A stretch of 64,000 nt of DNA from Ruegeria sp. A3M17 (GTDB lineage: Bacteria > Pseudomonadota > Alphaproteobacteria > Rhodobacterales > Rhodobacteraceae). The translations under genes were made by a program, and so were the position numbers. Under the pieces are notes generated by a model. That model was given only the letters and a program-made list of their open reading frames with translations. It was not told the DNA's origin and ran no database searches. Positions 1-64,000 of the stretch are shown here, piece after piece (position 1 is the first letter of the stretch; the number at the start of each line of letters is the position of its first letter). The DNA lies in contig NZ_QOCF01000020.1 in assembly GCF_003318255.1 (NCBI RefSeq), positions 1-64,000 on the forward strand. The letters are read 5' to 3'.

Positions 1-209
1 AGCAGCGCCGGTGAAGGGGGTTCTAAGGTTTACCCCGCAAAGCCGCAAGCAGAAAATACGATAAACTTTCAAAAAGCCGAAGAATCTTATTTCTTCGTTC
101 AAAAACAATAGTTTGCAAACCGGAAGTGTTTCCAAAGAAAGCAGTCAGTATAGTAACTGGCGGCGAATCCGGAACTTTAGACAGAGTTACCAACAGACTC
201 AGCACCGAG

Positions 210-824
210 TCAGGCGGAATCGGCCGTACGGAACCGAGTCAGCAGGCCAGAAACCGGAATGCGCAGCAGAATCAGGCTAACGATCAGAGACAGGTAGACC
301 AGCGGTTCGATCTGAAATCCTTTGGCAAGCATAACATAGTGCACCCCACCCAGAATCGCGGCGGGAAAGACAAGCCGCTGCAGGATGCGCCAACGGGCCC
401 CCAATTTGCGCAGGGACAAGTTGTTTGACGTTACAGCCAGCGGGATCATCAGGATAAACGCTGCCATGCCGACTGTAATATAGGGACGCTTCAAGATATC
501 CGCCCAGATCTGGCTGGGAAGCTGCACGTCCAGAACCAGCCACACCAAAAGATGCAGGCTGACATAGGCAAAGGTCAGCACGCCCAGCGCCCGGCGAAAC
601 TTGAGCAGGTTCAACCCAACAAACCGCCGCAGCGGAGAAATTGCCAACACGACGATCAACAGTTGAAGCGCCAGTTCGCCGTACCGGTGTTCCAACGCCT
701 CAATCGGATCCACGCCCAAACCGCCGGTCAGCCCCTGGTAAAACAGCCAGGGGGCCGGAAGCGCCCCCAGCAAGTAGACCAGCCGCACCGGAATGCGGCG
801 CAATATCTGATTCAGCGTCTGCAT
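210..824 (-). CDS. msrQ: MsrQ, heme-binding membrane subunit of the periplasmic methionine sulfoxide reductase
   Basis: This 204-residue membrane protein passes electrons from the respiratory chain to MsrP, which repairs oxidised methionines in periplasmic proteins. About six hydrophobic segments are visible, at roughly residues 15-33, 50-65, 78-98, 113-131, 150-167 and 173-190. Histidines inside two of them (in LHLLVW and in GVHYVM) are the expected heme ligands. The length fits the family. The gene starts 4 bp after the msrP stop, so the two are almost certainly co-transcribed and possibly translationally coupled. Family identity rests on the sequence pattern and on the msrP neighbour, which together make the call firm. 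Confidence 0.93.
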   Translation of the reverse strand: MQTLNQILRRIPVRLVYLLGALPAPWLFYQGLTGGLGVDPIEALEHRYGELALQLLIVVLAISPLRRFVGLNLLKFRRALGVLTFAYVSLHLLVWLVLDVQLPSQIWADILKRPYITVGMAAFILMIPLAVTSNNLSLRKLGARWRILQRLVFPAAILGGVHYVMLAKGFQIEPLVYLSLIVSLILLRIPVSGLLTRFRTADSA

Positions 825-828
825 GGTC

Positions 829-1731
829 TTAGTAGAATTCCTTCAGATCCATACCGTCGTAAAGTCCGCCGACCTCTTCTTCGTAACCGTTGAACATCAG
901 CGTCGGGATACGCTTGGCAAAGAGACCGCCGCCAATCTGACGTTCCGATGCCTGCGACCAACGTGGATGATCCACGTTGGGGTTCACGTTACTATAGAAG
1001 CCATATTCGCGCGGGGCAGACATGTTCCAACTGGTGGGCGGCTCGACATCCGAAACGGTGATGCGGACAATCGACTTGATGGACTTGAAACCATATTTCC
1101 ACGGCACCACCAGACGCAGAGGCGCGCCGTTTTGGTTCGGGATAGGTTTGCCGTAGATACCGGTCGCCATGATCGTCAGCGGGTGCATCGCCTCATCCAG
1201 GCGCAAACCTTCCCGGTATGGCCATTCGAGGATCGGGAACTGAACGCCCGGCATCTCATCGGGTCGGTATGCCGTTTCAAACGCCACGTACTTGGCGCCT
1301 TCTTGTACGCCAGCCATATTCAGAAGGTCCGCCAGCTCAAAGCCATTCCACGGGACCACCATCGACCAGGCCTCGACACAGCGGAATCTGTAGATGCGCT
1401 CTTCGACCGTCATCTCGGACATGATGTCCTTGAAGTCATATTCACCCGGTTTGTCGACCAGACCATCGATCGTGACGCTCCAGGGTTCGGTCACCAGAGT
1501 ATGCGCATATCTTGCGGGATCTTCCTTGCGGGTCCCGAATTCGTAGTAGTTATTGTACGAGGTGATCTCTTCCCAGGTGTTGGGTTCAAGAGCTTCCTGC
1601 GCCGCTGCCGGTCTGGCCAGCCCCGCCAATCCTACACCCGCCAGGCCGGCCATCACCTGCCGCCGATTCAAAAACGCCGCCTGTGGCGTGACGTCGGCAT
1701 GTGTCAGTGTATTGGTCCAGCGATGCGCCAT
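829..1731 (-). CDS. msrP: MsrP, Tat-exported molybdopterin methionine sulfoxide reductase
   Basis: This is the catalytic subunit of the periplasmic MsrPQ system, which reduces protein-bound methionine sulfoxide using a molybdenum cofactor. The 300-residue product has a twin-arginine signal near residues 23-45 ([10 protein letters not shown], ending AAAQ), so it should be exported folded. The motif RCVEAWSM holds the cysteine expected to bind molybdenum, and the sulfite-oxidase fold motifs around it (VPWNGF, VPWKYGF) are intact. The start is supported by AAGGAGA seven bases upstream. It is the first gene of msrP-msrQ and is transcribed away from the cyclase-family gene at 2067. Nothing unusual is visible. 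Confidence 0.95.
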
Positions 1732-2066
1732 TTAAGTCTCCTTGGTAAGCTAGCCTGAGATTCCAGATAATCCGCTGATACCACACCGCCAAGGCAACAT
1801 ACGTCACGATTGGGAGAAGAGACTGTAACGATTCACGCCAAGTCCATACCAAAACACCTTAGACATCCCCTAGGGCGAATTGGGCAAAACCGTTAGCACC
1901 TGTCACGCCAAGTTGATCGCGCCATGCCCAATACGGGCGGAATACTCGGACCTTCAATCTTTACAACTGCTTCACGCAACTTGCAGTCTTGTCGTCAGGA
2001 TTGGCCAACAGGCCCTTAGATCCGCTGTCCACCCGATTGTCGGGCAAGACTAAAGGGAGAAGACGA
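1732..2066. other. Divergent intergenic region between msrP and the cyclase-family gene
   Basis: This 335-bp stretch must contain the promoters of msrP (leftwards) and of the hydrolase at 2067 (rightwards). I see no convincing coding sequence and no clear operator palindrome. The reading frame of the downstream gene is open upstream to about 1989, but the good ribosome binding site lies just before 2067, so the upstream part is treated as leader. Confidence 0.5.
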
Positions 2067-2882
2067 ATGTGTGACATCTGCGTGATGAACGCGGTCAAAG
2101 ACCGTATGCTGTCTAGAAGAGGGTTCTTCAAAGCCGCCGCCGCCTCTGGTGTGGCTGTTGCCGCGACTGGGGCCAGTGCACCAATTGCCCTGGCCGCTGA
2201 CGTCGGCAAGATTGAGGACATGACCCACACGCTCAGCGCCGATTTCCCAACCTATTTTGGCGAGCCGGGATATGCGTCCGAACAGGTTTTCAATTTCGGC
2301 GAACACGGCTTTAACCTGCAGCGCCTGACGGTCAATGAACACACGGGCACCCATATCGACGCGCCACTGCACTTTTCGGCGGACGGTGCCTCGGTGGATG
2401 AAATCCCGGTATCCGATCTTGTCGCGCCACTGTGCGTCGTCGACATCGCGGCCCGGGCCGCCGAGGATGCTGATACGCTGCTGACCCCGGATGATCTGAA
2501 GGCATGGATGTCTGCCAACGGTGACATTCCGGATGGCGCTTGCGTGGCCTTGTATTCCGGTTGGGCCGCCAAAGCCGACAGCGACGCATATCGCGGTTTC
2601 GACGGGCAGGCACAACATTACCCCGGCTTCCACCCCGAAGCCGCAATGATGTTGATCGAAGAATCCCGCGCGCGCTCTATTGCATCAGACACGCTGTCCC
2701 TTGACCACGGTATTTCGACCGACTTCGCCACCCATTATGCATGGCTGCCCACGGGACGTTTCGGGATTGAGAATATCGCCGGTCTGGATCGTGTGCCGGC
2801 CGCTGGCGCGACGATTGTGATCGGTGCGCCTAAGCATGCTGGTGGCACCGGAGGACCCGCGCGTATTTTCGCGATGATTTAA
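2067..2882 (+). CDS. Tat-exported cyclase-family (kynurenine formamidase-like) hydrolase
   Basis: This belongs to the metal-dependent cyclase/kynurenine-formamidase superfamily. The motif HTGTHIDAPLHF carries the His/Asp metal ligands typical of the fold. From the chosen start the protein has 271 residues and begins with an export signal containing RRGFFKAAAASG, a twin-arginine pattern, ending near ALAAD, so it should act in the periplasm. The frame is open further upstream, but GGGAGAAG sits five bases before the ATG at 2067, which decides the start. Unlike cytosolic KynB proteins, it is secreted and has no tryptophan-degradation neighbours. The true substrate is therefore unknown and the formamidase name should not be taken literally. 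Confidence 0.8.
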   Translation: MCDICVMNAVKDRMLSRRGFFKAAAASGVAVAATGASAPIALAADVGKIEDMTHTLSADFPTYFGEPGYASEQVFNFGEHGFNLQRLTVNEHTGTHIDAPLHFSADGASVDEIPVSDLVAPLCVVDIAARAAEDADTLLTPDDLKAWMSANGDIPDGACVALYSGWAAKADSDAYRGFDGQAQHYPGFHPEAAMMLIEESRARSIASDTLSLDHGISTDFATHYAWLPTGRFGIENIAGLDRVPAAGATIVIGAPKHAGGTGGPARIFAMI

Positions 2883-2889
2883 TGAAGTG

Positions 2890-2915
2890 GCCCGCCTGCC
2901 TGGCGGGCTTAATTT
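2890..2915 (+). terminator. Rho-independent terminator after the cyclase-family gene
   Basis: GCCCGCC (2890-2896) pairs perfectly with GGCGGGC (2902-2908) across a 5-base loop, followed by TTAATTT. It lies 8 bp after the stop codon. Confidence 0.8.
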
Positions 2916-3012
2916 CCCAAAAGCTGGTTACATTGACGGGGTGATCTGAACTCTGCTGGTTGTCAGGGTATTCAAACTCTGTTCCTGTGAATGCAACCAC
3001 CGTGAGTTTCAT

Positions 3013-3939
3013 ATGTTTTATGTTCCGCAAAGCTCAATTCCCGGACTAAGCCGAACCGCCCTTGGGGTTTGCGCCTTTTGCGCCTTGGTAAACCGTAACC
3101 CGACATACCGACGCGTATTCTACGACCCATTTGCCGAACAGCTATTTCGAAACGGGTCGGTGGAAGGGCCCGAGGTCCTGGACCAGGCAACCGATTGGGA
3201 CGCCGTACTTAAATTCGCCGATGATCGCGCGGTGGCTCGTCGCCTTGTCGCGTCGGTCCTTTGGCGCAAGACGTTCATGCAAAGCCGCGCGCTTACTGCA
3301 ATCAAGAATGGTGTACATCAGATCGTTGTGCTTGGCGCGGGCCTCGATACGCTGGGCCTGAGGTTATCCAACAGTCACAGACATATTCCGGTGTTCGAGG
3401 ACGACCGCCCCGAAACCATCGAAGCCAAGCGGTCGTTGGTCAGTGCCAATTTTGGCGTACCGCCAAACGTTCGATACACTGCGGTTGATTTCTCCCGTGA
3501 GACAACTCTCGATAAGTTGCAGTCCCTCGGCTACGACCACGAAATGGGCACAGTCTTTATTGCCGAGGTTTCGCTGGAATATGTGGCACCGCCCGAAGTT
3601 GCAAATGTATACGCAATGATCCGGTCAAATGGCGCGAAGGAAACGCGATTTCTGACGACCTACGCTTCGACCGCTGCAGCATCGCAAGCGCAACAAGAAG
3701 TCGATAGTATTGGGAAGGCCGTGGCCGGGGTCGGTGAACCATTTCGTTTCAACATCTCGCCTGATGAGGTTGGCACCTACGCGACCCAACAAGGGTTTTC
3801 TGTGCTTGAGCATATATTTGGGCGCAAAGGGACCGAAAGCTATCTGGCCGAGCTGGGGTTGGGTCCAGAGACAATGGATTTTCCGATGAACGCTCTGGAC
3901 GTCTCCTCGTTTTCTCTGGTTCAGTTGCGACCTGCCTGA
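3013..3939 (+). CDS. SAM-dependent methyltransferase of the leucine carboxyl methyltransferase (LCM/TIGR00027) type
   Basis: This 308-residue protein has the SAM-binding loop VVLGAGLDTLG at residues 105-115, which is the diagnostic glycine-rich motif I of the LCM-type O-methyltransferases found widely in actinobacteria and proteobacteria. The N-terminal FYDPFAE stretch and a downstream acidic strand (FEDDRPETIEAK) also match that group. The substrate cannot be deduced. It stands alone, transcribed towards the ClpB terminator. The ribosome binding site is weak (GTGAG upstream), so the start is less certain than the family. Confidence 0.8.
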   Translation: MFYVPQSSIPGLSRTALGVCAFCALVNRNPTYRRVFYDPFAEQLFRNGSVEGPEVLDQATDWDAVLKFADDRAVARRLVASVLWRKTFMQSRALTAIKNGVHQIVVLGAGLDTLGLRLSNSHRHIPVFEDDRPETIEAKRSLVSANFGVPPNVRYTAVDFSRETTLDKLQSLGYDHEMGTVFIAEVSLEYVAPPEVANVYAMIRSNGAKETRFLTTYASTAAASQAQQEVDSIGKAVAGVGEPFRFNISPDEVGTYATQQGFSVLEHIFGRKGTESYLAELGLGPETMDFPMNALDVSSFSLVQLRPA

Positions 3940-3970
3940 ACAGCATACTTTTGGGGCTACAATCACAAAT

Positions 3971-4005
3971 AAAAAAAGGCCCGCCAATTGAGCGGGCCTT
4001 TGTTC
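3971..4005. terminator. Bidirectional terminator between the methyltransferase and clpB
   Basis: GGCCCGC (3978-3984) pairs with GCGGGCC (3992-3998) around a 7-base loop. It is flanked by seven A on the left and TTTGTT on the right, so it can terminate both convergent transcripts. Confidence 0.85.
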
Positions 4006-4008
4006 GGA

Positions 4009-6627
4009 TCAATGCACCACGGCATCATCAGGCCGCGGACGCTCTGACGTGCCCAGTCGGTCGCCAATGATCAAGCCATCGGGTCCGGCGGTTACAGGGA
4101 CGGTTTCGCCGTCCTTGATCTCACCAGCAAGCAGCGCCTCGGCCAGCGGGTTTTGCAAGGCACGCTGGATCACCCGCTTGAGCGGACGGGCACCGAAGAC
4201 CGGGTCATAGCCCTCGTCGGCAAGCCATTCCTTGGCGGCGCCATCCAAGACCAGCTCGATCTTGCGGGCGGCCAAGCGTTTCTGCAAACGCGCCATCTGG
4301 ATATCGACAATGCCATCCATATCTTCCCGCTTGAGCCGGTCAAAGATGATCGTCTCATCCAGACGGTTCAGGAATTCAGGCCGGAAATGCGCCCGGACCG
4401 CGTCCATCACGTCACGCTTGGCTTGCGCGCTGTCCGCACCTTCGGGCAACTGGCTCAGCGCCTGAGAGCCGAGGTTCGACGTCAGGATGATCAACGTCTG
4501 CTTGAAGTCCACGGTACGGCCCTGACCATCGGTCAGAACGCCATCATCCAGAACCTGCAACAGCACGTTGAACACATCCGGGTGCGCCTTTTCGACCTCA
4601 TCGAACAGCACGACCTGATAGGGCCTGCGCCGCACGGCTTCGGTCAGCACGCCGCCTTCGTCATAGCCGACATAGCCCGGAGGGGCGCCGATCAGACGGG
4701 CAACCGCGTGTTTCTCCATGAACTCGGACATATCGATACGCACCATCGCGTTGTCGTCGTCGAACAGGAAGTTCGCCACGGCTTTGGTCAGCTCGGTCTT
4801 ACCTACACCCGTGGGCCCGAGGAACAGGAACGAGCCCAGCGGGCGGCCTTCGTCGTTCAGGCCCGCACGCGCACGACGTACAGCATTGGCCACAGCAGTG
4901 ACCGCCGCATCCTGACCGATCACGCGGGAATGCAGATCGTCTTCCATCCGCAGCAGCTTCTCGCGCTCGCCTTCCAGCATCTTCGAGGTCGGGATACCGG
5001 TCCAGCGTTCAACCACCGAAGCGATCTGTTCCGGACGCACCGTTTCCTCAGCCATCATCTGGCTGCTTTCGGCATTTTCGGCCTCGGTCAGCTTTTTCTC
5101 AAGCTCAGGAATGACGCCGTAAGACAGCTCACCCGCTTTGGCGAGGTTGCCTTCACGCTTGGCAATCTCGAGATCAGCGCGCGCCTTGTCGAGCTGTTCT
5201 TTCAGATCGCGCGCACCAGCCAGCTTATCGCGTTCAGCCTGCCACTGGGCAGTCATCTCGGCAGATTTCTCCTGCAGATCGGCCAGATCCTTTTGCAAGG
5301 TTTCCAGACGGTCCTTGGAGGCCGCATCATCTTCGAGATTCAGCGCCTGTTCCTCGATCTGCATCTGCAGAATCTGGCGATCCAGTTGATCGAGTTCCTC
5401 GGGCTTGCTGTCCACTTCCATCCGCAAGCGAGCCGACGCTTCATCGACTAGGTCGATGGCTTTGTCGGGCAGGAAACGGTCGGTGATATAGCGATGCGAC
5501 AAGGTCGCCGCAGATACCAACGCCGAGTCCGAGATGCGCACACCATGGTGTAGCTCGTACTTTTCCTTGATGCCGCGCAGGATGCTGATCGTGTCCTCCA
5601 CAGTCGGCTCCTGCACCACAACCGGCTGGAACCGGCGCGCAAGGGCCGCGTCTTTTTCCACGTATTTGCGATACTCATCCAGCGTGGTCGCGCCGATACA
5701 GTGCAGCTCACCTCGCGCAAGCGCGGGCTTGATCAAGTTGGCGGCGTCCATCGCGCCATCGGATTTACCAGCGCCCACCAATGTGTGCATCTCATCAATG
5801 AACAGGATGATTTCACCGGCGGCCTCGGTGACCTCGGTCAGAACAGCCTTGAGGCGCTCCTCGAACTCACCGCGATATTTCGCACCAGCGATCAGCGCAC
5901 CCATGTCGAGCGCAAGCAGTTTTTTATCTTTCAGCGATTCCGGCACGTCACCGTTGATAATGCGCAGGGCCATGCCCTCGGCAATCGCAGTTTTACCGAC
6001 GCCGGGTTCCCCGATCAGAACCGGGTTGTTCTTGGTGCGACGCGACAGAACCTGCATCGAGCGGCGGATTTCCTCATCCCGCCCGATGATCGGGTCGATC
6101 TTGCCCTCAGCCGCAGCCTCGGTCAGGTCGCGCGCGTATTTCTTGAGCGCGTCATAGCCTTCTTCCGCCGATGCGGTGTCAGCAGTGCGGCCCTTGCGGA
6201 TGTCGTTGATCGCCTCGTTCAGTTTCTGGGCGGATACGGCGCCGGCTTCCAACGCCTCTTTGGCTTTGGATTTCACCATGCACAGCGCCATCAGGACACG
6301 TTCGACGGGGACAAAGCTGTCGCCTGCCTTGGTGGCAATCTTTTCGGCTTCGGCAAAAACCTTGGCAGTCTGGCCATCCATATAGATCTGGCTTGCGTCG
6401 CCGCTGACCTTCGGAATCTTTGACAACGCAGCGTCCAGCGCTTCGACCACGCGGGTCGGCGCGCCGCCAGCGCGTGTGATCAGGTTGCTGGCCAGCCCCT
6501 GATCGTCATCCATCAATGCTTTCAAAAGATGTTCGGGCATTAGTCTTTGGTGCCCCTCGCGCAGCGCAATGGTTTGCGCCGCCTGCACGAATCCTCGTGC
6601 CCGCTCGGTGAACTTGTTCAAGTCCAT
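4009..6627 (-). CDS. clpB: ClpB disaggregase (Hsp104 family)
   Basis: This cytosolic AAA+ chaperone extracts polypeptides from aggregates together with DnaK. It has 872 residues, normal for ClpB. In order it carries the Clp N-domain repeats (about 1-145), AAA-1 with Walker A GEPGVGKT and Walker B ILFIDEMH, the long coiled-coil middle domain (about 400-530) rich in E, K and L, AAA-2 with GPTGVGKTE and VVLFDEVEK, and a C-terminal D2-small domain. The middle domain and the absence of a ClpP-binding loop separate it from ClpA. The start follows AAAAGGAGAAC. An RpoH-like promoter lies about 75-105 bp upstream, as expected for a heat-shock gene. Confidence 0.98.
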
Positions 6628-6703
6628 AGTGTTCTCCTTTTCCTAAGCGCCCTGAATGTGATGCGCCCGCTTGGCGGCACGCGTCGGTCTGGGCCTCACA
6701 TTC

Positions 6704-6732
6704 AATCTGGGAAATATCTTTGCCCGTTCAAG
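6704..6732 (-). promoter_or_regulatory. Candidate RpoH (sigma-32) heat-shock promoter of clpB
   Basis: Reading leftwards, CTTGAA (6732-6727) is followed after 15 bp by CCCAGATT (6711-6704). This matches the sigma-32 pattern CTTGAA-N13-17-CCCCATnT with two differences in the -10 element. A start point near 6697 would give a leader of about 70 nt before clpB. The element lies in the gap after the lipoprotein stop. Confidence 0.55.
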
Positions 6733-6754
6733 AGGCTGGAACGCAGATTCAGAC

Positions 6755-7075
6755 TTATCGTCGAGGTATGGAGTAGACGGTGTAGCCTCCGGTCTGCGCC
6801 ACCTCGCGCGCGGCGTACATGTCCACCAGCGATAGCGCGGCGTCGCTGCCTGTTGGGCAGGAAACAAGGTCTGCTGCATCATCCAGAAAGTTGACCGTGA
6901 ACGACGTCTCACCCGTCAATTGGCAGTCATCGTCGGTCGAACGGTATCCCCCCACCAAACGCAAGTTGTCATTTGTCGGAGATTTGATGACCGTATCTGC
7001 CGCCTCATTTTCTAATGGCATATCCTGACATCCCACCAAGGCCAGAATAAACCCAACACAAAAAAGCTGTTTCAT
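6755..7075 (-). CDS. Small predicted lipoprotein, function unknown
   Basis: Starting at the ATG preceded by GGGGAAAC, this encodes about 106 residues beginning with a lipoprotein signal (MKQLFCVGFILALVGC), where the lipobox LVGC predicts lipidation and anchoring to a membrane. The rest is a small acidic domain with two further cysteines (DDCQL and VSCPT), perhaps a disulfide. I do not recognise a family. It is upstream of clpB on the same strand, but the heat-shock-like promoter between them suggests separate control. Confidence 0.7.
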   Translation of the reverse strand: MKQLFCVGFILALVGCQDMPLENEAADTVIKSPTNDNLRLVGGYRSTDDDCQLTGETSFTVNFLDDAADLVSCPTGSDAALSLVDMYAAREVAQTGGYTVYSIPRR

Positions 7076-7224
7076 AGTTTCCCCATCGAAAATTCTTGTG
7101 GATGGTCGGCACCATATCACAGTTGGCCCAAAGCTGCGTGATCTCGATCACCCGCGCGCCCCGCATGGACACAGCCGCCCGAAACCGCTAGGACGCAGAC
7201 GTTTGCCAAATAGGAGCCTGCCCC

Positions 7225-7944
7225 ATGTCCGATGATCGCCTGATTGTTGCCCTAGATATTCCCAACGCCCTACAGGGGCTGGCCATGGCCGAGCAATTGG
7301 GCGACAGCGTTTCCTTCTACAAGATCGGGCTGGGCATGCTGACCGGTGGCGGGCTGGCATTAGCCAATGAACTGAAACAGGAACACGGCAAGCGCATCTT
7401 TCTGGACATGAAGCTGTTCGATATCGGCAACACGGTCGAAAACGCCGTTCGCGGGCTGGCGCAGTTCGATCTGGATTTCCTGACGGTGCATGGTGATCCG
7501 CATGTGGTTCGGGCCGCGAAAGAAGGGGCCGCTGGCAAAGACCTCAAGATTCTGGCCGTTACCATCCTGACCTCGCTGAACCGCGACGACCTGGATGCCA
7601 GCCTTCTGAAAGAGGGCGACGTGCAGGATCTGGTGGTCGAACGCGCTGCACGCGCGCTTGAGGCTGGTGCCGACGGCGTCATCGCCAGCCCGCAAGAAGC
7701 CGCGCTAATCCGTGCCCTGCCCCAGGCCGAAGGTCGCCTGATCGTGACCCCTGGCGTCCGCCCCGCAGGTGCCGCGCTTGGTGATCAGAAACGCGTTGCA
7801 ACACCCGCAAATGCCGTCGCAGATGGCGTGGACCACATCGTCGTGGGCCGACCTGTCTATCAGGCCGAAAACCCCAAGGCCGCTGCTGAAGCAATCCTTG
7901 CTGAATTGGCCTCACCGCAAGCAAAAACACCATACAGAACTTAA
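7225..7944 (+). CDS. pyrF: Orotidine 5'-phosphate decarboxylase
   Basis: This catalyses the last step of UMP synthesis, the decarboxylation of OMP. The 239-residue protein starts with the N-terminal strand LIVALDIPN and has the catalytic DMKLFDIGNT motif (Asp-x-Lys-x-x-Asp) near residues 62-71, plus the phosphate-binding VTPGVRP near residue 175. Length and motifs match the family. The start follows AGGAG. It is not next to other pyrimidine genes. Confidence 0.96.
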   Translation: MSDDRLIVALDIPNALQGLAMAEQLGDSVSFYKIGLGMLTGGGLALANELKQEHGKRIFLDMKLFDIGNTVENAVRGLAQFDLDFLTVHGDPHVVRAAKEGAAGKDLKILAVTILTSLNRDDLDASLLKEGDVQDLVVERAARALEAGADGVIASPQEAALIRALPQAEGRLIVTPGVRPAGAALGDQKRVATPANAVADGVDHIVVGRPVYQAENPKAAAEAILAELASPQAKTPYRT

Positions 7945-8163
7945 ATCTCAGCACTCAGCGGGACAAATTTTTTGGGGGTTGATGCCAGGTGGTTGCACCA
8001 GCATAGGCAAATTTTATCGAGTTCTACGGCTCAAGCAGTTGACCTTACGTCACTTTTTGCCATTTCCGCGCCAAATCGTCCCTGTGCCCCAAAACACACA
8101 TCAGATATGCGAGTTTTGGCTGTGTGACCTAGATCCTATCTAAATCCCGGAATTTGCGCGATT

Positions 8164-8243
8164 CTGGAGGCGTGATACTCCCCGCGGACCATCTCTTCCT
8201 GAGGTCCGTCACCTCCCCCCGCCAATCGCGGGGGGTCTTCTTC
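8164..8243 (+). ncRNA. Candidate structured small RNA ending in a strong terminator
   Basis: In the 307-bp gap between pyrF and the NUDIX gene there is a compact nested structure. GGAGGCGTGA (8166-8175) can pair, with one bulge, with TCACCTCC (8209-8216). Inside it CGGACC (8185-8190) pairs perfectly with GGTCCG (8203-8208) and exposes a 12-nt loop containing CUUCCU, a sequence complementary to ribosome binding sites. A terminator follows immediately. Many alphaproteobacterial sRNAs carry exposed CCUCC or CUUCC loops, which is the reason for the call. It could instead be just the 3' UTR of pyrF. No promoter is convincing. Confidence 0.35.
8215..8243 (+). terminator. Strong Rho-independent terminator
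   Basis: CCCCCCGC (8215-8222) pairs perfectly with GCGGGGGG (8228-8235) across the loop CAATC, followed by TCTTCTTCT. It ends either pyrF transcription or the candidate small RNA. Confidence 0.8.
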
Positions 8244-8251
8244 TGAAAACC

Positions 8252-8659
8252 TCACATGTCAAAAGGCGGCCGACCTTGGGTCAAGTAATGACGTAGGCGG
8301 ATTACAAAATTCGGCACCGCCAGCGCATTATCAAGGTACATCTCCGGCGCCATCAAACACCATCCCTGCCCCTCATCGCCAAACCTGATCAGGTTGACGT
8401 CGCTGGGTGGCCGGTGTGCTGCGAAGAACCAGTTTTGCCCATACATGCGCGTCCAGACGAAATCAGCCTTGACGAGGTGCAGCCCAACTTCTTCCAGTGT
8501 TTCGCGCCTGACGCATTGCAGCGGCGTTTCTGACCCTTCGCGCCCGCCGCCGGGAAAGTCGAAATGGCCCGGGAACGGGATGTCCTTCTTGTCGTCCCTT
8601 TGAATGACCAAAAGGTCTGATCCAAGAAACAGTGCGACCTTCGCCCCCGTGAACTGCAT
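8252..8659 (-). CDS. NUDIX hydrolase
   Basis: The 135-residue protein is a single NUDIX domain. The NUDIX box is complete: G-x5-E-x7-RETLEEVGL, around residues 37-59, with the glutamates that bind Mg. A preceding FPGHFDFPGGG segment is typical. Such enzymes hydrolyse nucleoside diphosphates linked to another group, often for nucleotide sanitation; the substrate cannot be told here. It is transcribed divergently from dinB, 88 bp apart, which may be coincidence or a shared DNA-damage theme. I see no LexA box in the gap. Confidence 0.9.
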   Translation of the reverse strand: MQFTGAKVALFLGSDLLVIQRDDKKDIPFPGHFDFPGGGREGSETPLQCVRRETLEEVGLHLVKADFVWTRMYGQNWFFAAHRPPSDVNLIRFGDEGQGWCLMAPEMYLDNALAVPNFVIRLRHYLTQGRPPFDM

Positions 8660-8747
8660 GAGCGCTTTCTCTTTGCTGCCCGACCGGATAAATTTTAGCC
8701 AGTAACACCTGATATGACAAAGCGTTTAAAATTGAGATGTAAAGGTA

Positions 8748-10001
8748 ATGCCCGCTTTATGCCGCGACTGCTTTTCGATTTTGGAACAGGAAGCGCGTTG
8801 CCCTTCCTGCGGAAGCCCGCGGATCAAGACCCACCCTGAGCTGTTCGACCTGTCCATCGCGCATATGGATTGCGACGCCTTTTATGCCTCGGTCGAAAAG
8901 CGGGACAATCCTGAACTGGCCGATAAGCCGGTGATCATCGGGGGCGGCAAACGCGGTGTCGTGTCAACCGCGTGTTATGTGGCCCGTATTCGTGGGGTTC
9001 GCTCTGCGATGCCGATGTTCAAAGCCTTGCAACTGTGCCCGGACGCCGTTGTCATCAAGCCTCGCATGTCGGTCTACGCCGAGGTGTCACGACAGATCAG
9101 GGTCATGATGGACGAATTGACCCCCGTGATCGAACCGCTGTCACTGGACGAAGCATTCATGGATCTGTCCGGCACGCAGCGACTGCATGGCGCGCCACCT
9201 GCGGCCATGCTGGCAAGACTGGTTAAGCGGATGAAGGACGAGCTGGGCGTAACAGGCTCGATCGGTCTGTCGCACAACAAGTTTCTAGCCAAGGTCGCCT
9301 CTGACCTGGACAAGCCGCGTGGATATTCAGTGATTGGAAAAGCTGAGACCGCCGAATTTCTGTACGACAAACCGGTGCGCCTGATCTGGGGTATCGGACC
9401 AGCGGCACAGGAATCGCTGGATCGCGCAGGCATCCGCGCCTTCTCGGACCTATTACGCTGGGATCAGGAGGCACTGACAGCCCGGTTCGGATCAATGGGA
9501 TATCGGCTGTGGCATCTGGCGCGCGGACAGGACAAACGGCGCGTCTCTTCGCATGAGCCGATGAAGTCGATCAGCAACGAGACCACGTTTTTCGAGGATA
9601 CGGCCAGCCTGGACATCCTTGACGGGCATCTGTGGCGCATGTCCGAAAAAGTTGCGGATCGCGCTAAAGCCAAAGGGCTGGCCGGACGGGTCGTAACCCT
9701 GAAACTCAAACAAGCAAACCACAAGGTCATCACCCGACGTGTCTCGTTGCGGGACGCCACTCAGATCGCGGACCGCATCTACCGCACGGCCCGTGGGCTG
9801 TTTGATCAGGTCGGCGACAAAGGGCCATATCGTCTGTTGGGTTGCGGAATTTCCGATCTGTGCCCCGAAGATCAGGCGGACATCTCGGGAGACCTTTTGG
9901 ATCCCGACGCGTCAAGACGGTCTCAGGCGGAACGCGCTACGGATGAAATCCGGCGCAGATTCGGAACTGATGCGATTGTCAAAGGCCGGGCTTTGCGCTG
10001 A
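8748..10001 (+). CDS. dinB: DNA polymerase IV (Y-family translesion polymerase)
   Basis: The 417-residue protein carries the Y-family catalytic motifs MDCDAFYASVE near residue 40 and SLDEAFMDLSG near 135, followed by thumb, HhH (WGIGP) and little-finger regions. It differs from E. coli DinB by an N-terminal extension of about 35 residues containing CRDC and CPSC, a likely zinc-ribbon of the kind seen in alphaproteobacterial DinB proteins. AAAGG before the ATG supports including it. It ends 2 bp from the convergent N-formylglutamate amidohydrolase-like gene. Confidence 0.95.
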   Translation: MPALCRDCFSILEQEARCPSCGSPRIKTHPELFDLSIAHMDCDAFYASVEKRDNPELADKPVIIGGGKRGVVSTACYVARIRGVRSAMPMFKALQLCPDAVVIKPRMSVYAEVSRQIRVMMDELTPVIEPLSLDEAFMDLSGTQRLHGAPPAAMLARLVKRMKDELGVTGSIGLSHNKFLAKVASDLDKPRGYSVIGKAETAEFLYDKPVRLIWGIGPAAQESLDRAGIRAFSDLLRWDQEALTARFGSMGYRLWHLARGQDKRRVSSHEPMKSISNETTFFEDTASLDILDGHLWRMSEKVADRAKAKGLAGRVVTLKLKQANHKVITRRVSLRDATQIADRIYRTARGLFDQVGDKGPYRLLGCGISDLCPEDQADISGDLLDPDASRRSQAERATDEIRRRFGTDAIVKGRALR

Positions 10002-10003
10002 GG

Positions 10004-10864
10004 TTACTCAGCCGCCAGTCGCAACGGATCGCGGCCAATACCCGAGATTTCCCGAATGACCTGCCGCAATACGTTCTGAAACGCTGCGAAATTGCCGTTC
10101 GGCGCGATTTTGACTTCATCCATGTAAAGAGAGCGGTCGATCTCAATCTGGATAGCGTGCTGATTGCGTCCGGGCCGCCCGTACGTCTGTGTCACGTAGG
10201 CGCCGGCGAAAGGCGCGTTGCGCGCCACGATCAGGCCCGCCGAGGCAAACGCGGATTCGATCCGGTCCACAATATCGGCCGAAGCCGAAGCGCCAAACCT
10301 GTCACCCAACACGATCTGCGGGCGCTGGGACGTGGACGTGCTGGCCATCGAAACCGCTTCATGCGGCATCGAATGGCAATCAATCAAAATGGCCTGACCA
10401 AAAGCGGCGTGCGATTCGGTCAGCAGCGACTTGAGACGCGCATGATAAGGACGCCAGCAGGTGTCGATGCGCAGACGCGCCTCGTCCATCGTTAGCTTGC
10501 CGCGATAGATTGCGCGCCCATTGGCGACGACCCTGGGAATCACGCCCAGCCCCGAAGCGACACGCGGGTTATGGCCGTGGCGGCGCGCGCCCTGGATCAA
10601 AGCCGGGTCCAGCTCCTCAGCACTGCGGTTAAGATCCAGATAGGCTCTTGATTTTGTCGCGGATATCAAGGGCGCACCATGGTCAGTCGCTGCGGAAAAC
10701 AACTGATCCACGAATGCATCTTCCGAAGATCGAATCACATTCTGGCTCAGAACCGTCCGGTTCAGCATCGCTTCGGGGTAGTTCCGGCCACTGTGAGGAG
10801 AAGAAAATACAACGCAAGACGTGCGCTTGACGGGCATATCCAATACGTAAGCAGCGTTCTTCAT
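10004..10864 (-). CDS. N-formylglutamate amidohydrolase family protein
   Basis: This 286-residue zinc-dependent deformylase/amidohydrolase (FGase fold) has SSPHSGRNYP at the N-terminus, an ILIDCHSMP motif near 165 and HAIQIEIDRSLYMDE near 240, all characteristic. In histidine degradation the family releases formate from N-formylglutamate. However, no hut genes are nearby, so a general role on N-formyl or N-acyl amino acids is equally likely. AAGGAGTCACC precedes the ATG. Confidence 0.85.
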   Translation of the reverse strand: MKNAAYVLDMPVKRTSCVVFSSPHSGRNYPEAMLNRTVLSQNVIRSSEDAFVDQLFSAATDHGAPLISATKSRAYLDLNRSAEELDPALIQGARRHGHNPRVASGLGVIPRVVANGRAIYRGKLTMDEARLRIDTCWRPYHARLKSLLTESHAAFGQAILIDCHSMPHEAVSMASTSTSQRPQIVLGDRFGASASADIVDRIESAFASAGLIVARNAPFAGAYVTQTYGRPGRNQHAIQIEIDRSLYMDEVKIAPNGNFAAFQNVLRQVIREISGIGRDPLRLAAE

Positions 10865-11013
10865 GGTGACTCCTTGTTCGCATTGAACATAGACCGGAAA
10901 ATAGTTCTACCAAACCCCTTGAACCCCTTTGCGACTCCTTTTATAGACCCCGCTACCGGCGCGGGGTTCCGCGCCCCATTTCGTTATGGGGCAGGGCAAC
11001 GCAAAGGTTAAGT

Positions 11014-11088
11014 GGGCGGTTAGCTCAGCGGTAGAGCACTTCGTTGACATCGAAGGGGTCACAAGTTCGATCCTTGTACCGCCCACCA
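11014..11088 (+). tRNA. tRNA-Val (anticodon GAC)
   Basis: The cloverleaf is complete. The acceptor GGGCGGT pairs with ACCGCCC, the D-arm is GCTC/GAGC, the anticodon stem CTTCG/CGAAG encloses TTGACAT with anticodon GAC, and the T-arm ACAAG/CTTGT encloses TTCGATC. The CCA end is encoded (11086-11088). It reads GUC and GUU valine codons. Confidence 0.97.
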
Positions 11089-11181
11089 TCTATTCACTGT
11101 TTCGGGTCTGACCCGGGACACCCGCAAACCCAGGCGCTGGCCACGTCCTTGATGAAGGCGCCGCAGATTGGAGACAGACCC

Positions 11182-11307
11182 ATGAAGGTCAAGAACTCGC
11201 TCCGCTCGCTCAAGAACCGGCACCGTGATTGCCGTGTTGTGCGTCGCAAAGGCCGCGTCTACGTGATCAACAAGACGCAGCGCAAGTTCAAAGCTCGCCA
11301 GGGCTAA
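11182..11307 (+). CDS. rpmJ: 50S ribosomal protein L36 (zinc-free type)
   Basis: This 41-residue basic protein ([14 protein letters not shown] start, RKFKARQG end) is the short, cysteine-poor L36 variant: only one cysteine remains, so it cannot form the zinc site of the C+ form. That variant is normal in alphaproteobacteria. The open frame extends upstream into the tRNA, but the conserved ATG at 11182 marks the protein. It is followed by a strong terminator. Confidence 0.95.
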
Positions 11308-11330
11308 GAACTGAACACTACCAAATCTTT

Positions 11331-11360
11331 AAGCCGCGCTTTCGAGCGCGGCTTTTTTGT
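11331..11360 (+). terminator. Terminator after rpmJ
   Basis: AAGCCGCGCT (11331-11340) pairs perfectly with AGCGCGGCTT (11345-11354) around a TTCG tetraloop, followed by a run of T. This is a textbook intrinsic terminator. Confidence 0.92.
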
Positions 11361-11506
11361 TGGCGATGTTAATGTCTGCTATGCGGGACAAAGCGGCCTT
11401 TCGTAGATTGGCTTGTTTTTGTGCTTTATCTTGTATGTTGGTGTTGCAAAGTTTGGCTGCTCGACCAAAGCTCAGGTGACACTTTCCTGAAGTTGAAGGA
11501 GATCCC

Positions 11507-13372
11507 ATGGTCAATCTGGGCACACAGCCGATCAGGACTCAAAGTGATATTTCTGAGTTCGAAGGAGAAATGACGCTTGAAGAGCGTTTACCTGAACAAA
11601 GCATCTTGGATGTCTTTATCAACAGCGTTGACCGCGATCCTGATGCGACTGCGCTGACAATGCTGATGACCGGAACTGAAGACGAAGAACCGCGTCGTGT
11701 GACCTATAAACAGTTGCTGGGACAGATAATGCGCGCTGCAAATCTGTTTGCAGCGATTGGAGGTGAAGCACCGGGCGTTGCGTTTATGCTGCCCGCTTTG
11801 ATTGAAACCCACGTCACTTTGTGGGGAGCAGAAACGGCTGGGTACGCTGTTCCGATCAATTTTCTTTTGCAGCCTGAGAGCATAGCAGAACTTCTCAAAG
11901 CCTCCGAGGCAAAGATCCTTGTTGCTCTTGGCCCTCATCCACAGCTGGATATTTGGGAGAAAGCTCTAGCAATGAGGGAGCAGGTTCCGGGCCTCGTACT
12001 TGTGCGCATTTCTCCGCCGGGTACACTGCCCGAAGAAGGAGTTATTGATCTTGCCGGTGCTTTGATGGCCCAACCTGATGATCATCTGACTTTTGGGGAG
12101 GCGCGCAGGGGTTCAGATCTGGCGGCCTATTTTCACACCGGGGGCACAACTGGTGTACCAAAGCTTGTTGCGCACACCCACCGCAGCCAGCTGGTCGCAG
12201 CATTCGGGGGAGCTGTCATGTGCGGCTTTCGCTCTGATGATGTATTTACCGCTACTTTTCCTCTTTTTCACGTCGCCGGAACGATTGTCGGCGGTCTCAG
12301 TTGCTTTATGGCAGGCGTTGAACTGCTCGTCATGACTCCTGCCGGTCTGCGAAACCCAGCAGTTGTCGCAAGCTTTTGGCGTCTTGTCGCAGAATACAAG
12401 GTTACAATTGTTGGCGGCGTACCAACTGCTATTGGGGCGATCTTGCAAACGCCAATTGGCGATCATGACATCTCGCACGTGCGGGCGGGCGCGACTGGCG
12501 CTTCATTGCTACCGCCTGCGGTCGGGCAGAAGTTCAAGGAAGTGACCGGCTGCACTCTTTTTGAAATTCTGGGCATGACGGAAGCTTCCGGATTGATCAG
12601 TATCGATCCACTCTGCGGTACGGGTACTGCAGGTTCAGTTGGCTGGGCGTTACCTTACACAAATGTCGACGTTCTCAAGCTGGAAAGCGATGGTGGTCTT
12701 GGAGCGGTGTGTGAGATTGGCGAAATCGGTGTTGTAGCCATCAAAGGTCCTCACTTGTCGCCCGGTTACAGCGTTCCAGAATTCAACAGCGAGGTGTTCA
12801 TAGACGGTGTCCTGAATTCGGGCGACTTGGGGTACAAAGATGCGAATGGGTCCCTTTATGTTGCCGGACGCTCCAAAGATCTGATTATCCGAAGCGGCCA
12901 CAATATCGATCCGGTCATGATTGAGAATGCGATGAGTACCCACCCTGCTGTCGCGTTGGCAGCAGCGGTCGGCATGCCCGATCCTTATGCCGGAGAACTG
13001 CCGATATGTTTCATTCAGGTCCACACATCCGATGAGGTTACCGTTGAAGAACTAATGGCACATGCTCAGAACACTATCGATGAAAGACCAGCTTGGCCGA
13101 AGATCATTAAGATTGTTGATGAGATACCGCTGACGTCAGTCGGCAAAATCTTCAAGCCAAGTCTGCGGTGCGATGCTGCAAAGCTGGTAGTATCAAATCT
13201 GCTTCGTGAACAACTGAAGTTGCCCGACGCTTACGTGCAAGTGGAGGCGGGCGGGTCACGCGGACTTTGCGTCACAGTGTGCCTTTCTGAGACAGACGCG
13301 TCGTCTAGGTCCAGCGTTGAACAGAAGCTTCATGACTTCCTTTTCGAAACGCGCGTTGAAGTGGGATCGTAG
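11507..13372 (+). CDS. Acyl-CoA synthetase (AMP-dependent, ANL superfamily)
   Basis: The 621-residue cytosolic enzyme activates a carboxylic acid with ATP and CoA. The P-loop is YFHTGGTTGVPKLVAH (around residue 206), the adenylate motif GMTEASG lies near 357, the hinge GRSKDLIIRSGHN near 458, and the catalytic lysine lies in TSVGKIFKP near 545. The residues after that exceed the usual end by about 60 and form an extra C-terminal tail. GAAGGAGATCCC precedes the ATG. It stands alone, with no fatty-acid or phenylacetate genes, so the substrate is open; the binding pocket cannot be read by eye. Confidence 0.88.
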   Translation: MVNLGTQPIRTQSDISEFEGEMTLEERLPEQSILDVFINSVDRDPDATALTMLMTGTEDEEPRRVTYKQLLGQIMRAANLFAAIGGEAPGVAFMLPALIETHVTLWGAETAGYAVPINFLLQPESIAELLKASEAKILVALGPHPQLDIWEKALAMREQVPGLVLVRISPPGTLPEEGVIDLAGALMAQPDDHLTFGEARRGSDLAAYFHTGGTTGVPKLVAHTHRSQLVAAFGGAVMCGFRSDDVFTATFPLFHVAGTIVGGLSCFMAGVELLVMTPAGLRNPAVVASFWRLVAEYKVTIVGGVPTAIGAILQTPIGDHDISHVRAGATGASLLPPAVGQKFKEVTGCTLFEILGMTEASGLISIDPLCGTGTAGSVGWALPYTNVDVLKLESDGGLGAVCEIGEIGVVAIKGPHLSPGYSVPEFNSEVFIDGVLNSGDLGYKDANGSLYVAGRSKDLIIRSGHNIDPVMIENAMSTHPAVALAAAVGMPDPYAGELPICFIQVHTSDEVTVEELMAHAQNTIDERPAWPKIIKIVDEIPLTSVGKIFKPSLRCDAAKLVVSNLLREQLKLPDAYVQVEAGGSRGLCVTVCLSETDASSRSSVEQKLHDFLFETRVEVGS

Positions 13373-13691
13373 GGGACAACTCTCAACACGGCTCAAATTG
13401 CCAATCCTAAAAAATATTGTGTTGCCGGTGGCCATTGTGCGAGCCTTTTGATTGTTCAGCTGCTAAATGCACTCACAGCATCCAGTTCCCATGACAACGG
13501 CTGCAACGGGCTCTTAACAGTCCTACCCACAACCTTTGTCTGCATCGTACTTTCTGCACTTTCCCCCACCGGACAATAGCGACCATTTGACCAACTAATT
13601 TTGTCAGATTTCCTTGCATCCCCTCCGGAATCGTTTAATTGACAATTTCAGTCGGATTAATACGCCGCACATTTCAATGTTGGGAGTTATG
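13373..13691. other. Non-coding gap upstream of the iron-binding protein gene
   Basis: About 320 bp without a convincing ORF. TTGACA at 13639-13644 and TAATAC at 13658-13663 resemble promoter boxes but are only 13 bp apart. I looked for iron-responsive sites (Fur, Irr ICE, RirA boxes) and saw none that I could defend. Confidence 0.4.
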
Positions 13692-14708
13692 ATGCTCAAA
13701 TCCTCTACCTGCTTCGCCGCCGCATTGTCGGCCTTGATCGCCACTTCTGCCGCTGCCGAGGGTGAGTTGAACCTTTATTCCTCGCGCCACTATGACACCG
13801 ACGAAAACCTGTACAGTGATTTCGAAAAGGCCACTGGCATTACCATCAACCGCATCGAAGGCAAAGCCGATGAGCTGATCGCGCGGATGGAAGCCGAAGG
13901 TGCGAACTCGCCCGCGGATATTCTGCTGACCGTCGACACCTCGCGTCTCTCTCGGGCCAAGAATGCCGGCATTCTGCAACCGATCGAAAGCGCAGTTCTG
14001 GAAGAGCGCATCCCGAACAACCTTCAGGATAGCGACAATGAATGGTTCGGATTCTCGCAGCGTGGCCGCATCATTTTCTTCGACAAGGAAAACGTCGCCA
14101 ACCCGCCGGCGACATATGCCGATCTTGCCAAGCCCGAATACAAGGGCCAGATCTGCATCCGGTCGTCCAGCAATACGTATAACCAGACGTTGTTGGCTTC
14201 GATCGTCACCCATGAAGGCCCCGAGGCAGCAAAGGCCTGGGCCGAAGGCATCGTGGCCAACATGGCCCGCGAACCACAGGGCGGTGACACCGATCAGCTG
14301 CGGGGTATCGTATCCGGCGAATGCGACATCGCGGTTTCAAACACCTATTACTTTGCCCGTGCAATCCGCAAAGATGTCAAAGGTGTCTCGGCCGATATCG
14401 ACGCAATCGGTTGGGTCTTTCCGAACCAGGACAGCTATGGCGCGCATATGAACCTGTCCGGTGCAGGTGTTGCCGCAAATGCACCGAACAAAGAGAATGC
14501 CGTTCTCTTCCTCGAATATTTGGCAAGCGACAGCGCCCAGCAATATTTTTCGGCCGGGAATGACGAATTCCCCGCGGTTGAGGGCGTCGCACTTGCGGAC
14601 TCGGTGAAATCTCTGGGTGAATTCAAAGCGGATGAGGTCGTCCTGTCCGACGTCGCCGAAAACCTGCCGACAGCGCAAAAGATCTTTAACGAAGCCGGCT
14701 GGAAATAA
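13692..14708 (+). CDS. Periplasmic ferric-iron ABC transporter substrate-binding protein (FbpA/FutA-like)
   Basis: The mature protein binds Fe3+ in the periplasm for an ABC importer. The start chosen (MLKSSTCFAA, preceded by GGGAG at 5 bp) gives 338 residues with a Sec signal ending near TSAAAEGE. The binding lobe begins LNLYSSRHY, and SNTYYFARA contains the tandem tyrosines that ligate iron in this family. No permease or ATPase gene follows; a terminator comes right after. The transporter must therefore borrow subunits encoded elsewhere, or the gene is a moved orphan. An in-frame ATG one codon earlier (13689) is also possible. Confidence 0.9.
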   Translation: MLKSSTCFAAALSALIATSAAAEGELNLYSSRHYDTDENLYSDFEKATGITINRIEGKADELIARMEAEGANSPADILLTVDTSRLSRAKNAGILQPIESAVLEERIPNNLQDSDNEWFGFSQRGRIIFFDKENVANPPATYADLAKPEYKGQICIRSSSNTYNQTLLASIVTHEGPEAAKAWAEGIVANMAREPQGGDTDQLRGIVSGECDIAVSNTYYFARAIRKDVKGVSADIDAIGWVFPNQDSYGAHMNLSGAGVAANAPNKENAVLFLEYLASDSAQQYFSAGNDEFPAVEGVALADSVKSLGEFKADEVVLSDVAENLPTAQKIFNEAGWK

Positions 14709-14733
14709 TCCGGGCAAAAACCAGAGCAGTATG

Positions 14734-14765
14734 AAGGGCGCAGGGTATCTGCGCCCTTTCATTTG
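14734..14765. terminator. Terminator between the iron-binding protein and the outer-membrane protein
   Basis: GGGCGCAG (14736-14743) pairs with CTGCGCCC (14749-14756) across GGTAT, followed by TTTCATTT. It lies between convergent genes. Confidence 0.8.
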
Positions 14766-14774
14766 GTGGCGGGT

Positions 14775-15746
14775 TCAGAACAGCACCCCGAAGCCAACGG
14801 AAAAACCGGAAAAGGAATCGGCGATAACGCCGTTCAACATGACGCGCGCGCCCTCGACGGCGGGCAACCCGATCTTTGTGGTATCGACCTCAATTCCGAC
14901 ACCGACCGTCGCCAGCCAATCCGTGTCCAACACCATCGCGCTGTCGCCGTGATAAAGCACAACACCCCCATCCAAAACCAGTTTTGACGGACGGCCCAGC
15001 AGCTTGACCTTATCAAGTGGATAACGGTAGCGCGAAAACAACGTCGTCTGGTTCGAATTTGCACGGGCATCCCCCGCTTGCGGTTCGTTTATCGGATAGA
15101 ACTCTAAAAACGTCTGACGTAACCTGTACTCGGCCTCCCAACGGCCGAATTGTGCCTCGCGAAAGACGCTCAGGGACGCCCCGACACCAAAGGCGTTAAG
15201 GTTACCGTCCACTGCGCCTGCCCCGTTCGAACGGGACGGAAACAGCGGAAAATTGGAAAACACCGCATCCGTGGTGACATGGCCAAGCGACAGATGCGCA
15301 ACTGGCCGGATGTACCAGTTATTGGTCAGCGGAAGCTCCCACCCGACGCCAAGGGTCGCGGCGATGCTTGACCACGTCACATCCAGTTCGGTTTCGGACC
15401 CAATCTCGGGAAAAATCACCAGCGGGTTATAGTTCTGATACGCAAACTGGCCTTCCAGATACAGGCCATTGCCCAACGGTTTGAACCCGCCGCGCAGCTG
15501 CGTGGACCGCAGATTTCTGGCGTCACCAGATGCGCTCAGAAAGGACAAGGACGAAAGTGTTTCGTTCGGTGTGGCCGCGACACTCAGCACCGCAAGCGCG
15601 GCGCGGGCGGCGGCTTCAGAGGCGTCTGGATCAAGGTTTTGCGCGTTAGCAGGCTGGGCGAAACTCCAGATCAAAAACGATGTGTACGCAACAAGTCTTT
15701 TCAATCGCGGGTTCGCCTGTCGGTTTTTGTCGACTGCCAAGCGCAT
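14775..15746 (-). CDS. Outer-membrane beta-barrel protein (solitary autotransporter-barrel-like)
   Basis: The sequence from the ATG at 15746 encodes 323 residues with an N-terminal signal (FLIWSFAQPANAQ). The rest is dominated by alternating hydrophobic/polar strands with many aromatic girdle residues (YLEGQFAYQNY, WEAEYRLRQT, FSRYRYPL) and ends in a C-terminal Phe (GFSVGFGVLF), the outer-membrane insertion signal. This resembles the family of single autotransporter barrels without a passenger. The function is unknown. The frame is open upstream to 15857, but no better start is visible and the ribosome binding site is weak. Confidence 0.75.
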   Translation of the reverse strand: MRLAVDKNRQANPRLKRLVAYTSFLIWSFAQPANAQNLDPDASEAAARAALAVLSVAATPNETLSSLSFLSASGDARNLRSTQLRGGFKPLGNGLYLEGQFAYQNYNPLVIFPEIGSETELDVTWSSIAATLGVGWELPLTNNWYIRPVAHLSLGHVTTDAVFSNFPLFPSRSNGAGAVDGNLNAFGVGASLSVFREAQFGRWEAEYRLRQTFLEFYPINEPQAGDARANSNQTTLFSRYRYPLDKVKLLGRPSKLVLDGGVVLYHGDSAMVLDTDWLATVGVGIEVDTTKIGLPAVEGARVMLNGVIADSFSGFSVGFGVLF

Positions 15747-15945
15747 CGTTATTGACGCGCAATGCGTTTGACAGATCGTAACCCAGTCTTTGTTTACGAA
15801 AAACCAAAACAACGATTTCGCGGCCACGAATTCTGAGGACTTGTATTTTGGAAACACTCGGTCGCGATGGCGTTTTCAGCGACCATCCTGAATGTGATTT
15901 GGTATTTTCCCCCGAAACAGGTTCAATCGTGTCAGGAGGTTTGTC

Positions 15946-16161
15946 ATGAAAAACCCGGAAAGCTTCGAGAAGTTCTACTTTGCCAAAGTTGGCATGGGTG
16001 AAGCCTGCGGCTGCGCCGAGAGGGTGATTGATGTGTTCGAATTCAACAGACAAGGCGGCACACAGTCCAAGCGTGCAGTGAAATCAGAAAGACGCAGACG
16101 TCGTTCATTCCGATCCTGGGCCATGAAATACGGGTTGCTGAGCCGCAAACCCAGTACCTGA
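15946..16161 (+). CDS. Small hypothetical protein with a basic tail
   Basis: This is a 71-residue ORF with an excellent ribosome binding site (CAGGAGGTTTGTC before ATG), which is the main reason to believe it. The N-terminal part (MKNPESFEKFYFAKVGMG) is followed by GEACGCAE and then a very basic stretch with five consecutive arginines (near residue 50). I recognise no family. It could be a nucleic-acid-binding micro-protein or an accidental ORF. It sits alone between two divergently placed envelope genes. Confidence 0.45.
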   Translation: MKNPESFEKFYFAKVGMGEACGCAERVIDVFEFNRQGGTQSKRAVKSERRRRRSFRSWAMKYGLLSRKPST

Positions 16162-16454
16162 TGCTCGTCGCCCATCTGTGGGGCGGTGCCGGTGCCATGA
16201 CACAGTTAGGTTCTTTATGATCAGAATTGGGGGGCCGATCGGACCTGCAAAACCCGGCGACACCCCTTCAGCCTCGGTATCCGAGACTCCGTCTTCAATT
16301 GAAAACGACGCGATCAGCGAACACCCCTGCGCGGGCCTTCTGGGGTTTCGCCCAAACAACACAGGCTTGGAAAACGACCCGGCGAATCCGGAAACAAACT
16401 TGCAATCGCCCCCACAAGCATAGTCACCTGAGATGAAACGGGGGGAGAATGTCG

Positions 16455-17987
16455 ATGAAGCCATGGGCCGTCGTGATTTGTCTGTGCAGTGCGCTGGCTC
16501 TTGCGGCTTGCGCCCCCAAATCGCGCAGTTATGAAAAGTCTGTTTCGTCGTCCTTTGTAGCCCCCGCGAACAGCACCCTGGTGCGCGCGGCCAACCGGCT
16601 TGGCGATCCCAAGGACGGGCGGTCCGGGGTAAAACTGATCAGTGATGGGGAACAAGCGCTGGCTTCAAGGCTTTTGCTGGCCGCTGCAGCTGAGCGTACC
16701 ATCGACGCGCAGTACTACCTTTTGCACAATGACCCCACGGGCCATCTGTTTGCTGCCAGCCTTTTGCAGGCGGCGGACAGGGGCGTTCGTGTCCGGCTGC
16801 TTTTGGATGACATGGGCACGTCCAGCTACGACGCTATGACCGCAGCGCTGGACTATCACGAGAATATCGAGATCAGGCTGTTCAATCCCTTTTGGCGGGA
16901 TCAAAGTCTGCTGATTGCGGGTCTGACAGACTTCAAACGCATCAATCGCCGGATGCACAACAAATCCATGACCGCAGACAACATCTTCACGATCGTCGGG
17001 GGGCGCAACATTGGGGCCGAGTATTTTCTGGCCCGGGCAGAAATGAACTATGCCGATCTGGACGTGCTGGCCGCAGGCCCCGTCGTGAACGAGGTTTCCC
17101 AAAGCTTTGACGCCTATTGGAACAGTGAATTTGCCGTTCCCGCCCGCGTGGTTGTTGGACAACCGGAATCGTTTGACCTGAACGATGCGCGCACAAGGCT
17201 GAATGAGTTGGTGGAGGAAGCAAAACAGACCCAGTACGGCGCTGCGCTCAGGAAATCCGCGCAAGAGAATTTTGCCGACGGCGCGCTACGGCTGAATTGG
17301 GTCCCCGCACGTTTGTATGCGGACCCGCCGTCAAAAGCCGCGGGAGTTGAAACGGTGGACCCCATTCTTGCATCGCAATTGCTGCCGTATTTTGAAAATG
17401 CCCGCAGCGAGGTAAATATCCTCTCGGCTTACTTTGTGCCCCGCAACAATGGCGTCCGCTGGATGACCGAGTTGGAAAATCGCGGTGTGGACGTCAAGGT
17501 CGTGACCAATTCCCTGGGGTCAAATGACGTCGTGCCGGTTTATGCGCATTACGCCAAGAAACGCCGGGCGCTCTTGCGCGGTGGGGTTGAACTTTATGAA
17601 TTGCGGCCAGACGCCTATCAGGTTCAGCGTCGCGGTATCAACTGGGCGCGATCTCGGTCCGGCCTGCATTCCAAGGCTTTTGCCATCGATGACCGTTACC
17701 TCTTTGTTGGCTCATTCAATTGGGACCCGCGTTCTGTGAACATCAATACCGAAATGGGCATTCTGATCGACTCGCCCGCGATGGCTGTTCAAACGATGGG
17801 TGCATTGGACGCGGCCCTGCCCGCCTACACATACCAGGTGACGTTGGAACGCGCAGGCCAGCTTAAATGGAGAACACGAGGAGCGGACGGGGAAGTACTG
17901 GAATACGATTCCGAGCCCACAGGGTCGGTCTGGGATCACATCGTCTCTGGTTTTCTGGGTGTTTTACCGATCGGGTCACAGCTTTAG
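16455..17987 (+). CDS. Phospholipase D / cardiolipin synthase-like lipoprotein
   Basis: The 510-residue protein has two HKD motifs, HNKSMTADN (with GGRNIGAEYF after it) near residue 170 and HSKAFAIDD (with FVGSFNWDPRS) near 405, so both halves of the phosphatidyl-transferase active site are present. The N-terminus is a lipoprotein signal (ALALAACAP), which predicts anchoring to the membrane from the periplasmic side. The ATG at 16455 is preferred over 16449 because GGGAG lies 7 bp upstream. It probably acts on phospholipid head groups; cardiolipin synthesis is possible but unproven. Confidence 0.85.
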   Translation: MKPWAVVICLCSALALAACAPKSRSYEKSVSSSFVAPANSTLVRAANRLGDPKDGRSGVKLISDGEQALASRLLLAAAAERTIDAQYYLLHNDPTGHLFAASLLQAADRGVRVRLLLDDMGTSSYDAMTAALDYHENIEIRLFNPFWRDQSLLIAGLTDFKRINRRMHNKSMTADNIFTIVGGRNIGAEYFLARAEMNYADLDVLAAGPVVNEVSQSFDAYWNSEFAVPARVVVGQPESFDLNDARTRLNELVEEAKQTQYGAALRKSAQENFADGALRLNWVPARLYADPPSKAAGVETVDPILASQLLPYFENARSEVNILSAYFVPRNNGVRWMTELENRGVDVKVVTNSLGSNDVVPVYAHYAKKRRALLRGGVELYELRPDAYQVQRRGINWARSRSGLHSKAFAIDDRYLFVGSFNWDPRSVNINTEMGILIDSPAMAVQTMGALDAALPAYTYQVTLERAGQLKWRTRGADGEVLEYDSEPTGSVWDHIVSGFLGVLPIGSQL

Positions 17988-18060
17988 GTCTGCAAGTAAC
18001 GACTAACGCGACCGATCATTCTTAGGTTTACCGCTCCAAAAGGCTGAAAGGACATTCACC

Positions 18061-18426
18061 GTGAAGTATTACAAGCTTTACGCCGATGCTGCTGGCGAAA
18101 GTCACTGGGATGACATTGAAATGAGCCTGGAGGAACGGAGTTTCGCCCCGCCCGCACAGGCCATCGAGGTATCCGAGCCAGAGCGCGTCAAACAGACAAT
18201 GTTTCTGCGGCTTCGGTCCGGTTGGAACGAGCCCATCCATCCGACCCCGGTGGCGCAAAGGCTGATATGCCTTGCAGGCAAAATTCGCGTCACTGCAAGT
18301 GATGGAAAGTATCGTGACATCGGCCCTGGCGCCGTGTGGCACATGGAAGACAAGGTGGGAAAGGGTCACCACACCAAGGTCACAAGCGATCAGGACTTTG
18401 AAGCCGTCATAATTCAGTTCGAGTAA
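18061..18426 (+). CDS. Small cupin-like protein
   Basis: This 121-residue protein starts at GTG, preceded by AAAGGA. The middle shows a cupin-like series of strands: IHPTPVAQRLICLAGKIRVT, then DIGPGAVWHMED and GHHTKV, where the His and Glu could bind a metal. Function unknown. It sits downstream of the phospholipase gene (73 bp) and is convergent with the TRAP genes. The cupin assignment is by pattern only. Confidence 0.65.
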   Translation: MKYYKLYADAAGESHWDDIEMSLEERSFAPPAQAIEVSEPERVKQTMFLRLRSGWNEPIHPTPVAQRLICLAGKIRVTASDGKYRDIGPGAVWHMEDKVGKGHHTKVTSDQDFEAVIIQFE

Positions 18427-18553
18427 CTTCGGCGATCCGAGGCCGTATACGAAACCCCAGACAGAACATCCACCGGCGGATGGCACCGTTTCCGCCTGGC
18501 GGTTTCCAGCTAAGGCTGCTTGGAAGAACCAATTGAGTGCGCCGCTTTTGCCG

Positions 18554-19825
18554 TCAGAACAGTTTGTAAGGAATCCAAAGCGCTAAATCCTGCCAAAACC
18601 ACAACAACACGGCCGTTGCCAGCATTATGAATGCAAATGGGATGGCCCCTTGAATAACCTCTTCAAGGCGCGCCTTTCCGACAGCCTGAAGGACAAACAG
18701 GTTCAATCCGACCGGCGGAGTGATTAGCGCTGTCTCGATCAGGACGACGAAAAAGATGCCGAACCAGATCGGATCAATTCCCATGACTTCAAGCGCAGGG
18801 AAGAGCACCGGAACCATAATCAGCATCATGGAAAGTGCTTCGAGGAAAAAGCCGATAATCAGCAACACGAGCCCGACCGCGAAGATAAATATCGTCGGGT
18901 TTGAGATGTTTTCAGTGAGAAAGCTGCTGATCGATTGCGGAATCAGATACAAAGTAATGGCGTAAGAAAAAACCTTGGCACCCGCGACGATGATGAAAAT
19001 CATCACAGTGGTTATCAGTGAATCATGCACGGCTTCTTGCAGTTTTGCGAAGGTCATTCTTCCCATCGCGAACGTCATGATCATCGCAATCACGAACCCG
19101 ATGCCCGCGCTTTCTGATGGCGTGGCTATTCCTGCATAGATCGATCCAATGATTGCTATGGCCAAGACGACAGTCGGAAGCGCACTTAGCGTCACCAGAA
19201 ACCGTTGTTTCATTGGCATACGCTCGGCTTTTAAGCTTTCTTTGCCGCGCGCATAAAGCATGGCGTAGATGATAAAGAGCGTGGCCAGGAATAAACCCGG
19301 CCCAATTCCGGCAAGGAAAAGCGTTGGGATCGAGGTTTCGGTAATGACGCCATAAATTATCAGCGGGATCGATGGGGGGATCAGAATGCCCAGGGTTCCC
19401 CCGGCGGCGAGTTGTCCCAAGATGAACGGGCGGTCATAGCCGCGCTTTTCCATCTCGGGGATGGCGACGGTACCAATTGTGGCCGCCGTTGCCACCGAAG
19501 ATCCCGAAATCGCAGAAAATAGCGTGCAGCTTTTGATCGTAGCGACACCCAATCCTCCGGGCCAATGCCCGACCCATGCCTGCACGCTGGCAAAAAGATC
19601 CCGTCCGACACCGCCTTTCAACAGCACGTTTGACATGAGCAAGAACAAAGGCACGGCCAATAGTTCAAAACTGTCCATCGTCCCGAACAGTCGCTGAGGC
19701 ACGGCAATCAGTGGGAGCCCTTTCAGCCATAACAGCACAACCCCAAGGGCCCCCATGGCAAAGGCGACGGGCACGCGCAAAAGCAGCAAACCCAGCAGGG
19801 CTCCGATGATCAGAATGGTTTCCAA
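18554..19825 (-). CDS. TRAP transporter large permease (DctM type)
   Basis: The 423-residue inner-membrane protein has about 12 hydrophobic segments and typical DctM stretches such as GGVGRDLF, ISGSSVATAATIGTVAIPEM and GILIPPSIPLIIYG. It forms the sodium-driven translocation channel of a tripartite TRAP importer. The gene starts 3 bp after the small permease stop, and the whole unit runs binding protein, small permease, large permease in the direction of transcription. Confidence 0.96.
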   Translation of the reverse strand: METILIIGALLGLLLLRVPVAFAMGALGVVLLWLKGLPLIAVPQRLFGTMDSFELLAVPLFLLMSNVLLKGGVGRDLFASVQAWVGHWPGGLGVATIKSCTLFSAISGSSVATAATIGTVAIPEMEKRGYDRPFILGQLAAGGTLGILIPPSIPLIIYGVITETSIPTLFLAGIGPGLFLATLFIIYAMLYARGKESLKAERMPMKQRFLVTLSALPTVVLAIAIIGSIYAGIATPSESAGIGFVIAMIMTFAMGRMTFAKLQEAVHDSLITTVMIFIIVAGAKVFSYAITLYLIPQSISSFLTENISNPTIFIFAVGLVLLIIGFFLEALSMMLIMVPVLFPALEVMGIDPIWFGIFFVVLIETALITPPVGLNLFVLQAVGKARLEEVIQGAIPFAFIMLATAVLLWFWQDLALWIPYKLF

Positions 19826-19828
19826 GGG

Positions 19829-20407
19829 TCAGTGAGCCCCAAGTTCATGGCTTTGCAGGTTCGCCTGACCCGTCCACACCCGGTAAATTTCCACCAAAGC
19901 CTGAAGCGACAGCAAACCAAACCCGACCCAGATCGCCGATTGAGTATAGGCCTTGGGTACAGCAAGGTAGCTGTCCGTCGTGTGCCCGGCGAGCGTGGAT
20001 TTCAGCCATATGTCCCAGCCATATCGTGCGGCGACGCATCCGAAGAACACGATAACAAGCAACGAAAACGTCTCGACAATCCGCCGCCCCAGTGTGTTCG
20101 CATCCCGGAACGCCAAATCAATGACGATGTGCTGGCGGTGCTTTAGAACATAGGCTGTCGCGCCAAAGGTAGCCCACACCTGAAAGATCCTTGCGACCTC
20201 ATCCACCCAGATCGTCGGGCTGGTCAGCGCGTAGCGCATGAAGACCTCGTAAGCCACGAATATGCCTATGGCGAAGAACATCCACCCGGCGACAATACCG
20301 AAGAGTTCAGACAGCCAATCGACGGTTCTGGTCAGGGCTTGCAGCATTCGGGGCGCCTCGCCAAGAGAAGAAGCAACCGAACCAGAGGTGTCCGCTTGCT
20401 TTGACAA
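19829..20407 (-). CDS. TRAP transporter small permease (DctQ type)
   Basis: The 192-residue protein has four membrane helices and the DctQ signature region FMRYALTSPTIWVDEVARIFQVWATF. It pairs with the DctM protein encoded directly downstream. A 30-residue polar N-terminus precedes the first helix. Confidence 0.94.
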   Translation of the reverse strand: MSKQADTSGSVASSLGEAPRMLQALTRTVDWLSELFGIVAGWMFFAIGIFVAYEVFMRYALTSPTIWVDEVARIFQVWATFGATAYVLKHRQHIVIDLAFRDANTLGRRIVETFSLLVIVFFGCVAARYGWDIWLKSTLAGHTTDSYLAVPKAYTQSAIWVGFGLLSLQALVEIYRVWTGQANLQSHELGAH

Positions 20408-20420
20408 TATGAAGAAAGGA

Positions 20421-21410
20421 TTACATTCCGGACACGGCTGAAATCACTTCGGCGGCTGTATCGCCTGCGTCATCGACGAAACGCTGAGAGACGCTCGAGG
20501 TCGCCTCAATCCATTGCTGACGCTCTTCATCGGTCAGATCGACCACGGTCATCAGGCCGCGCATTTCGTCGATCGTTGCATCTTCTTCTGCGTAGATCGC
20601 GTCACGCAGTTGCTGTTCGACCTCAGCGGCGGCTTCCAAAATGATCTGCTGATGCTTAGGCGAAAGGCTTTCGAAAAAGTCGTTGTTCATGACGGCGACA
20701 AATTCGATGGCACTGTCATATGACAGTGTCATGTGATCCATCACTTCGTGCAGTTTTCGCGACTTCACAGCAGACGCGCCTGTCATTCCCACATCGACAG
20801 CACCCTGCTGATAGGCCAGAAACTGTTTGGACCCCGACATCAACGTGGGTGCGCCACCAAGCGCCTCGACCGTCCAACCAATCACCTTGCCGTAGGTCCG
20901 GACTTTTTGGTCCTTGAGGTCGGCGGGCGTTCGGATGGCAGATCCGTTCGACAAATAGACATTACGCCCAAACGCCTGCCACCACAGAACCTTGGCCCCC
21001 GTTTCCTCAAGCACAGCGGCATCCAGTATGTTGCGCATCGGTGATCCGGTGGCAACGGCCGCCCGCAGATGGTCTTCATCACGGAAAAAGAAGGGCAGGT
21101 TCACGACGTCTACTGCCGGGACCGCCCCGGTAAACCGGCCAAGAAACGCCGAACCGGCTTCGACGGCGCCCGTGCCCACTGCTTCTGGAACTTCCTTATC
21201 TTTGTAAAGCTGCGCTGACGGGAACAGTTGAACCGTTAGCTCACCGCCGGACTTCTCTTCAACGATATCCTTGAACGCGATCCAGTTCTGCCCCAACGAA
21301 TGAGTCTCAGGCAACTGTAACGTGACTCGGATGATTGTTTCGGCCTGCACCATGATCGGAGCCGACACGATGAGTGTTGCAGCCAACGCCGCCTTAAACA
21401 TGTTACGCAT
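20421..21410 (-). CDS. TRAP transporter solute-binding protein (DctP family)
   Basis: This is a periplasmic binding protein of 329 residues from the ATG at 21410, which follows CGGAGGAATC, a near-perfect ribosome binding site; the frame is open further upstream without one. It has a Sec signal (MRNMFKAALAATLIVSAPIMVQA), and the DctP core includes LPETHSLGQNW and VVNLPFFFRD. TRAP binding proteins of this type usually take organic acids, but the ligand cannot be read here. It is first gene of the three-gene TRAP operon and lies 116 bp downstream of a TetR gene on the same strand. Confidence 0.94.
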   Translation of the reverse strand: MRNMFKAALAATLIVSAPIMVQAETIIRVTLQLPETHSLGQNWIAFKDIVEEKSGGELTVQLFPSAQLYKDKEVPEAVGTGAVEAGSAFLGRFTGAVPAVDVVNLPFFFRDEDHLRAAVATGSPMRNILDAAVLEETGAKVLWWQAFGRNVYLSNGSAIRTPADLKDQKVRTYGKVIGWTVEALGGAPTLMSGSKQFLAYQQGAVDVGMTGASAVKSRKLHEVMDHMTLSYDSAIEFVAVMNNDFFESLSPKHQQIILEAAAEVEQQLRDAIYAEEDATIDEMRGLMTVVDLTDEERQQWIEATSSVSQRFVDDAGDTAAEVISAVSGM

Positions 21411-21526
21411 GATTCCTCCGTCGTATTTTTTGGATTTTCCGCATTGTTGACTTGTTTGGCAGCGTCGCAATGCGGTGGCATCATTGTCAATTCCATATGC
21501 AATCACATTCGAGAAATCGAAGACAA

Positions 21527-22120
21527 TTACCCTGGCTGATACCCTTGCAGATATTGGGACATGAACGCGGACAATTCAGCTTGTACCGCATCCGGGTCCA
21601 ACGCGACGAACCGACCTTCCAGCGATAGCTTTACTATGCCGTGCACGGCAGAAAACACGGTTCGTGCACGCGCAGCCAATGTGTCGTCGTCCAACTGAGG
21701 GTTCAATTGCGACAACGGAGCGATGATCTCGGCGATGAGCACCGCATGTTCCTCAAGGTGCCATTGCGGGACCGGTACGCCCGGCTGCATCCGGTGATCG
21801 AATAAAGCGGCCCATAGGTTTCGGTTCTTGGTACCGAAATCCAGGTAAGCCAACGCAAGTGCAAGCAACTTTTCCTTGGGCGTCTCTTGCGATGCGGGGG
21901 CGTTTTGTAGTGAGACGTGCAAACGCGCCAGTGTGCGCGAGTTCACCGCCAGTATCAGAAGGTCCAGATCTTCAAAGGCATTATAAAGACTGCCCAGCGC
22001 ACATCCGGCATCTTTTGTGATGTCACGGGCGCGCAGCGCAGCCAAACCTTGTGATTCAATACGCTTTTCCGCAGCATCCAAGATCTTTTTTTTCAGGATT
22101 TCTCTTTTACTTTCCGCCAC
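21527..22120 (-). CDS. TetR-family regulator, probable repressor of the pspA-like operon
   Basis: The 197-residue protein has the N-terminal TetR helix-turn-helix (residues 10-55, with ALRARDITKDAGCALGSLYNAF as recognition region) and a helical ligand domain. It is transcribed away from the pspA-like gene, and the 112-bp gap contains three closely matching palindromes. It probably represses both itself and pspA-yiaA. The inducing signal is unknown. The TRAP genes lie downstream on the same strand, so read-through into them is possible. Confidence 0.9.
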   Translation of the reverse strand: MAESKREILKKKILDAAEKRIESQGLAALRARDITKDAGCALGSLYNAFEDLDLLILAVNSRTLARLHVSLQNAPASQETPKEKLLALALAYLDFGTKNRNLWAALFDHRMQPGVPVPQWHLEEHAVLIAEIIAPLSQLNPQLDDDTLAARARTVFSAVHGIVKLSLEGRFVALDPDAVQAELSAFMSQYLQGYQPG

Positions 22121-22145
22121 TTAAACCTCGCAAGCTCAAAAAATA

Positions 22146-22215
22146 TGAACATCGTTCATTTTAATGTTGAACGATGTTCAGAATCATCGCATAGTCATCT
22201 CATGAACAGTGTTCA
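22146..22215. promoter_or_regulatory. Three TetR-type operators between the TetR gene and the pspA-like gene
   Basis: Three copies of the palindrome TGAAC-N3-GTTCA are present. They are TGAACATCGTTCA (22146-22158), its exact inverse TGAACGATGTTCA (22168-22180), and TGAACAGTGTTCA (22203-22215). Centres are 22 and 35 bp apart. The third lies 18 bp before the pspA-like start codon, close to the ribosome binding site. Placement and symmetry fit the divergent TetR protein. Confidence 0.8.
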
Positions 22216-22232
22216 TAAACGAGGAGTCAAAG

Positions 22233-22934
22233 ATGTTCAAACAGTTTGCCACTTTGTTAAGAGGCCGGGCCTTTGAGGCGGCAACCGTTGTTACGGATCG
22301 TCACGCTCTACCCATTTTGCGTCAGCAAATCCGGGATTGCGCCCATGCCATTCAGGTGTCGCGCAAGGCGGTCGCCGTCGCAATGGCGCAGAACGAACAA
22401 GAGATCAGACAGCACAAGAGGTTGACCCAACAGATCGCAGACCTCGAAACGCGCACGCTGGATGCCTTGCAACAAGACCGCGAGGATCTGGCGCGGGACG
22501 CAGCCGAGACAATCGCCCATCTTGAGGCAGAGCGTGACGTGTCAACGCAAGCGCAGGCCCGGTTTGAAACCGAGATCAGCCGCCTGCGCACTGTCCTTCG
22601 CGAGGCCGAAACCCGGCTAAGGCAGTTACAGCGCGGTCAGCGCCTTGCCACAGCCACGGACAAGACGCAGCGCCTTCAGCAAGTCGCGCCAGACAGCGGG
22701 TTGTCCACACTCCGCGAGGCGGAAGACACCTTGCAACGCTTGCAAGAGCGCCAAAGCGAGATGGACGCCACCGCGCGCGCCATGACCGAGCTAGAAGCAA
22801 CGGATTCGGCCGAGCACATTCGCGACAAGTTGGCTGAAGCAGGGTGCGGCAAGCCCTTGCGGTCAAACGCTGACGACGTTCTCGATCGCCTGAAAAAGAA
22901 GGCGCAGAAATCCAACAAATCGAAATCGAGCTGA
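22233..22934 (+). CDS. PspA/IM30-family membrane-stress protein
   Basis: The 233-residue protein is almost entirely coiled coil, with repeated E, Q, R and L heptads between residues 30 and 200. It begins with the amphipathic helix MFKQFATLLRGRAFEA typical of PspA/VIPP1 proteins, which bind stressed inner membranes. The start at 22233 follows GAGGAG. The usual partners PspB, PspC and PspF are absent; instead it is controlled by TetR-type operators and co-transcribed with a YiaA-like protein. It is shorter and more divergent than E. coli PspA, so the name should be read as family membership. Confidence 0.85.
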   Translation: MFKQFATLLRGRAFEAATVVTDRHALPILRQQIRDCAHAIQVSRKAVAVAMAQNEQEIRQHKRLTQQIADLETRTLDALQQDREDLARDAAETIAHLEAERDVSTQAQARFETEISRLRTVLREAETRLRQLQRGQRLATATDKTQRLQQVAPDSGLSTLREAEDTLQRLQERQSEMDATARAMTELEATDSAEHIRDKLAEAGCGKPLRSNADDVLDRLKKKAQKSNKSKSS

Positions 22935-22981
22935 CGATCAAACCAAATTGAACCAACAGAGAAACTGAAAGGAATTGATCC

Positions 22982-23272
22982 ATGAATACCGAAGAAAACC
23001 TGAACCTGCCGCAATCCAACGCCTGGAACATGTTCACCATTATTTCGTTCATTGTCGCGGCAGCGATGATGGCTGGCGGCATCTACTTCCTGGAAGCCAG
23101 CTTTGCGGCAAAAGGGTTCTACTCCATGTCCGCGTTGATGTTGGTACATACCACCGTTTCGATCACAAAAACCCTGCGCGACCGTGAGGAATCGCAACGT
23201 CTGCACAATCGGATCGAAGACGCAAAGACCGAGAAGCTGCTGAAAGAGGTGGGCGAGAACATCGCCGCCTAA
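22982..23272 (+). CDS. YiaA/YiaB-family two-helix inner-membrane protein
   Basis: The 96-residue protein has two hydrophobic segments (about 18-40 and 47-65, with FTIISFIVAAAMM and SALMLVHTTVSITKTL), as in the YiaA/B domain, followed by a charged cytoplasmic tail. AAAGGAATTGATCC precedes the ATG. It follows the PspA-family gene by 47 bp and should be part of the same TetR-controlled unit, suggesting a membrane-stress role. It overlaps the convergent nitroreductase-like gene by 4 bp. Confidence 0.85.
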   Translation: MNTEENLNLPQSNAWNMFTIISFIVAAAMMAGGIYFLEASFAAKGFYSMSALMLVHTTVSITKTLRDREESQRLHNRIEDAKTEKLLKEVGENIAA

Positions 23273-24243
23273 ACGATAACCTCGCGCACCGACAGGCGCG
23301 TTCGACTGGGGGTGGCACCGTTGGCGACCCCCAGTCTTAACGCGTTGAACAGAACCCTGTCGGCTGGTATGTTAATACGATCCGAAACAGCGGCGCGCGT
23401 AAGTGGGTCATCCGCCAAAGCCGCGGCAGGCCATCCCACCAACCCACGTGCGGTGGCTTGTAACCAGGACCGGTAAAACGCCCGGCCAGCGGCGACCATC
23501 GACCCATTTTCAGGCCAGTGATACAGTGCGATTGCACCTGCCCCACGGCTGCGCGCAGCCTCGCCCGACAGGTGCGGGCCCAGGCCCAAGAACGATAAAA
23601 TGTCATAAAGCCTGCCACCCAGAATGGTTGGTGCAAACCTTGCGGTAGCCGCATCCATAACAAGCACCTCTCGGTTCAGACCGTCGGTGTGGTAGTTGGG
23701 ATCGTCTTCGCGCAAGCGCATCCAGTGCAGCAACTCGGACCGAAAGTCCCTGGACCGCATGACCCGGGCCGAGGCGATGTCGATTTGCCCGGCAAGCCAT
23801 TCGATCTGGGACGCATCCTGGACCAATGCCATGTGGTCGGCGCGCCAATTCCGGAAGGCTTCTTGCGGTGAAGGTGTAAAACCTGCACGATGCGTCAGAC
23901 GCCTTGAAACCTCCTTGGCCAGCACCACGTCACCGGCATCAGCGGTTGGCTTGGGGACAATGCGGGCAATCATGCGCAATCCCGCCTCGACCGGCCCTTC
24001 CGACAAGGTTACGTCGGCATCAAATCCGCGCGCCGCCAGGGCCAACACTGTGCCCTCGACCGCCGCACCACAGGAGACGTCCAGATCACGATCGTCCGGG
24101 TCTCCAATAGGCAGGCGCCGTGACAGATCGGCATGGACCTCGATACACGCGCCATCCAGCCGCCATCGCGCTGGTTGCGTGTTATGCGCCGAAGGGGCAA
24201 GCATCGCCTGCGCAACAATTGCTTCAAATTCTGCGCGATCCAC
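23269..24243 (-). CDS. Acg-type nitroreductase-like flavoprotein, last gene of the five-gene operon
   Basis: The 324-residue protein matches the Acg (Rv2032-like) subgroup of the nitroreductase fold. APSAHNTQPARW near residue 15, LPIGDPDDRDLDVSCGAA near 45-62 and the C-terminal NALRLGVANGATPSRTRLSVREV segment correspond to FMN-fold positions. True enzymatic nitroreduction is doubtful in this subgroup. The start codon overlaps the stop of the upstream acetyltransferase gene by 1 bp. In mycobacterial Rv1355c (MoeY) an E1/ThiF domain and an Acg-type domain are, to my knowledge, fused in one protein, so finding both in this operon is meaningful. Confidence 0.78.
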   Translation of the reverse strand: MDRAEFEAIVAQAMLAPSAHNTQPARWRLDGACIEVHADLSRRLPIGDPDDRDLDVSCGAAVEGTVLALAARGFDADVTLSEGPVEAGLRMIARIVPKPTADAGDVVLAKEVSRRLTHRAGFTPSPQEAFRNWRADHMALVQDASQIEWLAGQIDIASARVMRSRDFRSELLHWMRLREDDPNYHTDGLNREVLVMDAATARFAPTILGGRLYDILSFLGLGPHLSGEAARSRGAGAIALYHWPENGSMVAAGRAFYRSWLQATARGLVGWPAAALADDPLTRAAVSDRINIPADRVLFNALRLGVANGATPSRTRLSVREVIV

Positions 24244-25349
24244 TACGTCAGCTCCTTGGAAAACAGATGCAACCTGTGCAGCGGTACGGCCCCCGCCTTT
24301 TCAGTTTGGCGCAAACTGGCCGCGTTTTCCTCAGCAATCCACGTGCCACCAACCGTTTTATATCCGGCGGCCATCATGTCCCGTGTCATCTCGCTCAGCA
24401 TCAATGGATTGACCGAACGGCCCTGAAACTCGGGCATTACGCCCTGAAAGATGACCACTGCGCGGTCACGGCGGGCTTTGTATTTGAGGTAGTGATACGG
24501 CAGCGACAGGCGCAACCGCGATCCGATCCGCCGGAGCAATGGGTTGAGATCGGGAATGGCAATCACCGCGCCCGCAGGCTGACCACGATAATGCACAACT
24601 TTTGAAATCCGCGGGTCCATGATCCATTTCATGTCTTTGGCCTGAAAGTGGAACTCTTCAGCCGTCACCGGAACAAACATTGGGTTGTCTTTGAAGCTGC
24701 AGTTCAGAATGGCACGGGCGTCTTCAAGTCGTTCGGCGATGGTCGCACGGGTGACAGGCGCGAAAGAGAACCCTTGCTCTAACAATTGCGCGCGCTGCTC
24801 GTCGGGCAAAACCTGCGGGGCCGGGTTGGTGTCTAGACGCCGTTCGAACGTCGTCATCGGAAAGTGTGCCTTGTATCCGTTCTCCTCAAGCAGCCCTGGC
24901 AGGTGTCCAGGCCCCCAGATCTGATCGGTAAAAGGGGCCCGGTCAAAACCATCCGTCATGATCCCTGCCTGCTGCATCGCAGTCAGGTTGAAATTGCCGG
25001 TCAGCCGGGTCATGCCCTTCGCGCGGGCCCAGCTTTCCGCCGCCTGCAGCAATTGCGCAGCAACCTCGGGATCATTTGCGCAATCGAAAAAGCCAAAGCA
25101 TCCCCGTGCCTCATGATGCAGGTCATTCGATCCCCGATGCAGATGGGCTGTGATGCGACCCACAGGCTTGCCTTGGCGTTTCACCGAGAAATAGGTGATG
25201 TCCGATGCATCGGAAAACAACGGATTCTTGATCGACAAGAAACGTTTCAGATCCGCCTTCATCGGGGAAACATACAGAGTGTCGGCACCATAGGCGTGAA
25301 ACGGGGCCGCGAAGAAACTTGCAAAATCCCGTTCGAGCAACTCAATCAT
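24243..25349 (-). CDS. GNAT-superfamily acyltransferase (YghO-like, tandem)
   Basis: The 368-residue protein looks like two GNAT-fold halves. The N-terminal half holds GRITAHLHRGSNDLHH and GFFDCANDPEVAAQLLQAAE, and the C-terminal half has the acetyl-CoA loop VMPEFQGRSVNPLMLSEM and ENAASLRQTEKAGA. This arrangement is that of YghO-like proteins, whose substrates are poorly known. It is the fourth gene of the operon, starting inside the stop of the membrane protein gene (4-bp overlap) and ending inside the start of the nitroreductase-like gene. It may acylate the product of the E1-like enzyme, but that is inference. Confidence 0.75.
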   Translation of the reverse strand: MIELLERDFASFFAAPFHAYGADTLYVSPMKADLKRFLSIKNPLFSDASDITYFSVKRQGKPVGRITAHLHRGSNDLHHEARGCFGFFDCANDPEVAAQLLQAAESWARAKGMTRLTGNFNLTAMQQAGIMTDGFDRAPFTDQIWGPGHLPGLLEENGYKAHFPMTTFERRLDTNPAPQVLPDEQRAQLLEQGFSFAPVTRATIAERLEDARAILNCSFKDNPMFVPVTAEEFHFQAKDMKWIMDPRISKVVHYRGQPAGAVIAIPDLNPLLRRIGSRLRLSLPYHYLKYKARRDRAVVIFQGVMPEFQGRSVNPLMLSEMTRDMMAAGYKTVGGTWIAEENAASLRQTEKAGAVPLHRLHLFSKELT

Positions 25350-26530
25350 GCCTGCGCCCCATTTACCAAGACGCGCGCCATGCGCTGTACCGCACGCAAG
25401 GCTGCACCGGTACTGTCCAGGGCCGCGATTTCAGGACTGTTGAGCATGACCACCCGCATCGGGGTGCCGGACAGGAACACCGCATGGGTCGCATCAAAAC
25501 GGGCGAACAGCCAATTGACCTGTTCGTCATCCGTTGCCCCCAATTGTTGCACGGGTGTTGTGGTGAAGCTGGCGCGCAAATCATCAAGATTCATGTCCAT
25601 CAAATCTGCTTCTTCCACCAGTATCACGTCCGGAGATCCGGCAGCCCGACGCAGCAAAGTCAAGCTGGCTTGTGGTCCCTGCCCTTCGACATCCGCAATC
25701 TCGCGCAGGGCGATCAGCTGGCGATCCTCAATCCGCAAGGCAATCGCCGCCTGCCAAATTGCCAACAGCATGAGCGTGGACAATATGATCGCTATTAGCT
25801 GCACGCCGGACCGCATATCCACCGGCACGATCCCCGAAAAGATCAGCGGTAGCAGAACGGCCATGACAATAACGATGCCGAAACCTCGCAGCGTATCCCA
25901 CGGCCGCAATCCGGAACGGTTCATCCCGATCGACAACCAGCACAGTCCCAGCACGGCCACGCCACCCAGCCTGACCGGCAGGTCAAGCGCCGTACCGCGC
26001 ATGAAATCTGTTGCCAGAAACGGCAGGATCAGCAGAAAGGACAGGCTTATCCAATTGATGGTTCTGTTTTCCGCCGATGACAGGCTGTCTTTGTCGCGCC
26101 GCAACACGAACAGAGCGACGCCGCCCAAACCGAACAGTTGAAACAGCAGCAGACCGGCCAGCCGGGTGATCTCAACACTGCTGAACTGGAAAAGACCCAA
26201 CAGCCCGAAAATCACGCCCCCCCAAGCACAAACCTGTTTCAGCACCGGCGGCGCGTGGCGGCGCATAAGCCCTTCGGAGAGAACAAGTGCAGCCAAAGGT
26301 ATCAGTGCCGCGCAGATATTTGTGACCGCCGAAAACAGCCAACCCCAGCCGCCCCAGTGACCAATCCGAGCCAGCATCAGAACGACCAGAACCCACAAGC
26401 AAAATTGAAACCGCTTGGCGATTTCCGGCCTCTGCACCAGGTCCTGAAGACGCAGCAAAACAGTTGCCGCACCCAGCGCCGCACAGAGCGAAACCCAGGC
26501 ATCCGCCAGAAAGGCCGCAGTATCCATCAT
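25346..26530 (-). CDS. Multi-pass membrane protein with a soluble C-terminal domain, function unknown
   Basis: The 394-residue protein has seven or eight hydrophobic segments between residues 8 and 255 (for example LWVLVVLMLARIGHWGG, LLLFQLFGLGGVALFVL, FGIVIVMAVLLPLIF, LIAIILSTLMLLAIW). A roughly 130-residue cytoplasmic domain follows, with an acidic strand pattern (DVILVEEADLMDMNLDDL) and a final helix (AALRAVQRMARVLV) that loosely recalls a GAF-like fold. I do not recognise the family. It overlaps both neighbours by 4 bp and is third in the operon, perhaps a sensor, exporter or membrane anchor for the enzymes. Confidence 0.7.
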   Translation of the reverse strand: MMDTAAFLADAWVSLCAALGAATVLLRLQDLVQRPEIAKRFQFCLWVLVVLMLARIGHWGGWGWLFSAVTNICAALIPLAALVLSEGLMRRHAPPVLKQVCAWGGVIFGLLGLFQFSSVEITRLAGLLLFQLFGLGGVALFVLRRDKDSLSSAENRTINWISLSFLLILPFLATDFMRGTALDLPVRLGGVAVLGLCWLSIGMNRSGLRPWDTLRGFGIVIVMAVLLPLIFSGIVPVDMRSGVQLIAIILSTLMLLAIWQAAIALRIEDRQLIALREIADVEGQGPQASLTLLRRAAGSPDVILVEEADLMDMNLDDLRASFTTTPVQQLGATDDEQVNWLFARFDATHAVFLSGTPMRVVMLNSPEIAALDSTGAALRAVQRMARVLVNGAQA

Positions 26531-27402
26531 GACGCCAGCAACTTGTTCATCTGCTGTCGAACCAGCGGACGCATCAGCGCGGCAAGAAAGCGCGGCAAAG
26601 GCCGCTCAACTTTGCCAGTGTGTGGGTTCAGAAACCAACCGCGATAATCCGCGCCGTGCGGGCGGCCCAGTACAGACTGAAGCGCCTCTCCTCCCATCAA
26701 TGTCCCCGCCATAATGACCATCGGCGCAAAGGACATGCGGCTGCGGGTTCCGGCAATCACCTCACCTGCCAGAGCCAGATCAACGTGGTGCCGGGATGAG
26801 GAATGGGTCAGCACATATTCGGCCTCGGCTTGGGCCGCCGCATCCCGCATCTCGGGGGGTAGCGCGTTCCAGATGGTGCCGGGTTTGGTGTAGCCTAGAC
26901 GTTCCTCGGGCATGGGGTCGTCGGGGGTTGTGACATAGACTGACGGCAACGGGGACGCATAGGCATCGATCACCGCGCGCCCTTTGGCCCGCGCCGTCCG
27001 ATATAGCAGCAAGCTGGCGCCAAGATCGTCTGTGCCATTGATCACAACATCCGCGCTTTGAACCAGACGATCCACATGGTCGGGCCATTCCGCACCAAGC
27101 ACCTCAATCTCAGCTTCGGGATTGATTTGCAGGCACTGATCCCGCGTTGCCTGCGCTTTGTCCTGATCGACTGTCTTTAGCGTCGCAAAAAGCTGTCGGT
27201 TCAGGTTGGACACTTCGAACGCATCCAAATCGGCCAGGATCAACCGGCCCACCCCGGCGCGGATCAGGGTCATGATCGCGCTGCCCCCCATTCCTCCGGT
27301 GCCGCAGACGAACACACAGGCGTTGCGCAGTCGTGATTGCTCATCCCCGGACACAAAACCGAGGTTGCGGGTCGTAAATTCCTGATAGGTAAATTCCGTC
27401 AT
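26527..27402 (-). CDS. E1/ThiF-family adenylating enzyme without visible catalytic or zinc cysteines
   Basis: The 291-residue protein is an E1-like adenylyltransferase. The nucleotide loop GTGGMGGS is near residue 34, and LADLDAFEVSNLNRQLF contains the Asp, Asn and Arg that activate ATP. VINGTDDLGASLL continues the Rossmann fold. Unlike MoeB or ThiF it has no CxxC zinc pairs, and I see no cysteine at the usual thioester position, so it may only adenylate a carboxylate. No ubiquitin-like protein is encoded nearby. It overlaps both neighbours by 4 bp. The combination with an Acg-type protein recalls mycobacterial Rv1355c. Confidence 0.85.
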   Translation of the reverse strand: MTEFTYQEFTTRNLGFVSGDEQSRLRNACVFVCGTGGMGGSAIMTLIRAGVGRLILADLDAFEVSNLNRQLFATLKTVDQDKAQATRDQCLQINPEAEIEVLGAEWPDHVDRLVQSADVVINGTDDLGASLLLYRTARAKGRAVIDAYASPLPSVYVTTPDDPMPEERLGYTKPGTIWNALPPEMRDAAAQAEAEYVLTHSSSRHHVDLALAGEVIAGTRSRMSFAPMVIMAGTLMGGEALQSVLGRPHGADYRGWFLNPHTGKVERPLPRFLAALMRPLVRQQMNKLLAS

Positions 27403-28421
27403 TTATTCTGCTCTCTTGGCCTGAGGATGCCGAATTCGTGCCGCGTGTCCGCCCATTGCCAAAGCGGCATCGCCAGTCGCTGCAAGACCGCAGCTATGAC
27501 CGCAAGGGCAAGGGCAGCAAAGGACCCGCGCGGAACTTCGCGCCCGACATAAGACAGGGCGGTCGGCATATCCATTTGCCCCAATTGCAGGACGTCATCG
27601 CCCCGATCATAATCGAGCTGGTTTTCACAGAACGCATTGACGATTTGATCCCGATATTTCGGCGCATCCTCGAAGGTTTTCTTCAGATGATCCGACCCGC
27701 CGGTATAGGCGTTGGTGATCACAAAGCGGTCTTCGTCAAACCCTGCATCAGGTCCGACGCCAAAGACATGGCGGTGATCTTTCATGATGCTCCGCGCCAA
27801 ATGCAGATGCAGAAGACTGCGTCGGTTCTGCGGCCCCGTCTGTGCCGTGGGAAACACCCGGGCAAAGCCCTGACCAACCAGCCCAACAACTGCAGGGACT
27901 TGTGTCACATTCGAAACCCAAAGCGGGCGCATACCATTTCGAAACAAGAGCAGCACACAGGTCAGCCCATAGAGAACCCAGCTGAAGCCCTGGTTGCGAA
28001 GATCCGGATCAACCATGACCAATCCCAGATGCAATACCTGTTCGGACCGGTGCCCCAAGTCGACATCCATCAGAGCCAAAGCATTGAAGGCAACAGGCGT
28101 ATCATCATCCCGGCGCGAAATCAGAGTGATCACCGAATACCCAAGCCGGTCGCGATCCCCGGCGAAGACGCCATATGCCAGTTCTCCGGCAGGCAGCGTT
28201 TTCGACGCCACGCTCCGCAGATCCGCGACCAGGTTGTCCAGCTCATCGCTCGGCATCCAGAGACCGGGGCGTTCGACTATGCGTACGCGATGCCCACCTG
28301 GAATACTCAAACGGATATCCATGTAACGCTGCGAAGCCGCGTTAATTATGGCACTTATCAAATCCTGTTCCCGTTTATGTCTGCTCAACTCCGGATCCGA
28401 ACTATGTTTCGGTAAAGCCAA
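27399..28421 (-). CDS. GNAT-like acetyltransferase, first gene of the five-gene operon
   Basis: In this 340-residue protein a GNAT core is visible at about residues 105-200: a MDVDLG strand, LHLGLVMVDPDLRNQGFSWVLYG (acetyl-CoA loop with R-N-Q-G-F) and LWVSNVTQVPAVVGLVGQGF. A C-terminal hydrophobic helix (ALALAVIAAVLQRLAMPLW) could bind the membrane. The annotated frame begins with TTG at 28421; the first ATG (MDIRLSIPGG at 28322) is a plausible alternative start, and neither has a strong ribosome binding site. It leads the operon, so its promoter should lie in the gap before the sulfatase. Confidence 0.65.
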   Translation of the reverse strand: MALPKHSSDPELSRHKREQDLISAIINAASQRYMDIRLSIPGGHRVRIVERPGLWMPSDELDNLVADLRSVASKTLPAGELAYGVFAGDRDRLGYSVITLISRRDDDTPVAFNALALMDVDLGHRSEQVLHLGLVMVDPDLRNQGFSWVLYGLTCVLLLFRNGMRPLWVSNVTQVPAVVGLVGQGFARVFPTAQTGPQNRRSLLHLHLARSIMKDHRHVFGVGPDAGFDEDRFVITNAYTGGSDHLKKTFEDAPKYRDQIVNAFCENQLDYDRGDDVLQLGQMDMPTALSYVGREVPRGSFAALALAVIAAVLQRLAMPLWQWADTRHEFGILRPREQNK

Positions 28422-28680
28422 TGTTTGAGATCAGCTTTGCCTGCAGTCGTATCGCTTCGTCATCAACCGGTTTTTTTCTTTTCGGCGCAAGTCCTGAATT
28501 CCGCCGGCGTCCAACCAGCTTCTTTTTCAGCCATCTGCAGGCTATCGATATCCCTTGAGCATCCCCTTGTCGGATTTTCCAACACAGCCCGATGCACACC
28601 ACAACGCATTTGGGTCGATTTGGGTCAAGCACGCAGTCGAATTTGAGCTACACTGCTTAGCGTAGCGATGGGGTTGGCGA

Positions 28681-30291
28681 ATGCAGACAAAGTTGAGACC
28701 GAACGTAATTTTAGTCTTGGCGGATGACTTGGGCTTTGCTGATTTAGGTGCAACCGGATCAGAAATCCGGACCCCGAACATCGATGCTCTTGCCCGTAAC
28801 GGCGTGCTGCTTTCAACCATGTATAACTGCGCCCGTTGCTGCCCGACGCGGGCATCTCTCTTGACCGGGTTGTATCCACACAACGCAGGCGTGGGCCACA
28901 TGGGGGCGCATCTGGGAACGCCCGCGTATCAGGGGTTTCTACGCAATGATAGTGCCACGATTGCAGAGCACCTGAAGGCAAATGGTTACCGGACCCTGAT
29001 GTCAGGCAAATGGCATGTCGCCGGGGACTTCATGGCCCGCGAAATCGATAGCTGGCGCATCGGCGATTTTGAGCATCCAACGCCGCGACAACGCGGGTTT
29101 GATCGTTTTTACGGAATTGTCGACGGCGTCACCCACTTCTTTTCGCCTCACTACATGCTCGAAGACGACAGCCGCGTTATGACCTTCCCGGATGACTTCT
29201 ATTTCACGGATGCAATCACGGACAAAGCCATTGGAATGATCGAAGAAACCCCTGACGATCAGCCCTTTTTCCTTTATCTCGCGCATACTGCACCGCATTG
29301 GCCTCTGCATGCCCATCCCGAGGATATTGCGCGCTATGACGGCGTATACACATCGGGCTGGGACGCTATTCGCACGGCGCGACATGAAACCATGAATGGC
29401 ATGAACCTATTCCAGACAAACTGGGATATCTCACCACGTGACGGCGATGTTCATCCTTGGGGCTCAGAGAAGAACACTGATTGGGAGGCGCGTAAGATGG
29501 CCACCTACGCCGCGATGGTGGACAGGATGGATCAATCTATCGGCAGGCTTATCTCTGAGCTGAAGCGCATGGGACATTTTGAAAACACGCTGATCATGTT
29601 TCTGTCCGACAACGGTGGATGCGCTGAGTTCATGGCCGAAGACGGGTGGGCAAAATTCTTTCCGGATACCACGAATGATGGTCGACACATCAAGATGGGA
29701 AACCGTGCTGACGTGATGCCGGGCGATGCTCTGACTTATCAGAGCTACGACAAACCATGGGCAAATGTGTCGAATGCGCCGTTCCGGCTGTTCAAGCACT
29801 ACGTCCATGAGGGCGGCATTTCGACACCTCTCATAGCACACTGGCCCAAAGGGTTCGCACCGGGCGCAAATGCGCATGCGGCTTGCCACGTTGTCGATAT
29901 TCTACCGACAATATTGGAGGCAACGGGAAGCCAGTACCAAGGCGAGGTTGGCGGGCACGAAATTCAGCCTCTGCAGGGACAATCCTTGATGGACCTGTTT
30001 CGCGGCAAGGGCTGGTCGCGTGAAGAACCCATCTTTTTCGAACATGAAGGCAACGCGGCCGTCCGGCTTGGTCAGTTCAAACTGGTCAGGCAGCATGGGC
30101 AGGATTGGGAACTCTATGACATCGAAGCAGATCGCACGGAACTGAGAAACCAAAGAGGACGCAACGCTGAATTGGAGGCTGACTTGGTTGGTCAATACAA
30201 TAGTTGGGCAAAGAAAACAGGCGTCATGGATTGGGATGTAGCACTTCCCAGGTTGCTCGACGCCTGGAAGATTGAATCCGCTGAGGGATAG
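28681..30291 (+). CDS. Arylsulfatase-family sulfatase
   Basis: The 536-residue enzyme hydrolyses sulfate esters. It carries the metal-binding LVLADDLGFADLG near residue 11, the C-x-P-x-R motif (CCPTR, residues 53-57) whose first cysteine would become formylglycine, GKWHVAGD near 110 and FLSDNGG near 306. All key active-site residues are visible. No signal peptide is evident, so it looks cytoplasmic, unlike many sulfatases. No maturase gene is adjacent. The ribosome binding site is weak. Sulfated algal polysaccharides or osmolytes are plausible substrates in a marine organism, but that is inference. Confidence 0.9.
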   Translation: MQTKLRPNVILVLADDLGFADLGATGSEIRTPNIDALARNGVLLSTMYNCARCCPTRASLLTGLYPHNAGVGHMGAHLGTPAYQGFLRNDSATIAEHLKANGYRTLMSGKWHVAGDFMAREIDSWRIGDFEHPTPRQRGFDRFYGIVDGVTHFFSPHYMLEDDSRVMTFPDDFYFTDAITDKAIGMIEETPDDQPFFLYLAHTAPHWPLHAHPEDIARYDGVYTSGWDAIRTARHETMNGMNLFQTNWDISPRDGDVHPWGSEKNTDWEARKMATYAAMVDRMDQSIGRLISELKRMGHFENTLIMFLSDNGGCAEFMAEDGWAKFFPDTTNDGRHIKMGNRADVMPGDALTYQSYDKPWANVSNAPFRLFKHYVHEGGISTPLIAHWPKGFAPGANAHAACHVVDILPTILEATGSQYQGEVGGHEIQPLQGQSLMDLFRGKGWSREEPIFFEHEGNAAVRLGQFKLVRQHGQDWELYDIEADRTELRNQRGRNAELEADLVGQYNSWAKKTGVMDWDVALPRLLDAWKIESAEG

Positions 30292-30419
30292 CCAGCTCAA
30301 GATTTCAAAGTGAATATCTGGTCATATCCGTTGGTAAATGGGCTCGGTCGTCGCTTTCGAAGGAGATTATTTGTCACTAGATCAACATAGGTCTTGATTT
30401 TGGTTTCATTGTAACAGAT

Positions 30420-30439
30420 ATTTCTGTCATGACAGAAAT
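30420..30439. promoter_or_regulatory. Perfect 20-bp palindrome over the start codon of the GbsR-like gene
   Basis: ATTTCTGTCATGACAGAAAT is a perfect inverted repeat whose centre lies inside the ATG (30429-30431). A second overlapping one, ACAGA-TATT-TCTGT, lies just upstream (30414-30427). A repressor bound here would block both transcription and translation, so autoregulation by the encoded GbsR-like protein is the natural reading. Confidence 0.65.
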
Positions 30440-30992
30440 TTACGACATAACGAAATCTGACGCTGCAAGCCAATTCATCCTCTATTGGGGTGATATGGGC
30501 AATCAATGGGGAGTCAATCGCTCTGTGGCGCAAATTCACGCGCTGCTTTATCTTAGCTCCAAACCCCTTAATGCCGAGCAGATAGCCGAGTCATTGGGTA
30601 TTGCGCGATCCAACGTGTCCAACTCGCTCAAAGAACTGGTGAGCTGGCGCCTCATTCGCCGCATTCCGGTGCCAGGCGACAGGCGCGAGCATTATGAGGC
30701 CGAAGTCGATGTCTGGGAAATGGGGATCCGTATCGCCCAAGGGCGCAAGGAACGCGAGATTGATCCGGCCACGCAAGCCCTGCGCGCCTGCGTGGCCCAG
30801 GCTGAAACCGAAAGCAGTCTTGACCCAACAGCGTTGCGGCGCATGCAGGACATGCAAGAGTTTCTGGCAACCGCCGATACGTGGTTCAGCGACATGCTGA
30901 CGGTGCCCCGTCCGAAACTGGTGATGTTGATGAAAATGGGAACCAAAGTCGTTTCCCTGCTCAGCTTCACCGGAGGCAAAAAAAGCAGCTAA
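30429..30992 (+). CDS. GbsR/MarR-family transcriptional regulator
   Basis: The 187-residue protein has a winged-helix DNA-binding domain: QIHALLYLSSKPLNAEQIAESLGIARSNVSNSL forms the helix-turn-helix (about residues 35-67), and IPVPGDRREHYEAEVDVWEM forms the wing. This arrangement is that of GbsR-type MarR relatives, known for controlling choline uptake. No choline genes are here; the next genes encode a DUF4166 protein and a dehydrogenase-like protein, which are its likely targets. A perfect palindrome covers its start codon. Confidence 0.85.
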   Translation: MTEIYDITKSDAASQFILYWGDMGNQWGVNRSVAQIHALLYLSSKPLNAEQIAESLGIARSNVSNSLKELVSWRLIRRIPVPGDRREHYEAEVDVWEMGIRIAQGRKEREIDPATQALRACVAQAETESSLDPTALRRMQDMQEFLATADTWFSDMLTVPRPKLVMLMKMGTKVVSLLSFTGGKKSS

Positions 30993-31032
30993 AAATTTGC
31001 CCCGTAATTTCTCTTTTGACGGAAAAAACAGA

Positions 31033-31734
31033 ATGATCGAATTTAGAGAAAAGATAACGCCGCTTTGCGCGAAACCAGCTCAACCGCAATCCGATGCGGT
31101 CAGCAGTCGGGATGATCGATTCAAAAACTTGCTGGGGGCTTCGGCGTGGTCGCGCCTGCCCAAGGCAATTCAGCGCCGGTTCAGCAAGCGCCTGCTGGGG
31201 GATGCCAGCCTTGCCTATCAGGGCCGCGTGACCCAAATGCGGATGAACCCCGTCGGGCGCACGCTGGCCTTTGCCCTGCGCGTAATCGGGGCACCGCTGC
31301 CGTTTGATCGCACCTCTGTCGGCCGATCCGCCGTGGTCACCGTCACCGAAGATGCGGCAACCGGCGGGCAGTTTTGGATCCGGCAATATGGTCGGGCGGC
31401 TGGGTTTCCACAGATGGTCGGCAGCTCAAAACGTTTTGCCGGGCCAACCGGATTGGAAGAATATATCGGCTTTGGGATTGGCATCTCGCTAAAGCTCGAA
31501 AGCACAGCGAACGGTCTCTATTTCGTCAGCGACCGCTACTTCCTGAAACTGGGGCAAAAACGCCTGCCTCTGCCACGGTGGTTCTGTCCTGGGGGGCTTG
31601 TGGTCGGCCACGAAGAACTCGGGGGTGGGCAGTTCCGGTTCACCTTGGAATTGGCGCATCCGCTTTTTGGCCAGCTGATCTGGCAGGACGCAACCTTTCA
31701 TGATGCTGAGGTTATCGGGAGTGTCCCGTCATGA
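31033..31734 (+). CDS. DUF4166 domain protein
   Basis: This protein of about 233 residues fits the DUF4166 family; recognisable stretches are FKNLLGASAWSRLPKAIQRRF and YQGRVTQMRMNPVGRTLAFAL near the N-terminus, and a basic beta-rich C-terminal half. In other bacteria this domain is often fused to, or next to, a saccharopine-dehydrogenase-like protein, exactly as here, where the two genes overlap by 4 bp (ATGA). The biochemical role is unknown. The ATG at 31033 is preferred over the TTG at 30997. Confidence 0.75.
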   Translation: MIEFREKITPLCAKPAQPQSDAVSSRDDRFKNLLGASAWSRLPKAIQRRFSKRLLGDASLAYQGRVTQMRMNPVGRTLAFALRVIGAPLPFDRTSVGRSAVVTVTEDAATGGQFWIRQYGRAAGFPQMVGSSKRFAGPTGLEEYIGFGIGISLKLESTANGLYFVSDRYFLKLGQKRLPLPRWFCPGGLVVGHEELGGGQFRFTLELAHPLFGQLIWQDATFHDAEVIGSVPS

Positions 31735-32903
31735 AGGTCGTGATTATCGGCGGATACGGTGTTTTCGGATCCCTGACGGCCCGATTGCTGGCACGTGATG
31801 GGCATCAGCTTTGGCTGGCCGGGCGACGCCCTGAAAAGGGTCGCGCTCTGGCTCAGGAACTCGGGGCGCAAACCCTGAAATTGGACATTGGCAAAGCACC
31901 AGAGGCTGTTTTCGACGTTAAGCCAGACGTTGTGATTGATGCGGCAGGACCGTTCCAACACTATGGTGATGATCCGTATAAAGTCCCGAAACTCTGTATC
32001 GCTCATGGCTGCCACTATCTTGATCTGTCGGACAGCGCCAAGTTCACGAAGGGTATTGGTGCTTTGAACACCGAAGCAACAACCGCAGGTGTTTTTGCCC
32101 TTTCCGGTGCATCCAGCGTACCCGGTCTGTCTTCCTGTATCGTCGAAGATTTGATCGAAGATCTGGATGAAGTTGATGTTATCGACATCGCTATCCTGCC
32201 AGGTAACCGGGCACCGCGAGGCATGTCCGTTATCAAGAGTATTGTCAGCGGTGTCGGACGGCGGCATCAGGTGTGGCGCAATGGTGCTTGGCAAACAACT
32301 ACCGGATGGACGGATCGAAAGTTGTATGAACTGGAACCGGGCATGAGGCGGGCTGGATACAGTGTCGACGTTCCCGACATCGCACTGCTGCCGGAAAAGA
32401 CGGGCGCGAAAAGTGTCATGTTTCGTGCGGGCCTGGAACTTCCGGTGATGAACTGGGCATTACATCTGCTGGCTAAACTCAGGCAGTACGGGCACTTTGA
32501 ACTACCGGACATAGCCTATTCTGCGCTCTACGTTCTTTCAAAAGCGCTTTATCCCTTCGGGAGTGACCGAGGCGGTATGCAGGTGAGTGTTTCCGGCAAG
32601 CGCGGCGGGCAGAGCCTAACCCGAAACTGGAAGCTGATCGCGGAAAAGGGACACGGTCCTTTTGTTCCCGGGGTCATGTGCCGCGCGATCCTGCGAGAGC
32701 ATGAAAACATAAATGCAGGTGCGCGACCTTGTCTGGCAGAGCTGACAAGGCCCTTGGTTGAAGGCGCAATGGCAGATCTGGAAATCCGTACTGAGATCGT
32801 CGACCTGATGGATCAGAGCACAACTGATCCAAGAGGCGACGTGCAAATGAGCAAACGCTCAGGCAATTCGGACAGGCAGCACCTAAATACAGCAGCACCT
32901 TGA
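31731..32903 (+). CDS. Saccharopine dehydrogenase-like NAD(P)-binding protein
   Basis: This 390-residue protein has the Rossmann loop VVIIGGYGVFGS at residues 3-14, an AGRRPEKGRAL cofactor stretch and VIDAAGPFQHYG near 67, all typical of the saccharopine dehydrogenase/trans-acting enoyl reductase group. FALSGASSVPGLSS follows. The C-terminal half is variable. Its start overlaps the stop of the DUF4166 gene, so the two products probably act as a pair. The substrate is unknown and lysine metabolism is not implied. Confidence 0.8.
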   Translation: MKVVIIGGYGVFGSLTARLLARDGHQLWLAGRRPEKGRALAQELGAQTLKLDIGKAPEAVFDVKPDVVIDAAGPFQHYGDDPYKVPKLCIAHGCHYLDLSDSAKFTKGIGALNTEATTAGVFALSGASSVPGLSSCIVEDLIEDLDEVDVIDIAILPGNRAPRGMSVIKSIVSGVGRRHQVWRNGAWQTTTGWTDRKLYELEPGMRRAGYSVDVPDIALLPEKTGAKSVMFRAGLELPVMNWALHLLAKLRQYGHFELPDIAYSALYVLSKALYPFGSDRGGMQVSVSGKRGGQSLTRNWKLIAEKGHGPFVPGVMCRAILREHENINAGARPCLAELTRPLVEGAMADLEIRTEIVDLMDQSTTDPRGDVQMSKRSGNSDRQHLNTAAP

Positions 32904-33024
32904 AAGCACCTGAACTCGAATCGTAAACAGTGCGAAAAAGGGGCGTTTTCCAATACCCGATAGAGTTCACTTAATTCAAATATGACGCTTTGACTGATAG
33001 GCTGGTGCGCCACCTCGCATTTCA

Positions 33025-33489
33025 GCCGAGATCCAGGGCGCAGATATCATAACTCAGCATACCAACAATCCTGCACCTTGCCAGCGAGCAGAGGAGGCAG
33101 GGGTTTACTGCTTTGGGCAGGACGCAGACATGTCGCAATTCGCTGAAAAGGCACATCTAACCGGAATCGTGAACAATTGGGGTCCGTACTACATACGGCG
33201 GGTTCAGGATGTAATGGATGGTTCTTGGGAAACCGATCACACATGGGATGGCATTAGTGGTGGCTTGGTCATGATGGCCCCTTACCATGAATCGCTGCCA
33301 GATGGTGTCAAAACGGCCGCGACTGGGATCGAACAAGCATTAAACGAAGGATCATTGAACCCGTTTGCCGGTCCTATCGTAGATGCAAATGGCGAGACAA
33401 TTATCAAAGAAGGAGAGGTGCTGACGGACGACCAGGTTCATGAAATGAACTGGTTTGTGCAAGGCGTCGATGGTGATCTGCCTTCCTGA
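33025..33489 (+). pseudogene. 5'-truncated BMP-family ABC transporter substrate-binding protein
   Basis: The frame encodes the C-terminal part of a BMP/PnrA-type binding protein: GADIITQHTNNPAP, then GVYCFGQDADMS, WGPYYIRRVQDVMDG and MNWFVQGVDGDLPS at the end. The recognisable homology begins near 33037 and the frame is closed by TAG at 32998, so the signal peptide and first lobe (about 200 residues) are missing. A start at 33130 would omit still more. It cannot fold into a complete binding protein. No permease or ATPase partners are nearby. This is a relic left by a deletion or insertion event. Confidence 0.8.
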
Positions 33490-33865
33490 CAAACCTCAAG
33501 TTCTTTCATCTAGATGAGAATGTGTTGCGACCCGCGTCCTGGGGCAAGCTCTCCCCGCTTCAATGTTGAATGCTGTCGCAACCCATAGGGTAAGCACGCC
33601 TGAACCGGCGTGTTCACCATTTTCGGGCGTTCGAGCTAGTTGTAGCATTCGATTCTTCGGACTCTCACCCGCCGATTGCCGCAATCTGCATGAAGGACTG
33701 CTCTGGGGCGTTCGAATGTCCGATCCAGTGAGAGGCCTTTTCCCGTACAGTGACCCTGCGTTGGGTGTGTTTTGCATAACAGCTTATGCGCACCGCACAG
33801 CTATAGCCTTCAAAAATACACCCAACTCGCCGAGATCCAGGCAAACAAAGTTGCAGATTCAGAAC
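33490..33865. other. Gene-free gap after the BMP relic
   Basis: No credible gene in 376 bp. Open frames on both strands lack ribosome binding sites and known domains. There is a short hairpin (CACGCC, 6-base loop, GGCGTG near 33596) without a T-run. The stretch is probably debris of the same rearrangement that truncated the BMP gene. Confidence 0.4.
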
Positions 33866-34412
33866 TTAGTGAGGGTCGAATTTTATCACTTCACAATTTT
33901 TGGGTTGGATTCCCGTCAGCGCCCGAATGAAGTTTCCATGAGTAACAATTGCTGTGGAGTGGATACCTTCGCGCCTCAGAAACTCGGCGAACCCGTCCGC
34001 TCTTTCCTGCAAGGTCTCATGGGGTTCAACTGAGATGCCCCTGTGGTCTTTCTCTCCGTCATGCCACCAGCAGTCATCAAGATGGTCAAAATCAAGGTGA
34101 GGATAATCTCTGGCAAGTTTATGAGGCGGGCTTCCAACATCACAGCTGTTACAGAGCTGCTCTCGCACTGTGGCATTGATTTGAAACGGTAACCTGTTTC
34201 CAAAAATCAAATGGGCTGTTTGCAGTGTTCTGGTGAACGGCGAAACAATGACGTCTGCAAGATCAAGATGACTGATTTCGATCCGAGCTTGCGCAGCCTG
34301 GGATTCTCCCAGCGCTGTGATTGGTGCATCGAAAATCATGGGATCTGGCTTATTGGGATCGTAGACAGCATTGAAATGCTGATTGAGCATGTCGAATAAG
34401 GTAAATAGTCAC
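33866..34412 (-). pseudogene. Histidine phosphatase family gene with a frameshift near its N-terminus
   Basis: Most of a histidine (phosphoglycerate mutase-like) phosphatase is readable from 34390 leftwards: ITALGESQAAQAR, VSPFTRTLQTAH and the second catalytic motif IVTHGNFIRAL. The first motif is in another frame: from a GTG at 34412, preceded by GGGGAAAG, one reads IYLIRHAQSAF. Removing one T from the TTT at 34374-34376 joins both frames into a normal protein of about 181 residues. As sequenced, the catalytic RHG/RHA histidine is lost from the main frame. The gene is either decayed or affected by a sequencing error. Confidence 0.75.
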
Positions 34413-34648
34413 TTTGAACTTTCCCCAGTGTTGAGAATAGCTGAGTTGCCCTTCAGGTATTTGGACAGCCTATGCCAACCACAGTCTCGGCTCCATAGAG
34501 TGTGACAGGTGAGCAACCGCTCAAGTACATGACCTTCATGATGACCGGTCACGGCCCGGAACGCCTACTGAGCCAGCTTGCAACCTTGATCGGAACCGCT
34601 CCTATGTTGATTGTTCTGGTCTCAGACCGGGCGCTGCAATTGTCAATA

Positions 34649-35692
34649 TCAGGACATCCAACCTTCCAAGTCTTCGGTGTAGGGTCGAATGTCTCCGAAT
34701 TGGCTGCCAACCCATTCTGGGTCATAGTAGGTATCCAGATATCTTTCCCCGCTGTCACACAACAGCGTGACGATTGAACCGGACCTATTAGCGGCATTCA
34801 TTTCCCTGGCAATCTGGAGTGCACCCCAGAGATTGGTGCCCGTCGAGGCACCCGCCCGCCTTCCTATCGTCTTTTCAAGCCACAACATCGTCACAACACT
34901 TGCCGCATCGGGCACCTTTATCATCTGGTCGATGACGCCCGGTTGGAACGAGTTCTCGACCTTAGGTCGGCCAATCCCTTCGATTCTGCTGGACGTATCG
35001 GACGTCAGGCTCCGATCCCCGGTCTGGTAGCTGTCAAAGAACACTGAGTTTTCCGGATCTACCACGGTCAGTTCGGTATCATATCCCTTGTAGCGGATGT
35101 ACCGTCCCAGCGTGGCAGAGGTTCCGCCTGTGCCGGCGCTCATCACCAGCATTGCGGGGATCGGGTGCGGTTCGCACTCCATCTGTCGAAATATACTTTC
35201 AGCGATGTTGTTGTTGCCGCGCCAGTCGGTCGCGCGCTCGGCATAGGTGAACTGGTCCATGAAGTACCCACCGATGGATTTCGCCAGTTCGATTGATGTG
35301 CCGTGCATCTCTGGCGCCGAGGCAACGAAATGGGTTTGGCCGCCATAAAACTCTATCAGACGAATTTTGCTTTGCGCGGTGCTTTCCGGAACGACAGCAA
35401 CGAAAGGTACGCCGATCATGCGCGCAAAATAAGCCTCAGATACTGCCGTGCTGCCGGACGAGGCTTCGATGATTGTGGTGCCTTCCTTGATCCTACCATT
35501 GCAGAGCGCATAGAGGAACAACGACCGGGCCAGCCGATGTTTGAGGCTACCTGTCGGGTGGGTGCTTTCATCCTTGAGATAGATGTCTACATCACCCAGC
35601 CTTGAAATCGGAAGCTTGAACAGATGCGTATCTGCTGACCTGTGTGCGTCTGCATTGATTTTGGCAATAGCGCCTGCAACCCATCGATCCAT
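34649..35692 (-). CDS. PLP-dependent cysteine synthase/cysteine desulfhydrase family enzyme (Cds1-like)
   Basis: This 347-residue fold-type II PLP enzyme has [16 protein letters not shown] containing the Schiff-base lysine near residue 50, [12 protein letters not shown] near 78 and the phosphate-binding [16 protein letters not shown] near 180. The sequence fits the group that includes mycobacterial Cds1, which releases H2S from cysteine, better than it fits CysK. The start at 35692 follows GAGGACAAT. It lies downstream of a GST gene on the same strand (90 bp), and sigZ is divergent, so a thiol- or sulfide-related role is plausible. Confidence 0.85.
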
Positions 35693-35781
35693 ATTGTCCT
35701 CGCTCTGGTGTCTTACAAAGTTGATCAACTATGCGCCCGCCCATCTGCCTAAGGCAAACGGGCGGGATAGGGTCGATGAAA

Positions 35782-36492
35782 TCACCCGCAGCAACCGCCG
35801 ACCTTAACCTGCTCGGGTTTGCCGTGAGGCTCATTCAGATTTGCGCCGCGCCCAAGCCATGTCCGTTCAGCCAGATAGAAATCCGAAAAACTTTGATGAA
35901 AGTCCTCAGGCACGGATTTCGCAGGGATGCCGGTTTCCAACAGGACCTGTTGCCAAGCTTTCACCTTCGGGAATTGGGCTAGCATATCGTAGCCGCTGTG
36001 TTCTTCGACAATCGCCGCCCGATGCAGCAACGGCAGCCAAGCGAGATCCACGTTGCCAAATGCGTCCCCTGAGAAATAAGGACCATCACCCAATTGGCGT
36101 TCCGCCTTCTCGAAAGATTTGTGTAGCTTTGCCTCGCGTTCGTCCAGCACAGTCTTGTCTCCGCTCTGCATCATGCTGCACTGCACCAGATAGTGCTTGG
36201 AGGCCTGATAGCTCCACGCCCGGTTGATCGCGCGCTGTTCAGCTGTCAGCCCCAATTGAATCGGTGCTGATATCTCGTCGATATATTCAATGATAGCGTC
36301 AGACTCGAAGAGCGATTGGCCAGCCTCTGTGATCAGCATTGGCACCTGACCTGTCGGCGAAATGTCCAAAAACCACTCAGGCTTGTTCTTCAAATCGATA
36401 TATTCGATGTCATAGGGAATCTGTTTCGCCTCCAGCATTGCGGTGACACGCTGCACGAAGGGACAGATTTTGAAACTGACGATCTTGATCAT
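35782..36492 (-). CDS. Glutathione S-transferase-like protein with a catalytic-type cysteine
   Basis: The 236-residue protein begins with a thioredoxin-fold domain (IKIVSFKICPFVQRVTAML). The CPF motif is the active-site cysteine pattern of omega/lambda-type GSTs, which act as thiol reductases rather than conjugating enzymes. GQVPMLITE and LFESDAIIEYID complete the glutathione site, and a helical C-domain follows. It ends in an unusual glycine-cysteine tail (VGGCCG). It is divergent from sigZ with about 140 bp between, and precedes the Cds1-like gene. Confidence 0.88.
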   Translation of the reverse strand: MIKIVSFKICPFVQRVTAMLEAKQIPYDIEYIDLKNKPEWFLDISPTGQVPMLITEAGQSLFESDAIIEYIDEISAPIQLGLTAEQRAINRAWSYQASKHYLVQCSMMQSGDKTVLDEREAKLHKSFEKAERQLGDGPYFSGDAFGNVDLAWLPLLHRAAIVEEHSGYDMLAQFPKVKAWQQVLLETGIPAKSVPEDFHQSFSDFYLAERTWLGRGANLNEPHGKPEQVKVGGCCG

Positions 36493-36633
36493 GGTTGCAA
36501 TCCTTCTTGTTTGATCCGACTTGTAAGACGAGTGACGACGCAAAAAGACGAACTGTTTGGAAGGAAAAATTCAACTATCTGAAATAACTGTGTTTTTATT
36601 ACCTGCCACGCAGTGACAGAGGAGCTCAATCGA

Positions 36634-37191
36634 ATGAAGCAAGAGACCCCTGATTTGGAGGTTATCTGGTCGGAGTACCGCGCCAGCCTGACTGCCTTCC
36701 TCCGCTCTAAGATATCAAATCGCGATGATGTCGACGATCTGCTTCAGGAGATATTGCTCAAGACTCATCAGAGTATCGGAAGGCTCGACAAGGCTGAGAG
36801 CCTGAAGTCGTGGCTGTTTCAGATCTCGAACAACACGATCATTGACTTCTACCGGAGCAAGGGACGCTCAGACGCAGTTATCCCGGAAGACCTCTGGTAC
36901 GAGAACAGGGACTATGACGATACACATGTGCTGGAAGGCTGTGTCGCACCCTTTATCGAAGCACTACCAGCCGAAATGCGTCGTTTGCTAACGCGAGTTG
37001 ATCTGCAAGACACCTCACAAAAGGATTATGCAGAAGAGCTTGGCATCAGTTATTCGACGCTGAAATCCCAGGTGCAGGCCAGCCGTCGTCACCTACGCAA
37101 ACTCTTCAACGACTGCTGCGATTTCTCCCTGGATGCGCAAGGAAACATCGCTGACTATCATCGTAAACCAAATGGCTGCGACGGATGCTGA
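36634..37191 (+). CDS. sigZ: ECF-type RNA polymerase sigma factor SigZ
   Basis: The 185-residue protein has sigma region 2 (LTAFLRSKISNRDDVDDLLQEILLKTHQ, then WLFQISNNTIIDFYRSKGR) and region 4 (QKDYAEELGISYSTLKSQVQASRRHLRKLF). It ends with the SigZ-type cysteine-rich tail: CCDF about 30 residues from the end and NGCDGC at the very end, which could sense metals or redox state. The ATG at 36634 is chosen because GAGGAG lies 8 bp upstream. It is divergent from the GST and Cds1-like genes, which may be its targets. No anti-sigma gene is seen. Confidence 0.88.
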   Translation: MKQETPDLEVIWSEYRASLTAFLRSKISNRDDVDDLLQEILLKTHQSIGRLDKAESLKSWLFQISNNTIIDFYRSKGRSDAVIPEDLWYENRDYDDTHVLEGCVAPFIEALPAEMRRLLTRVDLQDTSQKDYAEELGISYSTLKSQVQASRRHLRKLFNDCCDFSLDAQGNIADYHRKPNGCDGC

Positions 37192-37613
37192 ACCGAATAA
37201 GCGCTCAGAGGATTGAAATGGGCAGACGTTGAACTTGAGCCCATTTTAGCCGTCGACTTGGACGCGAGGCAGGCTCGGTTCCATAATCCCACATTTCAAA
37301 TTTCGCATTGATTGACTGAGGCCAGAACGCCGTTCATTGGCAAAAATGGGAGTGTCAGAAGTGCCCAAATGAAAAGCGAAGAGCATTGTGCTTCTTGAAC
37401 ACCGGGTTTTTCCCTGTCGCGAGGCATTTGTTGGGCAAACGTTGAGACTCTGAATTCCGGCGCCACAGCCAGAGCACTGTGGGGCCGCTCCTCGCTGCAT
37501 ACCGATCTGTCAGTCGTAGGCGGGAACCTTGGCTTTGGGAATTCCCCCGCCTTGAAGTAGGTCATGGCGACAACCGATGCATAGGAAGCTGGGCGGCAGG
37601 ATGCCATGATGAG
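37192..37613. other. Gene-free gap containing one copy of a dispersed repeat
   Basis: This 420-bp stretch after sigZ has no credible gene. Its right part holds the roughly 75-bp repeat described separately. The minus-strand frame through the repeat (MASCRP...VVAMTYF) is shared with the second copy, which suggests a decayed mobile-element fragment rather than a gene. Confidence 0.45.
37536..37610. repeat. Dispersed ~75-bp repeat, copy A
   Basis: It starts TGGGAATTCCCC and ends GGCAGGATGCCATGA. It matches copy B (54106-54180) at close to 88% by eye, with one single-base indel. It lies directly before the stop of the NIPSNAP gene. It is probably an insertion-sequence remnant, family not recognised. 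Confidence 0.7.
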
Positions 37614-37934
37614 CTACCCCCCGAAGCCCTCAAACCCGTTTGTTGTTTCGGTCACATCCGCCTCGAAATGGAGGAGTAAGGGCATTACCAAGGGCTCGAT
37701 GTGCTCATTCCATACCGGCCCTCTGTAGAAACTATCTTTGATCCTGTCTCGCTCTTCAAGCGACGAGAATGCCCGCATCCAGTGGACTTTGTCAGGATTG
37801 TCCAAATCCCGCAGGGGGCCGAAAACCAGCATTCCTGCATCGCGCAATGCAACACGGTTTTCTTGTTCAAAAAACTCGATAAACTCCTCGCGACGTCCGG
37901 GTTTTAGTGTGTAGCGACGAACTTCGATAATCAT
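37614..37934 (-). CDS. NIPSNAP-family protein
   Basis: This 106-residue single-domain ferredoxin-like (dimeric alpha-beta barrel) protein contains IIEVRRYTLKPGRREEFIEFFE at the N-terminus, HWMRAFSSLEERDRIKDSFY in the middle and WNEHIEPLVMP, all typical of NIPSNAP. The biochemical role in bacteria is not established. The repeat copy A adjoins its 3' end, but the domain appears complete. Confidence 0.85.
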   Translation of the reverse strand: MIIEVRRYTLKPGRREEFIEFFEQENRVALRDAGMLVFGPLRDLDNPDKVHWMRAFSSLEERDRIKDSFYRGPVWNEHIEPLVMPLLLHFEADVTETTNGFEGFGG

Positions 37935-38070
37935 GCGTGTAACCTGATTGCTTAGAAAGTTCTCTTGGGTGAACTCTGTTGAGATTGATCCTCGCTATGC
38001 CACCTAACGTGCCCATTTGTGGTACTAGAAGGTCAGAATTTTCCGAGTGATTTAGGTATGGTGCCACAGT

Positions 38071-38583
38071 TCAACTCCCAATTATCAGATCATCTAGAGT
38101 TCCACCGTCGCGCAAGAAGTCGCTCCAAACCCAGGCCATGCGGTCCACAAACCACATCTTGCCGCCCGAGGTCACAACTATGCCGAGGCAAGTGAACCCT
38201 AAGTCGAATACCCACAGACCATAGGCAAACGGCAAGAGACCAACGCCGCTGGCAATGGCGACCGTATTTGCGACGCGCTTATGATGTTCTGCAACTTTGT
38301 CGCGATGCCGCAGCCAGACACGCTCGCCTAATACACCTTGTGCCGACCAACTGTCGAAAGTCTCCGGCCGCGAAAAAGCGCGTGGGTTGATCCATATCCA
38401 GACAAGAACGACGCCGACCGCAAGCCACGCCCAATAATCAATCCATGCTCTGCTCCAGATTGCCAACGCCAGAAGAGGCAGGGGTGTCAACACACGGGTC
38501 CAAACGGACCAGGGGTTCGCATGCCGCAGCCAAACCTCGTCCTTCATACCCATGAGGCGTTCGGAAAATCGAGCTATGTCCAT
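38071..38583 (-). CDS. Small membrane protein, DUF6653-like
   Basis: The 170-residue protein starts at 38583 after AGGAG. Hydrophobic segments lie near residues 37-55 (VLTPLPLLALAIWS), 58-77 and 115-150, separated by a charged loop (HRDKVAEHHKRVAN). KMWFVDRMAWVWSDF near the C-terminus is the most distinctive stretch and recalls the DUF6653 family. No function is known. Confidence 0.65.
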   Translation of the reverse strand: MDIARFSERLMGMKDEVWLRHANPWSVWTRVLTPLPLLALAIWSRAWIDYWAWLAVGVVLVWIWINPRAFSRPETFDSWSAQGVLGERVWLRHRDKVAEHHKRVANTVAIASGVGLLPFAYGLWVFDLGFTCLGIVVTSGGKMWFVDRMAWVWSDFLRDGGTLDDLIIGS

Positions 38584-38665
38584 CTTTGCAACTCCTGGAT
38601 CCACCTCTCCACAAATGGGAGGGATAGGATTGATTGAAGTGGATGACGAGACGCCGCGCCGCTCG

Positions 38666-39769
38666 TCAGTTGGTAGGCGTCTGGTTTCTTATTTGAACCA
38701 GGGCTTCAGCCCAGGCAATGGGTTGGTCGTACATCACCATATGGGCGGCGCCATCGATACGGGTAAAACTCTTCGCTGGAGCCTCAAGGTGTTCGTAATA
38801 CTCATGTGCCAGATCTGCTGGGGTGTTCTGGTCTTCTGCTCCGGTTATAAAGTGGACCGGTAGATCCAGGACCGGGTGGGAGGTGAAGAGGTCGTATGCA
38901 CCAACGATCTCGGGCTGTTCAATTGCTGTGCTCGATAGCGCAAGACCGCGGAGATAGTTCTTAACCTGTGCGTCCGTGTAGTAGGGGCTCCGCCCTTCTA
39001 GCACATAGGAGAGATAGCGATCCCATAGCCCTTCGGTATGAAAGTCTCCGGCTCCGTAGTCTGCTAAAACTTCACGCTGTACGGTGAGATCTGCCTCATC
39101 AAGTGCATCGAACGGCTCAATCACCTTGAGTTTCCGCTGAGTTTCAACATCGCCGCGAACTTCAGCCTGATCCGATGCCCACTCAAAACCCATGTTCATA
39201 CTGCGTGCCCACGCGACACGCTCTGACGTTGGGATGAATGCGTGATAGGGTGAACTATCTTCTGCGATAGTCATGAAACCTAGCGCGCTGCCCCAGGAAT
39301 GACCGGTCAGGAATATTTTTTCTTGCCCAAAGCGGTCGCGTAGGAGGTTGGTGAGTTGAATCGTATCCGCCACCAACTTGGATGGCGTGATGTCTTCTAC
39401 CGTGAGATCTTCGTTGAATGAACTTCCCGCTCCGCGTTGATCCCAATGGACAACAACAAAGCCCTCTTCCAGCAAGGGCGTGTGGAACAAATCGACCCAG
39501 GGCATCACGGCACCGCCCGGACCCTCGTGCAAAAACAGCAGGACCGGTTGGGACAAATCACAATTGCGAATAAGTATCGTTTGCTCAACCCCGCCAAGAA
39601 CAACTATTTCCTGTGAAACGAAGCTTCCGAAACACTCTTCGGCTGCGACATCTTCGCCGCTGGGCGTCACGGCAATTTTTTGACGATCCTGGGCAAATGA
39701 CCATCCAGCAACGATGGCAGCACAGAATGTCAGCAATATGAGACCGCGTTGAGGCTTGAATGAACACAT
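38666..39769 (-). CDS. Exported alpha/beta-hydrolase (proline iminopeptidase-like)
   Basis: This 367-residue protein has an N-terminal hydrophobic signal (ILLTFCAAIVAGWSFA), so it is probably periplasmic. The hydrolase core shows the oxyanion stretch HEGPGGAVMPW, DQRGAGSS (as in prolyl aminopeptidases), the nucleophile elbow GHSWGS near residue 157 and a C-terminal His in DGAAHMVMYD. The HEGPGG and DQRGAG motifs point to the proline iminopeptidase branch, but many members of it are esterases, so the substrate is left open. Confidence 0.85.
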   Translation of the reverse strand: MCSFKPQRGLILLTFCAAIVAGWSFAQDRQKIAVTPSGEDVAAEECFGSFVSQEIVVLGGVEQTILIRNCDLSQPVLLFLHEGPGGAVMPWVDLFHTPLLEEGFVVVHWDQRGAGSSFNEDLTVEDITPSKLVADTIQLTNLLRDRFGQEKIFLTGHSWGSALGFMTIAEDSSPYHAFIPTSERVAWARSMNMGFEWASDQAEVRGDVETQRKLKVIEPFDALDEADLTVQREVLADYGAGDFHTEGLWDRYLSYVLEGRSPYYTDAQVKNYLRGLALSSTAIEQPEIVGAYDLFTSHPVLDLPVHFITGAEDQNTPADLAHEYYEHLEAPAKSFTRIDGAAHMVMYDQPIAWAEALVQIRNQTPTN

Positions 39770-39837
39770 TGTTCGCTATCCATTGAGTTGAAGCATTGTG
39801 GGTGCGTCTCGAATTCGGTTGCGACCTGAACTCAGCA

Positions 39838-40068
39838 TCACAGAAAGAGAGAGGGCTCGCGCTGGTGATCTCCTAGGAGGCCGACATCACGACGCATGTG
39901 ATTAGATAAGAATGCCAGCTCGCCGTGTTTGGGTATGCGCGGGGAAACAGCACCGCCCATAAACTTTGGTCGCCTCGAGACCATGAGCGCAAGAGTGTCG
40001 AGCCAAGCTTCCATCTTAGGTGGTCGTAGAAGTAGCCCCTCAGTTTTTAGCGTTGGTATTTTAGTCAC
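39838..40068 (-). pseudogene. Chimeric ORF: GNAT N-terminus joined to a DUF1127-like tail
   Basis: The 76-residue frame begins at GTG with GGGAGG upstream and reads IPTLKTEGLLLRPPKMEAW, the standard beginning of a GNAT acetyltransferase. After FMGG it changes to RIPKHGELAFLSNHMRRDVGLL, which resembles the C-terminal core of DUF1127 proteins. The acetyl-CoA binding part is absent. The simplest explanation is a deletion that fused the start of one gene to the end of another. Expression is possible given the good ribosome binding site. Confidence 0.55.
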
Positions 40069-40157
40069 CTGACGCCTCCCAGGATTTTGAAGGTGGTAGA
40101 TAAAGGGGAAACCGATAGAAGGCTCCCCGCCATTTTGGAGTTCTCAAATGGCTTCTG

Positions 40158-40661
40158 TTAGAATTTGTAAGACACTCGAAGCGCAACTGAGTCTGCCGTG
40201 ATGTCATCACCTGACGTGTCGTAAGTGTCTCGCAGGTATTCAAGACCAAGCAAAATTGTGTCCGTCGCGCGATAGGTCACGCCAACACCGGCGGAATAGC
40301 CATCTTCGCTCTTGGATCCGCCATCAATGTTCGCATAACCAACCACGCCATAGAGGTATGCCCGGCCAAACACATGCCCACCTTTGAACTTCAGGCGTAC
40401 AGTATCGACTTTTTCGACTTTCCCTCCGGACTCGATCTCAGCGCCCGCGTCATAAGTAAGTTCACCGCCGATTACGTAGCCGTCAAAATCGTGAAGATAG
40501 CCGGCATGGAGACCCAGGGCTGCATTTCCATTGTCGTTGTTGCCCTCGGAGACATCGATTGTGGACAGCTGCAAGCCTGCGTTGAAGCCGGTCCAGCTTT
40601 CATTTGCCAAGGACAAAGTCGGCATCATCGCTGCCAGTGTGATCATCGTGATAGTCTTCAT
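40158..40661 (-). CDS. Small outer-membrane beta-barrel protein (Opa/OmpA-like)
   Basis: The 167-residue protein has a Sec signal (MKTITMITLAAMMPTLSLA) followed by an eight-strand barrel pattern: WTGFNAGLQLS, LGLHAGYLHDF, GGELTYD, VRLKFKGGHVF, YLYGVVGYAN, SAGVGVTYRA and LGLEYLRDTY, ending in VSYKF with the C-terminal Phe needed for outer-membrane assembly. This fits the porin/opacity-like family. The role is unknown. Confidence 0.88.
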   Translation of the reverse strand: MKTITMITLAAMMPTLSLANESWTGFNAGLQLSTIDVSEGNNDNGNAALGLHAGYLHDFDGYVIGGELTYDAGAEIESGGKVEKVDTVRLKFKGGHVFGRAYLYGVVGYANIDGGSKSEDGYSAGVGVTYRATDTILLGLEYLRDTYDTSGDDITADSVALRVSYKF

Positions 40662-40806
40662 TTAAAAGGTCCGTTCTCTTGATTGTGCGGAAAGACCATC
40701 TGGACGCTGGGCATGCGTGATGCGCCACCGGCAGTGATTTTCCGTTAGTGGGGGTATTGGAGTTAACGCTTTCCGGTTTCCGTCCAGCGGTGATCCAAAA
40801 CTCGGA

Positions 40807-41304
40807 TCAGAGGATCGGTTTGGGTTTGCTGGTCATTTGAAGCAGTTTCCCTGATTGGTCATATCGGGCAGTGACCAGCACCCGGCGCGCATGTGCCACC
40901 TCTAGCGGGCCACCAACTACTTCCCAAAGCCCGAAGGTAAAAAGATCCAGTGTTCCATGACCTGCTGCTCGCGCCAGGTTTGGTTTTGTCCTGGGCTCAA
41001 CATCATAGACGGCCAACCAATCGCCATTGGCTTGTTGCTGCAATTCATCGGGTGAGCCCAACTGGCGTTCAACATTGAAGCGGGTGGCCTCCTGGCTAAC
41101 GACGCTCAGATCAGGGCCATCTCTGCCTGTCGCTGCCATGTTGGCGGCACATCCGCTCAGAGCGGCACCACAGATGAGCGCGATGAACACTGAACGTACA
41201 AACTGACCGGAGTTGGCAATCCGTCGTATTGAAAACCTTCGATTTCGACTTGCTTCAAAAGATGCCGGGTTCTCCGGCCCCAGTGATTTAATGCGCTTTT
41301 TCAT
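40807..41304 (-). CDS. Lipoprotein of unknown function (SmpA-like fold possible)
   Basis: From the ATG at 41304 (GGAAAGG upstream) the protein has 165 residues. An unusually long basic N-terminus precedes the signal FIALICGAALSGC, where LSGC is the lipobox. The mature part reads FNVERQLGSPDELQQQANGDWLAVYDVE, which resembles the small periplasmic SmpA/BamE-type folds. The frame is open far upstream to 41724, but that part lacks protein-like features. Confidence 0.65.
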   Translation of the reverse strand: MKKRIKSLGPENPASFEASRNRRFSIRRIANSGQFVRSVFIALICGAALSGCAANMAATGRDGPDLSVVSQEATRFNVERQLGSPDELQQQANGDWLAVYDVEPRTKPNLARAAGHGTLDLFTFGLWEVVGGPLEVAHARRVLVTARYDQSGKLLQMTSKPKPIL

Positions 41305-41640
41305 AGCCTTTCCATAACCCGATTGAATTTCGCGTTGCTTTGGGGGCTTCTGCTTCAAGCTTGTCCGGGTTTCAGCTCGCAGAGCCCCACGCTGTTTCAG
41401 GCTATTTGTGATCAAAACCCCGAACAATTCGCGAATACCCGTCAGGCGAGACATTCGACGCAACTCGGATGGCGAAGTAATTCCACAGACAAGAGCATTC
41501 ATGACATTTGATCCTGCATCGTGAGCGCAACTCAACCGGGTCCGCAAAGCACTACCGCTTGCGGAATTAGGCTGCGTAAACGCATCGTTAAATTCGGGTT
41601 GGCAGGTGAATTGCATTGCTCTGCCAGGTGAGTCGGGGTA

Positions 41641-41684
41641 CAAACCGACTATGGGTCTGTATTTGCAGACCGCCGGTCGGTTTG
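41641..41684. promoter_or_regulatory. 44-bp nested inverted repeat upstream of a TetR gene
   Basis: The outer arms CAAACCGAC (41641-41649) and GTCGGTTTG (41676-41684) are perfect complements. The inner arms GGTCTG (41654-41659) and CAGACC (41666-41671) are also perfect. Within it, GACCGCCGGTC (41668-41678) is itself a classic TetR-type half-site pair. It lies 15 bp before the TetR start codon, so autoregulation is the likely function. Confidence 0.75.
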
Positions 41685-41698
41685 CAAGAGGAAAGTGT

Positions 41699-42424
41699 AT
41701 GAAATCTACGAAGCGAAAGAACATGCCGCCCGAAGAACGGCGTGCTCAGCTGCTGGGGTGCGCGCAGATGTTGTTCTTTTCCAAAGGCTTCGAGGATACG
41801 ACCATACAAGATGTGCTTGATATGGCGAGCGTCTCAAAGGGCGGGTTTTATCATCACTTCAAATCTAAAGACGAGTTGTTGTTTGGCGTATTGGACGGAA
41901 TGGCAGAGGGTGTCTTTTCGCAGATGGCTGTTGTTGCCTCTGATGAGACCTCCTCTGCGCTCGACCTGTTGCACAGCTTTATCCACCTGCGTGCCAACTA
42001 CTTACGTGAACATGACTACCCTGGTCAGGTTGAATTTTTCCGGGTCATGAATCAGGACAAAAACATGGTTCTGCTTGAACAGTTCAAGCGCAGGGTCAGA
42101 ACCGGTGCTATGCCCGTCCTGACCGGGATCATTCAGAAAGGCTGTGATGAGGGCACGTTTACTGTCGCAGATGTTGATACTGCCGCAGAACTCATTTTGT
42201 TCCTGAGCACCTTTATTGATCTCGCGCTGTTGCGCGCGATTGAGGCACGGGGAACTGAAACAGCCGATCATGCCGCAGAGAAATTGCAGGCGGCAATCGA
42301 CATGCAGTTTCTCACACTCGACAGAGTTTTGGGCCTACCTGACGGGACAACGAATTTCGGCTGGCCAGAAGCGGTGGAGGTTACCATGGCAACTGTGCCT
42401 GCAACTCCTCCATCGGCAAACTAA
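41699..42424 (+). CDS. TetR/AcrR-family regulator
   Basis: The 241-residue protein starts at 41699 after AAGAGGAAAG. The DNA-binding domain is complete (AQMLFFSKGFEDTTIQDVLDMASVSKGGFYHHFKSK, residues 18-53) and a larger ligand-binding domain follows. A strong nested palindrome precedes it. The next gene downstream (36 bp) encodes a chloramphenicol phosphotransferase-like kinase and could be a target. The ligand is unknown. Confidence 0.9.
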   Translation: MKSTKRKNMPPEERRAQLLGCAQMLFFSKGFEDTTIQDVLDMASVSKGGFYHHFKSKDELLFGVLDGMAEGVFSQMAVVASDETSSALDLLHSFIHLRANYLREHDYPGQVEFFRVMNQDKNMVLLEQFKRRVRTGAMPVLTGIIQKGCDEGTFTVADVDTAAELILFLSTFIDLALLRAIEARGTETADHAAEKLQAAIDMQFLTLDRVLGLPDGTTNFGWPEAVEVTMATVPATPPSAN

Positions 42425-42460
42425 TCCGGTCTAGGCAGCAATCAGGAAGCTAATAGACAA

Positions 42461-43030
42461 ATGGCGACAATAGTACTGCTAAATGGCGTCGGAAGCGTCG
42501 GGAAAAGCTCTATTGCAAGAGCGCTTCAGAACATAACCAGACAATCATTTCTGCATGTTGAAATGGATGCATTCCTTGCAATGCTGCCAAGTCGGCTAGA
42601 GGGCCATCCAGACGGATTGAGCTTTGAAGAGAGTGTCAATGCAGGGAGGGTGACAACTTTTGCCAGAACCGGGCCCATTGCTAAGCGTACGCTATCCGGA
42701 ATGCGCCGGTCAGTTGCCGCGATGGCAAGTGTCGGTAACAACCTGATCGTGGACGAAGTGTTATTTGGAAACACGGAGTCTGGGTCAGCGAGCGCAGTGT
42801 CTGAATATCGGACTTTACTGGAGCCATATGATTTTTACATGGTTGGGGTTTTTGCACCGCTTGAAACCCTTGAGGAAAGGGAACGAAATCGCGGAGACCG
42901 AAAGATCGGGCTATCCAGATGGCAATTCGAGCGCGTCCATGAAGGTATGACTTATGATCTGTCAATCAACACCGCGAATGCATCCCCGCAAGTATGCGCC
43001 GAGCTGATAAAAGCAGGCTTGAAACTGTGA
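42461..43030 (+). CDS. Chloramphenicol phosphotransferase-like P-loop kinase
   Basis: The 189-residue protein has the Walker A loop LLNGVGSVGKSSIARAL at residues 6-22, HVEMDAFLAMLP near 32 and the lid ERERNRGDRKIGLSRWQFE near 138-157, all of which are typical of the chloramphenicol 3-O-phosphotransferase group. Many members are generic small-molecule kinases, so resistance is only one option. It follows a TetR gene and is about 950 bp from a broken CatB/Vat-like acetyltransferase gene. Confidence 0.8.
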   Translation: MATIVLLNGVGSVGKSSIARALQNITRQSFLHVEMDAFLAMLPSRLEGHPDGLSFEESVNAGRVTTFARTGPIAKRTLSGMRRSVAAMASVGNNLIVDEVLFGNTESGSASAVSEYRTLLEPYDFYMVGVFAPLETLEERERNRGDRKIGLSRWQFERVHEGMTYDLSINTANASPQVCAELIKAGLKL

Positions 43031-43267
43031 TTTCCGCAGGTGTGCCTTTGGTCGCACTGAACACGTCAATACAACCACCAATGCTTCTGAGCATCTGCCC
43101 TACGCCTGAACGATCCAATGTCTCTAAACGTGTGGTTGGAAATGACGAAAGCACTTCGCGCCGTACCAAATGCCTCTAAGTTGGCGGCAGGACGGAGACA
43201 CATGTCCTGGAAATTTCCCTGATGATTGTTGTGAGCTTTGCTCGAAATTTTGAACGGAACTGCCTTA

Positions 43268-43366
43268 TTTTTCCGGCGCAAACTTACACACTCATCAGCG
43301 ATAACATTTCATAGCAACTTCATCCGAGCGTTGCCCGGAATTCAATCCGAAAACTACATCGTGAAA
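43268..43366 (+). pseudogene. Relic of a second histidine phosphatase gene
   Basis: Within a 380-bp gap without intact genes, one frame reads FFRRKLTHSSAI, then HSNFIRALPGIQ. This corresponds without gaps to the second catalytic motif and tail of the histidine phosphatase at 33866 (FLRREGIHSTAI, HGNFIRALTGIQ), about 19 of 32 residues alike by eye. Nothing upstream of it fits the family. It is on the opposite strand from the other copy. This is a short fragment and is not functional. Confidence 0.6.
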
Positions 43367-43411
43367 AATCGTCGTTGCCAGATGTTTAGTCTTAGCATCT
43401 GTTGGATCAGG

Positions 43412-43891
43412 TTAATCTGAAGCGTCGTTTTCGCCATAGCCTGAGATCATGACGTCGTTGATCGTGCTCTGAATTTCGAAGTAGGCGCGGATTTGATCAT
43501 CCGTGAAACGTTCAACAAACTGCGTCATACGAACCATCTCAGTCGCACGTATCCCTTCGATTACCGCTTTGCTCTGTTCTGTAAGGTGATAGAAATTGGA
43601 AGTTCGGTGCTGTGGGTTCGGAAGGACATTCAAGAGTTTTCGATCTACAAGATCCTTAAGAAGCCGCCCAACTAGTTGTCGCTTCACTTGCAAGATTTGA
43701 GTGATTTCAGGCGCCGTTGCTTGTTGCACCGATAACAAAACTTCGAGAATGGCACGTTCTCCGACACTAATGCCTGTGCCATCCAGGTCCGCTTCGACGC
43801 GTGCGGTGATGTTACGCAATAAGGGTCTGGTCAACTGTATTCCAGCATACAGCATCTCAGCAGGCGACATGTTATCGGTTTCGGTAGCCAT
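43412..43891 (-). CDS. MarR-family transcriptional regulator
   Basis: The 159-residue winged-helix protein contains ISVGERAILEVLLSVQQATAPEITQILQVKRQLVGRLLKDL as the helix-turn-helix region and VLPNPQHRTSNFYHLTEQ as the wing. GAAGGA precedes the ATG. A perfect 19-bp palindrome lies just upstream and a second copy of its 15-bp core lies before the DUF1992 gene 2 kb away, so it probably controls itself and that gene. Confidence 0.9.
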   Translation of the reverse strand: MATETDNMSPAEMLYAGIQLTRPLLRNITARVEADLDGTGISVGERAILEVLLSVQQATAPEITQILQVKRQLVGRLLKDLVDRKLLNVLPNPQHRTSNFYHLTEQSKAVIEGIRATEMVRMTQFVERFTDDQIRAYFEIQSTINDVMISGYGENDASD

Positions 43892-43913
43892 TTGCGCGCG
43901 TCCTTCAAGTTAT

Positions 43914-43932
43914 TTGTCAACTGAGTTGACAA
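43914..43932. promoter_or_regulatory. Perfect MarR-type operator upstream of the MarR gene
   Basis: TTGTCAACTGAGTTGACAA is a perfect 19-bp inverted repeat centred 32 bp before the marR start codon. The core GTCAACTGAGTTGAC recurs at 46040-46054. Confidence 0.8.
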
Positions 43933-43993
43933 TATTACTCTTGCGACCTATTTACCCGACACGGCCCCAAAACTCCAGCGGCGGAACCAACTG

Positions 43994-44350
43994 ATGCCTG
44001 ATGATAAGCTTGTAACACTGCCAGATCCAAGATCCCGGAACCCGCTTGTGTTTCCGGATGGCACTCATGATCCCGCTACCGTATTCTTGTCGGAAGTCAT
44101 CGATCACCCAAATATCGTTGTCGGTGACTGGACATACTACAATGATCGCAGTCTGCCGGGCGACTATGCTGAAACCTTGGCACCTTACCTATATCCGGGA
44201 GCACCGGAGAGGTTGAGTATTGGTCGTTTCTGTCAAATTGCTCAGGGAGTGCAATTCATTACTGCGACTGCCAATCATCCGATGACGGGTATCTCAACAT
44301 TTCCATTCGCCGTCTTTGATCGTGAACGGATACCGGGGTTTGCAGGAAAT
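43994..44350 (+). pseudogene. 3'-truncated CatB/Vat-type hexapeptide acetyltransferase
   Basis: About 118 residues of a xenobiotic acetyltransferase of the left-handed beta-helix type are preserved: VGDWTYYNDRS, LSIGRFCQIAQGVQFITATANHP and MTGISTFPFAVF. After IPGFAG the family similarity stops at about 44345 and the remaining frame (to 44452) is the antisense of the S41 peptidase gene. The C-terminal half, with the rest of the active site, is missing. Members inactivate chloramphenicol or streptogramins, but this copy should be inactive. Confidence 0.75.
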
Positions 44351-45251
44351 GCTCTGCAATCGCCACCGCTACGCTGTCTGAACCACCAGGGTTATAGCGC
44401 ACATCGACAACAATTCCCTTGGCATCCTGAAGGTCCATTACAACGTGCTTGAACGCCCTGGATGCGGCTTCGTGTGACGATTGCCCAAGAGACCTCTGTA
44501 CTTCCAATTCCTTGATCGCAACGTATCCAATGCCATCGGAGCGCAAACCGTAGCGAATTGAGATACCGTTCAGGTTTTGAATAGGGTTTTCTGTCTGGTT
44601 TAAAGCAGTCTGCCAGAGGAGCTTGCGGGTCAACGGCGGGTTGGCTCTCAGCCAGCTCGGATCTTCCTCTGGCGAAAAATACCCCTGATCCCCCATCGAT
44701 AACTGAACGTGCCCATCATCGAGGCCAAGCGTCGCCTGCTTGAGCAGAAAAGAAAGTTCAATATCGCTGAGGTCATCAGATGGGGGTGCCAGTTGCCTAC
44801 GTGCGTTCCAATCAATGTTGTAAAGACCAAAGAATGGATAATGCTCGGCCATTGCAGACCAAAAGACGTCAAATGTATGGATTGCTCCACGTTCCGTATG
44901 ACCAGGATCGGCACATTCAGAGGGAAATTCGGAACGAGCGTGTCGGATTGGCTCTACGACGCCATCAACGCAAAGTTCCAGAATGTCATCTCGGTGCTTA
45001 ATTGAGGCGCCTGCCATAAGTTTCACCAGACCCAAATGCGCCGGAAAGGCATACTCTCGAAAGCAACTAACAGTTGTTGTTCTATACTACTCGGCGCGCA
45101 GTCTCGAAATGCGCATGAATTGACCGTAGTCAGGAGCAACCCAGGTTCCCAACATTTCCTTGGAAGGCATATCGATAAACCAGGACGCTGCAACAGAAAT
45201 AGTCCCTGCAACCAACAGTGAAGCAAGTATGCGAGACATGAGCTTTTTCAT
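44345..45251 (-). pseudogene. S41 (tricorn/CtpA-like) peptidase, nonsense-interrupted and 3'-truncated
   Basis: From an ATG at 45251 the frame encodes a signal (MSRILASLLVAGTISVAASW), then meets an in-frame TAG at 45089-45087, after 54 codons. The same frame then continues without a break through FWSAMAEHYPFFGLYNIDW and IGYVAIKEL to GIVVDVRYNPGGSDSVAVAIAEHF, the S41 core. It stops being recognisable at about 44345, where it meets the truncated acetyltransferase, so the catalytic Ser/Lys region at the C-terminus is lost. Both defects make it non-functional. Confidence 0.75.
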
Positions 45252-45331
45252 CAATTGACAGGCTTAATGGTTTTCATGCCGACCCGGTGAATTTGGTGGG
45301 GTCAATATTCAATTTCAGCGCCACAAACGCG

Positions 45332-45562
45332 CTATCGATTGCGTGGATGCTGCTTGGCGGTTCGCTCGTTTCCCCTCCGGTAGTTTCCTGTCAAGCGAGC
45401 CATTTCCTGTTGCTGGCCCTCGAAGTTCAGGTTGCTCATGTCCTCAAGAAACCACTCAGCCTTTTCTTTCCGGAGCGTCGCCGCCCGCTTGCCATTATGA
45501 GTGATGGAGACGTCGCCGTTCTTGGATTGTTTGAACGAAAATCCGAGGTCTGCTGAATTCAT
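45332..45562 (-). CDS. Small conserved-looking hypothetical protein
   Basis: The 76-residue protein from the ATG at 45562 reads FSFKQSKNGDVSITHNGKRAATLRKEKAEWFLEDM, a short strand-rich domain with a helix, then QQQEMARLTGNYRRGNER. The last motif is one I have seen in small uncharacterised proteobacterial proteins. The frame is open upstream, but that part overlaps the DUF1992 gene. It lies 100 bp downstream of DUF1992 on the same strand and may share its MarR-controlled promoter. Confidence 0.6.
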   Translation of the reverse strand: MNSADLGFSFKQSKNGDVSITHNGKRAATLRKEKAEWFLEDMSNLNFEGQQQEMARLTGNYRRGNERTAKQHPRNR

Positions 45563-45662
45563 CTGGGTATTACCTGGTCTGCATTCTATCTCTGGGGTCA
45601 TATGAGCTTTATATGACAGTCCCATGTTATTTTGGGTCCAATACGATCTAGGTTCCCGCCGG

Positions 45663-45983
45663 TTACGTCGTTTTGTAGAATTTTTGACGGGCTTCTTGTT
45701 CGATTGAGAGGCGCATCTGCAAGTCTGCCAATTTACGCATTTCTTTTTTCCTTGCAGTAAGATCCGTGGTTTCTTGATATACTTTCCGTTGCTCCTCCAC
45801 TGCTTTCTTAAAAACGATTTCGTTTGGCAATACACCCGCTTCCGCCATGATCCCGAAACCAGCTGAAACGATGTTTCCGGCGTCGCGCTGTGGCAAAGGC
45901 TTCCCCTCACCCTTCAGGGTTTCCAACTGCCCTCCGGCTTGTGCTTTGTGGATCTGGTTCTCGATCAGTGTTCGCCACTTCAT
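45663..45983 (-). CDS. DUF1992 (DnaJ-related) family protein
   Basis: The 106-residue protein is predicted to be helical. LIENQIHKAQAGGQLETLKGEGKPLPQRD is the hallmark of DUF1992, a domain also found in DnaJ-homologue subfamily C member 28. The upstream region has a perfect 15-bp palindrome identical to that before the MarR gene, so it is probably de-repressed with it. No enzymatic role is known. Confidence 0.85.
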   Translation of the reverse strand: MKWRTLIENQIHKAQAGGQLETLKGEGKPLPQRDAGNIVSAGFGIMAEAGVLPNEIVFKKAVEEQRKVYQETTDLTARKKEMRKLADLQMRLSIEQEARQKFYKTT

Positions 45984-46039
45984 GGAGCTTCCTCCAAAGA
46001 ATGTCTTATACTCGGTATATATGGATGGAATTGCTATAT

Positions 46040-46054
46040 GTCAACTGAGTTGAC
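46040..46054. promoter_or_regulatory. Second copy of the MarR-type operator, before DUF1992
   Basis: GTCAACTGAGTTGAC is a perfect palindrome centred 64 bp upstream of the DUF1992 start codon and identical to the core of the site at 43914-43932. Confidence 0.78.
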
Positions 46055-46106
46055 GAATTGTATATCAAACTTCCCCGCTTCAAGAATGGGTATTTCCGTA
46101 ATTGCT

Positions 46107-46143
46107 AGGTGAGCGCGTCCAAACCGGTGCGCTCACTTTGCTT
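46107..46143. terminator. Terminator-like hairpin downstream of the Old Yellow Enzyme gene
   Basis: GTGAGCGC (46109-46116) pairs perfectly with GCGCTCAC (46129-46136) over a 12-base loop, followed by TTTGCTT rightwards. It lies between the DUF1992 operator and the 3' end of the flavoprotein gene. Confidence 0.5.
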
Positions 46144-46179
46144 GGTATTGCCTGGCACTACGGGGTTAAGAGCGATGTA

Positions 46180-47286
46180 TCACTCTGCGGCAACCGCTTC
46201 CTCTGCCAGTGCCGGATAATCGGTGTACCCTTTTTCATTACCGCCGTAGAGAGTGGTTGGATCGAGCTCATTCAGAGCGGCGTCTTTCTCCAGCCGGTTG
46301 ACAAGATCCGGGTTGGAAATAAATGGCCGGCCGAAAGCCACCAGATCGACGGCTCCGGTTTCGACCGCTTCAATCGCCATTTCGCGGTCATAAGCGTTGT
46401 TGCCCATTTTCGCGCCATCAAACAGATCATAGAGCATCTTCAGATCGCCACCTTCCGGAACATCGCGAGGGCCACCGGTCTGTCCTTCAACGAGATGGAG
46501 ATAGGCCAGCCCATAGCCATTCAGCAATTTGACCGCATGAGAGAATGTCGACTGTGGGTCGCTGTCGGAGATGTTGTTGGCGCCTGAGAACGGGCTGAGG
46601 CGGACACCAACACGGTCGGCGCCCCACACGTCGACAACTGCGTCCATGACCTCCCTCAGGAACCGCACTCTGTTCTCGACAGGACCGCCGTATGCGTCTT
46701 CACGCTTGTTGGACTCGTCCCGCAGGAACTGATCGATAAGATATCCATTGGCTGCATGGACCTCGACACCGTCGAAACCGGCTTTCCGGGCGTTTTCCGC
46801 GGCCCGCCGGTAGTCGGCGACAATGTCTGCAATTTCTTCGATACCCAGAGCCCGCGGTTCCGATGTTTCGACAAACTGTTCGCCATCAAAGGTCATGGCC
46901 TTGGCGCCAATTGCGGATGGTGCAACTGGGGCACCTCCGTCCTGCTGCAAGCTGTCATGCGAAATCCGACCCACATGCCAAAGCTGGATTACGATCTTCC
47001 CGTCCTTGGCATGGACGGCCTCAGTCACTTTTTTCCAGCCGTCGATCTGCGCTTCGGAATAAATGCCGGGCGTCCAGGCATAGCCTTTGCCTTGAGGCGA
47101 GATTTGCGATGCTTCCGTGATGATTAGACCAGCACCTGCCCGCTGCGCGTAGTACTTGGCCTGCAATTCATGGACACTGTCATCCTCGGCTCTTGCCCGG
47201 TTGCGGGTCAGTGGCGCCATGACAATGCGGTTTTTCAGCTCGATTGCACCAACTTTGATGCCGGAGAACAGTTTTTCATCAGCCAT
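46180..47286 (-). CDS. Old Yellow Enzyme-family alkene reductase (NemA-like)
   Basis: This 368-residue FMN-dependent TIM-barrel enzyme has RIVMAPLTRNRA near residue 20, IVIQLWHVGRISH near 98, VEVHAANGYLIDQFLRDESNKR near 177 (substrate-binding His and Asn plus the proton-donor-like Tyr) and VAFGRPFISNPDLV near the C-terminus. It should reduce activated alkenes such as enones, and in relatives also nitro compounds. AAGGAAG precedes the ATG. A TetR gene lies just upstream, and a TetR-type operator sits in the gap. Confidence 0.94.
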   Translation of the reverse strand: MADEKLFSGIKVGAIELKNRIVMAPLTRNRARAEDDSVHELQAKYYAQRAGAGLIITEASQISPQGKGYAWTPGIYSEAQIDGWKKVTEAVHAKDGKIVIQLWHVGRISHDSLQQDGGAPVAPSAIGAKAMTFDGEQFVETSEPRALGIEEIADIVADYRRAAENARKAGFDGVEVHAANGYLIDQFLRDESNKREDAYGGPVENRVRFLREVMDAVVDVWGADRVGVRLSPFSGANNISDSDPQSTFSHAVKLLNGYGLAYLHLVEGQTGGPRDVPEGGDLKMLYDLFDGAKMGNNAYDREMAIEAVETGAVDLVAFGRPFISNPDLVNRLEKDAALNELDPTTLYGGNEKGYTDYPALAEEAVAAE

Positions 47287-47323
47287 TGCTGCTTCCTTCT
47301 TTGGTAAACTTCGTTCAGATATT

Positions 47324-47343
47324 ATTGGACCAATTAGTCCAAT
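47324..47343. promoter_or_regulatory. TetR-type operator before the Old Yellow Enzyme gene
   Basis: ATTGGACCAATTAGTCCAAT is an inverted repeat with one mismatched pair, centred 47 bp before the reductase start codon. Related sequences TTGGAATGGTTGGTCCAG (48015-48032) and TTGGAATGGTCAGTCCGT (48060-48077) lie before the TetR gene, at 10 and 55 bp from its start. Confidence 0.65.
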
Positions 47344-47408
47344 ATTAGGGTCGCTGTCTCTTGTTTGAGTTTGTGTTAGGTTTCATTTCTTTATGGTGGC
47401 GGGAGGCA

Positions 47409-48005
47409 TTATGGCGAAATCACCAAACGGGCTTGTTTCAGGGTTTGCGATATCTGCTCAGCGGGAACGCCCGCCTTGCGCAAGGCTAGCGTGCCAATTG
47501 CAAGGGAGGCATAGGCGCGCGCCTTGTCGAGGGCCTGTCCCGGATCTGAAGGCTCAAGCGCTCCCGCAATAATTTCGTCAATACTATCCAAATGGTGTCG
47601 CCCGAGATCCGCCACTTCATCATCATGCGGGGCAAGCTCCGTAAGGCAGTTGATCAGCATGCAGCCGTCACGACCTCCTTGCGGGTTCGCCAAAGCTTCC
47701 ATTATCGCACCAACGGGGTCATCTCTGCCCGCGTCCGCGACGTCACGCAGAGTTTTCAAACCACGCCTTGAATAGTGGCTGAGGGCTTTGTGAAACAAAG
47801 CCTGCTTGTTGCCGAATGCTCCATAGAAGCTGGAACGGCTCAAACCCATGGCCTTGGTCAGATCGTCCACGGACGCGCTCTCGTAGCCCTTGTGCCAAAA
47901 TACGCACAACGCTTTTTCCAAAGCCTCAGCTTCGTCAAAGGCACGAGGTCTACCTGGACCTGCGGATGATTTGATGTCGCCAACTGGGCGAGTTTCTTTG
48001 CTCAT
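47409..48005 (-). CDS. TetR-family regulator of the Old Yellow Enzyme gene (probable)
   Basis: The 198-residue protein starts at 48005. It has a TetR helix-turn-helix (ALCVFWHKGYESASVDDLTKAMGLSRSSFYGAFGNK) and a C-terminal ligand domain containing GGRDGCMLINCLTELAPHD, typical of the NemR-like/AcuR-like group, in which cysteines can sense electrophiles. It is upstream of the alkene reductase on the same strand with an operator between, the normal layout for an electrophile-response pair. Confidence 0.88.
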   Translation of the reverse strand: MSKETRPVGDIKSSAGPGRPRAFDEAEALEKALCVFWHKGYESASVDDLTKAMGLSRSSFYGAFGNKQALFHKALSHYSRRGLKTLRDVADAGRDDPVGAIMEALANPQGGRDGCMLINCLTELAPHDDEVADLGRHHLDSIDEIIAGALEPSDPGQALDKARAYASLAIGTLALRKAGVPAEQISQTLKQARLVISP

Positions 48006-48077
48006 GCGCATAATTTGGAATGGTTGGTCCAGAAATTCAAGGTGGCGGTAGGGAAGTTTTTGGAATGGTCAGTCCGT

Positions 48078-48579
48078 ATTGTGATCAGAGAAAGGAATTT
48101 AGGTCGGTAGAAATGCAAAACCTCCCCGTCGCGCTTGGTGTCACGCCAATCTTAGGATCGGGACCTTTTGTCTTTTTACGGGAGTGTCAGAAGAAGAGGA
48201 TCGTGATCGTAGAAAAGAGAGCCTACCCACGCTCGGTACTAGTTTCCAACACTGGACAGAGTGACTGGCGGCTTTGTCCAATGCGTTGATGTTGATCACT
48301 CACAAACCAGAGATCGGTTCGGTAGATCCATGGCCAATGCCCTCAGCTTGTGAGGATTACTACCCCAATGGTTAACAAAGCCACGAAATCAGAACTGGTT
48401 TTACGAGCATAAGAACGGCGGGCATCGTAAGCAAACCAACAATAATTTCAGCGCTCTAGATTATAAAAGCGAGGTTAGCTGGAGTTTAATTTGCCCAATG
48501 TGAACTGCTTAACTTTGGCTAGAATGATTTTTTGGCAATATCGTTTCATGAGTTGTTAGTGAGTTCAGTGAGTAAGTAG
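48078..48579. other. Gene-free gap
   Basis: About 500 bp with no gene I can defend. A plus-strand frame (48112-48289, starting MQNLPVALG) has GGAATTTAGGTCGG upstream but no recognisable domain. The rest is AT-rich with no repeats noticed. Confidence 0.4.
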
Positions 48580-48999
48580 ATGTATTTGCATAAGTTCGAG
48601 GGACATTGTTGCGCAGTCAATGACATCCGGATGGATGATTTTGCGCGTGAGTATCGGTTGCTGGACGATGCCGGCGTGCACGCACAATGGCAGAAGGGCT
48701 TCTGGCAGATCACGCGGATAGCCGACATCTGGACAAGAACCGGGAAGGTACTTTGTTTGCCTTACAAAGGGGCCAACGCCTATCCATCTTTCCAGTTTGA
48801 TGAGGATGGAACCCCCCTTCCTTTGATGGAAAAAGTGTTGAAAGCCCTGCCACGTGAAATGACGCCGTGGCAATGCGCATTCTGGTTAACCTCACCCAAA
48901 TCAGAACTCCGAGGGGAAAGTCCGGCAAATCGCATTCAGACCGGCGATGACTGCATAATCGACATCGCAGGCGAAGCTGGTGGTCTGATGGCAGCTTAG
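48580..48999 (+). CDS. Possible antitoxin-like protein with an Xre/MbcA/ParS-type C-terminus
   Basis: In this 139-residue ORF the second half, YPSFQFDEDGTPLPLMEKVLKALP, then MTPWQCAFWLTSPKSEL, resembles the toxin-binding domain of Xre/MbcA/ParS antitoxins, which typically has a FQF-x-D-G-P turn and a W-x2-A-x-WL helix. The first half could be a diverged DNA-binding part (TRIADIWTRTGKVLCL). No RES-domain or similar toxin gene is next to it, and the ribosome binding site is weak, so it is either an orphan or a remnant. Confidence 0.45.
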   Translation: MYLHKFEGHCCAVNDIRMDDFAREYRLLDDAGVHAQWQKGFWQITRIADIWTRTGKVLCLPYKGANAYPSFQFDEDGTPLPLMEKVLKALPREMTPWQCAFWLTSPKSELRGESPANRIQTGDDCIIDIAGEAGGLMAA

Positions 49000-49307
49000 T
49001 GTTAGCTTTTGGTCACTCATACGTCGTACAGCATCTGGCAAATTCGTGTCTCCCCTGCTTTTTTTGCCTCCGGCAAGAATAGCGAGATCAGGGCACTCAA
49101 ATGTCCATTCTCTTCTTAGGGTTCAGTGACAATACCAAGCAGTTCAACCATAGATAAGACTGGCTAAGAGCATACTGAAATACGGGTATCCGCTCTGCGT
49201 TTCTAACTAAAGTCTAGAAGATGTGCATTTTTGGCAAAGCGAGCGACCCACAAGCCTTTCTCAGTTTCACCGTAGCAAAACCAAATTTCATTGGAATTGA
49301 TGGTGCG
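49000..49307. other. Gene-free gap
   Basis: No gene seen. It contains CTGCGTTTCTAACTA (49195-49209), which recurs exactly at 54194-54208 next to repeat copy B. Confidence 0.35.
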
Positions 49308-50141
49308 TCAGTTTTCCAGACTTTCAAACCAGTCAAGCGCTTTTGTGCTCCATCCTTTTGGGTAACCGTGCCCTCCATCGTGGAGGATGATTTCGAGACT
49401 ACCGTCTTCGCAGTTCCAACGTTTACGCCACAGACCGTCGGTCATTTCGTGATGTGCAGCATTGGGTGGGCATTTGTTTTCGTGCCGCCACACCGACAGA
49501 CCTTGCCAGATATCTGCTTGCGTGATGGTAACGTCAAACTCTTCGTTGTGTATTGCGCGACCTTCAAGTGGAACAACTTTATCGGCAAACCCGTGAGTAT
49601 GAAGCAAGTGGACCGGATTTAGGCAATCCTCGGTTGCCGGGAGCCAGAAACCACCGGAAGCCGGGGCGTAACCATGGGCTAAATCCGGTGCGAGACAAGC
49701 AACTTCCCAGACCATTGATCCTCCTCTGGAAAACCCCGACAGCAACACCTGGTCCACATTCACGTTTGCATGAAGGGCAGCGTCAGCCAACACCTCACGG
49801 AGAAACCCGACGTCTGAGCGGGGATAGGTGTTCCAACCGTCTCGAACAGACCAGTCGGTGGGTTTGCCATCCAACCATGAGAGTGCGGTCGGCGCGATAA
49901 GTGCGTATCCTCGCATGGTGAATTCTTCAACGAACGCCTTGTTCCCGACTACCTTCGCACCTGTTCCACCATAACCGTGCAGATGCATCGCAGCAGGTCC
50001 GCCCTGCCAATCGACCGGAAGGGCGATATGATATTCTCCGGATTCGATCTTGCACGCGTTTGTTTTGTCACCACAATCGAGTGCGACTGCCTGCCCTGAA
50101 CTCAAGAGCATAACTAAAACGACCGTTAATTTGTTGTGCAT
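49308..50141 (-). CDS. Secreted alpha/beta-hydrolase of the PHB-depolymerase/LpqC type
   Basis: The 277-residue protein starts at 50141 after AAGGGGGAC. It has a Sec signal (LTVVLVMLLSSGQAVA), and the mature part shows MHLHGYGGTG (oxyanion region), the nucleophile elbow SGFSRGGSM near residue 140, a HTHGFADKVVP stretch with the Asp, and HDGGHGYPKG with the catalytic His near the end. This is the extracellular esterase/depolymerase family. It may act on short polyesters or feruloyl-type esters, substrate unknown. The catalytic triad is complete. Confidence 0.85.
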   Translation of the reverse strand: MHNKLTVVLVMLLSSGQAVALDCGDKTNACKIESGEYHIALPVDWQGGPAAMHLHGYGGTGAKVVGNKAFVEEFTMRGYALIAPTALSWLDGKPTDWSVRDGWNTYPRSDVGFLREVLADAALHANVNVDQVLLSGFSRGGSMVWEVACLAPDLAHGYAPASGGFWLPATEDCLNPVHLLHTHGFADKVVPLEGRAIHNEEFDVTITQADIWQGLSVWRHENKCPPNAAHHEMTDGLWRKRWNCEDGSLEIILHDGGHGYPKGWSTKALDWFESLEN

Positions 50142-50199
50142 AGTGTCCCCCTTGGGGATCGATGTTAGCACACTTCAACACTGCATTTCTCAAGAGAGC

Positions 50200-51895
50200 T
50201 TATTCGGGTAGCCCCACTGCGCGAAGCCCATCCAGAATTGCGTCCCAGCATGTGGGATCCTGAAAATGGAACCGGCGCACGCCGCTAATCCGGAAGTCCG
50301 GATCAGACGTCAAAAGGGCATCCCGCGCCCTTGCTCCTAGATCAGGTAGACCGGCCTGACCCGCTGCGCTGGCAAGATACAATTGTCCGACCGGCAGCCC
50401 TGGCGAATTTTGTAGCGCTCGGTTGGCGTTGGCGATGGCATTTTCGAAGTCGCCCATAACCAGATAAGTCTGGGCCAGCGCTTGAGGAACACGGTGATAT
50501 ATCCGGTTTTTGGCCAGAGAAAACGAGCCCTTTTTGATGGAGTTCAGCGCTAACTCTGGTTGGCCCATCAAATTCTGAATCCAGCCCAGTACCATATGTC
50601 CCTGGGCAAACTGCGGACTGATTTCGAACCCTCGTTCAACACACCGCACCGCCGCATCCAAATCGCCGGCAATACCGTAGTGAAAAATTCCCCGGATCAG
50701 GTGCACATAATCGCTTTGGTCATTCAACGAAACCGCCTTGCTCAACCCGGTGTCGGCGGCTTCGATATCCTCCGGGCGTATCGCGCGATAACCCCATACC
50801 AATTCGCCAATCAACGTGTTCGCCTTCATCCCAACAGCCATGAAGTTGCGTGGCTGGACAGTCAGAATCCTGTCCAACAGGCGACCCGCCGCCTCCCATT
50901 CTTCGGGCTGAGATCCCATCATGTAATGCCCCGCAAGGTTCAGCATTGCCTCGGGGTCGTTTGTCTCTGTTTCCGCTGCGCGCTCAGCAATTCGTTGCGG
51001 AATTCCATAGCGGATCGTTGTCGCGATTTCCCCTGACAACAGATCTTCTGCCACGAAAGGGTCGGAAAGATCACCGTTCATCCGCTGGGTCATATAGGTT
51101 GCTGACGTACTCGTTTCGCGCAGCTTCAGGGTGGTACGGACCTGGTTGGCGGACGCCTGAAAAACTGCGGTGGCTATATGATCCGGATCCGCATCGAGTG
51201 CAATCAGATCCAATCCCGTCAGATTGGCAAGCGCCGCCTCTACCGTGTGATTGCAGGCTTCTGCCAGCATCTTGGCATCGTCATTGTTGCCGAGGGCTTC
51301 GAATGCGGCGAGGGCTATCGTTGGTTTCTTAGATGTTACCCCGATGAGCGGTGTGGCGGCAGTGTGAAGGGCTCCACCTTGGTCGGGGGGCCAGACAAAG
51401 GCGCGGATCGGGCGCGAAATGTTTTTCAGCGTCAACTCACCGACATCCGTGAACAACTCGTCCATTACTCCAACGATCTGATCACGGACGGCGGCGGAGA
51501 TGCAGATCCCGCCCGTCGGGGCAGCGCCTTCTAACCGAGCCGCAAGATTCACACCATCGCCATAGATATCGCCATCGTCAACAATCACATCGCCTATGTG
51601 AAGTCCCATCCGGTAACTGATCTGCCGATCTTGAGGAGCGGATTCTTCCTCTGAGCGAACTGCTTCTTGCGCGGCTATCGCGAACCGTACCGCTTCCACT
51701 ACGCTTGAAAACTCGGCCAAAAATCCATCGCCTGTCGACTTGATGATCTTACCCCCCAGCCTGCTCGATGCCGGGGTCGAACACAGACAGGCGCAGTTCT
51801 TTTTGCCGGGCCAGCGTTGCTTCTTCAGCGGCTTCCACAAGCCGCGAAAATCCGACAATGTCGGCAGCCAAGATCGAAGTGAGTTTGCGTTTCAC
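50200..51895 (-). pseudogene. Class III nucleotidyl cyclase with TolB-like and TPR regions, frameshifted at a G6 run
   Basis: The cyclase domain begins at a GTG at 51895 that overlaps the upstream stop (GTGA) and reads ILAADIVGFSRLVE, including the metal-binding Asp. At 51757-51752 a run of six G shifts the frame and the next codon is TAA. Removing one G joins it to GGKIIKSTGDGFLAEF and onwards through YGDGVNLAARLEG, a TolB/FlgO-like region and at least four TPR-like repeats to the end. A product of about 565 residues is thus encoded in two frames. As sequenced, only an N-terminally damaged protein could be made. Slippage, decay or sequencing error are all possible. Confidence 0.75.
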
Positions 51896-52371
51896 CCGTC
51901 AGCTCGCGTGTTCAAGGAGAACCAACCGGTTTTGTCCGGTTCAAGCACAGTGACACCATCCCCTCCGAACGATGTAGGAGTCGTTTTCCATTTCGGCAGA
52001 CCATCAGCCATGTCGAAAACACGCTCGCCATAGAAGATGTGAAAGGTCGGCTCAAAGCTTAGCCCGGATTCGACCAGCGACATCGCGTTAACCGCGACGA
52101 TGTCCTTACCGGGTTTGATATTCACCAATGCATACCCGCATTTACCACAGGAAACACGATGGCTTTCATTATTCTTGTCCGATTGAACCGTCGGTCCTGA
52201 CAACGAGACATTGTCCGCCGACCAAAGACACCAGGCATTGACCGGCGCCGAATGCCATTTTCTGCAAGAGTGGCAATGACAATAAGCCATGACCATCGGC
52301 TTACCAGCGGTAGAAACACTACATGCGCCGCAATAGAAGATCCCTTGGTAGGTTTCAGAATCGCCAGTCAT
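51892..52371 (-). CDS. GFA-domain (glutathione-dependent formaldehyde-activating enzyme-like) protein
   Basis: The 159-residue protein starts at 52371. CGAC near residue 14, YCHCHSCRKWHSAPVNAW near 31 and SCGKCGYALV near 74 supply the zinc cysteines of the GFA fold. The name is historic; activity on formaldehyde is not assured. Its ribosome binding site (AAGG) directly follows a run of nine G. Its stop overlaps the cyclase GTG start, so the two are translationally coupled. Confidence 0.85.
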   Translation of the reverse strand: MTGDSETYQGIFYCGACSVSTAGKPMVMAYCHCHSCRKWHSAPVNAWCLWSADNVSLSGPTVQSDKNNESHRVSCGKCGYALVNIKPGKDIVAVNAMSLVESGLSFEPTFHIFYGERVFDMADGLPKWKTTPTSFGGDGVTVLEPDKTGWFSLNTRADG

Positions 52372-52378
52372 ATTCCTT

Positions 52379-52387
52379 CCCCCCCCC
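52379..52387 (-). repeat. Homopolymer run of nine G in the leader of the GFA gene
   Basis: On the coding strand GGGGGGGGG is followed by AAGGAATATG, so the run touches the ribosome binding site. Runs of this length are prone to slippage and could change translation or promoter spacing. Confidence 0.6.
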
Positions 52388-52681
52388 AAATCGAACACAG
52401 GCGGCAAACGCAAGTTTTCCACCACTCCTGCTTCTCCAATGCACTGCCAGTTATACATCCCAATTGCCGGGTCCCAAAGTGACTTCTTTGTCTTTGACAA
52501 CTGAGCTTTCAAAGGTGTCGGATGTCCTTTAATTTCGCGCTTCCATTCGCGTTGCGGATGTCTGAAGAGGCTACGTAATCGCGAGATCGTGGAGAAATGT
52601 CTTCGAGATATTTAGACCCCGGCTCGACACTCCGGCCTTTCGCCATGCAAGTAGGCTCACAAGACCGAGTTGAACGGAATG
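52388..52681. other. Short gap before the GFA gene
   Basis: About 295 bp. The GFA reading frame remains open upstream to 52512, but no start with a ribosome binding site is seen there. Otherwise nothing recognisable. Confidence 0.35.
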
Positions 52682-53827
52682 TCAGAGGATAACATCATCC
52701 AAGGATTTTGGATGATCTGTAATTGCTTCCCAACCATATTCGGTGATTATGAAACTGTCGCCGACCTGCGCACGAAACGTATCGACTGATACTGAACCAT
52801 CAACAGCAAAAACCATCCCTGGCTGCAACATTGTCGTATCGCCAGTGACCAGCTGTGGTTTCTCCAAAAAGCTGTATCCGGTCGCGCGACCGCACCGGAA
52901 CGGGTATTCAAATCCCGCCCCCTGAATTACTTCGGCATAGGCAGCATGCACACTTTCGGCAGTTACACCTGGACGCAATTCAGCCAGTGCAGCAGCCTGA
53001 CTGGCTACAGCAACCTCGTAGATATGCTCTTGCTGCTTGTCTGCGATCTCACCGATCCAAAAAGTGCGGTCAAAGCCCAGTTTGAAGCGGTGAAAATTGG
53101 TCATGCCGCAAAAGCACAAAAACACCGGTTCGCCTCGTTTCATGATCCGGGTTGAGGCGCGATGATGGGTTTTGGTGATGGTATCGCCCGACGCCATTAT
53201 TTGCAGAAAGTGTGTATTGGGCGACATATCCGCGTCATCGTAATGCGCCATTAAAAGCTCTGCGGCCTTTCGTGTTCCGGCCTGGGACGTGGCAATCGCA
53301 ACTTCGAACTCCGGCACTCCGTCTGCAATCGCGTCACGTCCGGCGTCCATCATAGCACTTGCCACTTGCCCAGCATGCCGGGCCAATTGAAGTTCCTGGG
53401 TGGATTTTATCATCCGCATTTCAGCCAATATTGGCGTGGTGCTGAGTAGGTTTCCCACCGGGACCAACGTATCCAGATATGCCCGAACGAGAGGCGGCAT
53501 GTGATCAGGTTCGATCCCAACGAGCATTGCTCCCTTGACCACTTTGGGTAACTCCGACCGCCACTCTTCGCCCATACCGTCATTCCAGGCCGAAATACGG
53601 TCAACATGAGCGGCCGAACGTGCGGCATTCAGGTCTATTGTCGGCGTGATCAACAGGCTTTCACCTGACCTGTGCACAACCAGGATGGTTGGACGCCCGA
53701 ACTCCATATGGAGGTAGTCGTAATAGCCCGTCAGATAATAAACGTTGTCGTCATCGGTGATGAGAGCAACGTCTATTCCAGCTTCTTGCATGTGAGTGCG
53801 AAAGCTTTTCATCCTCGTAGCAAACAT
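52682..53827 (-). CDS. M24 (creatinase/Xaa-Pro peptidase-like) family protein
   Basis: The 381-residue protein has an N-terminal creatinase-like domain (IDVALITDDDNVYYLTGYYDY) and a C-terminal pita-bread domain with THHRASTRIMKRGEPVFL, then FKLGFDRTFWIGE, ATGYSFLEKP and MLQPGMVFAVDGSV. Some of the five metal ligands of true aminopeptidases appear replaced, as in creatinase and ectoine-hydrolase relatives, so a C-N hydrolase acting on a small molecule is more likely than a peptidase. It stands alone between gaps. Confidence 0.82.
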   Translation of the reverse strand: MFATRMKSFRTHMQEAGIDVALITDDDNVYYLTGYYDYLHMEFGRPTILVVHRSGESLLITPTIDLNAARSAAHVDRISAWNDGMGEEWRSELPKVVKGAMLVGIEPDHMPPLVRAYLDTLVPVGNLLSTTPILAEMRMIKSTQELQLARHAGQVASAMMDAGRDAIADGVPEFEVAIATSQAGTRKAAELLMAHYDDADMSPNTHFLQIMASGDTITKTHHRASTRIMKRGEPVFLCFCGMTNFHRFKLGFDRTFWIGEIADKQQEHIYEVAVASQAAALAELRPGVTAESVHAAYAEVIQGAGFEYPFRCGRATGYSFLEKPQLVTGDTTMLQPGMVFAVDGSVSVDTFRAQVGDSFIITEYGWEAITDHPKSLDDVIL

Positions 53828-54482
53828 CGTCAGTCTCCATCCTTAAGGCGCCGGTTGGGTTTCTCAAAATGAGATGCGTGATTGAGACGGTAGAACACGA
53901 TTTATGCTGGGTCCATCAAAGCGAGGTGAAGCGTCTGTTTTGACGCTTCTCTGGCATTTCATCGGAATAAGCATCACCGACGGTTGCTTTTCATCTGACA
54001 GACCACAATCGAGCTTGGCGCAGCATACGGGGTTTTGGAGCCGCTTGTGAAATACAACGCTACTTGCCATCCACCTCCAACGCCATTTGCCTTAGGTGTC
54101 GCTTATGGGAATTCCCCGCCTCGAAGTAGGTCATGGCGACAACCGGTTCACAGGAAACTGGGCGGCAGGATGCCATGAAAACAGCCATCCGGACTGCGTT
54201 TCTAACTAGGGGCAAAGAATGCAGATCTGCGGTCGGCTCCAGCGAATGAGTGAGTTGAGCTCGATGCTGACACTTGCTGAAGTCAGCAAGCGTTGTTTCT
54301 GCGGGTTTTCGCTGCACGCACACCAATGGTTGTTTTTCTATGTTTCATACAAAGATGTTACCACGTTGCCATCGATTGAATTTCAATTGTGCAGATGGAA
54401 AAAGGGAGAAGGCGTCAATTTGTGATAGCGTCAGTCAAAACTCGACAATTTGACTGAACCGAACAGCCGAAAGCGAATTTTT
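53828..54482. other. Gene-free gap with repeat copy B
   Basis: 650 bp without a credible gene. The middle holds the roughly 75-bp repeat described separately and the 15-mer shared with 49195. This looks like an old insertion site. Confidence 0.45.
54106..54180. repeat. Dispersed ~75-bp repeat, copy B
   Basis: Same element as copy A (37536-37610), in the same orientation. It starts TGGGAATTCCCC and ends GGCAGGATGCCATGA. Differences are scattered, as expected for old copies. Confidence 0.7.
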
Positions 54483-56861
54483 ATGTCTGAGCCTACGCAG
54501 GACCGAGAAGAGATATCCAGTTTTTGCGCGCTTTGTGTATCTCGGTGCGGTGCGATAGCGACCGTTGAAGATGGGCGGCTGACATCGTTGTCGGCGGATC
54601 CTTCACATCCGACAGGACAGGCGCTCTGTATCAAGGGCAAGGTTGCCCCCGAATTGGTTTACCATCCGGACAGGCAGGAATACCCGATGAAGCGCACACA
54701 GCCAAAAGGCGCGGCTGATCCTGGGTGGCAACGGATCAGTTGGGACGAAGCATTGTGCACAATCTCTGACAACCTAAAGCGCCTTTCCGATCAACATGGC
54801 CCCGAGACTGTTGCCTTCAATACTGCATCCCCATCGACTTCTGCCATGTCTGATTCCGTAGAATGGGTCAGGCGGCTTCGGCGCGCTTTTGGCAGCCCGA
54901 ACCAATCGATCTCGATGGAGCTATGCGGTTGGGGTCGGTATTTAGCCAACCTTTACTCCTTTGGGTCCGCGTTACCCGCGGGAGTAATGCCAGACCTGGA
55001 AAATGCCGGTTGTATTTTGTTCTGGGGTTACAATCCGACGGTTTCGCGGATTGCACATGCGACTGCAACCAGTGCGGCCAAAAAGCGTGGCGCGCAATTG
55101 ATCGTTGTAGATCCGCGCAACGCGGGGTTGGCGCGGCAGGCTGACGCTTGGTTGCAGGTGCGACCCGGTACAGACGGAGCATTGGCGTTAGGATTGTCGA
55201 ATGTCATGATCCGAGAGGGTTGGTTCGATCACGCGTTTTTGCGCAGTTGGTCCAATGCGCCGATGCTGGTTCGGGATGATACCAAAAGGATGTTACGCGC
55301 TTCTGATTTGTCGGTTGGCAAGTCGTCTGACAGCTACATGGTCTGGTCTGAAGCAACCAAGGAACCAGTGCCCTGCGAACACGGTGCCGATACCGGCAGC
55401 TATGCCCTCTCCGGTTCTTTCGAAGTCACAACTTTGGATGGGCCTGTGACCTGCCGCCCGGTCTTTGAGATTTGGTCGCAAATCTGTGCCCGCTATACCC
55501 CCGATACCGTAGAGGAAATCACGGGCGTCGCCGCATCGGATATCACGCGCACGGCGAAGATGATGTGGCAATCGCGACCTGTTGCCTACATGGCCTGGTC
55601 AGGACTTGAGCAGCAATCCAATGCGACCCAGAGCGCGCGGTCCATTGGGCTGTTGTACGCGTTGACCGGCAACTACGACACCAAAGGGGGCAATGTAGAA
55701 TTCCCCGCCGTTCCGACAAACAATATCCAAGGGGACGAGTTCCTGTCGGCGGCGCAACGGGAAAAGACTTTAGGACGGGTCAAGAGGCCGCTTGGCCCGG
55801 CAAAGTATGATTTTGTCGCCTCGGCCGATGCCTACGACGCCATTCTGGACGAGAAACCCTACAAAGTACGAGCGATGATCAACTTTGGCTCGAACCTGCT
55901 GCTGGCCCATGCAGACGGCGCGCGTGGTTACGAGGCGCTAAAGGCGCTGGAATTCAATGTCCATATCGATTTGTTCATGAACCCCAGTGCCGAGCTCGCT
56001 GATATCGTGCTGCCTACGACCAGCCCCTTCGAGTCCGAAGGGTTGAAGATCGGATTTGAGGTAAGCGAGGACGCATGTTCACTTGTTCAGTTACGCCAGC
56101 AGCTGGTCGAGGCACGAGGCGAGGCACGGTCGGACATCCAGATTGTTTTTGACCTGGCCTGCCAGCTTGGGTTGGAAGATCTGTTCTGGGACGGGGATGT
56201 CGATGCTGCCTACCGCCACCAACTGTTACCTAGCGGATTGACACCAGAAGCTTTGCGCGCAACTCCTGAAGGCATTCGTGTCCCATTGCAGACGACCTAT
56301 CAAAAGTATCAAGCCGTCAAAGACGGTGTGCCACGCGGATTTAATACTCCTTCGGGTAAAGTAGAATTCTATTCTGAAACCTTGATGGATCACGGATATC
56401 CGCCATTACCTGACTATGAGGAACCACAGGTAGGGCATAGTGCGCAGCCGAAACTGGCGGCGAGATACCCATTGATCCTGACCTGCACCAAAGATTCACT
56501 CTATTGCGAGAGCCAGCATCGCGGATTGCCAAGCCTGCGTCGCCGTGCACCGGAGCCTCAAGTCGACATGCATCCAGAAGCTGCTGAAGCGCGAAACATC
56601 AGCGCTGGAGATTGGGTACGTATAATAACACCAAAGGGACACGCCCGCGCCCGGGCACGGCTGGACAAGAGCCTTGATCCGAAGGTGATCTGTGGTCAGC
56701 ACGGATGGTGGCAAGCTTGCCCTGAACTTGACGCACCAGGCTATGACGTACTGGGAGAAAACACAGCGAATTTCAATCAGATGATTGGTCAGGATGCGGT
56801 GGACCCTGTAAGTGGATCAGTTCCTTTGCGCGCATATGTCTGTGAGATCGAAGCGCTTTAG
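54483..56861 (+). CDS. Molybdopterin oxidoreductase of the DMSO-reductase/formate-dehydrogenase family
   Basis: This 792-residue catalytic subunit has, at its N-terminus, the cysteines C15-x2-C18-x3-C22-x26-C49 that bind a [4Fe-4S] cluster. MELCGWGRYL near residue 148 offers a cysteine where such enzymes ligate molybdenum. Bis-MGD binding stretches follow (WGYNPTVSRIAHA, VVDPRNAGLARQADAW, MINFGSNLLLAHADG, HIDLFMNPSAELADIVLP). No signal peptide is seen, so it is cytoplasmic. It has no electron-transfer or maturation genes beside it, and the substrate is unknown. The ribosome binding site is weak. Confidence 0.9.
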   Translation: MSEPTQDREEISSFCALCVSRCGAIATVEDGRLTSLSADPSHPTGQALCIKGKVAPELVYHPDRQEYPMKRTQPKGAADPGWQRISWDEALCTISDNLKRLSDQHGPETVAFNTASPSTSAMSDSVEWVRRLRRAFGSPNQSISMELCGWGRYLANLYSFGSALPAGVMPDLENAGCILFWGYNPTVSRIAHATATSAAKKRGAQLIVVDPRNAGLARQADAWLQVRPGTDGALALGLSNVMIREGWFDHAFLRSWSNAPMLVRDDTKRMLRASDLSVGKSSDSYMVWSEATKEPVPCEHGADTGSYALSGSFEVTTLDGPVTCRPVFEIWSQICARYTPDTVEEITGVAASDITRTAKMMWQSRPVAYMAWSGLEQQSNATQSARSIGLLYALTGNYDTKGGNVEFPAVPTNNIQGDEFLSAAQREKTLGRVKRPLGPAKYDFVASADAYDAILDEKPYKVRAMINFGSNLLLAHADGARGYEALKALEFNVHIDLFMNPSAELADIVLPTTSPFESEGLKIGFEVSEDACSLVQLRQQLVEARGEARSDIQIVFDLACQLGLEDLFWDGDVDAAYRHQLLPSGLTPEALRATPEGIRVPLQTTYQKYQAVKDGVPRGFNTPSGKVEFYSETLMDHGYPPLPDYEEPQVGHSAQPKLAARYPLILTCTKDSLYCESQHRGLPSLRRRAPEPQVDMHPEAAEARNISAGDWVRIITPKGHARARARLDKSLDPKVICGQHGWWQACPELDAPGYDVLGENTANFNQMIGQDAVDPVSGSVPLRAYVCEIEAL

Positions 56862-57276
56862 ACACTTACCAACAGGGGATTCCACCCAATGCCGGAGTTA
56901 GTCCGGCGGGCCGCACTTCTTCAGGGTGGCACCATGTTGATGGTTTGGATTGGATAGCTGAGAATGACGTCAATGTCTGCTTAGTTTATCCGCTTTCAGT
57001 CGCCACCGTGGCGGAATTTGTAGGATTGGGATTTCCAAGGACCTTAGCTGCACATGACAGGAACAACGGGTCTAGGATCGTACTTTAATTCGCTGCACCG
57101 CCCTCGCGTTGGTGATCCGCGGACGAAGCTGCCATTACAGACTATGCCGTTTTCAACGGCTAAGTCTGCAAGTACTCTAAAGCGGTTTCACTGCTCGACC
57201 TGCTGTGCCTTACTACTATGGTTGAGGCCCTATCTGTCTCAAGAGTATCGTCATTTCATCCAAGCAGGAGCGAACA
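56862..57276. other. Gene-free gap
   Basis: About 415 bp with no credible gene. ATTGGGATTTCCAAG at 57025-57039 recurs at 63639-63653, but the match does not extend. It is probably the leader region of the SGNH gene plus debris. Confidence 0.35.
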
Positions 57277-57966
57277 ATGGCACTAGAGGAAACGCATAGT
57301 AAGCAGACCGCCAACCCGAAAACTGTGTTGTGTTTCGGTGATTCATTGACTTGGGGATTCGATCCGCGCGGCGGAGCAAACCTTGTTCGTTACGGATTCA
57401 CAAAGCGATGGACCAGGCTGCTTCAAGCCGAGCTAGGTTCATCGTACCACGTGGTTGAAAACGGATTGAACGGTCGAACAACGGTTTTCGACGACCCTGT
57501 TATGGGCGACATGAGCGGCCTCGCTCAGTTGCCAATCGCTCTTAAATCGAACATGCCACTTGATCTTGTCATAATTCTTCTGGGATCGAATGACGTTAAG
57601 ACCCGCTTTGGCGTGAATGGCGACGAGATTGCCCGTGGTCTAAGCCGCCTTTTGGAGGTTGTCTCCAAATCGAATTTCGGCCCAGATGGAAAAGCCCCAT
57701 CTACTCTTGTGCTCGTTCCGCCAGAAATGGGCGAGGTCAGCGGCACGTGGTAGGAACCAATGTTCGACCCAGATCATAGCCGAGCAGGCCTTCAACGGCT
57801 TCGCGAGACATACCCGACAGTTGCCAGCGCGTTCGGTGCGCAGTGCTATGAACTTAATGAGGTGGTCTGTCCCGGAGCAATTGACGGCATACAATTTGAC
57901 CCCGATTCATTGAAATCGGTTGCCATAGCGCTCGCCAGAGTTATCCGTGATTTACTCCGCACTTAG
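57277..57966 (+). pseudogene. SGNH/GDSL arylesterase-like gene interrupted by an in-frame TAG
   Basis: The first frame (158 codons) shows block I CFGDSLTWGFDPR, ENGLNGRTT and block III LLGSNDVK, then ends at TAG (57751-57753) after GEVSGTW. The same frame resumes at once with MFDPDHSRAGLQRLRETYP and runs to IALARVIRDLL, matching the rest of a lysophospholipase/arylesterase of about 228 residues. In block V, the expected D-G-I-H reads D-G-I-Q (codon CAA), so the catalytic histidine is also absent. Two independent defects indicate a dead gene. Confidence 0.8.
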
Positions 57967-58439
57967 AAAAAGTAGACGCGCACCGAAATCCACAGTCGAG
58001 TCTCAACGAAACCAATATGTCCGCTGTTCCAGTACCGGTCGAGAGTTGGATTTTTGTTTGAATGTCGTAGTTGGGGCTCTGAGGTGCCATTCTCTGCAAT
58101 CGGTTCGATTGATTGGTCGCAGCCCAAAGCAGACATGCCACAGCAACACGCGGGACGGGAAGCTGCCGTTCTTAGCAGTCGCAATGCCATTCATGGGAAA
58201 CTCAAAAAGCGGCCATTCAGGTTCAGTATGACGATCTCGACGATCCCGCGGCCGCACTATGTCACCGAAGCGCACTGCAGAACGGTCAATCCATTGTAGC
58301 GATTGTTCAGCGAGGAAAAATCGACGTCACCTCAGTTTTCATAACGTCTAACAAAGCCTTAGTTAGTACTGGAGTAGATATCAACGTTTTCGGATAAGCA
58401 GAGGGCGTCGCACCTCTCAAACACACCTCAATCTGCATT
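57967..58439. other. Gene-free gap
   Basis: About 470 bp between the SGNH pseudogene and the phosphatase fragment. Frames exist on both strands, but none has a ribosome binding site or recognisable domain. Confidence 0.35.
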
Positions 58440-58611
58440 TCAGGCAGTGCGAAAAGCAATCATTGTCAAGTCATCCAAACGTTCTTCCTTCGAACTATAG
58501 TCTTGAAAAGCGCTGTGAATAGCCGACAATAGCTCTTCCGAACACGACCAATGTTCCTGTTCGAATACAGATACAACTCTCTGGAAGCCAAAAGCCAAAC
58601 GTTTTTCTGCA
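58440..58611 (-). pseudogene. Fragment resembling the C-terminus of a SpoIIE/PP2C-type phosphatase
   Basis: One frame, ending at TGA (58442-58440), reads RLAFGFQRVVSVFEQEHW, then ELLSAIHSAFQDYS and RLDDLTMIAFRTA. A final DDLTMIAFR strand is typical of the end of SpoIIE/PP2C phosphatases. No upstream domain is present, because the frame runs directly into the truncated MBL gene. This is a short remnant, assigned by pattern only. Confidence 0.45.
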
Positions 58612-58612
58612 C

Positions 58613-59014
58613 CTAATTGATCAAAGATGTTCGGTGGCAGACGTTGTTGTCGGTGTGCCCAGGCGTGTAGATCGCTTCCAGCCCGACACCGAGTTCCTCG
58701 GAGTTGTCCGTTTCAATAGTCCCGTCCAATGTTAGATCTTTAGGGAAGTACTTTCGCATCTCCCGATGACCGATCAGCGGTACGCCAAGGGCTGCTTTGG
58801 CGCGAAGGAGCCCATCTGTGATCTCGTGATTATGGCTGAGATACAGATGATCCGTCCTTCCGGATGCTTTGATCGCATCCAAGGAAGGAAGATGCTCTGC
58901 GACATATATCATGTCCCGACCCTCCGAATGCTCAAGAAGATAGGCATGGGACTTCAGCGTTCCAAAGCGAAGTTCGAGGGGCGTTTGCCAAAGATCCGAA
59001 AACAGCTGCTTCAT
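58613..59014 (-). pseudogene. 3'-truncated MBL-fold metallohydrolase
   Basis: 133 residues remain of an MBL-fold protein: FGTLKSHAYLLEHSEG at the N-terminus, YLSHNHEITDGLL as the first metal motif and AIYTPGHTDNNVC as the second. The family continues for about 100 residues after this point with further metal ligands, but here the frame ends quickly in RTSLIN and the phosphatase fragment begins. It starts 5 bp after the MFS gene stop, so it was the last gene of that operon before the truncation. Confidence 0.7.
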
Positions 59015-59018
59015 GGTG

Positions 59019-60440
59019 TTACCCTTTCTGACTATTGATCAGGGCGCGGCTCGCAAGAATTGCCAAAGCGGCAACCAGACCAAACGTGACGAACAGCCAA
59101 ATGGCGGAATTGGCTATACCTGACAGATTCTCGGTCTCATTGAACCCGGTGAAATTGCCTACCAAGCCAGCTACGGCTGTACCAAACGCCACGGCAAACA
59201 TCTGAACGGTAGAGAGGGCAGATGCCGCCATATCGCGTTCATCCGTATCAGTGAATTGCAGAATGAATGTGTTGAGATGCGGCCACCCGACACCAATGCC
59301 AATACCCAATAGGATCAGAGCAAAAGACAGTACCGTCGTCATGGCTGAACCTGCGCTGCCGAACATTGGTGTGGTAACGCCAAGCACAATGCAGGCAACC
59401 ATCATCAGAGGAGGTCCTGACAGAACGGCGAGATGCATTTTGCGACCCGTGAACCGCGCCGAATAGACCTCGGACATGGCCCACCCGATTGAGACCAGGG
59501 CCGCCACGTAGCCTGCCATCAGGGGGCTGAGCCCATGCAGACGTTGCAAGAAGAACGGCATGAAGAATTCAGCATTGATGCAGAAGATCAGAAGAGCCAT
59601 CACCGATATTGAAAGAAAGAGCGGTGCCCCCGGTACGGTCGCTCCACGCGGGAACAGCCTTATGCGGTTTGTTTTTTCACGGCGCATCAGGGTAAGCATC
59701 AGTACGATTGACACTAAGACCGCGACAACGGCCCAGACCGCCGACGGCGCAACACTACCAAATGAAATCGCCAACACCGACCCCGCCAACAGAGCCAACT
59801 GCCTAAATGCAATCGGCTCGGACGGCCTGCGATCTCTTTTGACACGCGGGAGTAATCTTAGCGTCAATGCCACGAACAGCGCTGTGACCGGCAGCATGAT
59901 CCCGAAGCCCATACGCCACATGCCAAGCTCAGCGAAGATGCCACCGACAGCTGGCCCGAACAGCATGGTGATCCCCCAAGTGCCGGACAGCAGCGCCATT
60001 GCCCTTGACCAAAGGCGCTCGGGATAGACCACCACGATCATCGAGTAGCACAGCGTGAACAACATGCCACCGCCCGCACCCTGAATGACTCGCCCCACTA
60101 GCAAAACCGGCATGGTCATCGCCAGTGCCGCCAGCAAACTGCCAAGCGCAAAGACAACGCTGGACAGCCCAAAGCCCAGACGGGGCCCGGTACGTCGCAA
60201 AAGACTTCCGGTAATGGCAGCGCTGAGGATTGCCGCAAGCGTAGCCAGGGTCGCGTTCCAGGCATAAAGATTTTGCCCGCCAATTTCGGCCACTATGGAG
60301 GGGAGCATCGTGGCGGAGAGTGTGATATTTACCGCATGCAAGGCTATCCCGGCTGCGAGAACTGCGGAAACGGCCGAGAATTCTCCCCGCAGTATATCGC
60401 TCCATCGGGCCTCAATTGTGTGTTCAACTGTTGCTGTCAT
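59019..60440 (-). CDS. MFS transporter, drug-efflux type
   Basis: The 473-residue inner-membrane protein has at least twelve hydrophobic segments. The N-terminal half has MLPSIVAEIGG, SLLRRTGPRLGFG (the loop 2-3 signature region) and GRVIQGAGGGMLFTL; the second half has LLGIGIGVGWPHLNT. It resembles DHA-type multidrug exporters. It follows the DUF1330 gene by 29 bp on the same strand, divergent from soxR with a SoxR box between, so redox-active compounds are likely inducers and possibly substrates. Confidence 0.9.
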   Translation of the reverse strand: MTATVEHTIEARWSDILRGEFSAVSAVLAAGIALHAVNITLSATMLPSIVAEIGGQNLYAWNATLATLAAILSAAITGSLLRRTGPRLGFGLSSVVFALGSLLAALAMTMPVLLVGRVIQGAGGGMLFTLCYSMIVVVYPERLWSRAMALLSGTWGITMLFGPAVGGIFAELGMWRMGFGIMLPVTALFVALTLRLLPRVKRDRRPSEPIAFRQLALLAGSVLAISFGSVAPSAVWAVVAVLVSIVLMLTLMRREKTNRIRLFPRGATVPGAPLFLSISVMALLIFCINAEFFMPFFLQRLHGLSPLMAGYVAALVSIGWAMSEVYSARFTGRKMHLAVLSGPPLMMVACIVLGVTTPMFGSAGSAMTTVLSFALILLGIGIGVGWPHLNTFILQFTDTDERDMAASALSTVQMFAVAFGTAVAGLVGNFTGFNETENLSGIANSAIWLFVTFGLVAALAILASRALINSQKG

Positions 60441-60469
60441 AGGTCGTCTCCGCAGCTATCGAGGTCTGA

Positions 60470-60841
60470 TCAGTCGGTTTGCACGTAGGCGTGGTCGGGG
60501 TTCTGTTCGGCCCATTCTTCGGCGTCGAACCCTTCTACAGCAAATGTGAAATTCGGCGGAATTACATCGGTTCTGAGATGTTTGATCGCCTGATATTCCT
60601 CAGAGTTCCAAAAACCCTGCAAGGCCTCCATCGACGGAAACCGAAAGAGGGTAAACCGGGCATCATCTTTCCATTCACCTTCAAAGTGATCCATAAACTG
60701 CCCCGTCTCACCCGCGACGATCAGCTCTCCACCCCATTTTTCCATAATGGGGTGTGTAGCATGACCATAGGGATCAAGTGCGCCATGGCCTTCCGGCATA
60801 AATGAACTGGCCACAAGGTAGGCTGGCTTCTGCTTTGACAT
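60470..60841 (-). CDS. DUF1330 family protein
   Basis: The 123-residue ferredoxin-like protein has AYLVASSFMPEGHGALDPYG at the N-terminus and ARFTLFRFPSMEALQGFWNSEEYQAIKHLR in the middle, the classic DUF1330 motif. The biochemical role is unknown, perhaps binding or modifying a small reactive molecule. It is first gene of the SoxR-controlled unit with the MFS exporter. Confidence 0.88.
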   Translation of the reverse strand: MSKQKPAYLVASSFMPEGHGALDPYGHATHPIMEKWGGELIVAGETGQFMDHFEGEWKDDARFTLFRFPSMEALQGFWNSEEYQAIKHLRTDVIPPNFTFAVEGFDAEEWAEQNPDHAYVQTD

Positions 60842-60897
60842 TTAAAACTCCGTTAACTTCCGCCCAATGATTCGAGCTTGCACTTGCGTTGTTACTT

Positions 60898-60915
60898 CCT
60901 CAACTTTAGTTGAGG
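60898..60915. promoter_or_regulatory. SoxR box
   Basis: CCTCAACTTTAGTTGAGG is an inverted repeat with a central mismatch, matching the SoxR consensus CCTCAA-N6-TTGAGG. It lies between divergent soxR (28 bp to its start) and the DUF1330 gene (57 bp). Confidence 0.85.
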
Positions 60916-60943
60916 TCAAGCAGTTGATGACGGGGGTATTGAG

Positions 60944-61417
60944 ATGAAGAGGCGTGGTGGTTTGACGGTTGGTGAAGTGGCTGAGCGCAGTGGTATCGCG
61001 GTGTCCGCAGTGCACTTCTATGAACGCAAAGGTTTGATCGCGTCAGAGCGCAACGATGCCAATCATCGGCGCTACTCTCCAACGGTCCTGCGTAAGATCG
61101 CGATTATCCAAGTGGCTCAGAGGGCGGGTATCCCTCTGCGGGAAATTGCAGACGCGATGGACTTCTTGCCACCAGAGGCGAAGGTCACCGTTAAACACTG
61201 GGAAATGCTCTCCACCCGCTGGACCGATGAGCTGGACGACCGCATCGCGCGTCTAAAGAGATTGAGAGATGGGATGGCGGGTTGCATCGGTTGCGGGTGT
61301 CTGTCGATGGACACTTGCAAGCTGGTCAATCCCGACGACAAGATTGGTGCCAACGGCTCTGGGCCGCGATATCTGGAGGATGACGCACCACTCGCCGATG
61401 ACCCTTACCGCACCTAG
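60944..61417 (+). CDS. soxR: SoxR, redox-sensing MerR-family regulator
   Basis: The 157-residue protein has a MerR DNA-binding domain (LTVGEVAERSGIAVSAVHFYERKGLI, residues 7-32), a dimerisation helix and the [2Fe-2S] ligands C114-x2-C117-x-C119-x5-C125. SoxR is activated by redox-cycling compounds. No soxS is present, as usual outside enterobacteria, so it should directly control the divergent DUF1330-MFS unit. A SoxR box lies upstream. Confidence 0.96.
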   Translation: MKRRGGLTVGEVAERSGIAVSAVHFYERKGLIASERNDANHRRYSPTVLRKIAIIQVAQRAGIPLREIADAMDFLPPEAKVTVKHWEMLSTRWTDELDDRIARLKRLRDGMAGCIGCGCLSMDTCKLVNPDDKIGANGSGPRYLEDDAPLADDPYRT

Positions 61418-61605
61418 CAGACATTGGCTCCAAGATCACAAATGTCCGATTTGTCCCGCATCTTTCCCGTTTGTGGTCGTCGCCGCGAATGGCGGGCGAA
61501 TTGAGATCAACCGTTCGAGTTCGGCGCGGCGAAGGCTGGCGGAGAGCCCTTAGTGATCGATGCCGAATTTTGTTGGTGTGTTTTCTTTCCGAAGCCCAGC
61601 CAAAC

Positions 61606-62649
61606 CTACGCGGTATTTCGATCTGATTTGCTTACCTCTGCAAGGAATGCGTCCACGTGTTCTTCTTCGGTTGCCCAGGAAGTAACCAGCCGTGTAACCG
61701 AGTTGTCAGCGTCATACGGTTCCCAAACGTAGAAATCGAACCGCTCTTTAAGTTGGGCAATCAGGTCATTGGGAAGGATCGGGAACAACTGGTTGGTTTC
61801 AGTCTCAGCGACAAACTTGAACCCGGCTTTGGCGATCCCATCAGACAGCCGTTCCGCCATCGTGTTAGCGTGACGTGCGAGATCGAAATATAGTCCGTCG
61901 CTGAATAATTCACGGAACTGAAGGCCCAGAATACGACCCTTTGCCAACAAGGCACCGCGCTGCTTGATGTGAAAGGCGAAATCCTCGCGCAGATTTGGAT
62001 TGGGAATGACAATGGCTTCCCCCAGCAACGCACCAACTTTGGTCCCTCCGACCCAGAAGATGTCCGTCAGCTCCGCAATGTCGTGGAGTGTCAGGTCATT
62101 CTTGTTCGCCGATAGGGCGGCCCCCAATCGCGCCCCATCGAGCAACAATAGCAATCCACGTTCCCGACACAGGGCCGATATGGCCTCAAGTTCGGCCTTT
62201 GTGTAGAGCGTTCCCACTTCGGTGGCATTTGAGATGTAGACAAGACGCGGTTTGGCCATGTGCGGGAAGTGTGCATTTGCTTCGAGCGCCGCAAGGATGC
62301 TGTCAGGGGTAAGTTTGCCTTTGACGGGTGGAACCGTTATAATTTTGTGACCTGTCGCTTCAATCGCACCAGTTTCGCGCACGACAATGTGCCCGGAAGC
62401 GGGTGCAATCACAGCTTCATGCGATCTGAGCGCACTGGAGATGGCCAGAATATTGGCAAGGGTTCCGCTGGCAACGAACCAGATGTCCGGGTTTACTTCG
62501 CCCATATGCTGATGAAGCAGTTTCCGAGCCTCTAGCGAGTAAGCGTCGTCACCATAGGCCGTCTGCTGGACCATGTTTGTTTCGGTCAGGGCTGCCAGTA
62601 TCCGGGGGTGTGCCCCTTCACTATAATCATCCAGAAAGCTGAACTTCAT
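61606..62649 (-). CDS. Low-specificity L-threonine aldolase-like enzyme
   Basis: The 347-residue PLP fold-type I enzyme starts at 62649 (MKFSFLDDYSEG, a typical beginning). VASGTLANILAI near 60, LDGARLGAAL near 170 and VGGTKVGALLGEA near 200 are present, the last holding the PLP lysine. It should cleave beta-hydroxy-alpha-amino acids such as threonine or allo-threonine to glycine and an aldehyde. An AraC-type regulator gene lies just upstream on the same strand. Confidence 0.9.
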   Translation of the reverse strand: MKFSFLDDYSEGAHPRILAALTETNMVQQTAYGDDAYSLEARKLLHQHMGEVNPDIWFVASGTLANILAISSALRSHEAVIAPASGHIVVRETGAIEATGHKIITVPPVKGKLTPDSILAALEANAHFPHMAKPRLVYISNATEVGTLYTKAELEAISALCRERGLLLLLDGARLGAALSANKNDLTLHDIAELTDIFWVGGTKVGALLGEAIVIPNPNLREDFAFHIKQRGALLAKGRILGLQFRELFSDGLYFDLARHANTMAERLSDGIAKAGFKFVAETETNQLFPILPNDLIAQLKERFDFYVWEPYDADNSVTRLVTSWATEEEHVDAFLAEVSKSDRNTA

Positions 62650-62712
62650 CGTGGTCTCCATGTATCTTGGATGCAGACATAGGGACGAATACTTAGCGAA
62701 TATAGAACGATT

Positions 62713-63546
62713 TTACATCTCTTGTTGCAGATAGCGCGCGGGGGTGACGCCATAAATGGCGCGGAAATTGCGAGTAAGATGGCTTTGATCGGAAAATCCT
62801 GCCTCAAATGCCGCGTCAGTGATACTGGCACCTCTCTGCAGCATATCCCGGGCACGACGCACACGCGCCAGCATTACATATTGATATGGTGCCATATGAA
62901 ACCGCTTCTGAAATCGTGACATGAATTGGCGTTTCGTGAAGCCGGACAGGTCGGCCAAGGTTGAAATATCGAACGTGCCTTGAATGTTGTCGTGGATGTA
63001 GTCGCGGACCTGGCCCAACTCTTTGCTACCAACCGCACGCTCTTCGGGCTTCGCGTCAGAAAGCGTTTCAAAAATCTGACCAACCGTCTGCAATACTTCC
63101 TGCTCCAGTAGTAGGCGGTCGGAACCGGTTTCCAGCAGAGTCCTCAGGTTGATCAACCGCTCCGCAATGGCAGGCGAGTGTTTGAAGGGTTGGTGAAAGG
63201 AATATGTGCTGTCTGCACAATCCATGGCCTCGCACACAATATCCTGAGGAAAATAGAAGATGGTTTGACGCCAAGCGTCCGCGTCGCCAAGGCCGCCATG
63301 ATGAGCCTCATCCGGCGAAAACGTTGCCACGACATCTTTGGAAGCATGCCACCATTCGCCCTTGCACCAAACATCGTGAGCACCATCTTCGATTGCGCCC
63401 ACAAGATACTCCTCGTGAGAGTGCCGGGGGAATGTCTGCTTGGTGTAATCTGCACGGAGATAGTCGAACCCACCGAGTAGATCGGTATGTTTCAACGTGG
63501 CTTCGTTCTTCGGGCGGCGACCGGCAGGTGTTTGCGTGTCTGGCAT
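62713..63546 (-). CDS. AraC-family regulator with N-terminal cupin domain
   Basis: The 277-residue protein starts at 63546. The N-terminal part (PRHSHEEYLVGAIEDG, FSPDEAHHGG) is the AraC ligand-binding cupin. The C-terminal part has two helix-turn-helix units: ISTLADLSGFTKRQFMSRFQKRFHMAPYQY and ITDAAFEAGFSDQSHLTRNFRAIYGVTPARY. It is upstream of the threonine aldolase-like gene on the same strand (63 bp), which it may control. Confidence 0.92.
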   Translation of the reverse strand: MPDTQTPAGRRPKNEATLKHTDLLGGFDYLRADYTKQTFPRHSHEEYLVGAIEDGAHDVWCKGEWWHASKDVVATFSPDEAHHGGLGDADAWRQTIFYFPQDIVCEAMDCADSTYSFHQPFKHSPAIAERLINLRTLLETGSDRLLLEQEVLQTVGQIFETLSDAKPEERAVGSKELGQVRDYIHDNIQGTFDISTLADLSGFTKRQFMSRFQKRFHMAPYQYVMLARVRRARDMLQRGASITDAAFEAGFSDQSHLTRNFRAIYGVTPARYLQQEM

Positions 63547-63791
63547 GCCTATCAGAGTAATCCTTGCATTGAAGCTTTTCAATTTACACTGACGCGGTCA
63601 TTGACGCAGACGCAGCGAAAGCTCACTAAGTCCCGCTTATTGGGATTTCCAAGATTTGGTTGGGTATGTCCGGTTTGGGCTGGAAGCGGCAGTCGTAAAG
63701 CTTCACGGGGCCCACGACCAAGGCATGGGGCCAACCAAAATTTGCACTGTGCGAAATTAACTTTGAATTCGAAATTCAGTGGGTGGCTATT

Positions 63792-63851
63792 GCGCCCAAG
63801 GTTTTGGGCCAAAGATGCAAATCTTTAGGCGAAATGCAAAGCTTTGGGCGC
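63792..63851. repeat. Inverted repeat enclosing a direct repeat
   Basis: GCGCCCAA (63792-63799) is the perfect complement of TTGGGCGC (63844-63851). Between them ATGCAAATCTTTAGGCG (63815-63831) and ATGCAAAGCTTTGGGCG (63834-63850) are direct repeats 19 bp apart with two differences. Confidence 0.65.
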
Positions 63852-63870
63852 ACCTACAATAAGCTGTAGG

Positions 63871-63989
63871 AGAGCTCATAACGCTGCATTTCCGACGTTG
63901 ATTTCATTAAAGAAAATCTTGGAAGTTCGCCTATAACTCTGCGCGGTATTTGCGCATAACTTTGCACGATTTGCCCATAACTTTGCATG
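63871..63989. repeat. Iteron-like direct repeats with core CATAACTTTGCA
   Basis: TTTGCGCATAACTTTGCACG (63949-63968) and TTTGCCCATAACTTTGCATG (63970-63989) are 21 bp apart with two mismatches. Weaker copies are TTCGCCTATAACTCTGCGCG (63926-63945) and CATAACGCTGCA (63877-63888). Spacing of about two helix turns is typical of protein-bound iterons, but a mobile-element end is also possible. The array may continue beyond the window. Confidence 0.55.
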
Positions 63990-64000
63990 CTACAGAGAAC

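Follow-up and report, generated by a model that had tools for sequence, protein, structure and literature searches.

The best explanation for the five-gene operon in the window (the whole 64,000-nucleotide stretch of DNA analyzed) is a variant, not a copy, of the acyl-oxazolone pathways, because its acyltransferase (NAT) has no profile relation to FeeM-type synthases, its flavoprotein (NTR) scores as FDO-B-like, its membrane protein (MEM) is constant, and its YghO is related to an N-acyltransferase proposed for ceramide synthesis. The operon core seems to be NAT together with MEM, a membrane protein of no known family, the two being inherited together. Our leaning, held with moderate confidence, is that the operon carries out membrane-bound N-acylation, ATP-dependent cyclization, and flavin desaturation, and that it thereby makes, at the inner membrane, a lipid derived from an N-acyl amino acid. 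In the model that we propose and mildly favor, NAT and MEM would be a working unit alone, and the E1-like enzyme and flavoprotein, with or without YghO, would be a tailoring block.

According to the available excerpts of PMC12856293, acyl-oxazolones are a recently recognized class of bacterial metabolites, and their physiological role is a major unresolved question. If our leaning is true, acyl-oxazolone-like chemistry extends to marine roseobacters and soil rhizobia. The analysis proposes roles for mostly unnamed genes and exposes MEM as an acyltransferase partner kept even without the E1 block; no counterpart is described in the excerpts of the oxazolone papers. A stepwise comparison is possible among natural strains, since wild Ruegeria carries five of the genes, Octadecabacter four, and Yoonia and Bradyrhizobium manausense two. 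No paper on this alphaproteobacterial gene set was recognized in the excerpts of the literature matches listed.

Materials and methods

The loci used were the best 80 of 257 gene 1 relatives and are not an unbiased sample. The NAT alignment comprised 65 of the 80 loci and the window; the MEM alignment, 63 of 78 loci and the window; and the E1 alignment, 26 of 55 loci, the window, and three plasmid copies. Loci ending within the operon (L045 and L067) and one decayed locus (L036) were excluded from the tree state counts. L042, with fragmented MEM and flavin frames, and L078, with YghO in two pieces, were scored as five-gene loci by homology. The whole-genome E1 search covered 19 of the 22 two-gene loci plus L036 and L092; L039, L085, and L087 were left out. 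At gene junctions, a script assigned the start codon to the first start located at most 30 bp ahead of the point where the preceding gene ends.

Organization of the operon

The open reading frame listing gave five minus-strand genes overlapping by 4, 4, 4, and 1 bp in transcription order (Table 1), the same run and overlap sizes as described in an earlier note on this DNA. Homologues indicate that gene 1 likely begins with the TTG codon at 28361, which gives 320 aa, rather than at 28421. The overlap was exactly 4 bp at 168 of 230 gene junctions in the fetched loci (best 80 of 257 gene 1 relatives); single junction values are soft because the start codons were picked by script. Genes 1, 3, and 5 were each annotated as 'hypothetical protein' in the three annotated plasmid copies examined.

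Table 1. Operon genes and their neighbors in the window.
Feature	Coordinates	Strand	Size and basis
Gene 1, NAT: acyltransferase of GNAT fold with a probable membrane anchor	27399..28421	-	340 aa; AF2, Foldseek, hydrophobic C-terminus
Gene 2: adenylating enzyme of the ThiF/E1-like type, proposed to cyclize N-acyl amino acids	26527..27402	-	291 aa; PF00899, motifs
Gene 3, MEM: membrane protein of nine helices whose small C-terminal alpha/beta domain is predicted to be cytosolic	25346..26530	-	394 aa; AF2
Gene 4: YghO-like tandem-GNAT acyltransferase	24243..25349	-	368 aa; similarity to E. coli BL21 YghO
Gene 5, NTR: Acg-type FMN oxidoreductase, proposed desaturase	23269..24243	-	324 aa; NF047509, PRK07877, PDB 2YMV
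YiaA/YiaB-type two-helix membrane protein	22982..23272	+	PF05360 E 2.6e-13; convergent with gene 5, overlapping it by 4 bp
PspA/IM30-family protein	22209..22934	+	PF04012 E 1.2e-25
TetR-type regulator (TetR_C_33)	21527..22120	-	PF13305 E 2.3e-13

Conservation of the operon

Among the best 80 of 257 gene 1 relatives, all five genes occurred in the same order at 41 of 80 loci, bearing out the earlier view of one linked unit; the five-gene arrangement is more than chance. Only the YghO-like gene was missing at 13 of these 80 loci, gene 1 and the membrane gene stood alone at 22, and ThiF and NTR were both absent at 22. In two genome samples unselected for the operon, the MEM gene was confined to genomes with gene 1 (8 of 149 and 5 of 267). 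The families are thus linked in other genomes, by the fetched loci and by both unselected samples; NAT has a constant partner in MEM, and the membrane partner named in the earlier note held up. NAT and MEM were under purifying selection (omega 0.06-0.15) in pairs of loci without the E1/flavin block. The same note had the operon built around the E1-like enzyme; it is not E1-centered, because the acyltransferase and MEM are kept while the presence of the E1, the flavin enzyme, and YghO varies between loci.

The operon was found in some ocean and soil bacteria, including marine roseobacters and soil rhizobia.

The acyltransferase and its membrane partner

Gene 1 gave a weak GNAT signal, below the cut-off (PF00583, E 0.057). 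Its AF2 model (pLDDT 84.5, pTM 0.79) matched 19 chains at E <= 0.001 in Foldseek, which were GNAT-type acyltransferases (best E 1.5e-5), with TM-scores of only 0.24-0.31 by query length. The model has a C-terminal hydrophobic helix at residues 298-324 (340-aa numbering), and a hydrophobic stretch lay within the last 75 residues in 58 of 66 NAT members (19-residue mean >= 1.6). NAT is probably a membrane-anchored GNAT-fold acyltransferase. Its identity as a FeeM-type synthase was rejected because the profile relation was absent (hhalign probability 0.8%, one of the two profiles being built from just two sequences). None of the 66 members matched PF21926 (FeeM) or PF13444 (Acetyltransf_5) at E <= 0.01, and FeeM was absent among the 50 fold matches listed by Foldseek. 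With FeeM absent by profile and among those fold matches, the proposal that NAT acylates an amino acid is drawn from fold and context.

The AF2 model of MEM (pLDDT 90.2, pTM 0.84) consists of nine helices and the small C-terminal domain. The window MEM had no Pfam or NCBIfam match at E <= 1, and the fold search returned nothing at E <= 0.001. The best fold match, a GPCR (E 0.026), and adiponectin receptor 2 (TM 0.38/0.50, E 0.19) were set aside as unspecific helix-bundle likeness. Ten residues were invariant across all 64 aligned MEM sequences, and several of the invariant polar ones sit in loops predicted to be cytosolic; the invariant residues of these loops include E86, H92, K98, R145, and N155.

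These features bear on a reading that we regard as doubtful, in which NAT and MEM would be a signal synthase and a membrane sensor or exporter, and the E1/flavin/YghO block would tailor the signal, somewhat like the ring of acyl-homoserine lactones. The constancy of MEM with NAT and its helix bundle with a predicted cytosolic domain are consistent with it, as is a weak match to 7TMR-DISM_7TM in 3 of 64 MEM members (best E 0.0012); a likeness of oxazolones to signaling molecules is also discussed in the excerpts of PMC12856293. However, kinase, cyclase, and DNA-binding outputs are all absent inside the MEM gene, and the invariant polar residues in the cytosolic loops would also suit an enzyme subunit. 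A PrsK-like sensor kinase was rejected as the identity of MEM, which had no profile relation to five PrsK sequences (hhalign probability 0.8%).

The E1-like enzyme

Gene 2 belongs to the ThiF family (PF00899, E 1.1e-34). The GxGGxG and N-x-N-R-Q motifs, K82, D125, and D126 were invariant in 30 of 30 operon E1s, and D125 aligns with an aspartate common to MoeB, ThiF, and TcdA. The operon E1 shares these adenylation residues with the MoeB and ThiF enzymes of sulfur-carrier activation but lacks their two CxxC pairs: each of E. coli MoeB, E. coli ThiF, and the MoeB of the same genome has two, whereas none of the 30 operon E1s has any. The enzyme is therefore not an ordinary MoeB/ThiF, and its description as a non-canonical E1 in the earlier note was correct. 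The missing cysteine we take to be the sulfur-transfer residue of ThiF. E. coli TcdA, a cyclizing E1, is also without CxxC, and one CxxC occurs in 2 of 7 PRK08223 proteins.

PRK08223 was the top-scoring described ThiF group for gene 2 (117 bits, versus at most 88 for the ThiF/MoeB models), with an hhalign probability of 99.9% against its ThiF profile; the Rv1355c-family model gave 48 bits. The operon E1s and PRK08223 form separate clades (support 98 and 96) that join at only 63 on long branches. In two of the seven PRK08223 contexts (L109 and L111), the ThiF gene is adjoined by a FeeM/exosortase-type acyltransferase, and in L109 the acyltransferase, ThiF, and an Acg-type NTR lie in a row on one strand. 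The operon resembles these two contexts in having ThiF beside an acyltransferase, and L109 also in the Acg-type gene, but its ThiF falls in the separate clade and its acyltransferase is unrelated by profile (hhalign, two sequences on one side). No such acyltransferase was found among the subset of neighbors tested in the other 5 of 7 contexts; this result and the weakly supported joining of the two clades count against the cyclizing pathway proposed below. A search for the PRK14851 family led to the same seven genomes as PRK08223.

A sulfur-carrier, ubiquitin-like conjugation, or anti-phage E1 system agrees with the ThiF fold and with PADLOC, in which gene 2 was matched through its E1 domain by E1-E2 models (best E 1.7e-14). 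However, PADLOC matched none of the other four operon proteins, so that the scan showed no partner protein of such systems within the operon, and no carrier, E2, or protease was present among the five proteins or the annotations beside the three plasmid copies. Such systems were rejected on the PADLOC result and the missing CxxC pairs, and we hold them to be extremely improbable. The earlier note had seen neither a ubiquitin-like protein nor a protease nor a precursor peptide in the operon, which was accurate for the five genes.

The flavoprotein and the YghO-like acyltransferase

Gene 5 is a nitroreductase family member (PF00881, E 3.3e-7) that scored 161 bits against the Acg-family model NF047509, under the cut-off of 199, and 56 bits against PRK07877. 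Its likeness to Acg (PDB 2YMV) and Rv3131 is one of profile (E 1.8e-17 against 2YMV, six-sequence profile); it differs from them in the sub-cut-off NF047509 score and in its linkage to an E1 and an acyltransferase. The window NTR and 10 relatives scored 123-166 bits with the Rv3131 model and 26-74 with the Rv1355c model. With model scores as a proxy for the branch, NTR ranks closer to Rv3131 (FDO-B) than to Rv1355c (FDO-A), and the scores did not place it in the FDO-A branch. The L109 NTR scored 78 bits with the Rv3131 model and 89 with the Rv1355c model; a search of plasmids with it turned up no named reference. Flavin sequestration has been proposed as a function of Acg proteins. A role for gene 5 as a flavin store or stress protein, with no action on the product, would suit its resemblance to the Rv3131/FDO-B model, but we think this improbable: NTR travels with ThiF, being present at 54 of 55 ThiF loci and at 0 of 22 NAT and MEM-only loci (best 80 of 257 gene 1 relatives), and its gene overlaps the pathway genes. 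Current data do not put FDO-Bs in oxazolone synthesis, according to the excerpts of PMC10404671, and with the FDO-B-like ranking of NTR this counts against the cyclizing pathway.

Gene 4 matched the GNAT family (PF00583, E 3.3e-6) and E. coli BL21 YghO (26% identity, E 8e-41, 374 alignment positions). By sequence, it is a homologue of an N-acyltransferase proposed for ceramide synthesis; the earlier YghO-like assignment stands, with this role of the E. coli homologue added. The yghO gene is listed as aca (PMC9386255) and lies four genes from spt in E. coli BL21. Compared with ceramide synthesis by YghO/Aca/bCerS, the operon has the homologue, but spt and its partners were not clustered at the loci examined; no spt was found among the neighbors scanned in the window or annotated in the three plasmid copies. 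No second YghO was found in the same genome at E <= 0.01.

Proposed pathway and known precedents

First, NAT, anchored by its C-terminal helix and MEM, would use acyl-ACP or acyl-CoA as the donor of a fatty acyl group and N-acylate an amino acid with it. The E1-like protein would then use ATP to adenylate the free carboxylate, and the amide oxygen would attack to give an oxazolone (azlactone), a step modeled on TyzB, TrzS, and OxzB. Ring closure by the amide oxygen is proposed because the E1 is without a sulfur-transfer site and the operon without a carrier protein. The Acg-type flavoprotein may then desaturate the amino-acid side of the ring, and YghO, where present, may acylate a further amine or hydroxyl.

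In the available excerpts, tyzACB, trzAS, and oxzAB are experimentally established acyl-oxazolone pathways (PMC10404671, PMC12856293). As described there, those of Mycobacterium tuberculosis, Pseudoalteromonas rubra, and Rhodococcus jostii resemble the operon in having an acyltransferase, a ThiF-type cyclase, and an Acg-type flavin oxidase, adjacent or fused. On structural grounds the excerpts tie TyzA to FeeM and describe OxzA as similar although the identity is low; they also place tyz beside the transporter gene mmpL9 (PMC10404671). NAT shares the GNAT fold and the adjacent ThiF with oxz/tyz/trz, but its sequence lacks their FeeM/NasY-type synthase identity, and an FDO-B-like flavoprotein, a constant nine-helix MEM, and an optional YghO are features not described for them in these excerpts. 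A further difference is that the operon ThiF lies in a clade apart from the PRK08223 references; the comparison with oxz/tyz/trz is with these enzymes as described. The earlier suggestion of adenylation, acylation, and a flavin step on a small molecule is plausible and matches the oxz/tyz/trz composition. As for a distinct pathway, neither the linkage in other genomes nor the nature of the E1 refutes it, but the chemistry is already precedented by the acyl-oxazolones. The likeness once drawn to Rv1355c (MoeY) remains, with the correction that this protein is now named TrzS, of acyl-oxazolone chemistry (PMC12856293, excerpts).

The thalassotalic, kyonggic, and stieleriacine clusters likewise combine an N-acyl amino acid synthase, ThiF, and a nitroreductase, operon-like in two producers (PMC12479983, excerpts). 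The operon is like them in this composition and differs in that their synthase is of the NAS/NasY kind, and a MEM-type partner and YghO are unmentioned in the excerpts.

MccB and PaaA, which adenylate peptides, were among the E1 structures matched by gene 2. They are consistent with an unlikely alternative in which the E1 would activate an N-acyl amino acid for coupling to an amine, alcohol, or lipid head group, and NTR and YghO would finish a linear two-chain aminolipid. The relation of YghO to an enzyme proposed to attach the second acyl chain in ceramide synthesis points the same way, as do the thalassotalic, kyonggic, and stieleriacine producers, in which ThiF and NTR are present and no oxazolone was seen (PMC12479983, excerpts), a point that also weighs against the cyclizing pathway. 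Against coupling, the closest tested precedents cyclize (PMC10404671, PMC12856293, excerpts), YghO is dispensed with at those 13 of 80 loci (best 80 of 257 gene 1 relatives), and the four-gene version has no obvious gene to supply the nucleophile.

Neighboring genes

In the fetched stretches (best 80 of 257 gene 1 relatives), YiaAB was present in 36, PspA in 34, and TetR in 33 of 80. The nearby TetR gene makes a regulator possible for the signal-synthase reading. More tentatively than the cyclizing pathway, NAT, with MEM as an obligatory polytopic subunit, could be a new two-protein membrane machine that synthesizes acyl-amino-acid lipids. The E1/FDO-B-like/YghO block would then convert its product into a new lipid class, either two-chained or closed into a ring, with a link to membrane stress of the PspA type; if true, no FDO-B-like enzyme would have been shown before to act with an E1 cyclase.

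An acyl-ACP-phospholipid acyltransferase occurred at 10 of 80 loci (best 80 of 257 gene 1 relatives) and in 2 of 3 annotated plasmid copies; an Aas match in L032 (26%) was discounted, leaving 10 of 11. With PspA and YiaAB, this acyltransferase places membrane and lipid genes beside the operon, which favors the proposed lipid pathway. Xylose-type genes at 13 of 80 loci, of which 12 were two-gene loci (Yoonia, Loktanella, and kin), were set aside as local synteny of one lineage.

Operon layout and recurrence in other genomes

The host assembly comprises 4.44 Mb in 40 contigs. The ORF listing bore out the positions that the earlier note had given for the five genes, with overlaps of 4, 4, 4, and 1 bp. 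The start of gene 1, which encodes the acyltransferase, is probably the TTG at 28361; it was placed there because this codon lines up with the earliest start codon of the homologue in a Ruegeria locus (L017) and with position 1 of the gene 1 profile. The nearest named relatives found for gene 1 were five from Ruegeria (83-90% identity). The upstream sulfatase gene was without match in a six-locus comparison.

Coordinates of the operon and of associated features
Feature	Location	Strand or position	Remark
Five-gene operon	window 23269-28421	minus	
TetR, PspA, YiaAB genes	window 21527-23272	beside operon	
Sulfatase gene	window 28681-30291	divergent, upstream of operon	PF00884, E 8e-60
Dihaem cytochrome c peroxidase/RoxA-like gene	L037:13077-14753	opposite strand, downstream	family checked in L037 only
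Decayed locus of Mesorhizobium sp. ES1-1	L036: about 8954-10870		
Separate full-length E1, Yoonia sp. F2084L	G544 C6:587463-588329		
Acyltransferase, PRK08223 ThiF, Acg-type genes	L109:198-3012	consecutive, one strand	

Named genomes were scanned with a six-sequence gene 1 profile, which gave 257 relatives. The best 80 of these were fetched, and their gene content was read with profiles of all five proteins. The earlier note had proposed looking for linkage of the five genes elsewhere, and linkage was found: 41 of these 80 loci carried all five in the order of the window. The YghO-like gene alone was missing from 13 loci, and 22 held gene 1 and the membrane gene only. In L092, the acyltransferase, E1, and membrane genes were present, and the flavin and YghO-like genes were absent from the fetched stretch. 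In L036, gene 1 and the membrane gene were kept, and the E1, YghO, and flavin genes were fragments only. Contig ends cut two loci; the membrane gene was present in the other 78, with part of it visible in L067 and L045 being cut by the contig end. Exact 4-bp overlaps occurred at 168 of 230 gene junctions. Judged by record title, the hosts were alphaproteobacteria in 78/80 cases (Ruegeria, Yoonia, Loktanella, Octadecabacter, Mesorhizobium, Rhizobium, Bradyrhizobium, Ensifer, and others), together with one Lysobacter (L034) and one Thermoanaerobaculia MAG (L094). In a plasmid copy of Rhizobium sp. 32-5/1 (L042), the membrane and flavin genes were split into several ORFs.

A two-gene core with a block that comes and goes

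Gene 1 and the membrane gene are the core of the operon. Among 149 genomes sampled from the family, the own genome included, the acyltransferase was found in nine (a 74-residue piece only in G123), the membrane protein in eight of these nine (the C-terminal part only in G022), and the E1 in six of these eight, the E1 search being run with a single sequence at E <= 1e-30. Five of the 267 genomes in a phylum sample contained the acyltransferase, and the membrane protein was found in exactly these five; apart from the own genome, all of them have the two genes directly adjacent, with no space for an intervening E1 gene. The probability of such overlap would be ~2e-12 (family) and ~9e-11 (phylum) if genomes were independent, which they are not. 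The system is sparse, since a class sample of 385 genomes held no E1 apart from that of the own genome.

The E1 and flavoprotein genes, with or without the YghO-like gene, form a block. A quick gene 1 tree of 66 rows, in which 24 of the 63 inner branches were weak, required six changes in E1 presence; thus, the block was repeatedly gained or lost. At L036, the remaining fragments show that it was lost. Among 20 genomes with a two-gene or decayed locus, a full-length E1 of the family was found elsewhere in one only, that of L075 (Yoonia sp. F2084L), which carries a two-gene locus. In the other 19, E1 matches were only partial and covered roughly the first 150 positions, which is what MoeB-type proteins would give. 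Pairwise dN/dS values for the membrane gene and gene 1 (11 pairs in total) were 0.06-0.15 where both loci lack a working block and 0.03-0.15 where both have it. All states were found within Mesorhizobium and one Rhizobiales relative: five genes (L033), four (L025, L029), decayed (L036), and two (L035, L039). These loci constitute a natural deletion series.

The encoded proteins

Sequence searches of gene 1 gave a weak GNAT signal at most. Its AF2 model matched GNAT acyltransferases at low TM-scores, NatD being the best and N-myristoyltransferases standing lower down the list. A hydrophobic stretch near the C-terminus was present in 58 of 66 members. A FeeM-like synthase was considered for gene 1 and rejected, as no profile likeness was found in a comparison with two sequences on one side.

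The nucleotide-binding glycines were invariant in 30 operon E1s, as were N-x-N-R-Q, K82, D125, and D126. None of these E1s contained a CxxC pair, nor does E. coli TcdA; two pairs each are present in MoeB and ThiF of E. coli and in the MoeB of the host genome. D125 aligns with an aspartate common to MoeB, ThiF, and TcdA. In the cited part of PMC12856293, TrzS D217 is assigned to the ThiF adenylation motif and its loss abolished the cyclised product. The best NCBIfam group was PRK08223, matched over the first half only. Operon E1s and PRK08223 formed separate clades, joined at weak support with long branches. In two of seven fetched PRK08223 contexts (L109 and L111), a FeeM/exosortase-type acyltransferase adjoined the gene, and an Acg-type gene was also present in L109; no such acyltransferase was identified among the tested neighbours (some of all) in the other five. 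The gene row of L109, which is from the same phylum and whose acyltransferase is of exosortase type, resembles in composition the thalassotalic-acid clusters that have been published.

The model of the membrane protein was confident and had nine hydrophobic helices, the last of which extends into a small alpha/beta domain. The charges of the loops point to a C-terminus in the cytosol. R55, P78, E86, H92, K98, R145, L150, N155, D175, and L194 were invariant in 64/64 proteins, and several of them fall in loops predicted to be cytosolic. Family and fold searches gave no nameable family or fold.

The YghO-like protein shares 26% identity with YghO of E. coli BL21, whose gene sits four genes from spt. 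The Caulobacter protein bCerS is presumably the one called CC_1154 in PMC9386255. The cited passage of PMC9386255 lists yghO under the name aca, which stands for the N-acyltransferase proposed to act in dihydroceramide synthesis; that of PMC11087976 places the Caulobacter acyltransferase bCerS on the cytosolic face, where it adds the second acyl chain.

The flavoprotein matched the Acg structure 2YMV. It scored 161 bits with the Rv3131 model (proxy for FDO-B) versus 56 bits with the Rv1355c model (proxy for FDO-A), and ten relatives gave the same ranking. By the division described in the cited part of PMC10404671, this suggests an FDO-B enzyme.

Relation to oxazolone pathways

The operon has the same parts list as the oxazolone pathways in the cited parts of PMC10404671 and PMC12856293, and from this likeness its chemistry would most likely comprise N-acylation, then ATP-dependent cyclisation, and finally flavin desaturation. 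We infer that it works like an oxazolone pathway. It was not classed in that family because its synthase is not of FeeM type by sequence, its flavoprotein ranks outside the FDO-A branch by model score, and it is known from genes alone. According to the cited part of PMC10404671, current data do not place FDO-B in oxazolone synthesis; given the FDO-B ranking, the operon would be either a counter-example or a case of different desaturation. Compared with the cited parts of both papers, the new features are a membrane protein as constant partner, an E1 block that is lost as one unit, an enzyme of FDO-B-like type, and a relative of YghO.

Genomic neighbourhood

The neighbour links point to membrane biology, the counts being raw and the genes partly co-inherited. 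PspA, YiaAB, and TetR genes were found in 34, 36, and 33 of the 80 loci, respectively, anywhere in the sequence fetched around the operon, which reached up to 8 kb per side, and each was not seen there in 44 or more. They took at least three arrangements: downstream and convergent in Ruegeria, including the window; beyond an acyl-ACP-phospholipid acyltransferase in Mesorhizobium and Ensifer; and upstream on the same strand in Bradyrhizobium. A dihaem-cytochrome-type gene lay downstream on the opposite strand in 12 loci, all with five genes and including those of Lysobacter and the Thermoanaerobaculia MAG. It adjoined the operon end in 11 of the 12 and was about 2.6 kb away in L031.
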